This document shows, piece by piece, positions 1 to 64,000 of a stretch of DNA of 64,000 bases; positions within the stretch are counted from its first letter, which is position 1; each line of letters begins with the position of its first letter. This DNA comes from Haloprofundus halophilus. GTDB taxonomy: Archaea; Halobacteriota; Halobacteria; Halobacteriales; Haloferacaceae. The notes under the pieces are model-generated. The model was not told the DNA's origin and made no database searches. It was given only the letters and a program-made list of their open reading frames with translations. The stretch spans positions 682,001 through 746,000 of the forward strand of contig NZ_QQRR01000002.1 of assembly GCF_003439925.1 (NCBI RefSeq), in the 5' to 3' direction. The translations under genes were made by a program, and so were the position numbers.

Positions 1-543
1 AAGAACGCCCGCCAGAACGTCGTCGCGGTCGACGAGAACGACGAGAGACGGGAGGTCGTCAATCGCCTCACCGCACACACCGGCGACGGTATCCGCCACC
101 GGGCGTTCACCGCGCTCGTCTTCGACCACCAGGGCCGCATCCTCCTCGGTCAGCGCGCACCTACGAAACGCCTCTGGGACACTCACTGGGACGGCACCGT
201 CGCCTCCCACCCCGAGGACGGTCAGAGCCAAGAGGAGGCGACCCGCCAGCGCCTCGAAGAGGAACTCGGCATCACGCCCGACCAGTACTCGGACCTCCGC
301 GTGACGGACAAGTTCGAGTACAAGCGCTACTACCCCTCGGTCTCCGGTGCCGACGGCGTCGAGTGGGAGGTCTGCTCGGTACTGAAGGTGACGCTCGACG
401 ACGTCTCGCTCGACCCCGACGAGGACGAGATAGCCGGCCTGCTCTGGGTCGACTACGAACACCTCCACGACCACCCCGACTGGTACCGCCAACTCCGGCT
501 CTGCCCGTGGTTCGAGATCGCCATGCGCCGGGACCTCGACTGA
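1..543 (+). CDS. idi: Isopentenyl-diphosphate delta-isomerase type 1 (5'-truncated by window edge)
   Basis: Interconverts IPP and DMAPP, feeding archaeal isoprenoid lipid and carotenoid synthesis in the cytoplasm. The reading frame is open from base 1, so the N-terminus lies outside the window. The NUDIX-like core is visible: FTALVFD, then WDTHWDGTVASHP, then the helix EEATRQRLEEELGI. The metal-site glutamates of type 1 Idi are kept in EWEVCSV, and the late Trp in LCPWFEIAM is present. Oddity: where E. coli Idi has its catalytic Cys (VCGHP) this protein reads VASHP, with Ala at codon 202-204. The JAMM protease gene follows after 6 nt, so co-transcription is likely. Family assignment is firm; catalytic competence cannot be judged from sequence. 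Confidence 0.9.
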   Translation, partial: KNARQNVVAVDENDERREVVNRLTAHTGDGIRHRAFTALVFDHQGRILLGQRAPTKRLWDTHWDGTVASHPEDGQSQEEATRQRLEEELGITPDQYSDLRVTDKFEYKRYYPSVSGADGVEWEVCSVLKVTLDDVSLDPDEDEIAGLLWVDYEHLHDHPDWYRQLRLCPWFEIAMRRDLD

Positions 544-549
544 ACGCCG

Positions 550-987
550 ATGCCGTCGTCGCGCCTCCTTCTGTCGACGACGGCCGCCGAATCGATTCTC
601 TCGCACGCTCGCGACGGCGCGAGTCACGACGGCGGACCGCGAGAGGTGTGCGGCGTGCTGGTCGGCGACCGAGGCGACGGAACCGCGCCCGACGCCGCGA
701 CCGATATCCGCCGGGTGCCGAACGCCGCCTCGGAGCCACGAGCGCGGTACGAACTCGACCCGGAGGCGACGCTCGCGGCCATCGAGGCGGCCGAAGCGGC
801 GGGAGACGACGTGATCGGCTTCTACCACTCCCATCCGGAGAGTCGGGCGCGGCCGAGCGAGACCGACAGGAGGGAGGCGACGTGGGAGGGGTACGTCTAC
901 CTCATCGTCTCGCCGGCGTACGACGAACTGCGCGCGTGGCGCTGGACCGGCGAGCGGTTCGACCCGCTCGACGTCGACATCGGCTGA
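550..987 (+). CDS. JAMM/MPN-domain metalloprotease, probable desampylase (HvJAMM1-like)
   Basis: 145 residues, a single MPN (Mov34/PAD1) domain. The full JAMM zinc motif is visible: Glu32 in REVCGVL, His93 and His95 in YHSHP, then Ser103 and Asp106 (H-x-H-x10-D spacing). Standalone archaeal JAMM proteins of this size, typified by HvJAMM1 of Haloferax volcanii, cleave SAMP ubiquitin-like proteins from targets or from linear fusions. That function is inferred here from family and lineage. It sits 6 nt behind idi, probably in one transcript. There is no signal peptide, so it is cytoplasmic. An alternative role in sulfur-carrier processing is possible. Confidence 0.85.
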   Translation: MPSSRLLLSTTAAESILSHARDGASHDGGPREVCGVLVGDRGDGTAPDAATDIRRVPNAASEPRARYELDPEATLAAIEAAEAAGDDVIGFYHSHPESRARPSETDRREATWEGYVYLIVSPAYDELRAWRWTGERFDPLDVDIG

Positions 988-1028
988 CCGGCGGAGAGAG
1001 ATTCGCTCCGAGCGGACCGGGTCTCGAC

Positions 1029-1072
1029 GGGGCTCGGAACCGTTCGCGGCGGGGCTCGGAACCGTTCGCGGC
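1029..1072. repeat. 22-bp perfect tandem duplication
   Basis: The 22-nt unit at 1029-1050 is repeated exactly at 1051-1072, in the gap between the JAMM gene and the SDR gene. It is GC-rich and non-coding. It looks like a recent slippage duplication just upstream of the SDR promoter region. Confidence 0.9.
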
Positions 1073-1118
1073 GGGGATTCGAAAACCCCTAACCGCGCGT
1101 GCGACCAAGCGCCGGTAG

Positions 1119-1823
1119 ATGACCCCCGACCCCGAGCTGTACGACTCGCTCGACGGACAGGTAGCGCTCGTCACCGGCGCGAACCGCGGTATCGGCCGGG
1201 AGATCGCCGCTCGGCTCACCGACCTCGGCGCGACGGTGTACGCCGGCGTCCGGAGCGTGAGCCACGACGTTCCCGACGGCCAGCGCCGCGTGCTGCTGGA
1301 CGTGACTCAGGAGGGCGACGTCCACGAGGCGATGGCGACCATCGACGACGACGAGGGGCGACTCGACGTCCTCGTGAACAACGCCGGAATCAGCGGCCCC
1401 GGCGAGTCGCTGGCGGCGTCGCGGACGCCCGAACTCGACCGGACGCTCGCGACGAACCTCCGCGGACCGATGCTCGTCACGAAGTACGCGCTGCCCGCGC
1501 TCACCGCCGAACCCGGCGGCCGCGTCGTCAACGTCTCCTCGGGGATGGGCGCGCTCGGTGAACCGCAGTCGGGCGGGTCACCCGCCTACCGCATCTCGAA
1601 GACGGGACTGAACGGCCTGACGGCGTACCTCCACGGCGAGTACGGCGACGACGGACTGCTGGCGAACTCGGTCTGTCCCGGGTGGGTTCGGACCGATATG
1701 GGCGGCGAGAACGCGAGTCGACCCGTAGAGGAGGGCGCGGAGACGCCGCTGTGGCTCTGTCGCTTCCGCCCGGGGAGTCCCGCCGGGAAGTTCTGGCGCG
1801 ACAAGGAGGTTATCGACTGGTAG
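1119..1823 (+). CDS. SDR family NAD(P)-dependent oxidoreductase
   Basis: 234 residues, a classical short-chain dehydrogenase. The Rossmann glycine motif TGANRGIG is at residues 19-26, NNAG at 87-90, Asn113, Ser140, and the catalytic pair Tyr157/Lys161 (YRISK). PGWVRTDMGG marks the usual substrate-loop region. Arg45 after beta-2 (VRS) hints at NADP(H) use, but this is weak. The substrate is unknown. The sequence resembles the carbonyl-reductase-like SDRs common in haloarchaea. The ATG start gives a good N-terminus. The gene converges on the hydrolase gene with 25 nt between stops. Confidence 0.88.
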   Translation: MTPDPELYDSLDGQVALVTGANRGIGREIAARLTDLGATVYAGVRSVSHDVPDGQRRVLLDVTQEGDVHEAMATIDDDEGRLDVLVNNAGISGPGESLAASRTPELDRTLATNLRGPMLVTKYALPALTAEPGGRVVNVSSGMGALGEPQSGGSPAYRISKTGLNGLTAYLHGEYGDDGLLANSVCPGWVRTDMGGENASRPVEEGAETPLWLCRFRPGSPAGKFWRDKEVIDW

Positions 1824-1848
1824 TCGGACGGTGCGACGCCGTCGCCGC

Positions 1849-2745
1849 CTACTCGGCGAGGAACTCTTTCAGCAACTCGCTGACGCGGACTGGTTCCTCG
1901 TGCTGGACCCAGTGGGTGGCGTCGTCGAGCATCACCAACCGACCGCGCTCGCACATGTCGACGCTCTCGCGGGCCATCGACTTCTTGAGGAACTGGTCCT
2001 TCGCTCCCCAGATGACGAGCGTCGGCGGTTTGACGTGGCCGTTTTCCGGTTCCGGTCTCGACCGGGCGGCGGCGCGATACCAGTTCACCATGCCGGTGAA
2101 CGCGCCGGGTCGCCTCCACGTCTGGCGGTAGCGCTCGAAATCCGACGGCGAGAACGTCCCCGGTTCGCTCGACTGGCGCATCGTCCGAACGAGTAGTCGA
2201 AAGTCACCCGCCTTCGACAGTCGCTCGGGCACCAGCGGTATCTGGAAGAAACCCATGTACCAACTCCGGAGTTTCTGTCCGAAACTCCGCTTGAGCGTCC
2301 GACGGAACACCGTCGGATGCGGAACGTTGAGGACGCCGAGGTGGTCGACTCTGTCCGGATAGTGAAGGGCGACCCACCACGCGACGGCCGCGCCCCAGTC
2401 GTGGCCGACGACAGCGGCGCTCTCGCGGTCGAGCGCGTCGAGGATGCCGACGACGTCGGCGGCGAGTTCCTCGATTCTGTACGCCGACAGGTCGTCGGGT
2501 TTGTCGCTGAGGTTGTAACCGCGCTGGTCGGGGACGACGACCCGGTAGCCGGCGTTGGCGAGCGGTCGAATCTGGTCGCACCAGCCGTACCAGAACTCGG
2601 GGAACCCGTGGAGCAGGACGACCAGCGGTCCGTCCTCCGGTCCGGCCTGAACCGTGTGCAACCGGACGCCGTTGGTCTCGACGTAGACGGACTCGCCGGG
2701 TATCTCGGTCACAGGTGCGCTTTCGGTGTCTGCGTCGCTCGCCAT
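1849..2745 (-). CDS. Alpha/beta hydrolase, epoxide hydrolase-like
   Basis: 298 residues starting at the ATG at 2745; a longer in-frame start at 2781 would run into the upstream gene. Oxyanion motif HGFPEFW is at 46-52. The nucleophile elbow GHDWG has Asp116 in place of Ser, as in epoxide hydrolases and haloalkane dehalogenases. The acid region WGAKDQFL and the His in DDATHWVQHEEP complete a plausible Asp-Asp-His triad. Epoxide hydrolase is more likely than dehalogenase because of the HGFPE motif. The substrate is unknown. The start lies 2 nt after the stop of the preceding gene on the same strand, so the two are almost certainly co-transcribed. Confidence 0.85.
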   Translation of the reverse strand: MASDADTESAPVTEIPGESVYVETNGVRLHTVQAGPEDGPLVVLLHGFPEFWYGWCDQIRPLANAGYRVVVPDQRGYNLSDKPDDLSAYRIEELAADVVGILDALDRESAAVVGHDWGAAVAWWVALHYPDRVDHLGVLNVPHPTVFRRTLKRSFGQKLRSWYMGFFQIPLVPERLSKAGDFRLLVRTMRQSSEPGTFSPSDFERYRQTWRRPGAFTGMVNWYRAAARSRPEPENGHVKPPTLVIWGAKDQFLKKSMARESVDMCERGRLVMLDDATHWVQHEEPVRVSELLKEFLAE

Positions 2746-2747
2746 CC

Positions 2748-3152
2748 TCACTCCATCGGGACGACGTCGTCGGTCAACCAACAGCCGTCGCGTTCGCCGC
2801 CGCGCTGACGCGAGAGGCGGAACTCGTAGCGGACCTCCTCGCCGTCGGGCGTGACGACGACGACTTCCTGTCTCGCGGTGTCGCCGCTGACCTCCGCCGG
2901 CGTCGTCGCCGCGCGTTCGTGGTCGACGAGCGGGCGGTAGACGTCGCTCCGCGCCGCGCGGGTGAATCGTTCGAGCGAGCCCGACGCGCGCCGACGCGTC
3001 GCTGAGGCGAACGCGTACGTCGTCTCGATGCCGCTGTCGAGATACGGTTCGTCGTTGCGTCGGAGGCTCTCTAACTGGTGTTCGACGACTTCCTCGGGCG
3101 AGAGTCGGGGCGTCGGCTGCGGCAGTCCGTGGCGTCGATACTGCTCGTTCAT
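2748..3152 (-). CDS. Small conserved protein, DUF4864-like
   Basis: 134 residues, no signal peptide or membrane segment. The central pattern PEEVVEHQLESLRRND, then GIETTYAFAS, then SLERFTRAARSDVYRPL resembles the DUF4864 family, an NTF2-like fold of unknown function. The C-terminal half looks like a beta-rich segment (RQEVVVVTPDGEEVRYEF). It is the first gene of a two-gene unit with the alpha/beta hydrolase (2 nt spacing), so a related role is possible but unproven. Confidence 0.7.
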   Translation of the reverse strand: MNEQYRRHGLPQPTPRLSPEEVVEHQLESLRRNDEPYLDSGIETTYAFASATRRRASGSLERFTRAARSDVYRPLVDHERAATTPAEVSGDTARQEVVVVTPDGEEVRYEFRLSRQRGGERDGCWLTDDVVPME

Positions 3153-3199
3153 GCGCTACGTACGCCGCACGCCTCCAAATAGCTGTTTGCCGCGTCGCG

Positions 3200-3601
3200 T
3201 CACTTCTCGCCGCGCGTGGCGGCGGTCATCGACCACACCGCCGTCAGTCCGAGAATGAGCGCCGGAATCAACGGCAACGCGAGCATCGTGGCGAAAAACG
3301 ACAGCCCGAGCTCTCCCGGCGCGCTGGGGACGAGATAGATGATACCCGGGACGACGAGAAACGAGAGGACGACGGCGGCGACGAGCGCCCACCCGCGGTC
3401 GCCGAACCCCGACGGCTCCGGCTCCGCGCCGGGTTCGCCGTTCGGTCGGTGGACGTAGCCGCGGTCGGGCGAACTCCCACCGACCTCCGACTCCGACGAG
3501 TCGAAGCCGCCATCGGAGTTCGCCCGACGCGCTCGCGCCTCGCCGGCGCCGCGACCCTCCTTCTCCCGCGCCGTCGTCTCCTCGTCGCTACTCGTACTCA
3601 C
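3200..3601 (-). CDS. Small membrane protein of unknown function
   Basis: 133 residues from a GTG start. The first 65 or so residues are acidic, polar and low-complexity. Two hydrophobic helices follow (around 68-92, VAAVVLSFLVVPGIIYLV, and around 97-122, FFATMLALPLIPALILGLTAVW). The start overlaps the 3' end of the preceding oxidoreductase gene by 14 nt, so translation is probably coupled. I do not recognise a function. Similar two-helix proteins with charged heads are common in haloarchaea. Confidence 0.65.
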   Translation of the reverse strand: MSTSSDEETTAREKEGRGAGEARARRANSDGGFDSSESEVGGSSPDRGYVHRPNGEPGAEPEPSGFGDRGWALVAAVVLSFLVVPGIIYLVPSAPGELGLSFFATMLALPLIPALILGLTAVWSMTAATRGEK

Positions 3602-4631
3602 TGTCGGGTATTACGACCACCTTGCCAAAGCCCTCACGGTTCTCTATCATCTCGTGGGCGCGGTCGGCTTCGCTCATCGGCAGCGTCTCGCGGATGCGCG
3701 GCTCGAAGGTGCCGTCCCAGACGAGTTCGAGCACGTCGTCGACCTGGCCGGGCGTCGCCATCGTCGACCCGATGACCGAGAGCTGGTTCCAGAAGATGCG
3801 GTTCAGTCCCGCACCGGGGTTCCCGCCGGTGGTCGCCCCGCAGGTGACGATGCGACCACCCTTCGCCAGGCTCTTCAGCGAGTCGCCGTACGTCTCCTCG
3901 CCGACGTGGTCGACGACCATGTCGACGCCGCGCTTGCCGGTCAACTCGCGAATCTCGGCGGCGAAGTCGTCCTCCTCGTAGTTGATGACGTACTCGGCGC
4001 CGCACTCCTTCGCGTACTCCAGTTTCTCTTCGCTGGAGGCGGTGGCGTACACTTCCGCCCCGGCGTAGTCGGCAATCTGGACCGCCGCGTGGCCGACGCC
4101 GCCGGACGCGCCGAGGACGAGAACCTTCTCGCCGGCCTCCAGTCCGCCGCGGTCGATCAGCATGCGCCACGCCGTCTGGAAGACGAGCGACGCGGACCCG
4201 GCGACTTCCCAGTCGACGTGGTCGGGCACGGGGACGAGGTTCTGTTCGGGGACGGCGGCTCTCTCGGCGTGAACGCCGCGCACGTGTTCGCCGATGATGT
4301 GGAAGCGGACGCAGCGCGCTCTGTCGCCGTCGCGGCAGAACTCGCACTGCCCGCAGGAGACGCCGGCGCTGACGGCGACGTGGTCACCCTCCTCGAACCG
4401 AGTGACTTTCTCGCCGACGGCTTCGACGACGCCGGCCGCGTCGCTGCCGGGGATGTGCGGCATCTCCAGGTCGATACCGGGCATCCCCTTTCGCGTCCAG
4501 ACGTCGAGGTGGTTCAACGCGCCCGCCTTGACGTCGACGAGCACCTCGTCGGGGCCTGGGTCGGGGTCGGAAAACTCCCCGTACTCGATGACGTCGCGGT
4601 CGCCGTGCTCCGTGAACTGGACGGCCTTCAT
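3588..4631 (-). CDS. Zinc-binding medium-chain alcohol dehydrogenase / quinone oxidoreductase family
   Basis: 347 residues from the ATG at 4631 (MKAVQFTEHG). A longer frame to 4697 adds a non-conserved tail. MDR architecture: GroES-like N-terminal domain and a Rossmann domain with GASGGVGHAAVQIA. The structural-zinc cysteines are present in SCGQCEFCRDGDRARC. The residue normally supplying the catalytic-zinc Cys is Asn in GALNHLDVW, as in many quinone-oxidoreductase-like MDRs. So only structural zinc is certain and the substrate is unknown. The small membrane protein gene overlaps its 3' end. Confidence 0.85.
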   Translation of the reverse strand: MKAVQFTEHGDRDVIEYGEFSDPDPGPDEVLVDVKAGALNHLDVWTRKGMPGIDLEMPHIPGSDAAGVVEAVGEKVTRFEEGDHVAVSAGVSCGQCEFCRDGDRARCVRFHIIGEHVRGVHAERAAVPEQNLVPVPDHVDWEVAGSASLVFQTAWRMLIDRGGLEAGEKVLVLGASGGVGHAAVQIADYAGAEVYATASSEEKLEYAKECGAEYVINYEEDDFAAEIRELTGKRGVDMVVDHVGEETYGDSLKSLAKGGRIVTCGATTGGNPGAGLNRIFWNQLSVIGSTMATPGQVDDVLELVWDGTFEPRIRETLPMSEADRAHEMIENREGFGKVVVIPDSEYE

Positions 4632-4791
4632 GCTGGAACCCAGCACCCGGCGCGTCAAAACTGTGTGTTTCCGTCCGACGACTTGCCGGTTGTTCATCTT
4701 CTATCAAACAGGTTCGCTCTCGAACGCAGCGGTGGTGCGCGGCGGTCCTCCGTCGCCCGAAGTTTTGGTGCCGCCGTGCGAACCGTGGTGC

Positions 4792-5535
4792 ATGAACGAA
4801 AACGAGAGCGACCACGGCGACGGCCATGAGTCGGACACCGACGACAGTCACCACGATTCGGACACCGACGACGACCACGGCCACAGTTCACACACCGACG
4901 ACGACCACGGCCACAGTTCAGACGCCGGAGACCACCACGGCCACGACCACGACCACCACCACCACCACGACGTCGAGACGCTCGGCTTCGCCGTCGTCAC
5001 CGTCTCCTCCACGCGCTCGCTCGACGACGACTCGGCGGGCGACGCCATCTCCGCGGCGTTCGAGGCGGACGGCCACGAACTCGCCACGCGCGAACTCGTC
5101 AACGACGACTACGACGGCGTCCAGGGGACGGTCAACCGACTCGTCAGCCGCGACGACACCGACGTGGTCGTCACCGCCGGCGGCACCGGCGTCACGCCCG
5201 ACGACGTGACCGTCGAAGCCGTCGAGCCGATTCTGGAGAAGGAACTGCCCGGTTTCGGCGAACTGTTCCGGACGCTGTCGTACGACGAAATCGGCACCCG
5301 CGTCGTCGGCACGCGCGCGACCGCGGGCGTCACCGACGGCGTGCCGGTGTTCTGTCTCCCCGGGAGCGAGAACGCCGCCCGCCTCGGCGCGGAGGAGATT
5401 ATCGTCCCCGAGGTGAGCCACCTCGCCGGGTTGGCGAGACGCGACGAGGCCGACGAAAACGATGCGGCCGACAAAAGCGACGAGGTCGACGAAGACGACG
5501 AGGCCGACGAAGAACCCGAGGCGACCGGGGAGTAG
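4792..5535 (+). CDS. moaB: MoaB/MogA-like molybdenum cofactor protein with His/Asp-rich N-terminal extension
   Basis: 247 residues. Residues 61-215 form a MoaB/MogA fold: [17 protein letters not shown], then the molybdopterin-binding-type TAGGTG loop, [12 protein letters not shown], and SYDEIGTR. The family adenylylates molybdopterin or binds it in Mo/W cofactor synthesis. Unusual: residues 1-60 are nearly all Asp, Ser, Gly and His, with 18 His including a run of five. Part of this is encoded by a 30-bp tandem repeat. Residues about 216-247 are a Glu/Asp-rich tail. The head looks like a metal-binding or chaperone-type appendage; that is inference. ATG 4792 is chosen because the sequence upstream in frame is not conserved-looking. 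Confidence 0.85.
4861..4920 (+). repeat. 30-bp tandem repeat encoding His/Asp-rich decapeptides
   Basis: Two 30-nt units, 4861-4890 and 4891-4920, differ only in the first base. Each encodes an [10 protein letters not shown] decapeptide inside the N-terminal extension of the MoaB-like protein. In-frame expansion of a metal-binding-like motif is the simplest reading. Confidence 0.9.
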
Positions 5536-5541
5536 CGGACG

Positions 5542-7623
5542 CTACTCGGAGCCGTCCTCGCGGCCGGGGTCGTGGCGCTCGAACCAGTCGGTGAGTTCGC
5601 GCAGGCGGTGGGTCGCTCGCTCGGGAGCGCCGATGTTGTGGTGTTCGTCGGGGTAGACGACGAGTTTGGCGTCGACGCCGCGACGGCGGACGCTGACGTA
5701 CAACTGCTCGGCCTGCGACGGGGGGCAGCGCCAGTCCTCGCCGCCGGCGGTGACGAGAAGCGGCGTCTCTATCTCGCCCACGTCACGGATGCTCGAAATC
5801 GCGCGGTACTCCTCGGGTTTCTCCCACGGCAGGCCGATGTCGTGGACGTACCACTGGTGTAAATCGGCGGTACCGAACAGCGAGTAGAAGTCGTAGATGC
5901 CGTGCTCGGGTGCCGCCGCGGCGAACATGTCGGTCCGCGTGACGACGTAGGCGGTGTTGATGCCGCCCTGCGAGAACCCGGAGATGAACAGGCGGTCGGC
6001 GTCGGCCCACCCGCGGTCGACTAGCTCCTCGACGCCCGAGACGATGTCGTCGGCCTCGCGCGGCCCCCACTCGCCGCGGATGGACTCGCTGAACTCGCGG
6101 CCGTAGGAGGTCGACCCGCGGTAGTTGACGTTGAAGACGACGTAGCCGCGGCCGGTCCAGTAGCTGTAGTCGAAACTGAACTCGGGCGCGTCGTAGGCGG
6201 TGGGGCCACCGTGGATGTGCGCGATGACGGGATACGACTCCGAGTCGGGGTCGAAGCCGTCGGGCAGGTACGCCAGCCCCTCCACCTCGACGCCGTCGCC
6301 GTTCTCGTACTGGACCCGCTCGCAGGTCGGCAGCGCGGCGTCGGTCAGCAAACCGTCGTTCAGTCGCGTCAGCCGAGCCGGGTCGCTCCCGTCCGACTCG
6401 GTTGCGTCGAGCGCGTACAGGTCCGCGCCCTCGTTCGGGTGGCTCAGACAGACGACGGCGCAGTCGCCGCCGACGGAGAACTGCGTGATAGTCCGGTCGG
6501 TCCCCTGGTTCTCGAAGACGCGCTCGGGGTCGTCCGTCTCGGCGTCGAGACGGACGAGTCGGGTCAGCGCCTCGTCGCCGACGGGCGCGAGCAGTTCGTT
6601 GTCCCCGACCCACTCGGGCGCACCGGCCCGCGAGCGAGTTCGGTCCAGCGACGCGGAGACCGAGCGCGCCTCGGTTCCCTCCGAGCCTTCGGCGTCGTCG
6701 ACGACGTACACCTCCGTCGGGTGGTAGGTGTTCGTCGGGTTCGCGCCGTCGAAGGCGAGCCGTTCGCCCGCCGCGTCCCACCGCGGGTTGGCGACGCCGA
6801 TGCCGCCGTCGGTGAGTCGCCGGAGGTCCTCGCCGTCGGCCGAGACGGTGTAGAGGTCCTGTTCGAACGTGTGGTCGGGATTTTCGCCGCGGTACGACCG
6901 GAACGCGATTCGACCGTTCGTGCCCCACGCAGGGTGGAGACCGCCGGTGCTCATCGCGCCGCGCGCGTAGGCGTCGTCGAGTCGCTCGGATTCGCCGGTC
7001 GCCACGTCGACGACGAACAGGTAGCTCCGCACGTCGTCGAGAAAGCCCATCCCGTCGCGCTTGTGCTGGAGGCGGGTGATTTCGACCGGGCCGCCGTCGC
7101 GGCGACGTTCGAGGTACTCGCGCTGCTCGTCGGTGGGGTCGCGCGCGGCGACGACCATCCGCTCGCCGTCGGGCGAGAACTCGAACTCGCGGCCGCCCTC
7201 GTCGAACTCGGTCACCTGTCGGGCGTCGCCGCCGCGTGCGAGGTCGAACAGCCAGACCTGGGGTTTGGGTTCGTCGCCCTCGTCGCTCTCGCCTCGACTC
7301 CCGTCGTCGCCCTCGGCGTCTTCGTCCGCCGGTTCGTCACTCCGTCCGACTTCGAGCGCCACGTCGCGGTCACGACTCGCGAGAAACGCGAGTTTCTCTC
7401 CGTTCGGTCCCCACGCGGGCGACCCCGCGTCGGAGGCGCGGGTGAGTCGGTGCGGCTCCCGACTGCCGTCGGTGGGCGCGACGAAAAGCGAGTTGCGCGT
7501 CTCGTCGGCGTCGGGGTCGCTCTCTGCGACGACGAACACGACGCGCTCGCCGGTCGGCGAGACGGCCACGTCGCGGATTCGTCGGAGGTCGTAGAAGTCG
7601 TCCAGTTCCAGCGGGACTGTCAT
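5542..7623 (-). CDS. S9 family (prolyl oligopeptidase-type) peptidase
   Basis: 693 residues from the ATG at 7623 (MTVPLELDD); an upstream in-frame start adds eight residues. The N-terminal two thirds is a WD40/TolB-like beta-propeller with repeated patterns such as [24 protein letters not shown] and [13 protein letters not shown]. The C-terminal alpha/beta-hydrolase domain carries Ser551 in GFSQGG, Asp630 in AGGEDWRCP and His661/662 in [10 protein letters not shown]. The family comprises acylaminoacyl and dipeptidyl peptidases acting on short peptides. There is no signal sequence, so it is probably cytoplasmic. It is divergently transcribed from ilvD across 129 nt. Confidence 0.9.
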
Positions 7624-7723
7624 GGCCTCTCCTCTCAATCGCGACACATGTGGATTCTGGTCGCGGAACGCGTCGCCGGGTCACTTCCCCGATTCGACAG
7701 CAAGCATTGTTTCGTCGCGGCGA

Positions 7724-7729
7724 TTTAAG
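7724..7729 (+). promoter_or_regulatory. TATA-like element of ilvD
   Basis: A tttaag core is centred 27 nt before the ilvD ATG at 7753, the spacing expected for a leaderless haloarchaeal transcript. It also supports the ATG at 7753 over the GTG at 7744. Confidence 0.6.
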
Positions 7730-7752
7730 CCCACTCGCGGTAAGTGCGGTAC

Positions 7753-9522
7753 ATGAGCCGACAGCAACCGCATCCGGACGAGGGTCAGGAAGGAGCCGAC
7801 GCGGACCGTTTCGCGGGCGAGAAAGACCCCGACCTGCCGAGTTCGGGCGTCACCTCGGGCGCAGAGCGCGCCCCGCACCGAGCGATGTTCCGCGCGATGG
7901 GCTTCGACGACGACGACCTCTCCGCGCCGATGGTCGGCGTCGCCAACCCCGCCGCCGACATCACGCCGTGTAACGTCCACCTCGACGACGTCGCCGACGC
8001 GGCCATCTCGGGCGTCGAGAGCGCTCAGGGCATGCCCATCGAGTTCGGCACCATCACCATCTCCGACGCCATCTCGATGGGGACCGAGGGGATGAAGGCC
8101 TCGCTCATCTCTCGGGAAATCATCGCCGACTCGGTCGAACTCGTCGCCTTCGGCGAGCGGCTGGACGCGCTCGTCACCGTCGCCGGCTGCGACAAGAACC
8201 TCCCGGGGATGATGATGGCCGCCATCCGAACCGACCTCCCCACCGTGTTCCTCTACGGCGGCTCCATCCTCCCGGGCGAGCACGAGGGCCGCGACGTGAC
8301 GGTGCAGAACGTCTTCGAGGGCGTCGGCACCTACGCGCAGGGCGAGATGAGCGCCGAGGAACTCGACGAACTCGAACGCCACGCCTGCCCCGGCGCGGGG
8401 TCGTGCGGCGGGATGTTCACCGCGAACACGATGGCCTCTATCTCCGAGGCGCTCGGCCTCGCCCCGCTCGGCAGCGCCAGCGCCCCCGCCGAGTCCGACG
8501 AGCGATACGACATCGCCGCCCGCGCGGGCGAACTCGCGCTCGACGCCGTCGAGAACGAGCGCCGCCCCTCCGATATCCTCTCGCGCGAATCGTTCGAGAA
8601 CGCCATCGCGCTGCAGGTGGCGATGGGTGGGTCGACGAACGCCGTCCTCCACCTCCTCGCGCTCGCCGCCGAGGCGGGCATCGACCTCGACATCGACGAC
8701 TTCGACGACATCTCCCGGCGCACGCCCAAGATAGCGAACCTCCAACCCGGCGGCACGCGCGTCATGAAGGACCTCCACGACATCGGCGGCGTGCCGGTCG
8801 TCCTCCGCCGTCTGCTCGACGCCGACCTGCTGCACGGCGACGCGATGACCGTCACCGGCCGAACCATCGCCGAGGAACTCGACCACCTCGACCTGCCGGA
8901 CGACGACGGTATCGACGTGGACTTCCTCAACCCGGTGTCCGAGCCGTTCTACGACGAGGGGGCCATCAAGATTCTGAAAGGGAACCTCGCGCCCGACGGC
9001 GCGGTCATCAAAGCGACCGGCGACGACGCGTTCCACCACACCGGCCCCGCCCGCGTCTTCGAGAACGAGGAGGACGCGATGCGCTACGTCCAGACGGGGA
9101 AAATCGAGTCGGGCGACGTCATCGCTATCCGCAACGAAGGGCCCCGGGGAGGCCCCGGTATGCGCGAGATGCTCGGCGTCACCGCCGCCGTCGTCGGCCA
9201 GGGTCACGAGGACGACGTGGCGTTACTCACCGACGGTCGGTTCTCCGGCGCGACGCGCGGCCCGATGGTCGGCCACGTCGCCCCCGAGGCCGCGGCCGGC
9301 GGCGCGATTGCGCTGCTCGAAGACGGCGACGAGGTGACCGTCGACATCCCGAACCGGACGCTCGCCGTCGACCTGACTGACGAGGAACTCGACGAGCGCC
9401 GCGACGACTGGGAGCCGAAGCCGTCGAACTACACCGCCGGCGTGCTGGCGAAGTACGGCCAGTCGTTCGACTCGGCGGCAAACGGCGCGGTGACGAATCC
9501 GGCGGTGAAACGAGACGACTGA
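7753..9522 (+). CDS. ilvD: Dihydroxy-acid dehydratase
   Basis: 589 residues, full length for IlvD. It converts 2,3-dihydroxy-acids to 2-keto acids in Val/Leu/Ile biosynthesis. Iron-sulfur cysteines are in [16 protein letters not shown] and [16 protein letters not shown]; the conserved [21 protein letters not shown] and [10 protein letters not shown] blocks are intact. The start is set by the TATA-like element 27 nt upstream and by MSRQQPHP. No other ilv or leu gene is nearby. The last codons and stop are duplicated about 100 nt downstream. Confidence 0.96.
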
Positions 9523-9630
9523 GCGGTGTTTTGGTCCAGATTTTCCCGAGGAGAGGGCGCGAAGCGCGCTCGACGACGGGAAAAGGTGGGTCTGCGAACC
9601 CGGCGGTGAAACGAGACGACTGAGCGGTGT
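9499..9630 (+). repeat. 31-bp direct repeat of the ilvD 3' end
   Basis: Bases 9499-9529, covering the last ilvD codons, the stop and seven nt beyond, recur exactly at 9600-9630. The offset is 101 nt. Each copy runs into a T-rich stretch. The second copy is not an extension of ilvD, since the frame is already closed at 9522. It looks like a local segmental duplication of the gene tail and terminator region. Confidence 0.9.
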
Positions 9631-9649
9631 GTTCGACTTTTCGCGCCGT

Positions 9650-9808
9650 TCAGGGCCGTTCCCACTCGTAGAACCAGAAGGCGAGGCCGAACAGCATCAG
9701 ACCGATGCCGAGCGTCGACGTCGCGGGTTCGGGGATGAGAAACAGAATCAGTCCGGCGACGATGACGAGTCCGGGTCCGATATCGTCGGTGTACTGCGTG
9801 AGGTCCAT
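9650..9808 (-). CDS. Small two-helix membrane protein
   Basis: 52 residues from MDLTQYTDD, with two hydrophobic stretches (GLVIVAGLILFLI and LGIGLMLFGLAFWFY) and a short acidic head. The ATG at 9808 is preferred over 9832, where the extra residues look non-native. No function is recognised. Very small haloarchaeal membrane proteins of this design are widespread. Confidence 0.6.
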   Translation of the reverse strand: MDLTQYTDDIGPGLVIVAGLILFLIPEPATSTLGIGLMLFGLAFWFYEWERP

Positions 9809-9906
9809 ACGCTTCGTACGTGAGGAATCCACGTAAACGTACGGCCCGGAGCGCTATCGCCCGTCGTCAGACGGCTCGCAAAGAAAACGGTGGGTCGTCT
9901 CGGAGC

Positions 9907-10590
9907 TCACTCGTGAAGCGCCGCCGCGAGCAGCAGAACGGCGACGACGACGAGGACGAGCGCCGACAGCGACAGTCCGCTGGACCCGATGGAAGTGATC
10001 TCGCCCCCGAGAAACACCGCGAGGACGCCGACGCCGACGCTCCCGGCGGCGTGCGTCGCTTCGAGGCTCTTCGTCTCGGCGGTTCGACCGAGCTGCTCGC
10101 CGACGTTGATAGCCTGCTCGCCGAGGTCGTAGACGAGCACCGTCGCCACCGTCCCGACGAGCAGCGGTTCGAGCGCTTCCGGGTCGAGGAGCCCACTGAC
10201 GAGGACAGTGAGGAACAACAGCGCCGCTCCCGCCTTCAACAGGCCGCGCGAGCCGCTGTTGCGCACCGGGGCGAGCGCCAACCCGACGACGAGAACGCCG
10301 AGCAGCGCCGGTAGCGTGCGAACGAGCGCCCCGGGACCGGTGACCCCGCTGGCTCCGAGCGCGACGCCGACGAGCGAGACGACGACGCCCGCGGCGACGA
10401 CGCTCCAGCGAAGCGCCGTCTCTCGCCGACTCCGGAGCGTCGCCCCCACGCCGACGACGAGAACGCCGCCGACGACGAGCGCCAGCGCGGCGACGGTCGC
10501 GTCCGTGACGTGCGCCGTCGCGGCGGCGGCGACGAGCAGCGCCAGCGTCGAACTCAACAGGGCGGGCTTGCGGACGAACGTCCCGCTCAC
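9907..10590 (-). CDS. Polytopic membrane protein, DUF7519-like
   Basis: 227 residues from a GTG at 10590 that overlaps the stop of the upstream DUF58 gene (GTGA). Six or so hydrophobic helices run through the protein (ALLSSTLALLVAAAA, VAALALVVGGVLVVGV, SVVAAGVVVSLVGVALG, and others). It ends with helix ALVLVVVAVLLLAAALHE. It is the last gene of the DUF4129 / DUF7269 / DUF58 module, and by position matches the DUF7519 family. The DUF number is from memory. A role in assembling or anchoring the DUF58 vWA-like protein is inferred from linkage only. Confidence 0.7.
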   Translation of the reverse strand: MSGTFVRKPALLSSTLALLVAAAATAHVTDATVAALALVVGGVLVVGVGATLRSRRETALRWSVVAAGVVVSLVGVALGASGVTGPGALVRTLPALLGVLVVGLALAPVRNSGSRGLLKAGAALLFLTVLVSGLLDPEALEPLLVGTVATVLVYDLGEQAINVGEQLGRTAETKSLEATHAAGSVGVGVLAVFLGGEITSIGSSGLSLSALVLVVVAVLLLAAALHE

Positions 10591-11840
10591 GCCATCGCCC
10601 TCCGGTTTCTGGCCAGCGCGGACTCCAGCGGCGCGTCCGGCCCCCAGTCGACGGTCGGGATGCCGGTTCGACGGAGCGTCGACACCCGCGCGGTGCGTTC
10701 GGTCGCCGCGAGGCGTTCGCCGACCGTCGTCTCGTCGGTGACGTCCGGACTCACCGCCGTCACGGCGTGACCGTAAGCGTCGAGTCGGCGCGCGGCCGTG
10801 ACGATGTCGTCGTCGCAGAGCGGCGAGAACAGGAACACCTGGGTGTTCGAGTCGAGCCGCTGCCGGAGCAGTTCGACCTGTTCGTCGAGCGACGGAGCGT
10901 CCCGCGGCGGCGTCGGGGCGAACGCCGGGTGCGTGTCGAACAGGCGGTGGAGTTCGACTCGCTGGTTCGTCCCGCCGCCGGGCGGGTGCCAACAGAACTC
11001 GCGGCCGAACGCCGCGACGCCGACCTGGTTGCGGCCGGCGAACAGCGGTTCGAGCAGTCGCTTCGCGGCGGCGACGCTCCGGACGACGGCGTTCGGTTCG
11101 TCGTCGAGCGCGCGGTACGCCGCCGGGCGAGCGTCCACGAGGAGCACGACCGACATCGACCGTTCCTCTCGATACTCGACGGTCGTCAGTTCGCCGGAGC
11201 GGGCGAAGCGCTTCCAGTCGACCCGGCTCATCGAGTCGCCGCGGCGGTACTCGCGGGTCCGCGTGAACTCCAGCCCCGAGCCCTCGTTCGAGGAGAGCAC
11301 TCGACCGACGGTGTCGAGCGTCACGTCGCGGCCCGCGGGCGCGTCCGAGCGGCCCGTGACGGTGAGTTCCGTCTCCTCGCTCACGGTCGTCTCGACCTCG
11401 TGCTCGCCGGTGATGTCGCGGACTGCGACGGTCGCCGGGACGAAACTGTGCTGACCGGACTTGGCCTCGATACTGTACTCGAAGGTGACCGACGAGCCCG
11501 GACGGAGCGCCGCCCCGCGGCGGGGCGTGCCGTCGACGACCGACAGCGCCGCCGGCACGCCGTCGACGAGGCGGAGGTCCGCGAGCGTGTTCTCTCCGGC
11601 GTTCCGAAGCGTCACCGTCACGTCGACGACGTCGCCGGGGTTCGGCGACCGGTCGCTCACGCGCCGGTCGAGTTCCAGCACGGGCGTCGGCGAGGAGGTG
11701 AGCCGCGGATACGTCGCGAAGAGCACGCCGACGCCCGCGAGGACGATGAGGTTCGGACGGTCTGCCAACAGGCCGATCGCGCCCGCGACGAACGAGAGCG
11801 CGACGACGCCGCGCCAGCGGTGAGTCTGGTACTCGCTCAC
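10587..11840 (-). CDS. DUF58 domain-containing protein
   Basis: 417 residues from a GTG at 11840 overlapping the preceding stop. Two N-terminal membrane helices (about 12-45) are followed by a CARDB-like beta domain (about 55-165). The DUF58 signature comes next: EFTRTREYRRGDSMSRVDWK, then TTVEYREERSMSVVLLVDARPA, and a vWA-like remainder. DUF58 proteins usually work with MoxR AAA+ ATPases and membrane partners in a chaperone or metal-insertion-like system of poorly known substrate. Partners here overlap on both sides by GTGA, so strong translational coupling is expected. Confidence 0.88.
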   Translation of the reverse strand: MSEYQTHRWRGVVALSFVAGAIGLLADRPNLIVLAGVGVLFATYPRLTSSPTPVLELDRRVSDRSPNPGDVVDVTVTLRNAGENTLADLRLVDGVPAALSVVDGTPRRGAALRPGSSVTFEYSIEAKSGQHSFVPATVAVRDITGEHEVETTVSEETELTVTGRSDAPAGRDVTLDTVGRVLSSNEGSGLEFTRTREYRRGDSMSRVDWKRFARSGELTTVEYREERSMSVVLLVDARPAAYRALDDEPNAVVRSVAAAKRLLEPLFAGRNQVGVAAFGREFCWHPPGGGTNQRVELHRLFDTHPAFAPTPPRDAPSLDEQVELLRQRLDSNTQVFLFSPLCDDDIVTAARRLDAYGHAVTAVSPDVTDETTVGERLAATERTARVSTLRRTGIPTVDWGPDAPLESALARNRRAMA

Positions 11841-12418
11841 TGCCGGCCCTCGCTTGCGAGTCGCGCGATCTCCTCGGCCGTCCGGCGCGCGGCGTCGCGC
11901 GTACCGCGTGCGGCCGGTGCGGTATTCGGAGGATTCCCTCCGTCCGCGCGAAGCGACGATTCGGTTCGGAGGAACGCGGCGGCCGTCTCGTCGTCGGTCC
12001 ACGTCCCCTCGTCGACGCGGCGTTCGGCCTCCGCGCGGTCGTACCCCTCGGCCGTTCGGAGCGTCTCGACGGCCGCGCGCCGGAGGCGGTCGTGAAGCGC
12101 GGCGCGCCGCCGCCGTCCGAGTATCGGAATCGAGAGCCGCCAGTCCGACAGCGCTTCGTCGAACCCTTCGCCCGGCGAGGGGGCCGACACCGGCTTCTCG
12201 GCGTCGGGCATCTCCGCCTGTTCGAGGCGGGCGCTCCGCCCGGACGCGAGCACGGAAACGGCGACGAGCAGCCCGACCGCCGCGAAGACGGCCATCAGCA
12301 GGTAATCGTTGCCGAGCAGCCCGACCAGGCCGTCGGTGGGGAGGAGGTCGCCGCTCACGAAGCCGAGGAGGAGGACGACCACCCCGGTACCCGCCAAGAG
12401 GAGACGGCGGACGCTCAT
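11837..12418 (-). CDS. DUF7269-like membrane protein of the DUF58 module
   Basis: 193 residues. Two N-terminal helices (about 4-22 and 36-58) are followed by a cytoplasmic, charged domain of about 130 residues containing DWRLSIPILGRRRRAALHDRLRRAAVETLR and an acidic/basic tail. The ATG overlaps the stop of the DUF4129 gene. By position and topology this matches the small membrane partner (DUF7269, name from memory) between DUF4129 and DUF58 in haloarchaeal clusters. Its function is unknown. Confidence 0.7.
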   Translation of the reverse strand: MSVRRLLLAGTGVVVLLLGFVSGDLLPTDGLVGLLGNDYLLMAVFAAVGLLVAVSVLASGRSARLEQAEMPDAEKPVSAPSPGEGFDEALSDWRLSIPILGRRRRAALHDRLRRAAVETLRTAEGYDRAEAERRVDEGTWTDDETAAAFLRTESSLRADGGNPPNTAPAARGTRDAARRTAEEIARLASEGRQ

Positions 12419-13197
12419 CGGTTCCCTCCGGAGTTTCCGCGGAACCGACGGAGGTAATCACGGGCGCGCTCTCGGCGCTCGTCTGTCACCTCGTCACCGC
12501 CGTACCGGACGCTCTCGTACAGCGACGTGAGGCCCCAGACCGCCTCGCTGTCGCCGCCGCCTTCGTGCCGCTCGACCACTTTTTCGCCGCGTTCTCTGGG
12601 CGTGAGCTTCGTCTCGCGTTCGAGGCCGACGGCCGCGAGCATCTCACACCACGCCGCCGAGATATCGTCTTTCGGCTTCGGGTCGCCGACGGGCTCGGCG
12701 GCCGCCGACGCGCCGTCGTCGCCGCTCGGGAGCCACCGATGCAGGAGCGCGGCCAGACGATCACGGTAGGTCAGCGCCGCGAGGAGGACGGCTCCGAGGA
12801 CGGCGAACGGAAGGACTGCTTCGAGGAGGCCGAGCAGTTTCTCCCAGAGCGACTCTTCGGGCGGGACCTCGTCGCCGGTCTCGGACTCCTGGCTGAAGTC
12901 GCTGTTGGTCGGCTCTTCTTCGCGCTGGTCGTGCGTCTGTTCTTGCTGCTGTTGTTGCGACTGGGTCTTCTTCTGCCGCTGCTGTTGGGTGTCTCCCTCA
13001 CCGCCGCCGGAGGGCTCCGTCAACGTCTGTTTCAGTTCGTCGAGTTGGTCGGAGCCAACGGGGAGCATCGACGAGTCGACGTCGATAACGTCGTCGGGGT
13101 CGGTCTGCATCGACGAGTCGAGCGTTCCGGCGGCCGTCCCGAGCGAGAAGAGACAGCACGCCGCGACGGCGATAGCGAGCAGTCCGTCCCGATTCAT
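12415..13197 (-). CDS. DUF4129 domain-containing membrane protein
   Basis: 260 residues. An N-terminal signal anchor (about 5-23) is followed by a linker with a Gln-rich run (about 72-95). One membrane helix is near 122-145. The cytoplasmic DUF4129 domain is at 160-250, recognised by AWCEMLAAVGL, LTPRERGEKV and LYESVRYGGDEV. DUF4129 often accompanies transglutaminase-like and DUF58 proteins. It heads the four-gene overlapping module. The upstream region is a long AT-rich gap, suggesting that the module promoter lies there. Confidence 0.82.
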   Translation of the reverse strand: MNRDGLLAIAVAACCLFSLGTAAGTLDSSMQTDPDDVIDVDSSMLPVGSDQLDELKQTLTEPSGGGEGDTQQQRQKKTQSQQQQQEQTHDQREEEPTNSDFSQESETGDEVPPEESLWEKLLGLLEAVLPFAVLGAVLLAALTYRDRLAALLHRWLPSGDDGASAAAEPVGDPKPKDDISAAWCEMLAAVGLERETKLTPRERGEKVVERHEGGGDSEAVWGLTSLYESVRYGGDEVTDERRERARDYLRRFRGNSGGNR

Positions 13198-13600
13198 GGT
13201 CGACAGCGGGTGTAGTGGGCAGTTGTAACGTATCGCATATTTGGATATTCTTCTCGTGCGGGATGGTTAGACGACGCGAGTTATCCGACTCGAAGGAATT
13301 TCCGATGTCCACTCTCATAGGTATTTTGTTCGGTACGTCGAAATAGATAGGATATAGTTACTGTTCTTCATATTATACAGTCTCTAAAACACACATTATT
13401 CGTTTGTTGTCTGCTCGGAGTGAACACTCTCGACCCCCGTGAGAGCGTCTCTCGATTTAGGTTGGCGATAATCGGACGCCGCGTCGTAACCGACCGCGAC
13501 ACCGCGTCAGCGCGTTCGGTTGTCGACTTCGAGTAGTCCGAGACCGGCGGCTCCGCCGACCACCGCCGACCGGAACGTTCATCTGACAGAACTGAACACA
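13198..13600. other. AT-rich intergenic region
   Basis: About 400 nt without a convincing gene. Bases 13220-13420 are strikingly AT-rich for this genome. The left end supplies the promoter of the DUF4129 module. The rest may serve the small membrane protein at 13601. I see a weak hairpin (ctctc/gagag near 13427-13446) but no RNA gene that I can name. Confidence 0.6.
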
Positions 13601-13864
13601 GTGTACACTGTCGTGATTTTCGACGAGTTCTTCGACGCGCTCGCCTCGTTGTTCGAGGAGCTTCTGGTCGGGGTTCTCGCCGCCGTCGTCGCTACCCTGA
13701 ACGTCGGGTGGCGGTGGTTCCTCCGCGGACTCTACGTGTTCGTCGCGCTCGGCGGACTCTACGTTCTCGCCACCTACGAACAACCGTCGGGGGCCGGACT
13801 GCTCGGCGCCGGCCTGTTCTGTCTGGCCGTCGACCTGGGCGTGTTGGTGCGCGGTCTGATCTGA
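13601..13864 (+). CDS. Small membrane protein of unknown function
   Basis: About 87 residues from a GTG at 13601; a second GTG at 13613 is equally possible. It starts with an amphipathic acidic segment (FDEFFDALASLFEELL) and has two or three hydrophobic helices (VGVLAAVVATLNVGW, LYVFVALGGLYVLA, GLLGAGLFCLAVDLGVLV). Codon use looks coding. There is no recognisable family. It lies between the AT-rich gap and tRNA-Pro. Confidence 0.5.
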   Translation: MYTVVIFDEFFDALASLFEELLVGVLAAVVATLNVGWRWFLRGLYVFVALGGLYVLATYEQPSGAGLLGAGLFCLAVDLGVLVRGLI

Positions 13865-13933
13865 CATCGTCCGAGTCGTCGTTGTACCGTCTGCACTCTC
13901 GGGGCATCGCTATCGCTCGGTGAGCAGAACAGT

Positions 13934-14050
13934 GAGACCGCCGAAGAGTCGCTCCGCTCGCCTTCGTGCTCCCAAATCAAAGAGTATGGGACTGCCGTCG
14001 TTACGCTCCGCTCACGACGAGGACCCAAATCGAAGAGTATGGGACCGCCG
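13934..14050 (-). repeat. Degenerate ~53-nt tandem repeats reaching into the tRNA-Pro 3' end
   Basis: A 27-nt block at 13971-13997 recurs at 14024-14050 with two mismatches, 53 nt apart. The second copy contains the last ten nt of the tRNA gene plus its 3' flank. A third, weaker copy of the gggac-type core begins at about 13934, with similar intervening sequence. So the tRNA acceptor end and its downstream T-rich flank are repeated two to three times. It may be duplicated terminators or remnants of integration at the tRNA 3' end. Confidence 0.75.
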
Positions 14051-14110
14051 AGATTCGAACTCAGGTCCTACCGACCCCATCGGCAGAGGATACCACTACC
14101 CTACGGTCCC
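14040..14110 (-). tRNA. tRNA-Pro (anticodon GGG)
   Basis: Read on the minus strand, a complete 71-nt cloverleaf without encoded CCA. The acceptor stem GGGACCG pairs with CGGTCCC, followed by discriminator A. The D-arm GGGT...ATCC is present. Anticodon stem TGCCG/CGGTA encloses loop ATGGGGT with anticodon GGG. T-arm CTGAG-TTCGAAT-CTCGG is present. There is no intron. The 3' flank is T-rich and repeated (see repeat entry). Confidence 0.9.
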
Positions 14111-14227
14111 GCAGTTTGGCTAACGGCGGTCCTTCGTTTAACACCTTCGTTTCGACGGCAGCGAAAACCGCGTGACAGCGTCGCGGTAGCGTGTCGCACG
14201 CGCGTTGCTTCGACGCTCCGGGTTACC

Positions 14228-15301
14228 TCACTCGTCGCGCGGGACGACCAACTCGTCGTCGTCGCGGACGGCCATGCTCGCCACCGCGTCGCCTTCGTAC
14301 GCCGCCAACCCCTCGTACCGTCCGATGACGTAGCCGTCGTGTTCGGACTCCACGGTGTCGACGCGCTCGCCGTGCGGCGTGACGATGTCGGCGACGACGT
14401 CGCCCGCGGAGACGACGTCTCCGGCGTCGACGCGGTGGCGTACTACCCCGGCGGTCTCCGTCCGCGGGTGGACCGCCCGCCGGACCGGGAACTCGACCGG
14501 AGCGGACGGGACGCCGGTCCCCGGTTCGTCGACGCCCGCGGGGAGTTCGTCTATCATGCCGAGTTCGCGGAGCACGCCGTACACGCCCGCGACGCCCGCC
14601 GCGCGGAGGTCCTCCTCGACGACGCTGTGGCCGCCCAGTTCGGGCGTGAACGACGGGATGCCGGCGGCGTTCAGCGCCGCTCCCGCAGTCGAACGGTGCA
14701 GTCCCTGGTCGAGATACTCCGCGGCGGGGTACTCGGTGAGCACCGGCAGGCCGAACGCGTCGACCAAGGCGGCGAGTTCGTCGGCTAACGACTCGGCCTC
14801 CTCCTCGGTTCGACGCTCGCCGTAGAGCACGCGGTCGCGGATGGAGAACGGCATCGACCCGACCTGTGCGGTGTGCAGGTCGACGAGCGCGTCCGCGGAG
14901 TCGACGAGCGTCTCGTACAGCCGCCGGTCGATTCGCTCCTGCGTCTTCGGCGGCCGCGTAGAGTCGCCCTCGGGATCCGGAAAGTAGCGGTTCGGGTCGT
15001 CGTCGGCGTAGTACGACGTCCGGGCGTTGCGACGCAGGCCGGCAGGGTTGACCAGCGGGACGCAGACGACGGTCCCCGAGAGCAGTTCGGGGAGCTCCTC
15101 GCGCATCGCGTCCTGGGCGACGGCGACGCCCGTCGCCTCGTCGCCGTGGACGCCGCCGGTGAGCCACAGCGTCGGCCCGTCGCGCTCGCCGCGCGCGACG
15201 ACGACGGGGAGGCGTTCGTCGCCGCCGGTCGGTAGTCCGGTCGCGTTCAGCCAGCCACGAGTCAGCTCTCCGGGTCGCGCTTCCGCGGTTCCGACGTTCA
15301 T
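14228..15301 (-). CDS. Succinylglutamate desuccinylase / aspartoacylase family zinc hydrolase
   Basis: 357 residues from the ATG at 15301. This is an M14-like zinc-carboxypeptidase fold. GGVHGDEATG gives the HxxE zinc ligands, VNPAGLRRNAR and DPNRYFPD follow, and VDLHTAQ supplies the third His. The catalytic Glu lies in the FTPELGGH region. The C-terminal 80 residues look like the beta-barrel found in AstE/AspA proteins (HRVDAGDVVSAGDVVADIV). The family removes acyl groups from N-acyl amino acids. The exact substrate is not predictable. It is a single gene. Confidence 0.85.
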   Translation of the reverse strand: MNVGTAEARPGELTRGWLNATGLPTGGDERLPVVVARGERDGPTLWLTGGVHGDEATGVAVAQDAMREELPELLSGTVVCVPLVNPAGLRRNARTSYYADDDPNRYFPDPEGDSTRPPKTQERIDRRLYETLVDSADALVDLHTAQVGSMPFSIRDRVLYGERRTEEEAESLADELAALVDAFGLPVLTEYPAAEYLDQGLHRSTAGAALNAAGIPSFTPELGGHSVVEEDLRAAGVAGVYGVLRELGMIDELPAGVDEPGTGVPSAPVEFPVRRAVHPRTETAGVVRHRVDAGDVVSAGDVVADIVTPHGERVDTVESEHDGYVIGRYEGLAAYEGDAVASMAVRDDDELVVPRDE

Positions 15302-15430
15302 ATCCGCCCGTCTCCCGGCACCGTCAAAAGGCTGCGTCCGCCGGCAGACGAGACGAAGCCCCAAGCCCCTGCGGTCCGTCGTTCGCCGGGCCGTCGAGGG
15401 AAACCCGTCCGAACCCGCTCGCAAGCACCG

Positions 15431-15440
15431 GTTAACTATA
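15431..15440 (+). promoter_or_regulatory. TATA-like element of NUDIX gene
   Basis: The AT-rich sequence gttaactata is centred about 29 nt before the ATG at 15465, fitting a leaderless transcript. Confidence 0.6.
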
Positions 15441-15464
15441 CTGTGGTACGTCGACGGTCATCCG

Positions 15465-15992
15465 ATGACTCCGGACGAGTGGTCGGTTCTCCGCACCGTC
15501 TCCGTCGGCGACGACGACGCGCGCCTCGGCTACGACCGCCTCCGCCGACCCGACGACGAGGCCGAGGGCCGATTCTGGGTCGACGCCCGCGACTCGGTCT
15601 GCGTGGTCGCCGCACACGACGACGAAATCGTTCTCGTCGAGGAGTACCGCCCCCGACTCGGCGAGACGGTGCTCTCCTGTCCCGTCGGTGCGGTCGAGGG
15701 CGACGAGTCGCTCGTCGAAGCGGCCGCCCGAGAGCTCCGCGAGGAGACGGGCTACCGCGCCGACTCGCTCCGCCTGCTGGAGACGAGCTATCCGGTCGCG
15801 TGGCTCCGGAAGCGCCGCGGAATCGTCTTCGCTTCGGGGCTCACACCCGGCGATAAAGCGACCGACGACGACGAGTTCACGCGAGTCCGTCGCCTGCCCG
15901 TCGACGAGGCCCTCGACGCGGCGCGCCACCAACCGGTGACCGACTGGACGCTGCTGCCGCTGCTGCTCTCGCGGTACGAAGGGCTGGTGTAG
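15465..15992 (+). CDS. NUDIX hydrolase
   Basis: 175 residues. A perfect Nudix box spans Gly75 to Tyr97 (G-x5-E-x7-REL-REETGY), coordinating Mg for pyrophosphate hydrolysis. The substrate side, with VVAAHDDEIVLVEEYRPRLGETVLSCPVGAVEGD, resembles ADP-ribose pyrophosphatase-type enzymes (NudF-like), so ADP-ribose or a related nucleoside diphosphate-X is a fair guess. It converges with cbf5 with 21 nt between stops. Confidence 0.88.
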   Translation: MTPDEWSVLRTVSVGDDDARLGYDRLRRPDDEAEGRFWVDARDSVCVVAAHDDEIVLVEEYRPRLGETVLSCPVGAVEGDESLVEAAARELREETGYRADSLRLLETSYPVAWLRKRRGIVFASGLTPGDKATDDDEFTRVRRLPVDEALDAARHQPVTDWTLLPLLLSRYEGLV

Positions 15993-16013
15993 TTCGAAGG
16001 GTCGCCGGGGGAC

Positions 16014-16886
16014 TCAGACGAGCACGCGTTCGAGCGAGACGACGATTCCCCGTTCCGCGTCGGGGTCGCCGACGAGACGACCCAGACAGACCGCCGCGCC
16101 GTCGGGCGTGTAGCAGGCGAGCAGTCGGTCTCGCTCGATGCCGTCGTCGGCGTCTACGACGCCCGGCGCGTAGACGGGGGCGCCGGTGGCGACCTGTTCG
16201 GCGGCGCTGTCGGCGATAGTCAGAGAGGGGAGGTGCGTGAGCGCGCGCTCGGCGGGGGCGACGGCCTCTCGGACGAACGACTCGTCGCCCTCCTCGGCGA
16301 ACGCCAGCGCGTCGGTGAGGTCGTACATGCTCACGAGGTCGGTGTCGTCGAAGGGGTCCGTCGCCGTCCGGCGGAGGTGGCCCATGTGTGCGCCCGTTCC
16401 GAGCGCGAGGCCGATGTCGTGACAGAGCTTTCTGACGTAGGTGCCGCTCTCGCAGCGAATCCGGAGCAGCACCTGTCTGTCCTTCGCTTCCAGCACCTCC
16501 AACTCGTAAATCTCGCGCGTGCGTAGGCGACGCGAGACGGCGCTCTTCCGGGGCGGTTTCTGGTACAGTTCGCCCTCGAACTCGGCGACGACCGATTCGA
16601 GGTCGCTCGGCGCGGGTTTGTGGAGTTCGAGCACCGAGACGTACTCCTTCGAGCCTTCGAGAAACACCTGCGCGAGGCGCGTCGCGTCGCCGGTGAGGAC
16701 GGGCAGACAGCCGGTCACTTTGGGGTCGAGCGTCCCCGCGTGGGCGGCGCGGTCGACGCCCGCGAGGTCGCGGACCCACCCCGAGACCTGGTGGGCCGAG
16801 GGGCCGGGTGGCTTGTCGAGATTGACGACGCCGAACTCGAGCAGTTCGTCGACCGAACGCTCCTGGGGTGGGCCGCGCATCGTCAT
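16014..16886 (-). CDS. cbf5: tRNA/rRNA pseudouridine synthase Cbf5 (TruB family)
   Basis: 290 residues. The catalytic subunit of archaeal H/ACA RNPs, also able to make tRNA Psi55. The TruB motif with catalytic Asp54 is in AHAGTLDPKVTGCLPV, after the Cbf5-type NLDKPPGPSAHQVSGWV. RCESGTYVRKLCHDIG follows, and a C-terminal PUA domain is at about 215-285. The start at 16886 begins 1 nt after the cmk stop; the ATG at 16880 is an alternative. It is the last gene of the adk-DUF106-cmk-cbf5 line typical of archaea. Confidence 0.93.
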   Translation of the reverse strand: MTMRGPPQERSVDELLEFGVVNLDKPPGPSAHQVSGWVRDLAGVDRAAHAGTLDPKVTGCLPVLTGDATRLAQVFLEGSKEYVSVLELHKPAPSDLESVVAEFEGELYQKPPRKSAVSRRLRTREIYELEVLEAKDRQVLLRIRCESGTYVRKLCHDIGLALGTGAHMGHLRRTATDPFDDTDLVSMYDLTDALAFAEEGDESFVREAVAPAERALTHLPSLTIADSAAEQVATGAPVYAPGVVDADDGIERDRLLACYTPDGAAVCLGRLVGDPDAERGIVVSLERVLV

Positions 16887-16887
16887 C

Positions 16888-17466
16888 TCAGAACTCGTAC
16901 CGGACGCCGGTGACCGGATACTTTCCCTCGTCGGCGTCGGCGTCGTACGACTCGACGGCCGAAACGAGCGTGTCGAGGACGGGTTCCGGACCCCAGCGGG
17001 CGGTGTTGAGCACGAGGTCGTAGATAGAGAGGTCGTCGATGGGGATGTCGTAGTACGCCATGTACCGCTTGGCCTCGCTGGCTTCGCGGCGGTCGGTCTC
17101 CTCCCTCGCCGTCTCGACGGACTTCTCCTCGCGGTCGGCGATACGAGCGGCGCGCACCGACAGCGGCGCGTCCAGCCAGATTCGGAAGTCGGCGTGGTCG
17201 CCGGCGAGCCACCCGGCGAGGCGGGATTCGAGGACCACGTCGTCGCGCTCGGCGGCGATGTCGTAGAGGCGGCGGTCCAAATCTCTGTCAATCTGGTCGT
17301 CCTCCTCGGCGAGTTCGTTGAACTCGACGGGCGACAGGCCGCGCTCCTCGGCGAGCGCGCGAAAGATGTCGCCCCCGGAGATGTGTTCGTAGCCGAACGC
17401 CTCGGCGAGTCCGGCCGCCGTGGTGCTCTTTCCGCTGCCCGGCGGGCCGGAGACGGTTAGCAACAT
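16888..17466 (-). CDS. cmk: (d)CMP kinase, archaeal type
   Basis: 192 residues. Walker [10 protein letters not shown] is at 7-15, then [17 protein letters not shown] and [23 protein letters not shown]. Phosphorylates CMP/dCMP. The ATG at 17466 (MLLTVSGPP) is chosen over an upstream start because it places the P-loop at the usual N-terminal position. It is followed with 1 nt spacing by cbf5, so the two are co-transcribed. Confidence 0.93.
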
Positions 17467-17531
17467 ACTCCCTCTCGGCGGGAGAAATTGAAAGGTGTTA
17501 TCGTTGCCGACGGCAGCGCGAGCGCGTCGCA

Positions 17532-17587
17532 CGGTCGGTCGTCGCCTGCGAGTCGGTCGACGGCATTGCGGTCGGTCGTCGCCTGCG
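17532..17587. repeat. 19-bp direct repeat
   Basis: A 19-nt sequence at 17532-17550 recurs exactly at 17569-17587 within the 187-nt gap between the DUF106 gene and cmk. The gap is otherwise non-coding. Confidence 0.85.
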
Positions 17588-17653
17588 GCTCGGCTCCGAA
17601 GCGTCGCAGTCGCTTGGTGAGTCGCGCGGCGAGACGAGAAGAGGAGAGCGAGA

Positions 17654-18580
17654 TTACGACGTTGTCGGCGTCGTACTGATGTTCAGCCCTTTGCGGATTA
17701 TCTGGGAGAACGCCATCGAACAGAGGAAGTACCAGACGATCCACGTCTGGATGGGTCCGACGACGCCCTCTTTCCACGACACCTCGCCGGCCAGCGGGAT
17801 GACGATGTTCTGGAGCTCCACGTGCTCGGTGCCGCCGCCGATGCCGATCGCCCAGTACATCCAGAGGAACACCGGGATGGTGAGGAACATGATCCACACC
17901 ATCGGGCGGAACTGCTCTTTGAACATGCCCATCTGCTCGCCCATCGCCTCCATCTGCTCTTCCTGAATCTCCTGGAGCGCCGCGTCGTCGTCGTTCTCCT
18001 GGGCCTCCTTGCGGCGGTCCTGCAGGTCCTTCATCCGCGCCTGATACTGGCCCATCTTGTCCATGTCCATCAGGTTCGCCTGCAGGATCGTCGAGTACAG
18101 GCCCGTGCCCATCGCGAGAATCATCACGACGGCGTAGAAGGGCAGTAGTTCGGCCAACGGTCCGAGGAACACGTCGAACGCGCCGCCGACGACGTTACGC
18201 ACCGCGGCGACCGAGTAGCCGAGGAACAGCCCGACGGTGACGACGGCCGCCCCCTTGTCCCACTTCGACCACTTCGTCGTCTCGATGTCGTCGCCGCTCG
18301 TGGACGAGGACGAACCCGTCGCGGACGACGCCGACGCGTCGGCGCTCCCATTGAGACCCGCACGGACGGCGTCGGGGTCCTGGATACGGAACCCCTCGTC
18401 GCCGTCGACGAGGATACCTTGCTCGATGAGGCGGCCCCATTGGCCGCTCGAAAGGTCGTCGCGCACGTCGACCCACCGAACTTCGCCGTTCTCGGCGCGG
18501 TCCAAGACGACCTCTATCGCTCGCTCCATCTCCGAGTTGTCGGAGACGAGCGAACGCACCCGCGATTCGACTCTTGCCAT
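17654..18580 (-). CDS. DUF106 family membrane insertase-like protein (EMC3/TMCO1/YidC superfamily)
   Basis: 308 residues. The N-terminal 80 residues form a soluble, winged-helix-like region ([21 protein letters not shown]). A Ser/Thr linker follows, then about four membrane helices. Between them is a charged coiled-coil hairpin ([20 protein letters not shown], continuing [20 protein letters not shown]), the hallmark of DUF106/EMC3/TMCO1 proteins of the Oxa1 superfamily. It probably helps insert membrane proteins co-translationally. It lies between adk and cmk, as in many archaeal ribosomal-protein/secY clusters. The soluble N-terminal domain is an addition to the minimal family. Confidence 0.85.
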
Positions 18581-18656
18581 TGCCGGAGATTGGCTACCAC
18601 CGGTTAAGAAGCTTTTACTATCGTCTCGGGTGGAGCGCTCCGAACCGCGGCCCGAT

Positions 18657-19274
18657 TCAGGCGTCGGCGACGACGGATTTCACGTCCCCGAACACCTCGT
18701 CGGGCGTCTGTTCGCCGTCGACTTCGACGAGTTCGCCGCTGTCGCGGTAGTACTGGATGACCTCCGCGGTGTTCTCGTCGTAGACGCGGAGGCGCTCGCG
18801 CACGACGTCCTCGGTGTCGTCCTCTCGCTGGACGAGTCGCTCTGCGACCGCCTCGTCCTCCGGCATGTCGAACTCCGTGTGGTAGATGTCGCCCGTCTCG
18901 GGGTCGAGACGGCGGCCGGTGAGCCGTCGCACGAGTTCGTCCTCGCTCACGTCGAGGTAGACGACCGCGTCGAGGTCGGTGATGTCGTCGAGATACTCCG
19001 CCTGCGAGAGGTTCCGCGGGTAGCCGTCGAGGACGAAGCCGGAGGCGTTCGAGAGCGCCTCTTCGACGATCTCGTTGACCAGTCCGTCGGGGACGAGTTC
19101 GCCCGCGTCCATGTACTCGCGGGGCGTGCCGTACTCGGTCTCCATGTCCTTGTTCGCCCGGAGCGCGTCGCCGGTGGTCACGTGTTCGAGCGAGAACTCC
19201 TCGGCGAGTCGCTTGCTCTGGGTTCCTTTGCCTGCGCCGGGTGCACCGAGTAACAGCACCTTCTTGTCGCTCAT
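18657..19274 (-). CDS. adk: Adenylate kinase
   Basis: 205 residues, bacterial-type long adenylate kinase rather than the archaeal trimeric AdkA type. P-loop GAPGAGKG is at 10-17, [13 protein letters not shown] follows, and the LID region [19 protein letters not shown] lacks the four zinc cysteines. ATG at 19274 is chosen. It heads a four-gene minus-strand line with DUF106, cmk and cbf5. secY, which precedes adk in many archaea, is not adjacent here; a divergent hypothetical gene is. Confidence 0.94.
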
Positions 19275-19385
19275 ACTCCCCCTATCGCCCTCCGGGGATA
19301 AAGAACTGAAGATAGCCGCCGATACCACCCCGACGAAAAGCGCGAATCGCCCGGGTTTTTGCCCGCCGCCGCCGTCGGCTCAGAC

Positions 19386-19793
19386 ATGACTCGATTCGAC
19401 GCCGACGACCCGACGGAACGTCGAAAACTGTTCGCCGACGCCGTCTCCGCGCACCGCACCCGCGCCAGCGACTTCCTCACGATTCAGGTCGACGCCGCCG
19501 AGGAACCGGAACGCGACGACGTCGAGGACTCGACGCCGCCGTGGCTGCAGTTCTTCCAGCAGACCGTCAACGTCGACTGCACCGACGCCGAACTCGACCG
19601 ACTGAAGGCGCTCGTCGGCGACTACCCCGAGTTCCGCATCGACGAACTCGAACAGCCCGAAGAAGCCGAGGGGACGAACGTCCGAATCACCGCCCGCGCG
19701 GACCCGAACCGACTGGCCGACTTCTTCGAGCGGACCGTCCGCGAGGTGTACGGCTACGGCGAGGGGTACCGGGCGTGGGTCGTCGCCGTCTGA
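19386..19793 (+). CDS. Conserved haloarchaeal protein of unknown function
   Basis: 135 residues, soluble and acidic. Two blocks stand out: an N-terminal helix with RRKLFADAVSAHRTRASDFLTIQ, and a C-terminal ferredoxin-like alternation (FRIDELEQPEEAEGTNVRITARADPNRLADFFERTVREVYGYGEGYRAWVV). No catalytic motif is seen. It is divergent from adk. I do not recognise a family. Confidence 0.7.
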   Translation: MTRFDADDPTERRKLFADAVSAHRTRASDFLTIQVDAAEEPERDDVEDSTPPWLQFFQQTVNVDCTDAELDRLKALVGDYPEFRIDELEQPEEAEGTNVRITARADPNRLADFFERTVREVYGYGEGYRAWVVAV

Positions 19794-19855
19794 GGGCCGC
19801 CGCCAGCGGTCCGCCGAACGCTTTCTTTCTGTACGCCCCTACTCGAATGCTGAAA

Positions 19856-19861
19856 CATATA
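19856..19861 (+). promoter_or_regulatory. TATA-like element of universal stress protein gene
   Basis: A catata core is centred 28 nt before the ATG at 19886, consistent with a leaderless transcript. Confidence 0.6.
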
Positions 19862-19885
19862 CGACTTCCCTCCGTACTCCCGGCC

Positions 19886-20338
19886 ATGAGTGAACCGAAC
19901 TCGTCCAGTAACACGTCGCTGCTCGCCCACCCGGTCGTCCCCGTCGCCGGCGTCGACGACGCCGAGACGACGGCGCGGGCCGCGCTGCCTCGAATCGCGG
20001 CGGTCGGCGGGGAGATGCTCGCCCTCTACGTCGTCGAGAAGGCCGGCGGCGCGCCGGACAAGGCCTCCGTCGAACAGCGCGAAGAAGTCGCCGAAGAGGC
20101 GTTCTCGGTCGTCCGCGAACTGGCCGCCGAAGCGGGCGTCGACGTGACGACCCGCGTCGCGTACGGGACGGACGTCGCGGGGACGATTCTCGACGTCGCC
20201 GCCGACGAAGACGCGTCCGCCGTCGTGTTCACGCCGCGCGGCGGAAGCAAGTGGACGAAACTGCTCACCGGCGACGTCGCCTCCTCGCTCGTCGAGGACG
20301 CCGACCGACCCGTCGTCGTCCTTCCCGCCTCGAAGTAA
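19886..20338 (+). CDS. Universal stress protein (UspA family)
   Basis: 150 residues, one USP domain. HPVVPVAGVDDAETTARAAL, MLALYVVEKAG and the C-terminal VVFTPRGGSKWTKLLTGDVASSLVEDADRPVVVLP give the fold. The ATP-binding G-2x-G-9x-G(S/T) signature is only loosely matched (TPRGGSKWTK...GDVASS), so nucleotide binding is uncertain. It lies just upstream of an APC transporter with fused USP domains, suggesting functional linkage. Confidence 0.85.
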   Translation: MSEPNSSSNTSLLAHPVVPVAGVDDAETTARAALPRIAAVGGEMLALYVVEKAGGAPDKASVEQREEVAEEAFSVVRELAAEAGVDVTTRVAYGTDVAGTILDVAADEDASAVVFTPRGGSKWTKLLTGDVASSLVEDADRPVVVLPASK

Positions 20339-20397
20339 CGGACTCGGCCTGTCCGAGCGCCGACTACCGCGCCGATTCGCGGAATGCGCGTTCCAAA

Positions 20398-20407
20398 TTA
20401 CTTAAAC
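20398..20407 (+). promoter_or_regulatory. TATA-like element of the APC-USP transporter gene
   Basis: ttacttaaac lies about 80 nt before the ATG at 20483, so a leader of roughly 50-55 nt is implied, unlike the leaderless neighbours. It could support post-transcriptional control; no riboswitch fold is recognised. Confidence 0.45.
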
Positions 20408-20482
20408 GGATGCAGTCGTATCTCCCTGCTATGTCATACTCCGGAACAGCGCAGCATGCAGTCTCACCGTTCTGGTACGTCA

Positions 20483-22711
20483 ATGGCTGACGAGGAACTC
20501 GCAAAAGACCTCGGACCGCTGGCCGCACTGACCATCGGCGTCGGTACGATGATCGGCGCGGGAATCTTCGTCCTCCCGGGGACGGCCATCCAGCAGGCCG
20601 GTTCGTTCGCCATCGTCTCGTTCGTCGTCGGCGGCGTGATAGCGCTGCTGACGGCGCTGTCCGCCTCGGAACTCGGAACCGCGATGCCGCGCTCCGGCGG
20701 CGCGTACTTCTACGTCAACCGGGCGCTGGGGCCGCTTTTCGGCTCCGTCGCCGGGTGGGCAAACTGGATGGGGCTGGCGTTCGCCTCGGCGTTCTACATG
20801 GTCGGATTCGGCGAGTACATCGTCGCCATCGTCCCGACTATCGACCTCGTCGTCTTCACGGTCGAACCGTCGGTGAAGGTCGTCGCCCTCGCGGGGGCGG
20901 CGCTGTTCGTCCTCGTCAACTACGTCGGCGCGAAGGAGACCGGGAAACTGCAGAACGTCATCGTCGTCTTGCTCGTCGCGATTCTCGCCGTGTTCACCGT
21001 CGTCGGGTCGTTCCGCGCCGACCCGGCGAACATCCCCGAGAGCCGGGGCTTCGGACCGATGATAACGACCACCGGCCTCATCTTCGTCTCCTATCTGGGG
21101 TTCGTCCAGATAACGTCGGTCGCCGAAGAGATCAAAGACCCCGACAAGAACCTCCCGCGGGCGGTCATCGGCAGCGTCGTCATCGTGACGCTCATCTACG
21201 CGCTCGTGCTCGTCGTGATGAGCGCCGCCGTCGAACAGGGCTTCATCGCCCAGCAGGAGCTCGCGGGCGAGATCGCCGTCGTCGAAGTCGCCCGGCTCAT
21301 CCTCGGTCCGGCCGGTGCGATCGCCATGTTGTTCGGCGGCCTGCTCGCGACGGCTTCCAGCGCGAACGCGAGCATTCTCGCCTCGTCGCGCATCAACTTC
21401 GCGATGGGCCGCGACGCCATCGTGACGCCCCAACTCAACGAGATTCACGAGCGGTTCGGCACGCCGTACCGCTCTATCGCGGTCACCGGCGCGTTCATCC
21501 TGCTCTTCATCCTCGTCGCTCCTATCAAGACGCTGGCGACGATGGGGAGCGTGCTCCACCTCGTCATCTACGGTCTGTTGAACATCGCGCTCATCGTGAT
21601 GCGCGAGGCGGACGCGTCGGGGTACGAACCCTCCTACACCGTACCGTTCTACCCGGTCACGCCCATCGTCGGCTCGATTCTCTCGTTCGCGCTCATCGTG
21701 TTCATCGAACCGCGCGCCTCCATCGCGTTCAGCGCGGCGTTCGTCGCGTTCGCTGCGCTCTGGTACCTCTTCTACGCCCGCTCTCGGACGACGAAACAGG
21801 GCGTCCTCAGCGACTACATCCTCAGCAGGTCCGACGAGATGCCCGAACCCGCCGTCTCCGCGGCGACGTCGGTCAAACCCGACGGCGGCCAGTACCGCGT
21901 CATGGTGCCGCTCGCCAACCCCGAACACCAGACCGACCTCATCACGCTCGCCAGCGCCATCGCCAAGCAACAGGACGGCACCGTCGTCGCCGTCAACATC
22001 CAGCAGGTGCCCGACCAGACCTCGCTCGAAGCCGCCCGACGGCAGGGCGACTACGACGCCGCGCATCGCATCCTCGAACGCGCCCGCGACGACGCCGAGA
22101 CGCTCGGCGTCCCCGTCGAGACGCACACGATTCTCTCGCACCGGACGTTCGAGGAGGTGTTCGACGCCGCGCGGACCTACGACGCCGACGTGACCGTCAT
22201 GGGCTGGGGGCCGGACGCCCACGGGTCGCCGGGACGCGCCGAGAGCGCCATCGACGAACTCGCCAGTTCGCTCCCCTGCGACTTCCTCGTGCTCCGCGAC
22301 CGCGGCTTCGACGCCTCGCGCGTCCTCGTGCCGACGGCGGGCGGCCCGGACTCGGACCTCTCGGCGGCCGTCGCCAAGATGCTCCGCGCGGAGTACGGTT
22401 CGACGGTGAAGCTCCTGCACGTCGCCGACGACGAGTCGGAGGGACGGGCGTTCCTCGAATCGTGGGCGGCCGACCGCGGACTCGAAGACGCCGAACTGGT
22501 CGTCGAGTCGGGCGACGTCGAGGCGGCTATCGGCCGCCACGCGGCGAAATCGACGATGCTCGTCGTCGGCGCGACCGAGCGCGGCTTGCTCTCGCGGCTG
22601 TTCACCGACAGCCTCGTGCTGAACGTCGTCGACGAGGTTGACTGCTCGGTGCTGCTCGCCGAGAAGAAGCGGACGCGGACGCTACGCGAGCGGCTGTTCG
22701 GCAGTAACTGA
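20483..22711 (+). CDS. APC-family amino acid/polyamine permease fused to two universal stress domains
   Basis: 742 residues from the ATG at 20483 (MADEELAKDLG). Residues about 10-450 are a 12-helix APC permease, starting LAALTIGVGTMIGAGIFVLPG, the usual APC substrate-binding first helix. Residues about 485-610 and 615-730 are two tandem USP domains; the second ends LVVGATERGLLSRLFTDSLVLNVVDEVDCSVLL, with a good ATP-binding-type G-x9-G pattern. This cationic amino acid transporter-USP fusion is known in haloarchaea. The USP domains probably regulate transport by nucleotide sensing. The substrate is not determinable. The gene follows a stand-alone USP. Confidence 0.9.
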   Translation: MADEELAKDLGPLAALTIGVGTMIGAGIFVLPGTAIQQAGSFAIVSFVVGGVIALLTALSASELGTAMPRSGGAYFYVNRALGPLFGSVAGWANWMGLAFASAFYMVGFGEYIVAIVPTIDLVVFTVEPSVKVVALAGAALFVLVNYVGAKETGKLQNVIVVLLVAILAVFTVVGSFRADPANIPESRGFGPMITTTGLIFVSYLGFVQITSVAEEIKDPDKNLPRAVIGSVVIVTLIYALVLVVMSAAVEQGFIAQQELAGEIAVVEVARLILGPAGAIAMLFGGLLATASSANASILASSRINFAMGRDAIVTPQLNEIHERFGTPYRSIAVTGAFILLFILVAPIKTLATMGSVLHLVIYGLLNIALIVMREADASGYEPSYTVPFYPVTPIVGSILSFALIVFIEPRASIAFSAAFVAFAALWYLFYARSRTTKQGVLSDYILSRSDEMPEPAVSAATSVKPDGGQYRVMVPLANPEHQTDLITLASAIAKQQDGTVVAVNIQQVPDQTSLEAARRQGDYDAAHRILERARDDAETLGVPVETHTILSHRTFEEVFDAARTYDADVTVMGWGPDAHGSPGRAESAIDELASSLPCDFLVLRDRGFDASRVLVPTAGGPDSDLSAAVAKMLRAEYGSTVKLLHVADDESEGRAFLESWAADRGLEDAELVVESGDVEAAIGRHAAKSTMLVVGATERGLLSRLFTDSLVLNVVDEVDCSVLLAEKKRTRTLRERLFGSN

Positions 22712-22740
22712 GCCAAAAGCCCGAGTTCGATTTTTCCGCC

Positions 22741-23682
22741 TCAGCTATCGACGACCGCCGGGTCGGTCAGGTCCGCCGCCATCACGAAGTCGGGTTCGTC
22801 GGAGACGTCGACGCGGGCGTAGGCGGTGTCGCTCACCCACCGAACGCCCTCGGGGACGAGGACGCGGACTCGCTCGGCGTCGACGCTCGCGGCGTCGCGG
22901 GCAACCACCCGATACAGTGCCCGCGCCGCCTCGTGGTCGCTCCACGCGCCGACGGCGTACTCGGCCCACGTCTCCGGGTCGCCCTCGTCGTTCGGTCGGT
23001 CGTACGTCCGGTTGCGGAACGTGAACCCGCGGGTACCGCCTTCGCTCACGACGAACAGGCGGTCCTCGTCGGCCGCCGTCCGGAGCCGTCGGCGGGTGAG
23101 TTCCGACACCGCCCACGACTCCTCGGCGTCGAGCGCGAGTCCTCTCAGGTCCGCGCGGGCGTCGCTTCCGGTCCAAAACGACCACGCGGCGTTCGGGTCG
23201 GCCGTCGTCGAAAGCTCGGACTCGGCGTCGGCGTCCGGCGTCGGCATCCCCCACCGGAACTCCGTGCAGGGCTCGAACCCGGTCGCGCGCGACTGGCCGA
23301 GACCCGCGACGTTCCACGAGAACACCATGTTGCGGGCGACGGTCGCACCGCGCTCTCTCGCCCAGCGAAACAGCGCCTTCGAGAGGTGCATCGACGCGCC
23401 CCGCCCCCGGTAGTCGGGGTTGACGCGCATCCCCTGCGCCCACGCCTCGTACTCCGAGAGCAGCACGCCCTGACAGATGCCGGCGAGTTCCTCGGAGGGG
23501 CTCTCCTCGTCGCCGTCGACGTCGAGGACGAACGTCCGCTGGTTCTCTCCGTCGCCGGCGATCCAGTCGTGGTAGACGCGCGGGATGTAGTCGGAGCCGC
23601 CGCGGTCGGCCCACGTCTCGCTCGTGAACGCCGCGACCGCGTCGTAATCTTCGGGTCGGGCCTGCCGAACGGTCAGGTCCAC
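22741..23682 (-). CDS. GNAT family N-acetyltransferase
   Basis: 313 residues from a GTG at 23682, which overlaps the 3' end of gatD by 10 nt. The N-terminal GNAT domain (1-145) starts LTVRQARPEDYDAVAAFTSETW and has the acetyl-CoA motif MRVNPDYRGRGASMHLSKAL (V-x3-RGRG-x2). The C-terminal 150 residues (SFWTGSDARADLRGLALDAEESWAVSE...) look like a second, degenerate acyltransferase-like domain without the RGxG loop. The substrate is unknown. Translational coupling to gatD is likely. Confidence 0.8.
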   Translation of the reverse strand: MDLTVRQARPEDYDAVAAFTSETWADRGGSDYIPRVYHDWIAGDGENQRTFVLDVDGDEESPSEELAGICQGVLLSEYEAWAQGMRVNPDYRGRGASMHLSKALFRWARERGATVARNMVFSWNVAGLGQSRATGFEPCTEFRWGMPTPDADAESELSTTADPNAAWSFWTGSDARADLRGLALDAEESWAVSELTRRRLRTAADEDRLFVVSEGGTRGFTFRNRTYDRPNDEGDPETWAEYAVGAWSDHEAARALYRVVARDAASVDAERVRVLVPEGVRWVSDTAYARVDVSDEPDFVMAADLTDPAVVDS

Positions 23683-24920
23683 GGCTTCGACTCCTCTTGC
23701 AGTTCGCCGACGAGGTTCCGCCCCATCGCGTCGGCCGGGTCGCCGAGGTTCGCGAGCGCCCACATCAGTTTCACCTTCGCCGTGCCGGGGAGGGTGTCGC
23801 CCGCCTCGACGACGCCGGCGTCGAGCAGGTCGCGGCCGGTGTCGTAGACGCGGTCGCAGACGCGGCCCGCGATGCACTGGCTAGTCATCGTGACGACCGT
23901 CCCGTCGTCGACAAACTCCTCGATGCGAGGGATGAGGTCGGTGTGGACGTGTCCGAGACCGGTCCCCTCGATTACGACGCCGGATTTCCCGTCGAGGTAG
24001 GAGAGCGCCGCCGGGTCCATCCCGGGCGTGAACTTCACGAGTTCGACCTCGCCGTCGATGGCGGGCGCCACGTCGAGGTCCGCCGCGCCGCGCTCGGCGT
24101 ACTCGCGGCGGAAGCTAACCTCCTCGGTGTCGTAGTCGACTTCGCCGAGCGGTTTCGCGCCGACCGTCTCGAAGGCGTCTCGGCGGGAGGTGTGGTTCTT
24201 GCGCACGCGAGTGCCGCGGTGGAGCGCGCAGACGTCGTCACTCTCGGTACCGTGCATGCAGACGAGCACCTCCGCGCAGTCGGACTTGGCCGCTTCGACG
24301 GCGCAGACCGCGTTCATCACGTTGTCCGAGGAAGGGCGGTCCGCCGAGCGCTGGCTGCCGGTGAAGACGACGGGAACCGGCGTGTCGAGCATGAACGACA
24401 GCGCCGAGGCGGAGAACTGCATCGTGTCGGTGCCGTGCATGACGACCACGCCGTCCGCACCCGCTTCGATCTCCTCGTGAACCGCCCGCGCGAGTTCCTG
24501 CCAGACGTCGGGCGTCATGTTCTCCGAGAGGATGTTGGCGACGACGCGGCCGCGGTAGTTCGCCCGCCCCGCGAGGTCCGGTACGGCGCGAAGCACGTCC
24601 TCGGCGTCGAACTGCGCGGTCACCGCCCCCGTGCGATAATCGACCGTAGAGGCGATGGTGCCGCCGGTGGAGATGAGCGAAACCGTCGGAAGGTCGTCGT
24701 CGAACTCGATTTCGGAGCTGTCACCCTCGTCGGACTGGGCGTCCTCCACGTCGTAGACGCCGGTTTCGAGCACTTCGACCTCGGCGTCGTCGCGTTCGAT
24801 GCCGACGTTGTAGCCGCCGTCGAGTTTGACGACGAGGTGCTCGGCCGTCGTCGACGGCATCAACACGCCCTCGTTCGTGACGCCTCCGCGCTCGACGCGG
24901 ATGCGGTCGCCTGCGTTCAT
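23673..24920 (-). CDS. gatD: Glutamyl-tRNA(Gln) amidotransferase subunit D
   Basis: 415 residues. GatD with GatE converts Glu-tRNA(Gln) to Gln-tRNA(Gln), the archaeal route. The N-terminal GatD-specific beta domain (1-60, GDRIRVERGGVTNEGVLMP) is followed by the L-asparaginase-like domain. The nucleophile Thr88 is in STGGTIAS, HGTDTM is the second catalytic block, and HGTESDDVCALHRGTRVRKNHTSRRDAF is also present. ATG 24920 is supported by a TATA-like element about 27 nt upstream. gatE is not in the window. Confidence 0.93.
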   Translation of the reverse strand: MNAGDRIRVERGGVTNEGVLMPSTTAEHLVVKLDGGYNVGIERDDAEVEVLETGVYDVEDAQSDEGDSSEIEFDDDLPTVSLISTGGTIASTVDYRTGAVTAQFDAEDVLRAVPDLAGRANYRGRVVANILSENMTPDVWQELARAVHEEIEAGADGVVVMHGTDTMQFSASALSFMLDTPVPVVFTGSQRSADRPSSDNVMNAVCAVEAAKSDCAEVLVCMHGTESDDVCALHRGTRVRKNHTSRRDAFETVGAKPLGEVDYDTEEVSFRREYAERGAADLDVAPAIDGEVELVKFTPGMDPAALSYLDGKSGVVIEGTGLGHVHTDLIPRIEEFVDDGTVVTMTSQCIAGRVCDRVYDTGRDLLDAGVVEAGDTLPGTAKVKLMWALANLGDPADAMGRNLVGELQEESKPWT

Positions 24921-25093
24921 ACCCGCGGCTACCCTCGCGGCGGACTTGAATCCACTCGTTCGCGGGCGACTCCGGGGAGGCCGACGCGCGGAGGGGAACC
25001 GACGGAGGCGAGCGACGGGAGGACGCTCGACGGGACGTCTCGCGCTCGCGAGTCGGCACAAGAATGATACCGAATGCACGCCAACCGGTCGAT

Positions 25094-25537
25094 ATGTCCT
25101 CGCACACGAACCCCTCCTCCAGAGACGGCGACGACGGTTCCGCTCGGCTCGGCCGGCTGTTCGCGCCGAAGGCGTTCCTCCTCGCGCTGGTGCTCTCGCT
25201 CCTCGGCGTGTTTCTCGGCGGCCTCGTCCCGCTCGTCGGCGCGATTCCCGGCGTCTCGCTGCTGCTTCGCGCGCTCGGCCTGTTCGCCGCCGCGTTCGTC
25301 GTCGGCCTCGTCGCCGACCGCCCCCGGTACGTCGAGGCCGCGCTCGCCGGCGCGCTCGTCGGCGTGTTCAGCGTCGTCCTCTCGACGCTCGGGGCGTTTC
25401 TCCCCGTCGCTGTGAACGTCATCTCGCAGTACGGCGTCGAACTCGGCGGCGTCGGAGCCGCTGTGGGTGCGTTCGTCGCGCTCGTCGGGCACTACTTCGG
25501 CCGCGACCTCCGCGACGGCGTCACGCGAGAGCTCTGA
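25094..25537 (+). CDS. Small polytopic membrane protein
   Basis: 147 residues from the ATG at 25094. A charged 30-residue head is followed by four hydrophobic segments (FLLALVLSLLGVFLGGLVPLV, LLLRALGLFAAAFVVGLVA, VEAALAGALVGVFSVVLSTLG, GVGAAVGAFVALVGHYFG). The glycine-rich helices resemble DUF456/DUF5518-type haloarchaeal membrane proteins, but I cannot assign one. A TATA-like atgatac lies about 27 nt upstream. Confidence 0.65.
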   Translation: MSSHTNPSSRDGDDGSARLGRLFAPKAFLLALVLSLLGVFLGGLVPLVGAIPGVSLLLRALGLFAAAFVVGLVADRPRYVEAALAGALVGVFSVVLSTLGAFLPVAVNVISQYGVELGGVGAAVGAFVALVGHYFGRDLRDGVTREL

Positions 25538-25561
25538 CGGGGCCGGTCGACTCCGACACGC

Positions 25562-26218
25562 TCACCGGACGGTCCACTGGTCGTTCTTCCGAGCGAGCAG
25601 TCCGCGCTCGTACAGCGCGTCCAGCACCTGCTCGACGACTTCCGGCGGGGCGCTGACCTCCTTGGCGACGGCGAGCGTGCTCGTCGCGCCGCCGGCGACC
25701 GCCGCGAGCACTTTCGCGTAGAACCGGCTGTCGGCGTCGGTACCGATGCGCTCGTTCAGGCGGTCGAGCACGTCGGTCATGCGGCCGTGGACCCACCGCT
25801 GGGCGAGCGAGAGCTCGTTCTCGATCGTTTCGAGGCGGCCGAACTCCCGCGCCAGCGATTCGAGGTCGTCGCCGTTCTGCCGCGGCTCGGCGTCGATGCT
25901 CAGGTGCGAACAGCGTCCGGTCAGTTCGAGCGTCGGACTCGCCGGATACGCGCTCTTCGTGCCGAACCCGTACGGCGAGACGTTCACCTCCAGACGGACG
26001 TTCTGGGCGATGTGGAAGTACTTCCGGCGCTGGTCGTCGGTTCGGCTCTCGACGAGGCCCGCCTCCTCCAGTTTCCGGAGGTGGTCGATGACGGCCTTCG
26101 GACTGACGTTGAGGTACTCGGAGATCTCGGTGACGTAGCACGGCTTGTGCGAGAGCAAGCGGAGGATACGTCGCCTGTTCTCGTTGCCGAGGAGATCCAA
26201 AAGTACCGCAGAGTCCAT
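25562..26218 (-). CDS. ArsR/HTH-type transcriptional regulator
   Basis: 218 residues from the ATG at 26218. The N-terminal winged helix-turn-helix (5-65) contains LLGNENRRRILRLLSHKPCYVTEISEYLNVSPKAVIDHLRKLEEAGLV, followed by a wing DDQRRKYFHI. The middle (70-110) is a beta segment. The C-terminal part has helices (LARAEFGRLETIENELSLAQRWVHGRMTDVLDRLNERI-type dimerisation) and a possible second HTH (VAKEVSAPPEVVEQVLDALYERGLL). The ligand is unknown. It converges with the membrane protein gene and may act on distant targets. A TATA-like element lies at 26241-26249. Confidence 0.85.
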   Translation of the reverse strand: MDSAVLLDLLGNENRRRILRLLSHKPCYVTEISEYLNVSPKAVIDHLRKLEEAGLVESRTDDQRRKYFHIAQNVRLEVNVSPYGFGTKSAYPASPTLELTGRCSHLSIDAEPRQNGDDLESLAREFGRLETIENELSLAQRWVHGRMTDVLDRLNERIGTDADSRFYAKVLAAVAGGATSTLAVAKEVSAPPEVVEQVLDALYERGLLARKNDQWTVR

Positions 26219-26240
26219 GCCCACCGGTAGGCCGGCAGAA

Positions 26241-26249
26241 CTGAAAAGG
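26241..26249 (-). promoter_or_regulatory. TATA-like element of the ArsR-type regulator gene
   Basis: On the minus strand it reads ccttttcag, centred 27 nt before the ATG at 26218. Confidence 0.5.
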
Positions 26250-26347
26250 CTGACTACCCCCGAATCCGCTCGCTCGCCCTCGAATCTCGCTCGCAGTCGC
26301 GCCGCGCGTGCTCGTTTTCGTCGGCGTCCTCCTCGCCGGGCGAAGCG

Positions 26348-27139
26348 TTACGAGTGGCGTCCGCGAACGTCCTCCTTTCCGGGCGCTTCACCGTTCGGCT
26401 GGGTCACGTCCGTGGTGAACTTGCGTTCGACCGGAACTCCGTCGTCTTCACCGTTCGTCTGGCCGGGGTTCGGGCTCTCCGGGCGGTCCTCGCCGTCGCC
26501 GACGCCGTCGACCTCGTCGGCGCCCTCGCCGACGGGCTGGACGCTACTGTGGACGAACTGTCGGGAGTCGGCTGCTCCGTCGCCCTCGCCGGTGCCGTTG
26601 GGGCGGTTCGCCGGCGGTCCGAGCGGCGTCGTCGCCGTCGGGCCGGCGACGTTGGCGTGGGTCTCTCTCGTCTCGGTGCGGAGCGTCGACAGACGACTGG
26701 TGTTCGCGTCGACCTGCTCTGCGGCTCGCTCCGTCGCGTCGATAGAGACCGCCAGCGCGCTCAGTTCACCGTCGAGTTCGCCGAGTCGGCCGTGGTACCG
26801 CGGTCCCGAGAGGGTGTCGTTCTCGACCGCCGCCGACAGCGCGTCGCGGCGCTGACGGAGTTCGGCGAGGTCGCTCTCGAGGCGGTCGATTCGCCGATTG
26901 ACGGCCGCTCTGTCGCCGTTTCGCTCGAACTGTGCTTCCCACTTCTCGTTCGTGACGACGCCGCGGGTCTCCGCAGCGGTCGATTGGACGAACGTCGTCA
27001 CGTTGTCGCCGAGTTGGCTCTCGTCGGTGTCGACCTGCGACGCGGCGTCGGTCGTCGACGTCGCCGAGACCGAGGCGGCGGCCGGAACCGACGAGACGAC
27101 GACGAACACCGCGACGAGGAGGGCGTAGACGGCTTTCAT
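26348..27139 (-). CDS. Exported coiled-coil protein of unknown function
   Basis: 263 residues. A Sec-type signal peptide (1-25, ALLVAVFVVVSSVPAAASVSA) is followed by a helical region with heptad-like pattern (about 75-150: RRIDRLESDLAELRQRRDAL, and GELDGELSALAVSIDATERAAEQV). The C-terminus is a long, disordered, Gly/Asp/Pro-rich tail (about 165-263). It resembles haloarchaeal secreted proteins of the DUF7096 type (name from memory). Probably surface-exposed. It has its own promoter (cataaaca at 27165-27172). Confidence 0.6.
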   Translation of the reverse strand: MKAVYALLVAVFVVVSSVPAAASVSATSTTDAASQVDTDESQLGDNVTTFVQSTAAETRGVVTNEKWEAQFERNGDRAAVNRRIDRLESDLAELRQRRDALSAAVENDTLSGPRYHGRLGELDGELSALAVSIDATERAAEQVDANTSRLSTLRTETRETHANVAGPTATTPLGPPANRPNGTGEGDGAADSRQFVHSSVQPVGEGADEVDGVGDGEDRPESPNPGQTNGEDDGVPVERKFTTDVTQPNGEAPGKEDVRGRHS

Positions 27140-27285
27140 CGAATTTCGCTACCTCGCGTACGCCCATAAACACGAACCTCCGTTCGTTTCGTTCACCTTC
27201 GGGTTCGTTCTGTTCAGTGTGTTTCGAAGCCGGCAGGTGGAATCTACGCGGACCTGCAACGGTGAAATCAGACGGTAATCACCTC

Positions 27286-27939
27286 TTACTTCCGGACCGT
27301 CGGCTCCCGGAACCGGTCGAGTAGAACGGCCGCGACACCGACCGAGACGACCGAAATCGCCACGCTAGCTACTGTGAGGGTCACTCCCGGCTCGTACCGA
27401 AGCGGCGGATGGTAGCCGAACGCGTAGTCGAACACGTCGTTCGCAAACGCTAACACGAGCGCGAACGCGAGCGCCCCGCGAGTCGTCGCCCCGATGCGGG
27501 CGACGAGCGACGCTTCGACGACGAATCCGAGATGCGTGAGAAGGATACCCCAGTAACTCCACAGCGACGGGAGACCGAATCCGAAGTAGAGCTCCGGGCG
27601 GAGGTTCAGCGCCACAGCCGTCCAGAGGCCGAACTTCACCAGCCAGACGACCGAGAGCGTGTGGAGGTAGACCAGCGGGCGGTTCAGCGGTGCGTCGTCG
27701 ATACTTCGGCCGAGGTTCGGCAAGAGCGTCGCCAACGAGAGCGTCCCCAGCGCTAACGCGGTCGGCGAGTCGCCGTACAGCGGCCACAGAAACGTCGATA
27801 TCGCCGGCATCGTCTCGACGTAGTAGCGGACGCCGACGAGAAACGCTGCGGCGTTGACGACGAGCAACCAGACGAGACTCGGAGCGTTGCCGAGGTAGTA
27901 CTCGACGTAGCGGTCCGGGATGAGGCGTGCGCTCGCCAT
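27286..27939 (-). CDS. DUF1405 family membrane protein
   Basis: 217 residues with six or seven helices. Motifs recognised as DUF1405: LWPLYGDSPTALALGTLSL, NRPLVYLHTLSVVWLVKFGLWTAVAL, SYWGILLTHLGFVVEASLV and ANDVFDYAFGYHPPLRY. The family is found in Bacillus (YpjA-like) and haloarchaea and has no known function. It has its own promoter (aacttttacc on the minus strand, 27964-27973). Confidence 0.85.
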   Translation of the reverse strand: MASARLIPDRYVEYYLGNAPSLVWLLVVNAAAFLVGVRYYVETMPAISTFLWPLYGDSPTALALGTLSLATLLPNLGRSIDDAPLNRPLVYLHTLSVVWLVKFGLWTAVALNLRPELYFGFGLPSLWSYWGILLTHLGFVVEASLVARIGATTRGALAFALVLAFANDVFDYAFGYHPPLRYEPGVTLTVASVAISVVSVGVAAVLLDRFREPTVRK

Positions 27940-27963
27940 TCGTCGGAGAGACGGACGGTGTGC

Positions 27964-27973
27964 GGTAAAAGTT
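27964..27973 (-). promoter_or_regulatory. TATA-like element of the DUF1405 gene
   Basis: Minus strand aacttttacc is centred about 29 nt before the ATG at 27939. Confidence 0.5.
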
Positions 27974-28127
27974 GTCGAGACGGCGAGTCCTCCGCAGTTC
28001 GGATAGACGTGATCCCCGATTTGGTCCGCCTTTCCGACTGCTCGTCGTGACTTTGTTGATCACGCGGGAGACGACGGCGAACTGTTCGATGCAAAGGCTA
28101 GTTACCGTCGAAAGCCAACCAGGGAGT

Positions 28128-29642
28128 ATGCAGGCCGCACTCGTTGTTCTCGACGGCTGGGGGCTCGGAGACCACGACCGGAGAGACGCCGTGAAAGCCG
28201 CGAAAACACCGAACTTCGACCGATTCCGCGAGAGCGGAGCGTACGGAACACTCGACGTGAGCGGCCGGCGCGTCGGGCTGCCCGACGGGCAGATGGGAAA
28301 CAGCGAGGTCGGCCACCTCAACATCGGCAGCGGCCGCGTGGTCAAACAGGCGTACACCCGAATCAACGACAGCATCACGGACGGCTCGCTCTACGAGAAC
28401 CGCGTCCTCACGGACGCGTTCGACTACGCCGCCGAACACGACGGCCGCGTCCACTTCATGGGACTCGTCAGCGACGGTGGCGTCCACTCCGACCAGGAGC
28501 ATCTGTACGCGCTCATCGAGGCGGCGGCCGACCACGGCGTCGAGGCGGTGACTCACGCGTTCACCGACGGACGCGACACCTCCCCGACGGGTGGAGCCGA
28601 CTACCTCGCGTCGCTCGAACGCGTCGTCGCCGACCACGGCACCGGCGAGGTCGCCACCGTCTCCGGACGGTACTACGCGATGGACCGCGACCAGAACTGG
28701 GAGCGGACGAAACGCGCCTACGACGCCATCGTGAACCGCGAGGCCGACCACGAAGCGCTCTCGGCGGTCGAGGCGGTCGAGAGCTCCTACGAACGCGGTG
28801 ATACCGACGAGTTCGTCGAGCCGACGCTCGTCGCCGACGGCCCGGCGCTCGAAGACGGCGACGCGGTGTTCTTCTTCAACTTCCGGTCGGATCGAGCGCG
28901 ACAGCTCGTCAGAATGCTCGGCGACGTCCGCCCCGAGTGGGCGTCCGAGACGACGCCGCCGGAGATTCACCTGGCGACGATGACTCAGTACGACAAGACG
29001 TTCGACTTCCCGGTCGCGTTCCCGCCGGAGCAACCCCGGAACACGCTCGGCGAAGTGCTCGCCGAGAACGGCCGCACGCAGCTACGGCTCGCGGAGTCCG
29101 AGAAGTACGCCCACGTCACCTACTTCCTCAACGGCGGCCGCGAGGTGGAGTTCGACGGCGAGATTCGACGCATCGTCCAGAGTCCGGACGTGCCGACCTA
29201 CGACGCGACGCCCGAGATGAGCGCCGAGGAGGTGACCGACACCGCGCTGTCGATAATCGAGTCCGACGACCCCGACGTGCTCGTGCTCAACTACGCGAAC
29301 CCCGACATGGTCGGCCACACCGGCGACTTCGACGCCGCCGTCGCGGCCGTCGAAGCCGTCGACGCGCAGCTCGGCCGACTGCTCGACGGCGTGTTCGCCG
29401 CCGGCGGCCACGCGCTCGTCACGGCCGACCACGGCAACGCCGACGACATGGGCACGCCGGAGACACCGCACACCGCTCACACCTACAACCCGGTTCCGCT
29501 CCTTTACCTCTCTCCGGCCGGCGACGCCGGCGGGAGGACGGTTCGGGCGGGCGGGTCGCTCTGCGATCTCGCGCCGACGCTGCTGTCGCTCATCGGCGTC
29601 GACCAACCGCCGGAGATGACCGGCGAGTCGCTTCTAGAGTAA
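28128..29642 (+). CDS. gpmI: 2,3-bisphosphoglycerate-independent phosphoglycerate mutase
   Basis: 504 residues, the usual iPGM length. Interconverts 3- and 2-phosphoglycerate. Alkaline-phosphatase-like metal residues are in VVLDGWG (Asp9) and VTADHGNADDM. The phosphoserine Ser59 is in GQMGNSEVGHLNIGSGR. The DGRDTSP and FFNFRSDRARQL blocks are intact. ATG 28128 is preceded by an aggga Shine-Dalgarno-like stretch. It is divergent from DUF1405. Confidence 0.95.
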   Translation: MQAALVVLDGWGLGDHDRRDAVKAAKTPNFDRFRESGAYGTLDVSGRRVGLPDGQMGNSEVGHLNIGSGRVVKQAYTRINDSITDGSLYENRVLTDAFDYAAEHDGRVHFMGLVSDGGVHSDQEHLYALIEAAADHGVEAVTHAFTDGRDTSPTGGADYLASLERVVADHGTGEVATVSGRYYAMDRDQNWERTKRAYDAIVNREADHEALSAVEAVESSYERGDTDEFVEPTLVADGPALEDGDAVFFFNFRSDRARQLVRMLGDVRPEWASETTPPEIHLATMTQYDKTFDFPVAFPPEQPRNTLGEVLAENGRTQLRLAESEKYAHVTYFLNGGREVEFDGEIRRIVQSPDVPTYDATPEMSAEEVTDTALSIIESDDPDVLVLNYANPDMVGHTGDFDAAVAAVEAVDAQLGRLLDGVFAAGGHALVTADHGNADDMGTPETPHTAHTYNPVPLLYLSPAGDAGGRTVRAGGSLCDLAPTLLSLIGVDQPPEMTGESLLE

Positions 29643-29780
29643 CTGGCGAACAGGCGACGGACAGCTCCTCGGATCGCTCCGTGACCGGGTCGTCGCGCTC
29701 CCGCCTCGTCCGGGTCACGGCCGCTCTCAGCGCACGAGGGGCTCTGGCCGCGTCCTCCGGTATAAACTTCGGGTGGCGGG

Positions 29781-30428
29781 CTATCGGAGTTTGACGTTCC
29801 GCTTCGACGCGTAGCGGTACAGCGGCCCCGCGAGGAGCAACACGCCGACGGCTGCTGCCCCCGCGACGAGGCGAACGTCGAACAGGCCGGTCAACGAGTC
29901 GGCGGTCAGCGCACCGAGCGACCCGCCGACGAGGACACCGCCGACCACCCACGGCGTCTCGCCGACTGCGGTTCCGAGGACGTACGACCGGAGCCGAACG
30001 TCGGCGACTCCCGCCCCGACGGAGACGATGTCGGAGGGCGCCGGAAACAGCCGGCTCGCGGCGACGCTGCGAACGTCGCCGGTCGTGTCGACGAACCGCT
30101 CACCCGCGGCCGCGAACCGGCCGCTGTCGCCGCGGATGTGACGGCCGAAGAAGTACGGCGGGACGCTGCTCACGACGACGAGCGCGAGCGCGACGGGCGC
30201 CCACGTGAGCGGCTGCGTATAGCCCACGACGACGGCCAGAAGCGTCGTCGGCCACGCCAACAGCGGGCGGACGAGCGCGACGAGCGTCAGCACGGCGACG
30301 AATCGAACCGGGTCGGCGGCGACCCATCGAAGCCGCTCGAACAGCGTTTCGGGAGAGACGAGCCACGCGGCGAGCGCGGCGACGAGGACGACGGCGGCCG
30401 TCGAGGCGAGGAGGGTGCGACGCGACAC
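29781..30428 (-). CDS. TVP38/TMEM64 (VTT/DedA-like) family membrane protein
   Basis: 215 residues from a GTG at 30428, five or six helices. The VTT-domain pattern is visible: ALVRPLLAWPTTLLAVVVGYTQ, YFFGRHIRGDSGRF, and SRLFPAPSDIVSVGAGVADVRLRSYVLGTAVGETPWVVGGVLVGGS. These match the F/R-x2-P-x4-N/S-x2-G loop of TVP38/DedA proteins implicated in lipid scrambling or membrane homeostasis. Function here is inferred. Single gene, convergent with gpmI. Confidence 0.78.
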   Translation of the reverse strand: MSRRTLLASTAAVVLVAALAAWLVSPETLFERLRWVAADPVRFVAVLTLVALVRPLLAWPTTLLAVVVGYTQPLTWAPVALALVVVSSVPPYFFGRHIRGDSGRFAAAGERFVDTTGDVRSVAASRLFPAPSDIVSVGAGVADVRLRSYVLGTAVGETPWVVGGVLVGGSLGALTADSLTGLFDVRLVAGAAAVGVLLLAGPLYRYASKRNVKLR

Positions 30429-30589
30429 TCAGTAACACCGCTCCGTGACGACTGCGACGGCAGAGACGCCGATGTCGGACTCCATACCACCGATTCGCCG
30501 TCCGCCGTCAAACCCCTTGTGCCCGACGCGGCGCGGCCGGTCGCCCCACCACGGAACCGTTAACTCCGATGCTGCGAAATTCGCGGAAC

Positions 30590-30991
30590 GTGCCCGACGG
30601 ACCGACCGACGAGGGGGCCGGCATCGCCGCGACCCGCAGCGAGCGCATCGAGCTCGCCCTCGAACTGCTCGCACACCTCGAACACGACGAGCTGGAGCTG
30701 CCGGCGGTCATCGACCGCATCGAGACGGTGACGACGGACCCGTCGACGACCCGCGACATCCTCGACGAAGCCGAGAAGCGAGGCATCGTCGAACGCGACG
30801 GCGCGCGTATCCGAACGCGCCGCGGCGGCACGTTCGTCCGCTTCGAGAGCCAGGTCGTCACGCGCGAGGGCGAGTTCGACTGCCGGCGCTGCGGGGCGTC
30901 GATTTCGACGGGTCACTTCATCCGCTTCGAGGCCGGCGAGCTGGGTCCGTTCGGCTCCTCGTGTATCCGAAAAGTCACCGGTCGCGAGTGA
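30590..30991 (+). CDS. DUF5830-like protein with a zinc-binding Cys pair
   Basis: 133 residues from a GTG at 30590. An ATG at 30569 in the same frame gives seven more residues, but a gttaact TATA-like element at 30559-30565 sits 28 nt before the GTG, favouring a leaderless GTG start. The N-terminal part is a winged-helix-like helical region (ALELLAHLEHDELELPAVIDRI, ILDEAEKRGIVERDGARI). The C-terminal part has a treble-clef-like FDCRRCGASI, then GPFGSSCIRKVTGRE, three Cys in all. It matches a conserved haloarchaeal family I know as DUF5830. It could bind nucleic acid; unproven. Confidence 0.72.
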   Translation: MPDGPTDEGAGIAATRSERIELALELLAHLEHDELELPAVIDRIETVTTDPSTTRDILDEAEKRGIVERDGARIRTRRGGTFVRFESQVVTREGEFDCRRCGASISTGHFIRFEAGELGPFGSSCIRKVTGRE

Positions 30992-31036
30992 GCACGCGGT
31001 CGCAGAACCGGCCGCGGAGACGCCGAGACGGGGGCG

Positions 31037-32182
31037 TCACCGACCGCGACTGAGTTCGTCGATGAGTCGCTCGAGGAGTTCGGCCTGGCGCCGTAGCTCC
31101 TCGTTCTGTCGTTCGACGGTCTCCGTCAGCGTCGCCAACTGCGCTCGGAGTTCGTCGGTGTCGTCGCCGGCGACGGGAGGCGCCGAGGCGTCCGACGGTT
31201 CCGGGACCGCCGTCTCCGGCGATGCCGACGCCGGTGCCGCCGCCTCGGCGGCGGCCGTCTCGTCGCTGGCGGACTCGAAGCCCGACCCCTCGAACGTCGT
31301 CGACTCCGCGGACTCCACCTGCGCGGCCGACGCCGCCGACTGCGATTCGACCGCCGTTTCGACGGCTGTCTCGCTCGTCGCGTCGCCGCTGCCGTCGTCG
31401 AGATCCACCGGGTCGTCCGGCCGCGTCGCGTTTTTCGGCTTCTCGCGCAACTCCGTGGGGTTGGCTTTCAGCGGCGCGGGGCCGTCGCCGAAGGAGACGT
31501 TCTTGCGGTCCTGCGCCGGGTCCGACTCGGACTCTCTGGCTTTCGCCTTCCGGAACGCGTCGAGCGAGGACGTCTCGTGATAAGTGCAGAGCGCGTCGGT
31601 CAGCGTCTCGCGGACCGCGCGCGCGTCGTCGTTCGGCGCTTTGAACCGCTCCTGGCGGCCGCCGAGCGTGAGGACGATGGAGGTGGCGACGCTGCCGTCC
31701 TCGAACGTGAGGTCGGTCACGTCGGCGTAGTGGTACTCCTCGTACTCCTCGTCCCAGACGGGCGCGCCGATGTGTTTGACGACTCGGTGGCTCGTGACGA
31801 CGAGCGTGAGCTCGCTGAACCGGAACGTCTGCTTCACCGTCTCGCCCGGGTCGGTTATTCCGGCGGCGCTGAGAATGCCGGCCAGCACGGGGTGCAGCGC
31901 CTCTTGGAGGCGTTTCGACGGAATCGAGAACGACCGCTCGCCGTCGAGGCCGTAGTCCAGCGTCACCTTCGCTTTCCGCGAGGTGCGGCCGCCTTCGGAG
32001 ACGGAGATGCGTTCGGCGTCGTGCGGATACTGTTCGACGGATTCGTCCGAGAGCAGCCCCTCGGAGCGGTAGATGAGCGTTCGCGTGGGCGTGACGAACA
32101 GTCCGTCTTCGCCACCGAGGCTCACCTGGGCGGCGACTGGTTCGTCGTCCAGTTCGGTCTGGACGAGTTCCGGCAGGCTCAT
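31037..32182 (-). CDS. DUF7115-like protein with PH-like domains and C-terminal coiled coil
   Basis: 381 residues, soluble. Residues 1-105 and 106-200 each look like a beta-rich PH/GRAM-like domain (TRTLIYRSEGLLSDESVEQYP; LTLVVTSHRVVKHIGAPVWDEEYEEYHYADVTDL). A long Ala/Ser/Glu-rich low-complexity linker (about 240-335) leads to a leucine-heptad coiled coil at the end (LRAQLATLTETVERQNEELR, RQAELLERLIDEL). I link it to haloarchaeal DUF7115 from memory. It may be an oligomeric membrane- or lipid-associated scaffold; this is inference. TATA-like gataaatt on the opposite strand at 32207-32214. Confidence 0.65.
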   Translation of the reverse strand: MSLPELVQTELDDEPVAAQVSLGGEDGLFVTPTRTLIYRSEGLLSDESVEQYPHDAERISVSEGGRTSRKAKVTLDYGLDGERSFSIPSKRLQEALHPVLAGILSAAGITDPGETVKQTFRFSELTLVVTSHRVVKHIGAPVWDEEYEEYHYADVTDLTFEDGSVATSIVLTLGGRQERFKAPNDDARAVRETLTDALCTYHETSSLDAFRKAKARESESDPAQDRKNVSFGDGPAPLKANPTELREKPKNATRPDDPVDLDDGSGDATSETAVETAVESQSAASAAQVESAESTTFEGSGFESASDETAAAEAAAPASASPETAVPEPSDASAPPVAGDDTDELRAQLATLTETVERQNEELRRQAELLERLIDELSRGR

Positions 32183-32206
32183 GGCAGGGGTGTCCCGGTC
32201 ACGCGT

Positions 32207-32214
32207 GATAAATT
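32207..32214 (-). promoter_or_regulatory. TATA-like element of the DUF7115-like gene
   Basis: Minus strand aatttatc, centred 28 nt before the ATG at 32182. Confidence 0.55.
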
Positions 32215-32313
32215 CAGGGGGTGCGGCGGCGAACGCGAATCTCGGTGAGAAACCGCCGCACGGTAAACCGATATGGGAAGCTTCAAGAGTCTCATCGGAC
32301 AAGATGAGAGTGA

Positions 32314-32463
32314 GCCCGGGTGGCTTAGCTGGACATAGCGCCGCACTCATAGGGTTCTGAGATTCGGTGCGGTATCGCCTTGGAAGCCTCCGCCCCAACG
32401 GGGCCTGCCGAGCCTCTGACCTGGGATATGCGGAGATCGTGGGTTCGGAGCCCACCCCGGGCA
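32314..32463 (+). tRNA. Elongator tRNA-Met (CAT) with a 76-nt intron
   Basis: Exon 1 is 32314-32351 and exon 2 is 32428-32463 (including discriminator A); the intron, 32352-32427, sits after A37. Acceptor GCCCGGG pairs with CCCGGGC. Anticodon stem CCGCA/TGCGG holds loop CTCATAA with anticodon CAT. T-stem GTGGG/CCCAC is intact. The canonical 37/38 position and the roughly 75-nt size match the intron known in haloarchaeal elongator tRNA-Met, removed by the bulge-helix-bulge endonuclease. T-loop TTCGGAG departs from the usual TTCRANY. CCA is not encoded. Intron ends are placed by pairing and could shift by a base or two. Confidence 0.9.
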
Positions 32464-32490
32464 TTTTCCACTTCCACTTCGACTTCGCCC

Positions 32491-32545
32491 CGGAGCGCCC
32501 CGCACACCCCCGGAGCGCCCCGCACACCCCCGGAGCGCCCCGCTC
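32491..32545. repeat. 20-bp tandem repeat, about 2.7 copies
   Basis: Unit cggagcgccccgcacacccc at 32491-32510 repeats exactly at 32511-32530 and partly at 32531-32543. It starts 28 nt after the tRNA-Met gene and could influence 3' end formation. Confidence 0.9.
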
Positions 32546-33029
32546 GTCCTCGGAGGCGAGTCCGCGACTCGCGGCGGGTGGCTCCCTCGAAAACGATGTC
32601 GACGGCGTCGAGCCGTCTCCCCACTAGCACAAAACGGCCGGGCGCTGACGCGACCCCCGGACACTGACACACCACGGCGACCGGTTCGGGGCCGCCGTCG
32701 AGCGCCGCCCGGTAACGCGACGGTACGCGTCCGGACGACGACTCTGATAGTTCGTACCGGCGACACCTCCATAGTATTGAACTCCATACCGAACGAGCGA
32801 AAGCGCCGAACCACCGGTTAAGCCGAATTTGGCGGTCACTAACCCGGTGTCCGGTGCAGAAGTCGGGGCGAATTCGGCGCTCGACCTCCGCGTACACCGC
32901 GAACTCGTCGTCGGGAGAGGACGAGCTCGACTTCGTCGAGCGAGTCGGTGACGGGCCCTCCTGCGGTCTAATTCGGCTCGCACTCGCCCTCGGCGTTCGG
33001 AGTTGCGGGCGAAGTTACAAGCCCCGGTA

Positions 33030-33046
33030 CGGGTAATCTGTACCCG
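33030..33046. promoter_or_regulatory. Inverted repeat abutting a start codon
   Basis: cgggta and tacccg form a perfect 6-bp inverted repeat with a 5-nt spacer, ending one base before the ATG at 33047. A TATA-like agttacaag at 33013-33021 lies about 29 nt upstream of that ATG. The repeat therefore covers the predicted transcription start and could be an operator. Confidence 0.45.
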
Positions 33047-33331
33047 ATGGGTCCGAACACCGCGACGGACGCCGAACGAACGCCCGTGGGTCGGCCGGCG
33101 GCCGGGCAGACGTGGTTCGACGTCATAGAGGACGTTATCGACACCGAGATCGACCGTCAGGAGACTATCGAGTGTCGGTTCGAGCAACTGGAGGTGGACG
33201 TCCCCCTTCGGATGGAACCGGGCGCCGAAATCGCCCGCTGGCGACTCGACGGAACGGTCCGCGTCCACGTCGAAGGGACGCGCGGACCGCTGTCGGAGTG
33301 GCTCCGGTTCTGGTACAGCAGACTCTCCTGA
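33047..33331 (+). CDS. Small conserved haloarchaeal protein of unknown function
   Basis: 94 residues, acidic head and a beta-rich C-terminal half: FDVIEDVIDTEIDRQETIECRFEQLEVDVPLRM, then ARWRLDGTVRVHVEGTRGPLSEWLRFW. No signal peptide, helix or metal motif. The coding character and a TATA-like element 29 nt upstream support a real gene. Function unknown. Confidence 0.65.
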   Translation: MGPNTATDAERTPVGRPAAGQTWFDVIEDVIDTEIDRQETIECRFEQLEVDVPLRMEPGAEIARWRLDGTVRVHVEGTRGPLSEWLRFWYSRLS

Positions 33332-33427
33332 CGGCGTCCGCGGGCTCGCTGCCGACGGGTTCGGCCACTGCGCCGGTGGAGACGCGAACAACAGACCGCT
33401 CGGCGCTCCGACGCCCGACCCGACGAC

Positions 33428-34447
33428 GTGGAACTGATATACCGCTACCTCGTTGTCCGGCCCGTGGACGTGCTTCGCCGACCAACGGTCGTTCTCGTCG
33501 TCAGTGTGTCGCTCCTCACCGCAGGCTGCGTCGGCGTGCCGCTCCCGTCGCCCGACGACGGCGCACCGTCCGCCGGCGACGCTCCGCTACCCGGCGAAGG
33601 ACCGGGTCGAACCGCGACGGTCGTCGACGTCGTCGACGGCGACACGGTGAAGATAGCGTATCCGAACGGGACCCGCGACACGGCCCGTCTGCTCGGCGTC
33701 GACACGCCGGAGACGTACGGCGAGAGCGACCCCGCCGACTTCGAGAGCGTCCCCGACACCGCGGCGGGGCAGGCGTGTCTCAACGAGCACGGCGAACGCG
33801 CCACCGACTACGCGACCGAGACGCTGCTCGACCGCGAGGTCACGCTCCGGTTCGACGCGAACGAACCGCGACGCGGTTACTACGACCGCTTGCTCGTCTA
33901 CGTGGTGGTGGACGACACCGACTTCAACTACGGCCTCGTCGCCGAGGGCTACGCCCGCGTCTACGACAGCCAGTTCACCGCCCGCGAGCGCTACTACGAC
34001 GCCGAAGCAGCGGCACAGCGGGCGGAGCGCGGGCTGTGGGAGTGTGCGACCGACGACGGCGGCTCGTCCGCCGGAACCGGTCGGGGTTCGGAGACGGCGA
34101 GGGCCGACGGCGGCGACTCGTCGCTCGTCGTCGACGAGATACACGAGGACGCCGCGGGCGACGACCGGCAGAATCTCGTCGACGAGTACCTCGTCTTCCG
34201 GAACAGCGGCGAGGAGACGCTCGACCTGTCGGGGTGGACCGTGACGGACGAAGCGGGCAAGCAGTACCAGTTCCCGGACGGGTTCTCCCTCGAACCCGGT
34301 GCGACGGTCACGCTACGGACCGGTGACGGCGAGGACACCGACGAGACGCTGTACTGGGGCGCGAACAGCCCGGTGTGGAACAACGACGGCGACGAGGTGG
34401 TCGTCCGAGACGAATCGGGCGCGGTCGTCGCTCGGCGGTCGTACTGA
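33428..34447 (+). CDS. Lipoprotein thermonuclease (SNase) fused to a lamin-tail domain
   Basis: 339 residues from a GTG at 33428 (a later GTG at 33467 is possible). Residues 1-34 are a hydrophobic signal with lipobox LLTAGC, so it is likely anchored outside the membrane. SNase domain at about 60-205: ATVVDVVDGDTVKI, the catalytic Arg and Glu in RLLGVDTPE, and YYDRLLVYV. After an Asp/Ser/Gly linker, residues 235-338 form a lamin-tail (LTD) Ig-like domain: DEYLVFRNSGEETLDLSGWTVTDEAGKQYQFPD. Such a nuclease could degrade extracellular DNA for nutrients. The fusion is known in haloarchaea. Confidence 0.88.
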   Translation: MELIYRYLVVRPVDVLRRPTVVLVVSVSLLTAGCVGVPLPSPDDGAPSAGDAPLPGEGPGRTATVVDVVDGDTVKIAYPNGTRDTARLLGVDTPETYGESDPADFESVPDTAAGQACLNEHGERATDYATETLLDREVTLRFDANEPRRGYYDRLLVYVVVDDTDFNYGLVAEGYARVYDSQFTARERYYDAEAAAQRAERGLWECATDDGGSSAGTGRGSETARADGGDSSLVVDEIHEDAAGDDRQNLVDEYLVFRNSGEETLDLSGWTVTDEAGKQYQFPDGFSLEPGATVTLRTGDGEDTDETLYWGANSPVWNNDGDEVVVRDESGAVVARRSY

Positions 34448-34495
34448 CCGCTCTCACAGTGGCAATCGACGAGAATCGAATCGGTGTCTCGGGTC

Positions 34496-34687
34496 TCAGA
34501 CGGCGCGGCCGGTCACGTCGGTGCCGACGAGATAGGTGCCGGCCGTGAGCAGCGCCGCGGCGACGACGAGGATGAGACCGCCGACGACGCCGGCGAACGT
34601 CGAGGACGGCAGCGCCGTCGGTACGAAGCCGAGCGTGCCGACGACCATCATTCCCAGGCCGAGAGTTCCGTTGCGTGTTACGTCCAT
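34496..34687 (-). CDS. Small two-helix membrane protein
   Basis: 63 residues with two hydrophobic helices (LGLGMMVVGTLGFVPTAL and FAGVVGGLILVVAAALLTAGTYLVG). The ATG at 34687 has a TATA-like element (minus strand cattatgc, about 34711-34718) about 27 nt upstream. No family recognised. Confidence 0.6.
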   Translation of the reverse strand: MDVTRNGTLGLGMMVVGTLGFVPTALPSSTFAGVVGGLILVVAAALLTAGTYLVGTDVTGRAV

Positions 34688-34807
34688 ACCTCGGCTATAT
34701 CGCCGGACGCATAATGAATTTCGCTTTCGTTCCGCGAGGGCGGTTCGAGACGCCGTGCCGACAGGACGGCGGTTCGACGTCTCGGTCGGACGAACCCCGC
34801 CCGCTCG

Positions 34808-35380
34808 TCACTCTCCGAACCGCTCGCCCGCCGGAATCACCACGTCGAGCCAATTCTCCTCGGGCGGGAGCGGGCAGGCGAACGTCTCGCTGTAGGCGCA
34901 AAACGGGCTGTACGCGAGATTGAAATCGAGCACCACCTCGTCGCCGTCTTCGAGTTCTCGGTTCGGTTCGAACTCCATGTACCGTCCGCCGCGGTACGTC
35001 TGCTGGCCGGTCGTCTTGTCGCGGAACGGGACGAAGAGCGACCGCGAGTCGTCGGACTCCTGTCGGTACCCGGCGAGCGTCTGCGTCTCGCCGCTGGCTT
35101 CGAAGTCGAACGTCACCACGCGGAGGTAGCGGACGTTCGGGCCGTTCGTCGTCTCCATCTCGACGGGGTCGGGTTCGTCGTGCGTCGTCACCGTCGCCTC
35201 GACGCGGTAGTCGGGGTCCGGGTCGAAGTAGTCGAGGCCGTCGAACGCCTCGCGCTCTTCTGGCGGAATCGGCGACTGCGGGTGGTCGGCGAAGAACTCG
35301 TCTTTCTGTTCGCGCTGGTGCTGGACCTCCGCGCGCCACTCGTCCACGTCGACTCCGGTCTCGGCTTCGCTGTCGCTCAT
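34808..35380 (-). CDS. DUF1684 family protein
   Basis: 190 residues, soluble. DUF1684 features: N-terminal WRAEVQHQREQKDEFFADHPQSPIPPEER, then FDGLDYFDPDPDYRVEA, and the conserved core FVPFRDKTTGQQTYRGGRYMEF, DGDEVVLDFNLAYSPFCAYSETFACPLPPEENWL. The conserved Tyr/Cys/Pro pattern of this family has no known catalytic role. ATG at 35380. Tail-to-start neighbour of the aldo/keto reductase but 66 nt away. Confidence 0.88.
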   Translation of the reverse strand: MSDSEAETGVDVDEWRAEVQHQREQKDEFFADHPQSPIPPEEREAFDGLDYFDPDPDYRVEATVTTHDEPDPVEMETTNGPNVRYLRVVTFDFEASGETQTLAGYRQESDDSRSLFVPFRDKTTGQQTYRGGRYMEFEPNRELEDGDEVVLDFNLAYSPFCAYSETFACPLPPEENWLDVVIPAGERFGE

Positions 35381-35446
35381 GCGATTGCGTTGCCGGTGCC
35401 GACACAAATCGGTTGGGACCGCGGTCCGGTTCGGCGGTTCGCGCGC

Positions 35447-36421
35447 TTAGTTCGACTTCGCGCCCGCGAGGCGTTGGAACTGCGCGTCGGTGAGCGAGAT
35501 GTCGCTCGCGACGAGGTTCTCCTCCAACTGCTTCGTCGTCCGCGCGCCGACGATGGGGGCGGTCACCTGCTCGTGGTGCAGCAACCACGCGAGACTCACC
35601 TGCGCGGGCGTCGCGCCGACCTCCTCGGCGACGGCTTCGACGGCTTCGAGCGCGTCGAAGTTCTCCGGCGTCAGGTAGGAGTCGGCGAACTGCTGGTCGT
35701 TGGCCGCCCGAGACTTCTTCGGCGGTTTCTCGTTTCGGCTGTACTTACCCGTCAGGAAGCCGCCGGCCAGCGGCGACCACGGGACGACGCCGATATCGTA
35801 GTGTTCGCACATGTCGAGGTAGTTACCCTCTATCTCCCGGTTCGCCACGTTGTACCGCGGCTGTGCGAGCGAGAACGGTTCGTAACCGCGCCTGTCCGCC
35901 AGTTCGTTCGCCATCGCGACCTTCCAGGCGTTCGGTTCGAGCGTCGACGCGCCGAGGTAGTTCACTTTCCCGTCGCGGACGAACTCGTCGAGCGTCCGCA
36001 TGAACTCGCGGGCGGGCGTGTCGTCGTCCCACCGGTGGACGTAGAGCACGTCGACGTAGTCGGTGCCGAGGCGGTCGAGAATCTCGTCGACGTTGTTCCG
36101 GAGGTGTTTGCGGTTGAGCCCGCGGCCGTTCGCGTGGTCGCTGGTCGGCCAGTAAATCTTCGAGGCGACGACGAACTCCTCGCGGTCGCGGTCGGCCAAC
36201 CAGTCGCCGATGTACTCCTCGCTGCGCCCTTCGCCGTACATGTCGGCGGTGTCGATGAACGTGCCGCCGGCGTCGGCGTACGCGTCGAGCAACTCGTGGG
36301 CCCGCTCGCGGCCGACTTCCAGGTCCCCGTCGTCGTTTCTCCGTCCGAATCGCCACGTGCCGAACGCGATTTCGCTCACCTTCGTTCCGGTGCGGCCGAG
36401 CGGAACCGTGTCGAGAGACAT
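35447..36421 (-). CDS. Aldo/keto reductase
   Basis: 324 residues, TIM-barrel AKR. The catalytic tetrad is recognisable: Asp and Tyr in DTADMYGEGRSEEYIG, Lys in VVASKIYW, His in VLYVHRWDDDTP. NADPH binding at the C-terminus is indicated by PIVGARTTKQLEENL. It likely reduces aldehydes or ketones; the substrate is unknown. TATA-like gtactttag on the minus strand (about 36446-36454) lies about 28 nt before the ATG at 36421. Confidence 0.9.
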   Translation of the reverse strand: MSLDTVPLGRTGTKVSEIAFGTWRFGRRNDDGDLEVGRERAHELLDAYADAGGTFIDTADMYGEGRSEEYIGDWLADRDREEFVVASKIYWPTSDHANGRGLNRKHLRNNVDEILDRLGTDYVDVLYVHRWDDDTPAREFMRTLDEFVRDGKVNYLGASTLEPNAWKVAMANELADRRGYEPFSLAQPRYNVANREIEGNYLDMCEHYDIGVVPWSPLAGGFLTGKYSRNEKPPKKSRAANDQQFADSYLTPENFDALEAVEAVAEEVGATPAQVSLAWLLHHEQVTAPIVGARTTKQLEENLVASDISLTDAQFQRLAGAKSN

Positions 36422-36660
36422 GCGAGAACGTGCGACGAGCGGGCGCTAAAGTACCCCGATTCGCGTCGTCGGCGAACACTCGAACGCGGCTCGACCCCGG
36501 CGACGACGAGTCGGTCGCGGGCACGGGGACGAGCTCGGAGGGCGGAATCGAAGGGGGAAGGTACGGTAAAGAGAGGCGTACGATGTATGGAGGGCTGCCG
36601 GTCCCGAGGGAGGCAGTGCGATGGTGTGGGGAAGTGCGGGAAGATGCAGCGGCGGAGAGA

Positions 36661-36716
36661 TGCGGGGAACCGTACCGGAGTGGGAGGCTGCGGGGAACCG
36701 TACCGGAGCGGGAAGC
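36661..36716. repeat. 28-bp tandem repeat
   Basis: Units 36661-36688 and 36689-36716 differ at two positions. They lie just beyond, and touch, the stop of the small membrane protein gene (minus strand), in a strongly purine-biased 100-nt stretch. Confidence 0.85.
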
Positions 36717-36976
36717 TACTGCTTGTGACCGTGCCCGACGACGAGCGCCAGGATGTTCGCGACGAAGAGCAGCGGAAGCAGTTCCATCCCCACGCCGAAG
36801 ATCGTCTCGCCGGCGACGACGGGGATGTAGAAGAACGGCAGCGCGATCGCGGCCCAGAAGGCCGTGAACTGCACCGGACGCGCGAGGATGCGGCCGCCGA
36901 GACTGTTCGAGAACTCGTCGACGAGGCTGTTCGATTGGCGGGGGCGTTCGTTCTTGAGTGGGGAGGAGTTGGACAT
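36716..36976 (-). CDS. Small membrane protein of unknown function
   Basis: 86 residues from MSNSSPLKNERPRQ. A polar head of about 40 residues is followed by two helices (FTAFWAAIALPFFYIPVVAG and GMELLPLLFVANILALVVGHG). The ATG at 36976 is chosen over 37000. A tcatataggg TATA-like sequence at 37003-37012 suggests a short leader. Function unknown. Confidence 0.6.
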   Translation of the reverse strand: MSNSSPLKNERPRQSNSLVDEFSNSLGGRILARPVQFTAFWAAIALPFFYIPVVAGETIFGVGMELLPLLFVANILALVVGHGHKQ

Positions 36977-37351
36977 GGGACCTCTCACCATCTCGTACAA
37001 CTCGGGGGGTCATATAGGGGGTAGAGTGTTGAGCCGAATTCGGGAAGTTTTAGCATTGACCAGTTCCCTAATTGATCTTTCAAGACGGACTGAGAGGGGA
37101 GCTAAAAGTTTATAGAGGCTTCTCATACTTCGTCTCCACGTTGGAGTGAGTGTCTCTCACAACGGAGTTTTCCCTCCGATTGAACGAACTGGAGCGCGTA
37201 ACCTACTCGATCTGACCAATAGCTATTTTGACCATTGTCGAACGCGGCGGTGGCCGGACGGGGAACGACGTCTGAGTCGCGTCTCGACCGTGGGGAGCAC
37301 AAAAACCACCGCGTGCAAAACAGTCAACCGGCGGGCGCGTGAGAGTCGTCT
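36977..37351. other. AT-rich intergenic region
   Basis: 375 nt with no gene. Bases 37020-37230 have unusually low GC for this chromosome and several AT tracts (agttttagcattg, taaaagtttatag, aatagctattttg). It carries promoters for both flanking genes and may hold an unrecognised RNA. Confidence 0.55.
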
Positions 37352-38317
37352 ATGCCAGACGTACGAGTGCTGAGTTGCGGCGGGACGATCGCCAGCGAAC
37401 CGAGCGAGACGGGGGCCGCTCCGGCGAAACGCGGCGCGGAACTGGTCGAGGCGGTGCCGGAACTCGTCGAGTACGCGACGGTCACCGCGGAGGAGATCGC
37501 CTCGTACCCGGGGTTCGACATGCAGTTTTCGGCCGTCGCCGCCGTCGCCGAGGCGGTGGAAGCGTCCGACGCCGACGGGTTCGTCGTCACTCACGGCACG
37601 GACACGCTCGCGGACACGGCGTACGCGCTCTCGCTGCTGCTCGACGTCGACGTTCCGGTCGTGGTCACCGGGTCGCAGCGCCGCTTCGACGAGGTCGGAA
37701 CCGACGCGCCGGCGAACCTCCTCACCGCCGTCAGAGCGGCCGCCTCCCCCCGATTTTCGGGCGTGTTCGTCGCGTTCGACGACGAACTCCACGCCGCCCG
37801 CGACGTGGAGAAGACCCACACGAACGCGCTCTCGACGTTCAAATCGCCGGGGAAAGGCCCCGTGGCGACGTTCACTCGGTCGGAGACGCATCTGCACCGC
37901 ACCGCCGAGAGTACGTCCTCGGATTCGGCGTCGCTCCCGGTGGCGACCGCCGCCGACGCGTCGGCGACGGTTCCGGTCGTCCACTCGGGTATTAGTGTCG
38001 CCGGCGACGAACTCGACAGAGCGGTCGACGCCGGTGCGGACGGCGTCGTCGTCGAGGGGACCGGTCTCGGTAACGTCTCCCGGAGCCTCGGCGACGCCGT
38101 CGCGCGCGCGGTCGAATCGGTCCCCGTCGTCGTCAGTTCGCGCTGTCACGTCGGCCCGACCGACCAGGTGTACGGCACTCGCGGCGGCGGCGTCACGCTC
38201 CGCGAGCACGGCGCGCTGTTCTCGGGCGACCTTCCGACCTCGAAAGCCCGAATCAAGCTCCTGCTGGCCCTCTCCGCGGGTATCGAGGGCGACGACCTCG
38301 CGGCGCTGTTCGGCTGA
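37352..38317 (+). CDS. L-asparaginase, type I family
   Basis: 321 residues. Hydrolyses Asn to Asp and ammonia. The first catalytic Thr is in SCGGTIASE near residue 12, the second in VVTHGTDTLADTAY. VVTGSQRRFDEVGTDAP and VVSSRCHVGPTDQVYG follow. There is no GatD-specific N-terminal domain, so it is a free asparaginase rather than a second GatD. No signal peptide; cytoplasmic. Confidence 0.9.
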   Translation: MPDVRVLSCGGTIASEPSETGAAPAKRGAELVEAVPELVEYATVTAEEIASYPGFDMQFSAVAAVAEAVEASDADGFVVTHGTDTLADTAYALSLLLDVDVPVVVTGSQRRFDEVGTDAPANLLTAVRAAASPRFSGVFVAFDDELHAARDVEKTHTNALSTFKSPGKGPVATFTRSETHLHRTAESTSSDSASLPVATAADASATVPVVHSGISVAGDELDRAVDAGADGVVVEGTGLGNVSRSLGDAVARAVESVPVVVSSRCHVGPTDQVYGTRGGGVTLREHGALFSGDLPTSKARIKLLLALSAGIEGDDLAALFG

Positions 38318-38373
38318 GTTTCCGACTGCCGTCCGACCGATTCTTTACCCGCGGCACCGACCCTTCGGGCGAA

Positions 38374-38661
38374 ATGGCCGACCTCAACCCCATCGCAAAG
38401 CGCATCCACAACGTCTCGCCGGAACCGGTTCGACTGACGCTCTCGGACGGGTCGAGCGCCGTCTATCAGTTCTCGGGGACGCAGTTCTTCCAACGGGAGT
38501 TCCAGGGAGAGGGCACCTGCGAGGACGACGACGCCGACTATCGGCTCATCACGAGCGAGGACAACGAGTCCGTGTTGCTCGGCCGGAAGGGGCCGGACGA
38601 CGACGGCTGGTCGATGGTCGGCGAAGTGGTTGAAGCCGAGCGGACCGAACGAGCCGAGTAG
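38374..38661 (+). CDS. Small conserved haloarchaeal protein of unknown function
   Basis: 95 residues, acidic, beta-rich: NVSPEPVRLTLSDGSSAVYQFSGTQFFQREFQGEG, DYRLITSEDNESVLLGRKGPDDDGW. The pattern suggests a small barrel like the haloarchaeal Sm-like or HPxx proteins, but no family is certain. A TATA-like ctttacc at about 38345-38351 is 27 nt before the ATG. Confidence 0.68.
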   Translation: MADLNPIAKRIHNVSPEPVRLTLSDGSSAVYQFSGTQFFQREFQGEGTCEDDDADYRLITSEDNESVLLGRKGPDDDGWSMVGEVVEAERTERAE

Positions 38662-38686
38662 CGCCCGACCCTCGGACGGCCGACGA

Positions 38687-39607
38687 TTACGACAGCCCGG
38701 CGGAACGGCCGACCAACTGCTCGCGTATCGCATCGCGTTTCAGCAGGACGAACCCGCCGAAGATGAACAGAAAGCCGAGCGCCGTCTCCGTGCTCAGCGG
38801 TTCTTGGAGGACGAGATAGCCCGAAATCGCGGCGAAGACGGGCGCGACGTAGGAGACGAGGTTGATCTCGATGGCCCCCAGTCGGTCCAGGAGGTCGAAG
38901 TAGACGAGGAAACCGAGCGCGCTCGCCGCCAGCGAGAGGTACAGCAGCGCCGCGACGCCTCGCGTCGTCCAGGTGATGTCGGCGAGCGTCTCGCCCATCC
39001 CGAGCGAGACGACGTGCATCAGCGCCGCGCCGCCGAGCATCGCCCACGCCTCCATCGTCTCGATGGGGAGCCCGTCGTCGATGCGCTGAGAGAGGACGCT
39101 TCCGAGCGCGAACGCCGCCGCTGCGCCGAAGACGAGCAGTTTCGACACCGTCGCGCCCGCGAGCAGGTTGGTGGGGTCCAGGTCCGAGAGGACGGCGACG
39201 CCCACCAGACCCAACAGGAGGCCCGCGGCGCCGGCGGCGGTGAGTCGCTCGCTCGGGAGGAACATCCGCGCGAACACCGACGTCAAGACGGGGCTGAGGC
39301 TGACGAGAACCGCCGCGGCGGCGCTCGTCACCGGCCCGCTCTGGCCGACGAACAACAGGACGTGGTAGGCCGCGATGAGAAAGACCGCGCCGACGGCGAC
39401 GGCGGCCCACTGCTGGCGGGTTCGGGGTATCGGGTCGTCGACGGCGTACGCGGCGTAGCCGAGCATCAACACGCCCGCGATGTCGTAGCGCAGCGCCGCG
39501 AACAGCACCGGCGGAAACGACGCCAGTCCGGCGTTGATGGCCATGAACGCCGACCCCCAGACGGCGGCCAGGAGGAGAAACAGCAGTGCGTCCCGTGTTT
39601 GAGTCAC
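38687..39607 (-). CDS. EamA/DMT family transporter
   Basis: 306 residues from a GTG at 39607, ten predicted helices in two EamA repeats. The first repeat starts LLFLLLAAVWGSAFMAINAG, the second LLVFGAAAAFALGSVLSQ and ends APVFAAISGYLVLQEPLSTETALGFLFIFGGFVLL. DMT exporters efflux amino acids or metabolites. The substrate is unknown. Confidence 0.88.
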   Translation of the reverse strand: MTQTRDALLFLLLAAVWGSAFMAINAGLASFPPVLFAALRYDIAGVLMLGYAAYAVDDPIPRTRQQWAAVAVGAVFLIAAYHVLLFVGQSGPVTSAAAAVLVSLSPVLTSVFARMFLPSERLTAAGAAGLLLGLVGVAVLSDLDPTNLLAGATVSKLLVFGAAAAFALGSVLSQRIDDGLPIETMEAWAMLGGAALMHVVSLGMGETLADITWTTRGVAALLYLSLAASALGFLVYFDLLDRLGAIEINLVSYVAPVFAAISGYLVLQEPLSTETALGFLFIFGGFVLLKRDAIREQLVGRSAGLS

Positions 39608-39694
39608 GTCGAAACTGGTCGGTCGGGGGGCGTGTAGTTTTCGTTTGCGGCGGAGGAGGCCGGTTGCGACGCGCCCGCGGGACCGACGTGCGAC

Positions 39695-41092
39695 TCAGTC
39701 GGCCTCCGCGCCCGTCTCGTCGTCGCCGACGACGTCGGCTTCCGGGTGCGCGCGCACCGGGTCGCGGTCGACCGGTGCGTCCGCCGGTTGCTCGTACAGG
39801 TGGCACGCCGACGGGTGCTCGCGCTCCTGCAACAGCGGTCGAGTGGTCTCACAGACGCTCTCAAAGCGTTCGCGGAGGATGGCGATCGCTTCCTCCGTGT
39901 CGCCGTTCGACAACGCCTCCAGCGCCCGTTCGACGGCCGCTTCGTCGTCGCCGCTCAGGTCGTGACTGAAGAACTCCTCTCGGAGGTGGCGCTTGAACCC
40001 CGGTTTGTCGGTCTCGTCGTCGACGTTGCTCCACACCGACTCCGCGCTCAACTCGCCGCGTTCGAGGCGGTCTCTGAGGTCCATCACCTCGCGGTACGCC
40101 CGCTGCGAGAGCGTCACGTCGGCGGGCGGGATGACCCGCGGACAGCGCGTGCGGAACCGACAGCCGCTCGGCGGGTTCCGCGGACTCGGCACGTCGCCAG
40201 CGAGCGGCTCGACGCGGCGGCCGCTCTCCGCGACTGCGGCCCGCGGGACGCTCTCCAACAGCGCTCGCGTGTAGGGGTGCTGCGGGTCGTCGAACAGGTC
40301 GTCGGTCGGCCCGAGTTCGACGATGTTGCCGAGGTACATCACGGCGACTCGGTCGCAGATGTGGCGGACCACCGAGAGGTCGTGCGCGATGAACAGGTAT
40401 GTGAGGCCGAACTCCTCCTGGAGGTCGTCCAGCAGGTTCAACACCTGCGCCTGCACGCTCACGTCGAGCGCGGAGACGGGTTCGTCGAGCACGATGAACT
40501 CCGGTTCGAGCGCGAGCGCGCGAGCGATACCGACCCGCTGGCGCTGCCCGCCGGAGAACTCGTGCGGGTAGCGCTCGACGTGGTTCGCCGAGAGCCCGAC
40601 GCGTTCGAGCAGTTCGGCGGCCCGGTCGATGCGCCACTCGCGCTTCGAGCGCCCGTCGTCGGGCGACTCCTCGGGCAGTCCGTGGATTCGGTACGGCTCC
40701 GAGATTATCTCGCCGATGGTCATCCGGGGGTCGAGACTGGAGAAGGGGTCCTGGAAGACGATCTGGGCGCGGCGGCGGAACTCGGTCAGTTCGTCGCCCT
40801 CCATCTCGTAGACGTCGTCGCCGGCGAACTCGACGCGGCCGTCGGTCGCCTCTCGCAGGCGAAGCAGCGTCTCGCCGGTGGTCGACTTCCCGCATCCGGA
40901 CTCGCCGACGAGCCCCAGCGTCTCGCCTTTGTGAACGTCGAAACTGATACCGTCGACGGCCTTGACGCTCTCGGACTCGCGGCCGAGCAGCGTGTCGAAC
41001 AGCGAACTCTCCTCGCCGTAGTACTTCTTCAGGTCGGTGACCCGAAGGAGCGGGTCGCCGTTGGTCGCCGTCGGTCGGCGGTTCTCAGTCAT
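39695..41092 (-). CDS. oppF: Oligopeptide/dipeptide ABC transporter ATP-binding protein, OppF/DppF type
   Basis: 465 residues. Walker [10 protein letters not shown], signature [15 protein letters not shown] and Walker [13 protein letters not shown], plus the oligopeptide-ATPase C-terminal domain. Oddity: the Cys motif of that domain ([10 protein letters not shown]...C...C) is split by about 85 extra, charged residues before [26 protein letters not shown]. It is the last gene of the opp operon; its ATG overlaps the oppD stop region by 8 nt. It pairs with OppD to power uptake. Confidence 0.92.
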
Positions 41093-42347
41093 CGCTCACC
41101 ACCTCCTGTTCGGCGGCGTCCTCCGGCGTCTCCGGGTCCGCCGCCTCGTCCGCGCCGCGGAAGTAGTCGTCGGCGAGCGCCTCCGCGGGGTCGAACTCGC
41201 GGGTCGCGAGCACGCAGCGGGCGGTGTGAACCGCCTCCGCGTTCGCGCCGTCGCCGACGACGTCGCCGCTGTCGGTGTCGTACTCGGGGATGGGGTTGAG
41301 ACACGTCTCCATCGCCTTCGGGCAGCGGTCCGCGAAGTAACAGCGGCCGCCCATCTCCGAGTCGAGCAGACTCGGCACGTTGCCTTCGATGGGCGACAGC
41401 CGCGGTGACGGGTCTTCGAGGTCCGGAATCGACCCCAACAGCCCCTCCGTGTACGGGTGTACCGGCCGTTCGAAGATGTCTTCGAGCGTGCCGCGTTCGA
41501 CGACCTGTCCGGCGTACATGACGCCGACGCGGTCGCACATCCGCGCGATGACGCCGAGGTCGTGCGTTATCATGATGATGCTCATATCCTGTTCGCGCTG
41601 TAGCTCTCTGAGCAGGTTCAGAATCTGCGCCTGAATCGTCACGTCGAGCGCCGTCGTCGGTTCGTCGGCGACGAGGACGTCGGGTTCGCCCGCGAGCGCC
41701 TGCGCGATCATCGCCCGCTGGAGCATCCCGCCGGAGAACTGGTGGGGGTACTCCTCGGCGCGCGCCTCCGGGTCGGGGATGCCGACCTGTTCGAGCAGTT
41801 CGATGGCTCGCTCTTTGCTCTCGTCGCTCGTGTACTCCCGACCGGGAACGACGCTGTCGACGAGGTACTGCGCGAGACCGTACCCCTGGGTCCGCGAGCG
41901 GGTGCTCCGCGGGTTCGCGCGGGCGCGGCGCTGGACCTCGACCGCTTCGGCGATCTGTTCGCCCACCGTGATGGAGGGGTTGAGACTGCTCATCGGGTCC
42001 TGAAACACCATGCTGAACGAGGGACCGCGAAGCGACCGGCGGACGCCCTTGGGTAACTGCCGCAGGTCGACGAACGCGCCGTCGACGGCGTCCGGCTTCT
42101 GTTCGCGGAACTCGTCGGCGAGCGCCTCGTTTCGGTACCAGACCTCGCCGGCGGTCACCCTGCCGGGCGACTCGATGAGGTCGATGACCGACAGCGCCGT
42201 CACCGACTTGCCGCTGCCGGACTCGCCGACGATGCCGAATATCTCGCCGTCTCGAACGTCGAAACTGACGCCCTCGACGGCGTTGACCTGTCCCTCCTCC
42301 GTGAAGAACCGCGTCTTCAGATCTCTGACTTTGAGTATCTCGTCCAT
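41085..42347 (-). CDS. oppD: Oligopeptide/dipeptide ABC transporter ATP-binding protein, OppD type
   Basis: 420 residues. Walker [12 protein letters not shown], signature [15 protein letters not shown], Walker [13 protein letters not shown], and the C-terminal Cys motif [14 protein letters not shown]...ARC. An insertion of about 30 residues after the Q-loop ([27 protein letters not shown]) is visible. It starts directly after the oppC stop and overlaps oppF, so all are in one operon. Confidence 0.93.
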
Positions 42348-43361
42348 CTAAACGCCTCCTTCCCCCTCGATGCCGGGGTCGAGCGCGTCGCGCAGCCAGT
42401 CGCCGACGAGGTTGACCCCGATGACGGCGAAGACGATGGCGACGCCGGGAATCGACGCGATCCACCACGCCGACGCCAGATAGTCACGGCCCTGTGCGAT
42501 GTCGAGCCCCCACGAGAGGTTCGCCCCCGAGAAGCCGAGGTACGACAGCGAGCTCTCCAGGAGGATGATGGCGGCGACCTGAATCGTCGCCAACACCAGG
42601 ATGGGAGTGATGCTGTTCGGGAAGATGTGTCGCGCCACGATAGAGCCGTCGCTCGCGCCGAGCGCGCGGGCGGCTTTCACGTACTCCTCGCTGCGGAGGC
42701 TGAGCGCCTCGCCGCGGGCGACGCGAGCGAACCACACCCAGTTGACCAGCGCCACGACGAGCACGACGGTGCCCGGTAACACGATGTTCGGCGGCATATC
42801 GGGCGCGAGTCCGACGGCGACGAACGGGTCGGGTATCCGTATCGTCACCCCGCCGAACAGGCCGATGAGTGCGATAGCCAGGACGAGCGACGGGAACGCC
42901 AACATGATGTCGGACATCCGCATCAGGCCGTCGTCGACGCGGCCGCCGTAGTAGCCGGCGGTGAGGCCAACGGTGACGCCGATGAGCACCGCCAACAGCG
43001 TCCCGAGGACGCCGACGAGCAGCGACGTACGCGCCCCGTAGATGGTCCGCGAGAGCATGTCGCGGCCGAGCGCGTCGGTGCCGAGCGGGTGGGCCATCGT
43101 CGCGTTCACCGTCACCTCCTCCTCGATGACCTGGATGCTCCCGTTGACCATCTCCGAGCGCGTCTCGTTCTCGGTCGTGCTGAACCCGAGCGGCGGCACC
43201 TGCGAATTCTGTAGGTCCTGCTGATACGGGTCGTACGGCGCGATGAACGGCGCGAACATCGCCACGAAGATGATGGCCAACACCAGCACGATGCCGATCT
43301 TGGCGAGCGCGCTCCCGCGGAGTTCGCGGCGGAGATTCCGCCACGTGCGTGGAGCGACCAT
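42348..43361 (-). CDS. oppC: Oligopeptide/dipeptide ABC transporter permease, OppC type
   Basis: 337 residues. A single N-terminal helix, a large external loop (about 45-95), then five helices with the permease EAA loop (EYVKAARALGASDGSIVARHIFPN). Its ATG shares one nucleotide with the oppB stop; its stop abuts oppD. Confidence 0.92.
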   Translation of the reverse strand: MVAPRTWRNLRRELRGSALAKIGIVLVLAIIFVAMFAPFIAPYDPYQQDLQNSQVPPLGFSTTENETRSEMVNGSIQVIEEEVTVNATMAHPLGTDALGRDMLSRTIYGARTSLLVGVLGTLLAVLIGVTVGLTAGYYGGRVDDGLMRMSDIMLAFPSLVLAIALIGLFGGVTIRIPDPFVAVGLAPDMPPNIVLPGTVVLVVALVNWVWFARVARGEALSLRSEEYVKAARALGASDGSIVARHIFPNSITPILVLATIQVAAIILLESSLSYLGFSGANLSWGLDIAQGRDYLASAWWIASIPGVAIVFAVIGVNLVGDWLRDALDPGIEGEGGV

Positions 43362-44347
43362 CAGTCGTACACCACCTGCGGGTTGACGTACGCGTACAGC
43401 GCGTCGACGACGATGTTCACGAAGACGAAACTCGACCCGATGATGATGAGACTGCCCTGGATGAGCGGCCAGTCACGGGTGTTGATGCTGTTGATGACGA
43501 GCGTTCCCAGTCCGGGCCACGCGAACACCGCCTCGGTGATGACCGCGCCGCCGATGAGCGTCCCCAGTTGGAGGCCGAGAACGGTGATGACCGGGATGAG
43601 CGTGTTCCGGAGCGCGTGCTTGTACCGGACGAGCGTCTCCGGAAGCCCCTTGGCGCGGGCGGCGTCGACGTAGCTCTTGCCGAGCTCGTCGAGCATCCCG
43701 CTGCGCGTCAGGCGCGTCACGAGCGCCGTGAAGTACGTCCCCAGCGTGATGGCCGGGAGCGTGATGTGCTGCAGCCAGAGGACGATTCTGGCGGGGTTGC
43801 CCGCGACGAGATACCCCATCGCGGGGGTGAATCCGATAGGTCGGCGGCTCGTCGGCAGGAAGTTCAACTGCACCGCGAAGACGAGCACGAGCATGATGCC
43901 GAGCCAGAAGTTCGGCGTGCTGATACCCGCGAGCGAGAACGTCGTCGCGGCGTAGTCGGCCGGTTCGTGCCGTCGCGTCGCGCTGACGACGCCCAGCGGA
44001 ATCGAGATGATAATCGCGACGACGGTGGCGGCGACGGCGAGTTCGACGGTCGCCGGGATGCGAGCGAAGATACGCGTCGCCGCTTCCGTCCCCGAGATGT
44101 ACGAGTAGCCCATGTCGCCGGTGAGCAAGCCCGCGAGATAGTCGAGGTACTGGACGTACAGTGGTTGGTTCAACCCGAGTTCCTCGGCGATACGCTGCCG
44201 AAGTTCGGGACTGGCGTCTAACGGGGCGATGAAGTTGACGGGGTCGCCCGGCGTAGAGAACCGCAGGAGGAATACGACCGTCACGACACCCCAGACGACG
44301 AAGATTCCCTGCAGGCTCCGCTTGATTATGAATCGTGCAAATGACAT
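43361..44347 (-). CDS. oppB: Oligopeptide/dipeptide ABC transporter permease, OppB type
   Basis: 328 residues from MSFARFIIKRSLQGIFVVWGV. Six helices, with the EAA motif SYVDAARAKGLPETLVRYKHALRN. The first helix and external loop, containing DPVNFIAPLDASPELRQRIAEELGLNQPL, are typical for OppB/DppB. It lies 34 nt after the binding-protein gene. Confidence 0.92.
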   Translation of the reverse strand: MSFARFIIKRSLQGIFVVWGVVTVVFLLRFSTPGDPVNFIAPLDASPELRQRIAEELGLNQPLYVQYLDYLAGLLTGDMGYSYISGTEAATRIFARIPATVELAVAATVVAIIISIPLGVVSATRRHEPADYAATTFSLAGISTPNFWLGIMLVLVFAVQLNFLPTSRRPIGFTPAMGYLVAGNPARIVLWLQHITLPAITLGTYFTALVTRLTRSGMLDELGKSYVDAARAKGLPETLVRYKHALRNTLIPVITVLGLQLGTLIGGAVITEAVFAWPGLGTLVINSINTRDWPLIQGSLIIIGSSFVFVNIVVDALYAYVNPQVVYD

Positions 44348-44381
44348 GATTGAGTGGAGAGAAGGCCGCGTGAGTCGTCCG

Positions 44382-46040
44382 TTACGGCTGGGCGATTTCG
44401 TACGCCTTGATGGACTCGTCGCGACGTGGCTGCCAGTCGATACGCGAACTCGCCCCGTAGACGCTGTACTGCCGGTTGAGGAAGATCCACGGCGCCTCGT
44501 CGTGGGCGAGTTGGTTCGCTTCCCGAAGCAGCTGTTCGCGCTGGTCGGCGTCGGCGGTCTGCCCCGCCTCGTCGAGTAGGCTGTCGAACTCCTCGTTGCT
44601 CCAACTCGACAGCGCGCCGTCGGTCGACAGCAGCGGGATGAGCGTCTGACTCGCGTCGAACGTCTCGTTGCCCCAGCCGATGAGGTACCAGTCGGGCATG
44701 TCCTCGATGTTGCCGGTGGTGAGCTGCGCGGCGAGGTCACCGAAGTCGCGCTGGGTCACCTCGGCTTCGACGTTCGAGAGCTCGTTGATGTAGCCGACGA
44801 CCGCCTGCGCGATCTCGAGGTCTTTCAGGTAGCGACCGACCGGCGTGTGCAGTTCGAGCGTCGCGCCGGCGAACCCGCTCTCCTCGACGAGCTGTTCGGC
44901 CTGCTCGACGTCGTACGGGTACGGGTCGATGTCGGGGTTGTAGCCGACGAACCCTTCGAGCGTCGGCTGACCCGTCGGGTCCGAGAAGTCCGCGAGCACC
45001 TCCGCGACGATAGTGTCGAGGTCGATGGCGAGGTTCATCGCTCGCCGGAAGTCGCGGTTCGAGAACGGCTCGACGTCGTACCGCATTCCGTTGTAGATGA
45101 CGCGCGTACTCGGTACGGCTTCGACGCTCGTGTTGTCGTTGCCGTTGATGCGGCTGACCTCCTGTGGTGGGACGTTGACGACGATGTCCGTCTCGCCGCT
45201 GACGAGCTGGTTGACGCGGGTGCTCGACTCTGACGCCGAGGTGATGGTCAGCGCGTCGACGGCCGCCGGTTCGCGCCAGTACTCTTCGTACTTCGTGTAC
45301 TCGACGCTCTCGTCTTGGGTGTAGTTCGACAGCTGGAACGGTCCGGTGCCGTTTGCGTGGCTGTTGATGTAGCTGTTGTCGTTCGATTCGACCCACGACT
45401 GCTGCATGATGTCACCGTAGCTGGCGAGCAGCCCGACGGCCATCGGGTTGACGCCGTCGGAGACGACGTCGACCGCGTTCTCGCCCTCGACCGGCTGCGC
45501 CTCCGTGATACCCGCCAACTGGTCGCTCTGCGGGCTGGCGAGGTTGCCGACGTCGGGGTTGACGATGCGGTTGATGCTGAACGCGACGTCCGCGGGGGTG
45601 AGTTCGTCGCCGTTGTGGAACGTGACGCCCTCGCGGAGCGTGAGACGAACGCGGTCCGGTTCCGCCTGTTCGTAGTTCTCGGCGAGACCCTCGATGACCT
45701 GCCCCTCGCGGTTCCGGTCGAGCGCCCCCTCGTACATCTGCATGGTGATGATGTCCGTCGTCGTCTCACGGTGGTCGTGAGGGTCGAGACCGGAGTCCAT
45801 CTGCCCCTGCGTGATGGTGACGGCGAACTCTCCGCCGTCCTGGTTGTCCTCCCCGTCGGAGCTCCCGGTGTCGTTACCGGTGTCGTTTCCACCGCCGTCG
45901 CCCCCGGTGTCCGCGGGCGTCTCGGTGTTTATCTCGTCGGAGTCGCCGGAACAACCGGCGAGTGCTGCCGTCGCGGCGGCACCGCCTGCCAACTGGAGGT
46001 AACGGCGTCTGCTAACACGTGACTGCCTGTCTTCAGTCAT
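44382..46040 (-). CDS. oppA: Peptide ABC transporter substrate-binding lipoprotein (SBP_bac_5)
   Basis: 552 residues. A Tat signal with twin Arg in VSRRRYLQLAGG and lipobox LAGC near residue 30, then an acidic Gly/Asp linker typical of haloarchaeal lipoproteins. The SBP_bac_5 body has QMYEGALDRNREGQVIEGLAENYE, VRLTLREGVTFHNGDELTPADVAFS and SNYTQDESVEYTKYEEYW. It binds peptides or related solutes outside the cell for the opp permease. First gene of the operon; the TATA box at 46064-46071 lies 27 nt upstream. Confidence 0.94.
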   Translation of the reverse strand: MTEDRQSRVSRRRYLQLAGGAAATAALAGCSGDSDEINTETPADTGGDGGGNDTGNDTGSSDGEDNQDGGEFAVTITQGQMDSGLDPHDHRETTTDIITMQMYEGALDRNREGQVIEGLAENYEQAEPDRVRLTLREGVTFHNGDELTPADVAFSINRIVNPDVGNLASPQSDQLAGITEAQPVEGENAVDVVSDGVNPMAVGLLASYGDIMQQSWVESNDNSYINSHANGTGPFQLSNYTQDESVEYTKYEEYWREPAAVDALTITSASESSTRVNQLVSGETDIVVNVPPQEVSRINGNDNTSVEAVPSTRVIYNGMRYDVEPFSNRDFRRAMNLAIDLDTIVAEVLADFSDPTGQPTLEGFVGYNPDIDPYPYDVEQAEQLVEESGFAGATLELHTPVGRYLKDLEIAQAVVGYINELSNVEAEVTQRDFGDLAAQLTTGNIEDMPDWYLIGWGNETFDASQTLIPLLSTDGALSSWSNEEFDSLLDEAGQTADADQREQLLREANQLAHDEAPWIFLNRQYSVYGASSRIDWQPRRDESIKAYEIAQP

Positions 46041-46063
46041 GAACGCACATGGGCGTTACCCCG

Positions 46064-46071
46064 ATATATAT
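46064..46071 (-). promoter_or_regulatory. TATA box of the opp operon
   Basis: atatatat centred about 27 nt before the oppA ATG at 46040; the clearest TATA box in the window. It indicates a strong leaderless promoter for the importer. Confidence 0.7.
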
Positions 46072-46134
46072 GCTATGGTATGACCAATCGCAACACGTGG
46101 TCGAGTTACTACTGGTGTGACACGTCGACCATAC

Positions 46135-46142
46135 AGTTAAGT
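46135..46142 (+). promoter_or_regulatory. TATA-like element of the RNase H gene
   Basis: agttaagt centred about 27 nt before the ATG at 46166; divergent from the opp promoter within a 125-nt gap. Confidence 0.55.
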
Positions 46143-46165
46143 ATCGGAATTACCAAGCGTGCGAC

Positions 46166-46798
46166 ATGGCCGCACACCGCCGGTCATCGCTGAGAAATCT
46201 GTTCGACCAATCGCCCACCCCGCACATCGCGCATCCGCCGCGAACCCACCACCGCCAGTTCTACGTCGCGACCGACGGGTCGTACCGTCCCGGCGGGGGC
46301 GGACTCGGGGCCGTCATCGAGACGCGCGACGGCGTACGGGTCGCCCGCGTCTCCCTCCCCGACGCCGTTCCGAATAACAACGTCGCCGAGTACCGTGCGC
46401 TTCACCTCGGCTTGGACGTGCTGGCCGCGCGCGCACCTAGAACCGCGAGCGTCGGCGTCCTCGTCGACCACGACGACCTGGCGGCGAACGTCAACGCCGC
46501 GACGCTCGCGGCCGCCGACCCGTCGTGGAACCCCGCCGGAACGCCGCCGGTCCCGGACGGGAGCGAGAACCACTGGCGCGGCATCCTCGCGCGCATCTCG
46601 GGGTTCGCCGACCTCCGCGCGGCGCGCATCGACAGCCGCGAGAATCCCGCCCACGTGCTGGCGAACACGCCCACCGAGTACGCTCACGTGAACCGCGAAC
46701 CCGACCGCTGCGTGCTCCCCGAACCGCCGGGAGCCTCGAACGGCGCCGGCGACGGCGTTCTCCCGCCGTCGCGGACCGAACGGACCGCGGGCGACTGA
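46166..46798 (+). CDS. rnhA: RNase H family protein (RNase HI type)
   Basis: 210 residues. After an N-terminal tail of 32 residues the RNase H fold begins: [22 protein letters not shown] with the first catalytic Asp, [19 protein letters not shown] with the Glu, and [13 protein letters not shown] with the next Asp. The fourth acidic position may be in the [16 protein letters not shown] stretch. It degrades RNA in RNA-DNA hybrids. An insert of about 30 residues ([17 protein letters not shown]) precedes the last helix. The C-terminal 30 residues are disordered. Confidence 0.82.
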
Positions 46799-46860
46799 GA
46801 CAGGCGAGTCCGGGGCGAAACGCACACAGCTATCCGTCCGCGACGACGACAGTTCGAGCG

Positions 46861-47463
46861 ATGCCGTCACCGTGGACACGACTCCGGGAAGACCTGCGCG
46901 CCGCACTGGAGAACGACCCGGCCGCGCTGAGTTACACTGAAGTTCTGTTGACGTACCCAGGAGTCCACGCGCTCTGGATGCACCGGATAGCGCACGCGCT
47001 GTGGAACGCACATCTGCACCTCCCCGCTCGACTGCTCTCTCATCTCTCGCGGTTTCTCACCGGCGTCGAACTCCACCCGGCGGCGACCGTGGGCCGTCGG
47101 GTGTTCATCGACCACGGGATGGGCGTCGTCGTCGGCGAGACGGCCGAGATAGGCGACGACGTCGTACTCTACCACGGCGTCACGCTCGGCGGCAACTCGA
47201 TGCAGCGGACGAAGCGCCACCCGACCGTCGAGGACGGCGCCGTCTTGGGCGCGAACGCGACCCTCATCGGGCCGCTCACCGTCGGCGAGAACGCCCGCGT
47301 CGGGGCGGGCTCGGTCGTCGTCGACGACGTTCCCCCCGAGACGTCCGTCGTCGGGAACCCCGCCCGAGCACCCGGAGACGGGACGAACGCCGGCGAAGGG
47401 GGAGACGAGGACGGAGACGAAAATCGACGCTCCGACTCGGTGACAGACGCCGACGACACCTGA
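46861..47463 (+). CDS. cysE: Serine O-acetyltransferase
   Basis: 200 residues. Makes O-acetylserine for cysteine synthesis. An N-terminal helical domain ([42 protein letters not shown]) is followed by a left-handed beta-helix: [57 protein letters not shown]. The catalytic His-Asp residues are in FIDHG and LYHGVT. The C-terminal 35 residues are acidic and disordered. No cysK adjacent. Confidence 0.92.
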
Positions 47464-47530
47464 CAGCCCGGGTCAGTCGCGGACGTCGACGATGTCGACG
47501 GAGGGAGTCGCGGAGGCGGATTCGGGGGGA

Positions 47531-47540
47531 GAAAATTGAT
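47531..47540 (+). promoter_or_regulatory. TATA-like element of the TatC-like gene
   Basis: gaaaattgat centred about 28-29 nt before the ATG at 47565, arguing for a transcript separate from cysE. Confidence 0.5.
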
Positions 47541-47564
47541 AACACGGTTGGGCATACCCCTCGC

Positions 47565-48284
47565 ATGGTCCTCGAAGCAGATCGCGTGCGGGAGCTCGGA
47601 CCCAGAGGGAGTGGCGTTCTTCTGCGGATTGCCCGCACGCAGGCACGCGAACTCACCCTCCTGTTTTCCGTCGCCGTCGCGCTGACGCTCGCCGCGTTTC
47701 GAGCGACCGGGGTCGACCTCCAGAAGGCCGCGCTCGGCGTCTACGCGCCCGCGGGGACGACGCTCCCGACCGACCCGCTGGTCTCGCTCGGCGTCGAACT
47801 GCAGGTTGCAGCGCTCGCAGGCGTCGGCGTCGCCGGAACGGCGCTCCTCTGGCAGGCACGCGCGGAGATTCGTCCACACGGCACGCGAACGAGACGGCTG
47901 TATCTCCTGTCGGCGGGACTCTGTCTGCTCGGCGTCGTCCTCGGTGCGGTGCTCGTCGTTCCCGCACTGCTGGAACTGCTCAAGTTCGGCATCCTCAGAA
48001 GCGGGTTCGTTCCGGCGTACCGACCGTACTGGCTGGCGGAGGTGGCGCTGTTTCTGCCCGTCGCCGTCGGCGTCGCCCTCTCGCTACCTCCGCTGATGGT
48101 CGCGCTCGTCGGCGACGGTATCGTCTCCTCGTCGGTGCTGCACCGCGACTGGGGGTTCGTCCTCCTCGGCGTGCTCGGCTACGCGTCGGTGTACTCGCCG
48201 CCGGACTCGGTGACGTTCGTCGTCTACGGCGGCGTACTCTTCGCCGGCTACGTCGCCGGATTGGCCGTGCTGACGTTCGGGTGA
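47565..48284 (+). CDS. Divergent TatC-like six-helix membrane protein
   Basis: 239 residues, about six helices. The order of features follows TatC, the Tat translocase core. Residues 26-46 are a first helix after a RELTLLF amphipathic start. Residues 65-97 read as an external loop plus helix 2 (TTLPTDPLVSLGVELQVAA). Residues 112-141 match the LFLLG-x-F-x-VxP-xLxFL segment (LLGVVLGAVLVVPALLELLKFG). Residues 155-190 match the YLxFVxxLxLAFGLxFELP-V-xxGIV block (YWLAEVALFLPVAVGVALSLPPLM...GDGIV). Residues 208-214 give SVYSPPD, like the TPPD motif. The conserved Glu of TatC helix 4 is missing. It is likely a paralogue with altered function rather than the housekeeping TatC; an unrelated family with similar topology is the alternative. 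Confidence 0.6.
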   Translation: MVLEADRVRELGPRGSGVLLRIARTQARELTLLFSVAVALTLAAFRATGVDLQKAALGVYAPAGTTLPTDPLVSLGVELQVAALAGVGVAGTALLWQARAEIRPHGTRTRRLYLLSAGLCLLGVVLGAVLVVPALLELLKFGILRSGFVPAYRPYWLAEVALFLPVAVGVALSLPPLMVALVGDGIVSSSVLHRDWGFVLLGVLGYASVYSPPDSVTFVVYGGVLFAGYVAGLAVLTFG

Positions 48285-48369
48285 TCGGCATTTCGCCGAC
48301 CGAGATTCTAGCGTCTCGCCTGTGATACCCGTAGCTTCCACCTCGATTTGCTGGTGTCAGACGTAGTTT

Positions 48370-48411
48370 AGAAACGAAAAGAAAACCAGAGTCGACGGTC
48401 GCTATCGACCG
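48370..48411 (-). terminator. Hairpin plus T-rich tail after the malic enzyme gene
   Basis: Inverted repeat cggtcg (48396-48401) / cgaccg (48406-48411) sits 4 nt past the stop on the minus strand. It is followed on that strand by a T-rich run (ggttttcttttcgttt). This is a good intrinsic-type terminator. Confidence 0.6.
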
Positions 48412-48415
48412 ACTG

Positions 48416-50665
48416 CTACTCTTCCTGCGCGTCCACGACCGCCACACCCGCCAGATTCACGATGTCCTTCACTTCGTCGCCGCGCTGGAGCACGTGAACG
48501 GGTTTGTCCATGCCGACGAGCATCGGGCCGATTGCCTCCGCGCCGCCGAGGCGCTGCAGCAGTTTGTAGCCGATGTTGCCCGCTTCGAGGTTCGGGAAGA
48601 TGAGCACGTTCGCCGGTTCGTCGAGCTCCGTGAAGTCGTAGGTGCCTTCGAGGATATCCTCGACGACGGCGGTGTCGGCCTGCATCTCGCCGTCGACGGG
48701 GAAGTCGACCTCGGGGTCGTCGTGCAGGATGTCGACCGCCTGCCGCGGCTTTCGGGTGCCCTCGTTCTCGACGCTGCCGAAGTTCGAGTACGACAGCATC
48801 GCCGCGCGCGGTTCGACGTTGAACCGCCGCGCGAGTTCGGCGGTGTGTTTCGTGATTTCGGCGAGCACCTCGTCGTCGGGGTCGAGGTTAACCGTCGTGT
48901 CGGCGGCGAAGATGACGCGGTTCTTGAACGTCAGCATGTACACGCCTGCGGCGTAGTCGGCGTCTTCGGCGGTGCCGATGACCTGCAGCGGCGGCCGCAG
49001 CGCGCTCGGGTAGTGGTGGGTGAGACCGGTGAGGAGCGCGTCCGCGTCGCCCTGTTCGACCATCACGCTACCGAAGTAGTTGCTGTCGCGGCTGATGAGC
49101 TCGCCCGCCTCGCTCCGGGTGATGCCTTTGCGGCGGCGGAGCTCGTGGAGCCTGTCGGCGTAGCCCTCGTGGTCTTCGCCCGCCGGGTCGACGATGTTGG
49201 CGTCGAACTCCAGCCCGAGGTCGGCGGCGGTGGCGCGGATGGTGTCCGCGTCGCCGAGGAGAATCGGGTCGGCGATACCCTGTTCTTGAATCTGGTAGGC
49301 GGCGCGAATCATCTTCTCGTCGGTGCCCTCCGCCAGCGCGACGCGCTTGGGGTCCGACTTCGCCTTGTTGAGCACGACGCGCATCATCTCGCGGGACTTG
49401 CCGAGACGGGCTTCGAGGCGCTCCTCGTAATCGGCCACGTCGAGGTCCTTGCGAGCCGCGCCGCTGGTCATCGCGGCCTGCGCGACGGCGGGCGCGACCT
49501 CGAACAGCACGCGCGGGTCGAGCGGTTTCGGGATGATGTACTCCGAGCCGAACTGCAGCGGCTGGTCGCCGTAGGCCTTCACGACGGCGTCGGGGACGTC
49601 CTGACGGGCCAGTTCGGCGAGCGCCTCCGCGGCGGCGACTTTCATCGCCTCGTTGATTTCGGTCGCGCGCACGTCGAGCGCGCCGCGGAAGATGAACGGG
49701 AAGCCGAGTACGTTGTTCACCTGGTTCGGGTAGTCCGAGCGACCCGTCGCCATGATGACCGTGTCGTCGCGGGCGTCTTTGGCCGCCTCGTACGTTATCT
49801 CGGGGTCGGGGTTCGCCATCGCGAAGATGACGGGGTTGTCGGCCATCGACCGCACCATCTCCTGGGAGACGATGTCGGCGACCGAGAGGCCGACGAACAC
49901 GTCCGCGCCCTCCATCGCGTCGGCGAGGTCGCCGTTCGGGCGGTCGGCGGCGAACTCGCGCTTGAACTCGTTGACCTCGTCGGAGCGGTCGACGGTGATG
50001 ATTCCCGAGGAGTCGCACATCGTGATGTTCTCCCGCTTCGCGCCCAGCGAGACGTAGAACCGGGCCGTGGCGATGGCGCTCGCGCCCGCGCCGGAGAAGA
50101 CGATGTCGAGCTCTTCGAGCTCCTTGTCGACGATTTCGGCGGCGTTCAGAAGCGCCGCGCCGGAGATGATAGCCGTCCCGTGCTGGTCGTCGTGGAAGAC
50201 GGGAATCGACATCTCTTCGCGGAGTCGTTCCTCGATTTCGAAACACTCGGGCGCTTTGATGTCTTCGAGGTTGACCCCGCCGAACGTCGGTTCCATCGCG
50301 GAGACGCACTCGATAATCTCGTCGGCGTCGGCGCGGTCCAACTCGATGTCGAACACGTCGATGTCGGCGAAGCGCTTGAACAGCACGCCCTTCCCCTCCA
50401 TGACGGGTTTCGACGCCTGTGCGCCGATGTTGCCGAGACCGAGCACCGCGGACCCGTTCGAGACGACGCCGACGAGGTTGCCCTTCGCCGTGTAGTTGTA
50501 CGCCTCGTCTGCGTCGTCGGCGATGTCCAGACACGGTGCGGCGACCCCCGGCGAGTACGCCAGGCTCAGGTCGCGTTGGGTGTTCGTCGGTTTCGTCGTC
50601 GAAATCTCGATTTTGCCGGGAGGTGATTGCCGGTGGTACTCCCGTGCGTCGTCATCCAGCCCCAT
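48416..50665 (-). CDS. maeB: NADP-dependent malic enzyme with C-terminal phosphotransacetylase-like domain
   Basis: 749 residues, the MaeB fusion length. Residues 1-430 decarboxylate malate to pyruvate: [35 protein letters not shown], the NADP loop [13 protein letters not shown] and MANPDPEI. Residues 431-749 are a phosphate acetyl/butyryltransferase-like domain ([64 protein letters not shown]) thought to be regulatory in MaeB. ATG 50665 with a TATA-like region at 50689-50700. Supplies pyruvate and NADPH. Confidence 0.93.
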
Positions 50666-50738
50666 GGCTGCGGCGACTCCCTCCGTCAGCAAAAAACTAT
50701 GGATAGCGTCGATATCGTGGTTCGACGAACGACGAATA

Positions 50739-52106
50739 TCAGCGTTTGTCGGGACCGAATTTGAAGCCCGAATCGTCGTCGTCGCTCTCCCCGTCGCCGC
50801 CGGATTCGCCGCCGCTCGGGGGCGCTGTCTCGTCGGTGGTCGACTGCCACGACGGCGAGTCGTCGGCGGAGTCGGCGGAGTCGGCGGAGTCGGCGTCGGA
50901 GCGACCTGTGGGCTCGTCGTCGGGGTCGTCGACGGGCTGCCCGTCGTCGGTTCGGTCGTCACCGAATCCCCCGGAGCCGCCGGCACCACCGGGTCCGTCT
51001 CCGTCGTCGGACTCGTCCCCGTCGCCCGGTTCGGCTCCGGCGTTCTCGTCGCCGTCGTCGTCCGGAATCGGGACGAGGGCGAACCGCGGGTTCGAGCGAC
51101 CGAGCACCATCAGTTCGTACGTCCGGAAGTACGTCTGGACGACGATTCCGACCGGGAGCGCGACGAGCAGGAACGCCAGAAACGCCACCAGAAGCGTCAG
51201 ACCGCCCAGAACGACCGTGGCCGGAGAGAGCGCCGCACCGAACGCGCTCACGATTGCGATGACGACGATGACGGCTATCGCCCCGATGACGAGCGCGGGG
51301 ATTGCGACGACGATGCTGGTGACGATGCCGACACCGATTCCGAGGATGGCACGCATGACGAGGTAGACGAGGTACTGCTTCCACTCGCCGCGCAGCGTCG
51401 TCCAGAAGCGTCGCCAGCCCTCGACGACACCGGTGTCGTCGACGAGCATCACCGCGGTGACGAACGTGTTCGTCAGACCGACGACGAGACCGAGAACGAT
51501 ACTGACGACTGCGAGGAGGGCGAAGACCGCGACGAAACCGATGGCGCCGAGGCCGGTGACGACGCCGGGGGCGATGCCGAATCCAGATAGAATCTCGGGT
51601 GCGGCGAACGCGAGGACGAAGAGGGCCGCGCCGGCGACAATCGGGATGTTCACCGCGAGCGAGAGGACGAGTTTGAACACGAACAGCCGAATGCCCTTCC
51701 CGAGTCGGCGACGGAACGGAGTACGGATGCGCACGTCGCCGGTGCGGAGGGCGTCGAGGAAGACGAAGCGCATCACGTCGCCGACGAGGCCGAACAGGAG
51801 CGAGAGGACGATGACGAACACCACGAGGCCCGCGACGAGGAGGGCGATGTTAGTGAGCGTCCCGGGGTCGACGCCGCCCGTCGGGTCCGGCGACGGAGAC
51901 GGCGAGGGCGTCGGCTGCGGCTGGGTCGGCACGTCGCCGCTTCCGCCGAAGTTACCGAAACTCGGCGGTGAACCCCCGGTGCTCAGCGCACCGAGGAAGA
52001 AGACGATCACTGCGAGTCGGAGCCACCGACCGAGACTGAACGGGAACAGGAACCGACGAGTCGAATCTATCGCGTCGTCGATTGCATCGATTGCGTACCA
52101 GGGCAC
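50739..52106 (-). CDS. Large membrane protein, DUF7544-like
   Basis: 455 residues from a GTG at 52106. About six to seven helices, with a Pro/Ser-rich external segment (55-80). The cytoplasmic charged loops include [26 protein letters not shown] and [26 protein letters not shown]. The C-terminal 110 residues are a Gly/Asp/Ser low-complexity tail. The topology resembles the membrane domain of glycerophosphodiester phosphodiesterases and haloarchaeal DUF7544 (from memory). Function unknown. Has its own TATA-like element near 52130-52137. Confidence 0.65.
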
Positions 52107-52194
52107 GGTCGCATGGTTTCACTCACACGACAAATACGTTGCCCTAAAAAGCCCTCCCGGGTCGGCGGCGCAGTCTCCTTGTTATACTTTCAGA

Positions 52195-53367
52195 CTACAA
52201 GGAGAGCACGTCGTGGCGTTCCACCGTCGCGTCGTACCCCACGGCGTCGGCCTCCCGAGTCGGCCACTCGCCGGTGCTCGTGAGCACCTCGAACCCGTCG
52301 TCGGTGACGAGTACGGTGTCCTCGCTCTTCGCGCCCTGAATCGTCGGGTTCCAGGCGTATCCCATCGGGAGACGTACCTCGTCGTCGGCCGTCGGCGTCG
52401 CGAACCACTCGCGGCCGGCGTAGCCCGCCGCGCCGCCCTGGTGGTGGTTCTGCCACTCGTCGGGGAAACCGACGTCGTCGTACGCCGCCTGAACCGCGCC
52501 GAACACCTCGGACGCCGGTCCCCTCTCGCGCCCAACCGCGCGCGTCGCCGCCAGCGCCGTCGCCTCGACTCGCGTCGCCTTCTCGTGTCGCTCCGCCAGC
52601 CACTCCGGCGGGTCGAACGCGACGGTTCTGGTCGTGCTGGCGTGGAGGCCGCCCCGCTCCGCCGTCACCGAGACGAGCGCATAGTCGCCGAGTTCGGCGA
52701 GCTTCGGGGTGTAATGGCGATACGACTGCGCGCGTTCGGAGCCACCGACGAGAACGACGGGCGCGTTGATTCCGCGCGCCGACAGCGTCACGCGCAGCGC
52801 CGACGCCGCCTCGTGTTCGGTGTCGCCGGATTCCAGTTGACGGCAGACCTGCTCGACGGCAGCGGCGGTGTCGCGGCCGAGTTCCCGGTATGCCTCGATA
52901 TCGCCCTCCGAGAGCGGCTGTCGGAGCGTCGAGGCGTCGACCTCCCCGAACCCCGGAACGTCGAAGTCCGCGGCCGCGTTCTCCGGCGAGTGGTCGGCGA
53001 CCGACTCCGCGAGCGACGACTCGTACCACCGGCCCGCCTCGACGGTAAACTCGCCGGGAAGCTCCTCGTCGACGAGCCGCGGCGCTTCGATGTTGTCGGT
53101 GACGACGCGGAACTCGCCGGCGTCGGCGTCTCCGTCCTCGGCGACGTAACCTGCGGCGGCGACGCCGAGGTCGGCCGTCGCGCTGACGACGTTGTCGCCG
53201 CCGGTGAGCCACGCGAAGGAATTCGGGCGGGCGAACCAGACGGCGTCGAGACCGGCGTCGTCGAGATACTCGCCGAGCCGGCGTCGCCGGTCGGCGAGTC
53301 GGTCGGAATCGGCCGTCTCCGTGACTCCGCTGTCGCTACCCCCGGTGTCGTCGGTGTGGTCGGTCAC
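52195..53367 (-). CDS. M24-fold (Xaa-Pro aminopeptidase-like) protein with an incomplete metal site
   Basis: About 390 residues from a GTG at 53367; other in-frame GTG codons lie a few residues upstream. The N-terminal creatinase-like domain (LGEYLDDAGLDAVWFARPNSFAWLTGG) is followed by the pita-bread domain. The His of NHHQGGAAGY and Glu of SEDTVLVTDDGFEVL are kept. The two metal-ligand Asp positions, normally D-x-G...D-x-TRT, read VTAERGGLHASTTRTV, so both are lost. It may be a non-metal or non-peptidase member (some M24 relatives have this GGL...TR pattern). Single gene. Confidence 0.75.
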   Translation of the reverse strand: MTDHTDDTGGSDSGVTETADSDRLADRRRRLGEYLDDAGLDAVWFARPNSFAWLTGGDNVVSATADLGVAAAGYVAEDGDADAGEFRVVTDNIEAPRLVDEELPGEFTVEAGRWYESSLAESVADHSPENAAADFDVPGFGEVDASTLRQPLSEGDIEAYRELGRDTAAAVEQVCRQLESGDTEHEAASALRVTLSARGINAPVVLVGGSERAQSYRHYTPKLAELGDYALVSVTAERGGLHASTTRTVAFDPPEWLAERHEKATRVEATALAATRAVGRERGPASEVFGAVQAAYDDVGFPDEWQNHHQGGAAGYAGREWFATPTADDEVRLPMGYAWNPTIQGAKSEDTVLVTDDGFEVLTSTGEWPTREADAVGYDATVERHDVLSL

Positions 53368-53577
53368 GTTCGAGTGCACCGGCGGAACGTACTTCAACCG
53401 GTCGAAGGCGGTCAGCGAGGACGCCGACTCCGCCGTCTCAGCGCGGTTCGAAGCGGTTCGTTTCGACGCGGGTCGAACCGGTTCGACCCGATTCGGCGGT
53501 CTCACGTTCGATGAGTGGACCAGACGGGCGTTCGGACAGGTCTAAGTACGCCCGCTCCCGAGTCTGCGATAGGGATT

Positions 53578-54471
53578 ATGCTGAGAACACGCACCCGCCC
53601 GAACTGGCTCTCGTTCCGGCGCTTTGCGGCCGTCACCACCGCGTCGACGGCGCTGCTCATGATGTTGGGCGTCTACACCGCCGCGACCGGGTCCGGACTC
53701 GCCTGTTCGGCGCAGTGGCCGCTGTGCGACAACGGACTGCTGCCGCAGACGATTCCGAGTTTCATCGAGTGGTTCCACCGGCTCGTCGCGATGGTCGTCG
53801 GCTTCCAAATCCTCGGAACGGCCGCGTGGGCGTGGAGGCGCGGCGCGAAGCGGAGCGTCAAACTCTCGATGACGCTCGCGCTCGTCGTCCTCCCCCTGCA
53901 GGTGAGCATCGGCGCGGTGACGGTGACGCTGTCGGGGCTGATTCCGAACGGCTACTCGGTGCCGACGCAGGCGGCGCACTTCGTCGTCGCGCTGACCATC
54001 TTCACCGCGCTGACGTTCGGCACGCTCCGCGCGTACGACGGCCACTTCCGGCGCTCGGCGCTCGAACGGGTGAACCTCGCGCTTCCGGCGACGTTGGTGC
54101 TCGTCGCCTTCGCGGCGCTGACGAGTCGGGTCTGGGGGCTCCTCCCGTACGGGTCGACGGCGCAACCGCTGTTCGTCGGGTCGACGCTCGTCGCCATCGC
54201 GGCGCTCGTCGCGACGGCGGTCTGGGTGACGCAGGCGTCGCACTCGCAGGCGCCGCTGACGCGCCTCCGTCCGCTCGTCCTCACCGCCGCCGGTCTGCTC
54301 GTGGTCGTGGCGCTGCTCGGTCGCGACCTCGTCGTCTACACGCCGCTCGTCCGCGACCTCAACGCGCTGCTGTTCGGTCTCGCGGCGCTCTGTATCGTCG
54401 CCGCGACGTGGCTCGCCCGACGCGTCGAAACCAGCGAACAGGCGACGACTCACGGCGTCAGCGGCGATTGA
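53578..54471 (+). CDS. ctaA: Heme A synthase-like protein (CtaA/COX15 family)
   Basis: 297 residues, eight helices. The Cys pair of the first external loop is in GSGLACSAQWPLCDNG; His ligands of the N-terminal half are in EWFHRLVA (helix 2) and TQAAHFVV (helix 4). Converts heme O to heme A for terminal oxidases. In the C-terminal half the matching helices (FVGSTLVAIAALVA and LNALLFGLAALC) have no His, so the second heme site seems absent. ATG 53578. No ctaB or oxidase genes in the window. Confidence 0.82.
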   Translation: MLRTRTRPNWLSFRRFAAVTTASTALLMMLGVYTAATGSGLACSAQWPLCDNGLLPQTIPSFIEWFHRLVAMVVGFQILGTAAWAWRRGAKRSVKLSMTLALVVLPLQVSIGAVTVTLSGLIPNGYSVPTQAAHFVVALTIFTALTFGTLRAYDGHFRRSALERVNLALPATLVLVAFAALTSRVWGLLPYGSTAQPLFVGSTLVAIAALVATAVWVTQASHSQAPLTRLRPLVLTAAGLLVVVALLGRDLVVYTPLVRDLNALLFGLAALCIVAATWLARRVETSEQATTHGVSGD

Positions 54472-54598
54472 GGCGACCGTTCGGGTTCGTCGCTTTCCTT
54501 CCGGTCGAACATTAGTAAACGAATAAACACGTCAGACCCAGTGGTTGTTTCCGGTCAGGAAGAAAAGTTGAAGCGTCTGCTTGGCCTCGTCTATCGGT

Positions 54599-55561
54599 AT
54601 GAAGTCAAACCGTCAGTCTGGCGTCAGTCGTCGGACGTATCTGAAGTTAGCCGGAGCGAGCAGCGTCGCAGGCCTCACCGTGACCGCAGGATGTACCGTC
54701 GACACCGGCGGAGACGGTGAAAACGGCGGGGGCGGCGGCGACGGCGGCGACGACGGGTCCGGCAACGACACCGGAACCGACGGGGGCGACGGCGGCAACA
54801 CGGAGATCGTCCCCGGCACCGCGCCCGGGTTCCCGCCGTTCGAGTTCAAAGACGAGCAGGGCGAACTGGTCGGCTTCGACATCGACCTGCTGGAGGCCGT
54901 CGTCGAGGAGACCGACTACACGCTCGCCGACTGGGAGGAGTTCGAGTTCGACTCGCTCATCCCGGCGCTACAGAACGACCGCATCGACGTCATCGCCGCG
55001 GCGATGACCATCACCGAGGACCGTCAGGAGACCATCGCCTTCTCGGACCCCTACTACAACGCCGACCAGTCGATTCTCGTCGCCGGCGGAAGCGACTTCG
55101 ACCCGCAGTCGCTCGACGACCTCGCCGGCCAGACCGTCGGCGCACAGGAGGGCACGACGGGCGCGGGCGTCGTCGAGAGCGAACTCGTCGAACCCGGCGA
55201 CGTCGACCAGTCGAACTTCCGGACGTACGGCAACTACGTCCTCGCCGTGCAGGACCTCGAAAACGGCAACGTCGACGCGCTCGTCATCGACCAACCCGTC
55301 GCGCAGACGTTCGCCGACCAGCGCGACGTCGAGATCGCGTTCGTCTACGAGACGGGCGAGCGCTACGGCTTCGGCCTCCGGCAGAACGAGAGCGACGTGC
55401 AGTCGGCGCTCAACGAGGGGCTGCAGGCGGTCCGCGACAGCGGCCAGTACGAGGAGATTCGCAACGAGTGGTTCGGCGGCTCCGGCGGGGAGACGTCGGG
55501 CAACGAGTCCTCGGGTAACGAGTCCGGAAACAGCTCGAACTCGTCCGCAGTCGGGGAGTAA
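54599..55561 (+). CDS. Polar amino acid ABC transporter substrate-binding lipoprotein (SBP_bac_3)
   Basis: 320 residues. Tat signal SRRTYLKLAG with lipobox TAGC, then a Gly/Asp linker. SBP_bac_3 body: GTAPGFPPFEFKDEQGELVGFDIDLLEAVVEE, IDVIAAAMTITEDRQETIAFSDPYY and VGAQEGTTGAG. A Ser/Asn/Gly-rich tail closes the protein. It captures amino acids for the permeases downstream (3 nt spacing). Confidence 0.93.
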   Translation: MKSNRQSGVSRRTYLKLAGASSVAGLTVTAGCTVDTGGDGENGGGGGDGGDDGSGNDTGTDGGDGGNTEIVPGTAPGFPPFEFKDEQGELVGFDIDLLEAVVEETDYTLADWEEFEFDSLIPALQNDRIDVIAAAMTITEDRQETIAFSDPYYNADQSILVAGGSDFDPQSLDDLAGQTVGAQEGTTGAGVVESELVEPGDVDQSNFRTYGNYVLAVQDLENGNVDALVIDQPVAQTFADQRDVEIAFVYETGERYGFGLRQNESDVQSALNEGLQAVRDSGQYEEIRNEWFGGSGGETSGNESSGNESGNSSNSSAVGE

Positions 55562-55564
55562 CGG

Positions 55565-56290
55565 ATGGACCCGACTGTCGTCGCACAGACCACGGGCGAC
55601 TGGGCGTTCGTCCTCGACAACGCCCCCTACCTTCTCGTCGGCGCGGTGCTGACGGTCGTTCTCACCGTCGTCAGCATGCTGCTCGGCTTTCTCGTCGGCT
55701 TCCCGGCGGGCATCGTCGAGGTGTACGGCGGCCGGGTGAGCACGTTCCTCGTCGAGACGGTCGGTATCGTGCTCAGAGGGACACCCATCGTCGTCATCCT
55801 CATCTTCATGTACTTCGTGTTCTCGACGCCGAGTCTCACCCTCGGGCTGTTCGACGTGACGGTGACGCTCTCGGACGCGTTCATCGCCAGCGTCCTCGGG
55901 TTGGGGTTCCGAAGCGCGGCGTACCAGTCCCAGATTTTCCGCGGGGCGCTGCAGAGCGTCGACGAAGGACAGTTGGAAGCGGCGCGCTCTGTCGGGATGA
56001 GCAAACTCGAAGCCATCCGCCACGTCGTCGTGCCGCAGGCGCTCCGTCGGTCGATTCCGGGCTTCCAGAACGAAGTCACCATCGTCCTCAAGGACACGAG
56101 CGTCGTCTTCGCCATCGGTCTCGCCGAGTTGCTGACGCGGAGCTACGACCTGTTCGTCCGACAGACGACCGCGGTGCTGGAGGTGGTGTTGTTCGTCAGC
56201 GCCATCTACTTCGTGCTGACGTTCGTCACCAATCGGGGACTCGACTTCGTCGGCTCGTACTACGAGATACCGGGCGGTGAACAGGCGTGA
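55565..56290 (+). CDS. Polar amino acid ABC transporter permease (HisM family)
   Basis: 241 residues with about five helices and the family motif EAARSVGMSKLEAIRHVVVPQALRRSIPGFQNE. N-terminal APYLLVGAVLTVVLTVVSMLLGF, then GIVLRGTPIVVILIFMYF. One of two permeases in this operon; likely forms a heterodimer with that at 57098. Confidence 0.93.
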   Translation: MDPTVVAQTTGDWAFVLDNAPYLLVGAVLTVVLTVVSMLLGFLVGFPAGIVEVYGGRVSTFLVETVGIVLRGTPIVVILIFMYFVFSTPSLTLGLFDVTVTLSDAFIASVLGLGFRSAAYQSQIFRGALQSVDEGQLEAARSVGMSKLEAIRHVVVPQALRRSIPGFQNEVTIVLKDTSVVFAIGLAELLTRSYDLFVRQTTAVLEVVLFVSAIYFVLTFVTNRGLDFVGSYYEIPGGEQA

Positions 56291-56342
56291 CGGCGGTTTC
56301 GAGCGGTCGGAGTCGGCGCAGTTACGAAGGAGGTCGACGCAC

Positions 56343-57101
56343 ATGAGCGATAGCGATCACACACATCTACTCGAGGTGGACCGCGTCTCCCAGAGCTACG
56401 GGACCGAGAAAGTGCTGCGCGACGTCAGTTTCGAGATGGACCGCGGCGACGTGACGGTGCTCGTCGGCCCGAGCGGGTCGGGCAAGTCGACGATGCTCCG
56501 CTGCGTCAACCGACTCACCGAGATAGACAGCGGGAACATCTACCTCGACGGCGAGCGCGTCACCGGCCCCGACATCGACGTGAACGAACTCCGCAAGGAG
56601 GTCGGCATGGTGTTTCAGGACTTCAACCTCTTCGCGCACCTCACGGCGCGACAGAACATCATGCTCGGGCCGCGTCGCGTGCTCGGCCTCAGCAAGGAAG
56701 AGGCCGGAAAACGCGCCGACGAGCATCTGGAGATGGTCGGGCTCACGCCGCAGGCCGACTCCTACCCCGGCGAGCTCTCCGGCGGCCAGCAGCAGCGCGT
56801 CGGCATCGCCCGCGCGCTCGCGATGGAGCCGAAACTGATGCTGTTCGACGAGCCGACGAGCGCGCTCGACCCCGAACTCATCGGTGAGGTGCTGGAGGTG
56901 ATGCGCGACCTCGCAGACCGCGGGATGACGATGCTCGTCGTCACCCACGAGATGAGCTTCGCGCGGGAAGTCGCCTCCGAGATGCTGTTTCTCGACGGCG
57001 GGAAGATCGTCGAGCGCGGCCCGCCCGAACAGCTGTTCGACCGTCCCGAAGAGGACCGCACGGCGTCGTTCCTCCGGCGCATCACCGAGATGCACTCATG
57101 A
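56343..57101 (+). CDS. Polar amino acid ABC transporter ATP-binding protein (GlnQ type)
   Basis: 252 residues from the ATG at 56343. Walker [11 protein letters not shown]-loop [13 protein letters not shown], signature [17 protein letters not shown], Walker [14 protein letters not shown]-loop VVTHEMSF. Lies between the two permease genes and overlaps the second by 4 nt (ATGA). Confidence 0.94.
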
Positions 57102-58036
57102 GCGAACCAGTCGTCGACGCGGCCCAAGAGCAAGAGAAGCCGAGCGAGCCTCGAATCTCGACCGGCGCGGTCGGACGGGCGCTGCTCGTCGCCGCCGGCG
57201 TCCTGTTCTGGGGGTGGCTGCTGCTCCGGTGGGCCAACGACTGGCTCGGCGGCCTGCTGGTCCCGGTCGGCCAGCCGTTCGTCGCACCCGAGACCATCGA
57301 GTCGTTCGGAGCCGAGGTTCCGGGTCTCGCGGGCGCGTTCGACGCGCTCGCGTTCGCCGTCGAGTATCTGCCGACTCTCTCGGAGGGGCTGTGGCTCACG
57401 CTCGTGTTGACGGTTCTCGGCATCTTCTTCGGCTTCTTCATCGCCGTGCCGCTGAGCGTCGCCCGCGTCTACGGCAACCTCTCGAAGTACGTCTCGCTCC
57501 TCTACACCGAACTCCTTCGAGGGACGCCGCTTCTGGCGCAGTTGTTCGTGCTCTACTTCGGACTGGACATCTCGGGGTACGTCCCCGGCTTTCTCGACGG
57601 CGTGTTCGCCAACAACGCCGCGTGGGCCGCGCTCGTCGGGTTCGTACTCAACAGCGCCGCCTACCAGGCGGAGTACATCCGCTCGGCGCTGCAGAGCGTC
57701 GACACGGGGCAACTCACCGCCGGTCGCGCCATCGGCCTCTCGAAGGTGGACGCGATTCGGTACGTCGTCCTCCCGCAGGGACTCAGATTCGCCATCCCCG
57801 GCTGGACGAACGAGCTCATCTACCTCATCAAGTACTCCTCGCTGGCGGCGTTCATCACCGTCCCGGAGCTGTTCAAGCGCGCCAACGACATCGCCTCCTC
57901 GAACTTCCGCTACACGGCGATGTTCACCATCACCGCGGTGCTGTATCTGGCGCTCGTCATCACGGCGTCTCGGCTGATGAACTACGTCGAGGACCGGACG
58001 TCGATTCCGGGACTCGGTTCGGGGAGCGGGCGGTAG
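57098..58036 (+). CDS. Polar amino acid ABC transporter permease (HisM family)
   Basis: 312 residues. An extra N-terminal helix and a loop of about 60 residues precede the family core ([71 protein letters not shown]). The N-terminal extension is longer than in the partner permease. Last gene of the operon. Confidence 0.92.
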
Positions 58037-58043
58037 CGCGCGT

Positions 58044-59111
58044 TCAGAACTCGGTCACGACCTCGATTCCTTCCGTCTCGTAGTTCGTCATCGCCGCCAG
58101 TCGCTCCGGCACGTCCGACAGCGGCACCTCTCGGCTCACGAGCGCGCCGGGGTCGACGTCGCCGGTCGCCATCAGTCCCAGCAGTTCCTCGTACCGGGTC
58201 GGGGGCATCCCCCGAGAGCCCAAAAAGGAGATCTCCTGCATCGTCATCCTGTCCGTCGGCAGCGACACCTCGCCGCGTTCCTTCTCGGTCGTCAGCCCGA
58301 GTTGGACGTGCGTGCCGCGCTTGCGAAGGCAGAAAATCGAGTTGCGACACGTCTCTTCGAGGCCGAGCGCGTCGACGGAGACGTGCGCGCCGCCGTCCGT
58401 TTCGGCGCGAATCGCGCTCGTGACGCCGCGGCCGTCGAGCTCCGAGGAGTCGACGACGGCGTCCGCGCCGACCTCGCGCGCGAGGTCCAGTTTCCCGGCG
58501 TCGATGTCGACGGCGACGACTCGCGCGCCGACCGCGTTGGCGACTTGCACCGCCGAGAGACCGACGCCGCCGCAGCCGTGGACGGCGACCCAGTCGCCCG
58601 TGCGGACGTCGGCGCGGTGCGCGAGTCCGTGGAAGGCGGTCATGAACCGACAGCCGAGCGCGGCCACGTCGCGGGCGGCGACGCTCTCCGGCAGGGGCAT
58701 CGCGTTGTAGTCGGCGTAGGGGACGTGGACCTGCTCGGCGAACGCGCCCGGCGCTTCCGACTGAAAGCCGAGCGAGAGACCGTCCGCACAGACGTTCCCG
58801 TGACCGTTGCGGCAGTACGGGCAGGTGCCGTCGCCGAGGTTGAACGGGACGGCGATTCGGTCGCCCTCGCGGAGGTGGTCGACGCGCTCGCCGACGGCGA
58901 CGACGCGACCCGCGGGTTCGTGGCCGAGAATCTGGCCCTTCGGCACCTGGTCGTCGGCCCACTCGCCGTGGCCTTGCCACGCGTGCCAGTCGCTCCGGCA
59001 GATACCGCAGGCTTCCACGTCGACGACGACGCCGTGCGGCGCGGGGTCGGGTGCGTCTACGTCTTCGACGACGAGCGGTTCTCCGTACTCGTGCAGGACT
59101 GCGGCACGCAT
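58044..59111 (-). CDS. Zinc-dependent alcohol dehydrogenase (MDR family)
   Basis: 355 residues from the ATG at 59111. Catalytic zinc ligands are in [13 protein letters not shown] (Cys) and [10 protein letters not shown] (His-Glu). Structural-zinc cysteines: only [12 protein letters not shown] plus an upstream GTC are visible, close to the four-Cys pattern. Rossmann motif [18 protein letters not shown]. The substrate is unknown; a secondary or aromatic alcohol is plausible. Converges with the permease gene (7 nt). Confidence 0.9.
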
Positions 59112-59276
59112 CACGCTCCGGTATGCGAAGCCGTCACAAAAAGCCGCGCGTACACGTCCCGGAGTGCCGGTGTCCTTCGCTGTGACGACGAGTCGCCACC
59201 ACCGACACTCCGGTAAGCCGTACGTTCTACCCCAGGCCGAAAAACGTTTAGCACCGGCCCGTACCTTGGGTGGAGT

Positions 59277-60578
59277 ATCACCTCCAAAGACAGTCCTCCG
59301 AAGACGACCCGACGACAGTATCTGGCGACGGTCGGGCTGGGCGCGCTCTCGGCGCCCAGCGCCGTCGAGTCGGCAATCGAACCGACGGAGGCCCGACGCG
59401 CCGGACTGTCGGACCCGCGCGCATCGCTCACCAACCAGCAACTCGCGAAGGAACTCCACGCCCTCGCCGAGGGCTCTCCGCACGCCGCACTCCGTCGAAT
59501 CGGCCGCTCCGCCGGTCGAGACGACCCCATCTGGGAGCTGCGGGTCGGACGGGGAGAGACGAACGTCCACCTCGTGACGCAGTTACACGGCGACGAACCC
59601 GCCGGAACCGAGGCGATACTCGCGCTCGTCCGCGACGTGACCTCGAACCCCGAGGCCAACCTGGACCTCCTCTCTCGACTCACGCTCACCGTCGTCCCCC
59701 GCGCGAATCCGGACGGTGCGATGTTCGCCCGCGACGAGGACGCCGACGGTGCCGACGAGCGCGTCACCCGGCGCGAGAACGTCCAACCGTGGCGACGGCG
59801 CGACTCCCGACGCGAACCCGACTACCACAGTGCGGACGAACCGCCGGGGTACGACTTGAACCGCGACTTCGACCCGACAGTCGAGTTTTCGGGCGCGGAC
59901 CGGTCGTCGGACACCCGTTCGTCCGGCGAGTGGACCCGGTACGAAGAAGACGGCGAGACGCGGTGGCGACACGACCGGCAGTACCGAGGTACCACCCTCC
60001 GGGGATGCGGCCTCGGACTCACGCCGGAAACCGCCGCCGTCGCCGACTCGTACCGGCGCGCGAACCCCGACGTGGCGATAACGCACCACCACAAGAGCGT
60101 CGAGACGCGGGGGCGCGGCGGCGAGGCTCCGTCGCTTCTGAGCGTCATGGCCCCGTTCGGACCGGCGTACCTCGAACGAGCGCCCTCGTACGAGCGGGAC
60201 GACCCCCCCGAGACCATCGTCAACCCGTTCGTCGACGCCGAGACGAGTCGGCGCTCGCTCCGTCTCAACTCGTTCGTCGCTCGTCAACTCACGTCGCTGG
60301 GCGAGTTCGGAACCGTGACGCGCTACGGTTACGAACCGCTCTGGGGGTCGTATCTCGACGCGCTCACGCCGAAGACGAACGCGGCCGGGATGCTGTACGA
60401 AGTCGCCGGGCAGTCCGACGAACGCGACAGCGTCGACTACGCCCGAAAGGTCGCCGTCTCGCGGACGGCGTTCCGGCGGACGCTCGAAGCGCTGGCGTCG
60501 GACCCGGACCTCGGCACCGTCGACGAGAACCGGTACTTCGACCTGCCCGTGGAGTCCAGCGGCCCGACGAGTAGATAG
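59277..60578 (+). CDS. Tat-exported M14 carboxypeptidase-like protein without a normal start codon
   Basis: The coding frame is open from 59217. A Tat signal is visible: TTRRQYLATVGLGALSA at codons just after 59301. Yet no ATG, GTG or TTG precedes it in frame. The ATC at 59277 (then ACC TCC AAA GAC) stands where an ATG would give MTSKDSPP and lies about 27 nt after a TATA-like acgttta (59244-59250). The mature part is M14: His104 and Glu107 in QLHGDEPAG, NPDGAMF, DLNRDFDPT, HHHKSVE and the catalytic Glu region GMLYEVAG. About 433 residues. Either a start-codon mutation, an unusual start, or a sequencing error. Confidence 0.72.
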   Translation: MTSKDSPPKTTRRQYLATVGLGALSAPSAVESAIEPTEARRAGLSDPRASLTNQQLAKELHALAEGSPHAALRRIGRSAGRDDPIWELRVGRGETNVHLVTQLHGDEPAGTEAILALVRDVTSNPEANLDLLSRLTLTVVPRANPDGAMFARDEDADGADERVTRRENVQPWRRRDSRREPDYHSADEPPGYDLNRDFDPTVEFSGADRSSDTRSSGEWTRYEEDGETRWRHDRQYRGTTLRGCGLGLTPETAAVADSYRRANPDVAITHHHKSVETRGRGGEAPSLLSVMAPFGPAYLERAPSYERDDPPETIVNPFVDAETSRRSLRLNSFVARQLTSLGEFGTVTRYGYEPLWGSYLDALTPKTNAAGMLYEVAGQSDERDSVDYARKVAVSRTAFRRTLEALASDPDLGTVDENRYFDLPVESSGPTSR

Positions 60579-60589
60579 CGGAAACCGGG

Positions 60590-62113
60590 TCAGAAGAAGT
60601 CGGTGAGACCCGCTTGGCCGTCGTCGCCGCCGTCGCCGCCGTCGCCGCCGTCGCCGTCGTCGCTGTCGCTCGCATCGCTCTCGTCGCCGCCGTCGGCCGC
60701 CGATTCGGCCGCTCCGTCGTCTTCGGTCGTCTCGGTACCGGCGCCCGTTTCGTCGTCTCGTGCGTCGTCGCCCCGCGCTCCGTCGTCGCTTCCGTCGCCG
60801 GCGGTTCCGCCCGTCGAACCGGCGAACGCGCCGCCGGAGTGTTCCTCCATCGCCTCCTCGCGGAGCTCTCGGGCGTCCTCGACGATGGACTGCACCTTCT
60901 TCGTCGACTCGCCGCTGCCGGTGACGTGGGCGACGTGCTTCTCCTCGAACTCGTAGTACGCCGCCATCGCGACGGTGAGATCGCGCGGCTTGCAGTGGTG
61001 GGTCATCACCGAGAGGTACGGTACGATGCGTTGCCGCGCGATGCTCATGCTCGTCCCGCTGGACTCGGCGACGCGGCGGGCCACCTCGTCGCCGGTCTTG
61101 TCCTTCGAGCGCCAGAACTGCGGGCGACCGTAGCGCGTCCACCCGCCTTTGGTTTCGTCGCGGGCGGCGGCGACGCCCGCGGCGAGGTTGTCACCCGCGT
61201 AGCGCCAGTAGCTGTAATCCTGACTCGCGCGCACGCGACCTAACCACCGGTCGGCGTTGGCGAGGAACTCGTAGGCGCGGGCGACCTCCTCGCCCTCGTA
61301 CACGTCGAGCATGTTGTCCTCGACCCACTTCGTGAGGTCGTCGGGCGTCTCGTCGACGTCGTAGGAGGTGTACAGCGCCTCCTGCGGCGACTCCTCTTTC
61401 AGCACCTGGTCTAAGAACTCGAAGATACCGACCGAGCGGTCGCGGTCGCTCGTCGCAACGGACTCCTCGGTGATCGCGTCGCGGCCCTCGGCGGCGGCCT
61501 GCAGGTCGTTCACCGCGCCGCGGAGGTCGCCGCTGTTGACGTCGGCGATACGTTCGAGCGCCGCGGACTCGTACTCGACGCCCTCCTGTCGGCAGATATC
61601 TCGGAGGACGGGAACGATGGAGCGCGCGCTCACGTCGCGGAACTCGATGGACTCGCAGGCGTTGCGCAGCCCGCGGCTCATCTCGTAGAACTCGTTGGCG
61701 ATGAGCACCATCGGCTGTCCCGCCTCCTTGACGAGCTTCGTGATGGCGCGCGCGCCGCCGCGGTCGTAGTTGCCGTGGATGTTGTCCGCCTCGTCGAGGA
61801 TGATGAGCTGTCGGCCAGAGCCGCCGGAACTCGACCCGCCGAGCGTCGCGTTCATCGCCGCGCGGCCGGCGAACCGTTCGATGACGGCGGCGGTCCGCTG
61901 GTCGGAGGCGTTCAACTCGACGGTCTCCCAGCCCATGTCGTTGGCCAGCGCGTGCGCCGCGGAGGTCTTGCCGACGCCGGGACTGCCGTAGACGATGACC
62001 GCGTCGCCGTGGTCGTCCCACGTCTCGGCCCACTCGCGGAACTGGTCGCGGGCTTTGTTGTTGCCGCGTATCGCCGACAGCGACCGAGGGCGATACTTCT
62101 CCGTCCAATCCAT
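60590..62113 (-). CDS. rfcL: Replication factor C large subunit
   Basis: 507 residues. Clamp loader subunit that opens PCNA at primer ends. Walker A YGSPGVGKTSAAHALA, Walker B LIILDEADNIHG, sensor 1-type VLIANEFYEMSRGL. Residues about 440-495 are a highly acidic Gly/Asp/Glu repeat-like linker, ending in the PCNA-interacting box QAGLTDFF. TATA-like on the minus strand (cactaaac) at 62138-62145, 28 nt upstream. rfcS not in the window. Confidence 0.95.
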   Translation of the reverse strand: MDWTEKYRPRSLSAIRGNNKARDQFREWAETWDDHGDAVIVYGSPGVGKTSAAHALANDMGWETVELNASDQRTAAVIERFAGRAAMNATLGGSSSGGSGRQLIILDEADNIHGNYDRGGARAITKLVKEAGQPMVLIANEFYEMSRGLRNACESIEFRDVSARSIVPVLRDICRQEGVEYESAALERIADVNSGDLRGAVNDLQAAAEGRDAITEESVATSDRDRSVGIFEFLDQVLKEESPQEALYTSYDVDETPDDLTKWVEDNMLDVYEGEEVARAYEFLANADRWLGRVRASQDYSYWRYAGDNLAAGVAAARDETKGGWTRYGRPQFWRSKDKTGDEVARRVAESSGTSMSIARQRIVPYLSVMTHHCKPRDLTVAMAAYYEFEEKHVAHVTGSGESTKKVQSIVEDARELREEAMEEHSGGAFAGSTGGTAGDGSDDGARGDDARDDETGAGTETTEDDGAAESAADGGDESDASDSDDGDGGDGGDGGDDGQAGLTDFF

Positions 62114-62137
62114 TACTCGGACAGAGGCGAGTGCCGC

Positions 62138-62145
62138 GTTTAGTG
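62138..62145 (-). promoter_or_regulatory. TATA-like element of rfcL
   Basis: Minus strand cactaaac, centred 28 nt before the rfcL ATG at 62113. Confidence 0.5.
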
Positions 62146-62275
62146 GTTCCGGAGCGTCGGTCGGCGCGTTTCGCTCTCCGCCGGCGACGGCGTTTCGACC
62201 TCGAACGGTTCGACGGCCCGACTGTGCCGTACGGGAGTACGAAGCGGTATGGCGCCCTCTCTGGACTACCCTCAC

Positions 62276-63076
62276 ATGGAGGACCACTCGACACACGACC
62301 ACGGTGAATCGTCGCCGGAGACGGCCGACCCCGTCCGAGGCTACGCGCCGAACGGACACGCCGCACCGGGCGGGTTGGCCGTCGCGGCGAACGGACTCCG
62401 ACTCGACCCCGCAGAGACCCGCTTCACCCCGGGAACGAGCGCCGAGTGGACGTTCCGTATCGTCGACGACGACGGGAAGGTCGTCACCGACTTCGAGGAG
62501 GCACACGGCGAGCGAAGCCACCTCGTCGTCGTCCGACGGGACCTGACTCGGTTCCAGCATCTCCACCCGGAACTGACGTCGGACGGCACGTGGCGCGTCG
62601 ACGATTTCGCACTCTCCGACTCGGGAGTGTATCGGGCGTTCGTCGACGTCGTCGTGGACGGGCGGCCGACGACGCTCGGGTTCGACCTCTTCGCGTCGGG
62701 GGCGGGAACGGGAACGGAAACGGTCGCCGAGCGACCCGACTCGTCGCGCCGGGCGACCGCAGACGGGTACGACATCGAACTGCTCACAGACGGGGTTGTG
62801 GCCCGAGAATCGAGCCGGCTGACGTTCGAGGTTCGGCGCGACGGCGACCCCGTCTCGAAGCTGGATGAGTACCTCGGCGCGCTCGGTCACCTCGTCGCGC
62901 TCCGCGAAGGCGACCTCGCGTACCTGCACGTTCATCCGGAGGGGACTGACCCCGACAGTGGTCAGGTCGCGTTCCAGGCGCGGTTTCCGACATCGGGGCG
63001 GTATCGACTGTTCCTCCAGACGAGGCCTGAGGGTGAACTGGTGACGACAGCCTTCGACGTTCGCGTCCGTCAGTAG
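62276..63076 (+). CDS. Two-domain beta-sandwich-like protein with HLHP/HVHP motifs
   Basis: 266 residues from the ATG at 62276 (62249 is an alternative in frame). A short His/Asp-rich head (MEDHSTHDHGE) is followed by two related domains. In domain 1: ERSHLVVVRRDLTRFQHLHPE, then GVYRAFVDVVVDG. In domain 2: LGHLVALREGDLAYLHVHPEG, then GRYRLFLQTRPEG. The paired H-x-HP motifs suggest metal (perhaps copper) binding. Similar proteins occur in actinobacteria and haloarchaea next to metal-transport genes. No export signal is evident. Function is inferred. Confidence 0.7.
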   Translation: MEDHSTHDHGESSPETADPVRGYAPNGHAAPGGLAVAANGLRLDPAETRFTPGTSAEWTFRIVDDDGKVVTDFEEAHGERSHLVVVRRDLTRFQHLHPELTSDGTWRVDDFALSDSGVYRAFVDVVVDGRPTTLGFDLFASGAGTGTETVAERPDSSRRATADGYDIELLTDGVVARESSRLTFEVRRDGDPVSKLDEYLGALGHLVALREGDLAYLHVHPEGTDPDSGQVAFQARFPTSGRYRLFLQTRPEGELVTTAFDVRVRQ

Positions 63077-63194
63077 TCGTCGACGCGTCGACTCGCATCC
63101 TGACTCGACGTTCGTCTCCACGTTATTGTCACCGATTCACGTCGATAGGGGCTCTTATGCCGACCTTCGCGGAGTACTCTCACGGTGAAATCGC

Positions 63195-63794
63195 GTGGCT
63201 AAATTTCTGGTGTGCTACGGCACCGGTGAGGGACAGACGGCGAAAGTCGCCGAGCGACTCGCGGAGCGACTCGGCGAGCGGGGACACGAGGCGACGGCGG
63301 TGAACGCGGGAGACCGGTCGGGTGACCGCTCGGTGGCCGCGTTCGACGCCGTCCTCGTCGGCGCGTCGATACACGCCGGAAAGCACCAACCCGCCGTCGT
63401 GGAGTTCGTCGAAGCGAACCGTGACGCGATGGCGACCAAACCGACGGGGTTCTTTCAGGTGTCGCTGTCCTCGGCGGACGAAGAGGGGGAGGCGCAGGCG
63501 GCGGGGTACGTCGATTCGTTCGTCTCCGAAACCGACTGGCATCCGGACCGCATCGGACTGTTCGGTGGCGCGCTCCGCTACTCGGAGTACGGCTTCCTCA
63601 AACGGTTGCTGATGAAGCAGATCGCCAAACGCACGCTTCCCGACGTCGACACCTCCCGGGACGTGGAGTTCACCGACTGGGCGGAGGTCGACGCGTTCGC
63701 CGCCGATTTCGCGGCGTTCGCCGAGGGCCGGCTCGGCGTCGTCCCGCCCGGAACCGACGCATCCGACGGCTCCCGAGCGGAGTCGAGCGAGTAG
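63195..63794 (+). CDS. hemG: Flavodoxin domain protein, HemG-like (menaquinone-dependent protoporphyrinogen oxidase family)
   Basis: 199 residues from a GTG at 63195. FMN-binding loop YGTGEGQTAKVAE at 8-20, then VLVGASIHAGKHQPAVVEFV and GFFQVSLSSADEEGE, and YSEYGFLKRLLMKQIAKRTL. These match HemG, which oxidises protoporphyrinogen using quinone. The C-terminus has a disordered tail. Probably cytoplasmic and membrane-associated. Next to a gene for another flavin protein. Confidence 0.82.
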   Translation: MAKFLVCYGTGEGQTAKVAERLAERLGERGHEATAVNAGDRSGDRSVAAFDAVLVGASIHAGKHQPAVVEFVEANRDAMATKPTGFFQVSLSSADEEGEAQAAGYVDSFVSETDWHPDRIGLFGGALRYSEYGFLKRLLMKQIAKRTLPDVDTSRDVEFTDWAEVDAFAADFAAFAEGRLGVVPPGTDASDGSRAESSE

Positions 63795-63828
63795 GGCGGA
63801 CGCGAGAGCGACCCCGAGGAGCCAGACA

Positions 63829-63836
63829 GTTTTTGC
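63829..63836 (+). promoter_or_regulatory. TATA-like element of the FMN-binding protein gene
   Basis: gtttttgc centred about 27 nt before the ATG at 63860. The palindrome acatatgt (63846-63853) lies between this element and the start codon and may be an operator. Confidence 0.45.
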
Positions 63837-63859
63837 ACGAGTGTGACATATGTACTCGT

Positions 63860-64000
63860 ATGGTGAGTTCACGGTCCGTCGAGGTGAGCGACGAAGCGCG
63901 CGACGAGTTCCTCGGCAACGGCGGGACGGGTGTCATCTCGTTCAACGCCGCCGAGAGCGACGACGCACCGTACGCCAGGCCGGTCTCGTACGGCTACGAC
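63860..64000 (+). CDS. Pyridoxamine 5'-phosphate oxidase-like FMN-binding protein (3'-truncated)
   Basis: Only 47 codons are inside the window. The N-terminus reads VEVSDEARDEFLGNGGTGVISF, then DAPYARPVSYGYD, which is the start of the split-barrel FMN-binding fold of haloarchaeal PNPOx-like proteins. The rest lies beyond base 64000. Substrate unknown. Confidence 0.72.
   Translation, partial: MVSSRSVEVSDEARDEFLGNGGTGVISFNAAESDDAPYARPVSYGYD

Follow-up and report, generated by a model that had tools for sequence, protein, structure and literature searches.

Genomic Context of tatX

The window, that is, the whole stretch of 64,000 nucleotides of Haloprofundus halophilus DNA analysed here, carries a gene for a TatC-like membrane protein that we call tatX; "TatX" is the name given here to the clade of the window protein. 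The gene and its surroundings comprise the following features.

46166–46798, forward strand: RNase H-like gene, which marks the upstream side of the syntenic locus in 24 of 25 members
46861–47463, forward strand: gene resembling serine acetyltransferase (CysE), an assignment based on its hexapeptide-repeat sequence
47526–47564, forward strand: promoter-like block with the TATA-like sequence AAAATTGATA, from comparison of the upstream DNA of five species
47565–48284, forward strand: tatX, encoding a TatC-like six-helix membrane protein of 239 amino acids (open reading frame, Pfam TatC match, AlphaFold2 model, orthologues)
48416–50665, reverse strand: gene for a malic-enzyme-type protein, named from sequence resemblance, which marks the downstream side of the syntenic locus in 23 of 25 members

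A longer frame in the same phase extends 5′ of the tatX ATG. We consider the ATG to be the right start, since all five TatX orthologues of the genus (those of the four other species sampled, four of four, being 81–92% identical) begin with MVLE, and DNA conservation drops about 45 nucleotides upstream of the ATG. The block of about 40 nucleotides kept in the five species, beyond which the upstream DNA is not conserved, contains the TATA-like AAAATTGATA at 47532–47541 (−33 to −24 from the ATG), so that the TATA-like element proposed in the preliminary description was found within conserved DNA. This arrangement is consistent with tatX having its own, probably leaderless, transcript.

The RNase H-like gene was found upstream of tatX, in the same orientation, in 24 of the 25 loci compared, and a convergent malic-enzyme-type gene 3′ of it in 23; one exceptional locus lies at a contig end and another (in G263) is relocated. 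Only in Haloprofundus does a CysE-like gene separate the RNase H-like gene from tatX. We regard the TatX members as orthologues because the shared site is independent evidence where identity to the window protein is as low as 24%. In 13 of the 14 non-carriers having the RNase H-like gene, the malic enzyme gene lies within 1.5 kb of it, and a search for TatX remnants at this empty site gave chance-level matches only.

An unusually large share of haloarchaeal exported proteins uses the Tat pathway. In the genome of the window, the genes for TatCo and for the two-domain TatCt are adjacent on one contig (C1), which carries two TatA genes elsewhere, and the tatX window lies on another (C2). TatX brings the number of TatC domains to four in a genome whose Tat system is complete. 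As all other TatC and TatA matches of the genome are on C1, tatX does lie outside any tat locus with no tatA nearby, as previously described, and no tat gene was present among the neighbours at the tatX loci compared.

Near tatX, at window positions 44382–46040 (reverse strand) and 54581–55561 (forward strand), two ABC-transporter substrate-binding lipoproteins are predicted that carry a twin-arginine signal and a lipobox, the respective sequences being SRRRYLQLAGGAAATAALAGC and SRRTYLKLAGASSVAGLTVTAGC. Both are predicted to be ordinary haloarchaeal Tat substrates. The one at 44382–46040 is absent beside tatX in genera g16 and g19, and therefore has no constant link to the gene.

TatC Family Membership and Predicted Fold

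A Pfam search of the window protein matched TatC (PF00902; 51.4 bits, E value 1.6e-13, residues 36–220; cut-off 25.1) and no other family. Neither NCBIfam equivalog cut-off was reached (TIGR00945, 34.8 versus 132.7 bits; TIGR01912, 43.2 versus 192.6 bits), and four of the 24 other TatX members (G120, G275, G315, and G312) fell below the Pfam cut-off in the genome scan and belong to the same clade nonetheless. All 12 scanned members of the first clade profile matched TatC, and the 25-member clade profile, searched against PDB sequences, found TatC only.

The AlphaFold2 model, obtained from the 25-member alignment (pLDDT 82.6, pTM 0.79), has helices at residues 27–48, 71–102, 106–140, 150–183, 196–210, and 215–238. 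The best seven Foldseek matches were all TatC, and VIA-align scored seven TatC chains at Z 16.0 to 9.6, the next, unrelated chain reaching 5.2. Compared with E. coli and Aquifex aeolicus TatC (9dzz, 9e01, 4b4a, 4hts), the predicted fold scored Z 10.4–13.6 over 208–214 residues, despite an identity of 16–17%. According to the model TatX adopts the six-helix TatC fold, and the positive charges that precede helix 1 and those in the loop joining helices 2 and 3 would suit a TatC topology with the N-terminus inside.

The TatC-like segment order noted in the preliminary description of this six-helix protein was recovered, with P133 corresponding to E. coli P131 and followed by PVAVGVALSLP and then by SPPD (residues 211–214). 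The AlphaFold comparison proposed there gave clear matches to TatC structures only, and Pfam and the clade profile led to TatC rather than to an unrelated membrane family. Low identity to canonical TatC and scores under both equivalog cut-offs are what one would expect of an unrelated six-helix membrane protein resembling TatC by chance, an explanation that we consider extremely improbable in view of the Pfam E value, the matches of 12 out of 12 members, and clade-profile and fold searches that returned only TatC. An unrelated membrane family was ruled out on these grounds.

Distribution and Ancestry of the TatX Clade

With a 12-member profile, 25 intact tatX genes were detected in 170 genomes of one haloarchaeal family, distributed over seven genera: five of five in the window's genus, 11 in g6, two of two in g16, one in g18, two in g19, one in g91, and three in g95. 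The 25-member profile found no TatX outside the family when run on 392 genomes from the order and on 391 from the class, each set being a sample of known species; in the search of the order, the weakest TatX member scored 206 bits versus 98.7 for the best canonical TatC. A single-sequence contig scan with TatX, which reaches close relatives only, retrieved Haloprofundus marisrubri only. Conservation across haloarchaea, which the preliminary description had left to be checked, thus amounts, in the genomes sampled, to a coherent 25-gene clade in seven genera of one family. TatC paralogues are already known; the literature found on haloarchaeal TatC paralogues and TatCt, in a search of partial coverage that does not establish absence, held no description of the TatX clade.

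That some species in the carrier genera lack tatX suggests either repeated loss or gain via recombination at the site. Since it is missing from these and from most haloarchaea, the gene is dispensable. Viral contigs and PLSDB plasmids yielded no relative of tatX, and the idea of a virus- or plasmid-borne gene was dropped for this reason. Complete TatCo and TatCt genes co-exist with tatX in all carrier genomes. The number of TatA genes, two in most genomes, is the same in carriers as in non-carriers of the same genera, and the idea of a dedicated TatA partner for TatX was abandoned on that account.

In a maximum-likelihood tree of 68 domains, which contains long branches and for which the tool warns of long-branch joins, the TatX clade was recovered with a support of 100/99 and grouped with the TatCt halves (93/79), TatCo being apart (100/100). 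Profile scores of TatX pointed the same way (on average 67.5 bits with the TatCt N-half, 45.2 with the C-half, and 21.6 with TatCo). Tree and profiles rule out a derivation from TatCo; the phylogeny with TatCo and TatCt suggested in the preliminary description therefore places TatX on the TatCt side. As to the nearest half, the best tree joins TatX with the C-half (88/66) and the profiles favour the N-half; AU tests reject neither alternative (p = 0.30 for TatX with the N-half, p = 0.25 for the two halves together). Being TatC by profile, predicted fold, and tree, conserved, and located outside the tat locus, TatX is rightly read as a TatC paralogue.

Residues Lost and Kept in TatX

In the E. 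coli TatC structure, H12, E15, F94, Y100, and E103 touch the signal peptide, and T208 and Q215 touch TatB (PMC13323110, PMC5201420). We compared these and related positions, of which the following lie in the window.

48039–48041, forward strand: codon of E159 in helix 4, invariant in 25 of 25 TatX (Gln in 11 and Glu in 3 TatCt N-halves)
48081–48083, forward strand: codon of S173, at the E. coli E170 position (Ala in 20 and Ser in 5 of the clade)
48195–48206, forward strand: SPPD, residues 211–214, equivalent to E. coli T208-P209-P210-D211, in the loop that links helices 5 and 6
48216–48218, forward strand: codon of F218, at the E. coli Q215 position (Phe in 24 and Leu in 1 of the clade; Gln in 14 of 14 TatCt N-halves)

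None of the five signal-contact residues is kept in the window protein, and all five positions are changed across the clade. That of F94 is occupied by Asp or Glu in 23 of 25 members, and the Y100 loop is deleted in 24; the columns of E15 and E103 are poorly aligned, which makes the exact TatX substitutes uncertain and leaves the absence of any conserved acidic pair certain. At the polar-cluster site (M205, T208, and Q215) the window protein has Ser, Ser, and Phe, and the loss of Q215 may mean that TatX does not bind TatA. TatX does keep P131 (24/25), T208 as Ser (23/25), P209 (25/25), P210 (22/25), and D211 (23/25), and E159, F163, P165, G169, and P212 are invariant in the clade.

The preliminary description had stressed the lack of the conserved Glu in helix 4. 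It is indeed absent (S173), but this is weak evidence and not a telling loss, because canonical haloarchaeal TatCs themselves have other residues at the E170 position (in our haloarchaeal sample, Gln in 14 of 14 TatCo and 14 of 14 TatCt N-halves, and Asp in 13 of 14 TatCt C-halves). Judged from the alignment, it is the loss of the twin-arginine-binding set and of Q215 that is telling with respect to E. coli.

TatX shares with the TatCt N-half, its closest relative by profile, a GFxPxY...W stretch following helix 3, the SPPD loop together with T217, and the lack of H12, E15, F94, and E103 of E. coli. In contrast to TatCt, in which two TatC domains are fused, it stands alone as one domain, encoded at a distance from the tat locus; the N-half's Gln residues at the Q215 and E170 positions are replaced in TatX by Phe and Ala or Ser, and its Trp at the Y100 position is deleted. 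With TatCo, TatX has in common a single TatC domain, a similar length, and the predicted topology, whereas TatCo has the twin-arginine-binding set and sits in the tat locus.

We also observed that in the tat loci of 13 Haloferacaceae genomes (L118–L131, G307 contributing two), TatCo keeps E103 and F94 in 14 of 14 and has Pro at the Q215 position in 14 of 14, and the TatCt N-half has Gln there in 14 of 14 and lacks E15, F94, and E103 in nearly all, so that the two TatC tasks look divided between TatCo and TatCt. Genome G307 has TatX and two complete TatCo-TatCt loci (L125 and L126; G307:C14:132700-137200 and G307:C11:294900-301200), of which the TatC copies on C14 are divergent in the tree.

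Selection on tatX

Within the window's genus, pN/pS of tatX (Nei-Gojobori counts) was 0.21–0.40, compared with 0.09–0.14 for the RNase H-like gene and 0.06–0.10 for the malic enzyme; among eight g6 species it reached 0.33–0.53. Values were below 1 in every tatX pair, and all 25 frames are intact. Selection on tatX is purifying but relaxed.

These values above those of the neighbours, together with the absence of tatX from the same site in some relatives, could be taken as signs of a functionless, decaying relic of a TatCt duplication. We hold this to be very unlikely, since pN/pS of 0.21–0.40, intact frames, and the conserved promoter-like block argue against a dead gene, as do the five residues invariant across seven genera. 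Hence, of the "short, eroded paralogue" initially proposed, the TatC paralogue stands, and the one-off eroded copy gives way to a clade of 25 genes that share a conserved site and evolve under purifying selection.

Possible Roles of TatX

Taken together, alignment and model indicate that TatX is a real, conserved TatC relative that has kept the predicted fold and lost the residues with which E. coli TatC grips the signal peptide; because of this loss, it is probably not a working receptor but a TatC with an accessory or repurposed role. The explanation we tentatively prefer, at somewhat less than an even chance, is that TatX is a non-receptor accessory subunit of the Tat machine, a stand-alone third TatC-fold paralogue from the TatCt side. 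It would insert in the membrane as a TatC-like six-helix protein, pack beside TatCt or TatCo, and alter translocase assembly or activity, and would not itself bind twin-arginine signal peptides; its location in the Tat complex and its modulating role are what we infer. In E. coli, TatC is active only as an oligomer, and certain variant copies of it are able to disturb the wild-type machine (PMC5102672); therefore, a TatC-fold paralogue could act in trans. The presence of complete TatCo and TatCt with an unchanged TatA number is as expected of an add-on and not of a second system. Moreover, most signal-contact residues are likewise missing from the TatCt halves, which are encoded in the main tat locus; this fits non-receptor TatC domains being normal in haloarchaea. 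Against the accessory reading, tatX is dispensable and evolves faster than its neighbours, the change at Q215 may have cost it TatA binding, and the invariance of E159 could reflect some other activity. The further proposal that the clade is a dedicated non-receptor regulator, or decoy, of haloarchaeal Tat, and the first TatC type to work without signal-peptide binding, we regard as doubtful.

Alternatively, TatX might be a TatC-fold protein outside the Tat pathway, with another membrane role built around the invariant E159 and P165 of helix 4, which we rate as the main rival, a serious one though less likely than the accessory reading. The signal-binding set and Q215 are wholly replaced, tatX has no linkage to tat genes, and the clade-specific invariants E159, F163, P165, and P212 are kept even in members only 24% identical to the window protein. 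Nevertheless, the SPPD loop and P131 equivalents, located at TatC interaction surfaces, are retained, and no partner gene or second domain hints at another pathway. E159 itself may be inherited rather than new, since TatCt N-halves have Gln or Glu at this position.

A specialised translocase subunit exporting one or few substrates, either using shared TatA or having TatCo as its receptor, seems to us distinctly improbable. The predicted TatC fold and the two TatA genes of most genomes would suit it, and the TatCt halves, which do without the E. coli signal-binding residues, indicate that the absence of these need not abolish an export role and weaken the argument from missing residues to no role in export. 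However, carriers have no extra TatA compared with non-carriers, no constant candidate substrate adjoins tatX (its neighbours encode an RNase H-like protein and malic enzyme), and Phe replaces Q215 in 24 of 25 members. A self-sufficient translocase is less likely because of the residue losses and the lack of additional TatA in carriers.

Bacillus TatCd and TatCy provide a precedent for two TatC paralogues per genome with specialised roles; these isoforms are treated as functional translocase components (PMC3827258), whereas TatX lacks the canonical binding residues. With the fold but not the residues of a receptor, and with its occurrence in a defined group of species, TatX would be a natural test of which TatC surfaces serve assembly and which signal binding. 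If it proves to act outside Tat, the TatC fold would have been used for something else.

Finally, small multi-helix proteins of about 135–155 amino acids were noticed in the family, the second half of which resembles TatC helices 5–6 with (S/A)PPDPxxQ, including the polar-cluster Gln. They occur at L162/L164 (G263:C1:269493-269903), L165, L166, L168, L170, and G275:C6:36048-36389, and similar matches, a few of which are TatCt itself, were obtained in 27 of 167 family genomes. By their sequences, these proteins possibly form a "mini-TatC" family.
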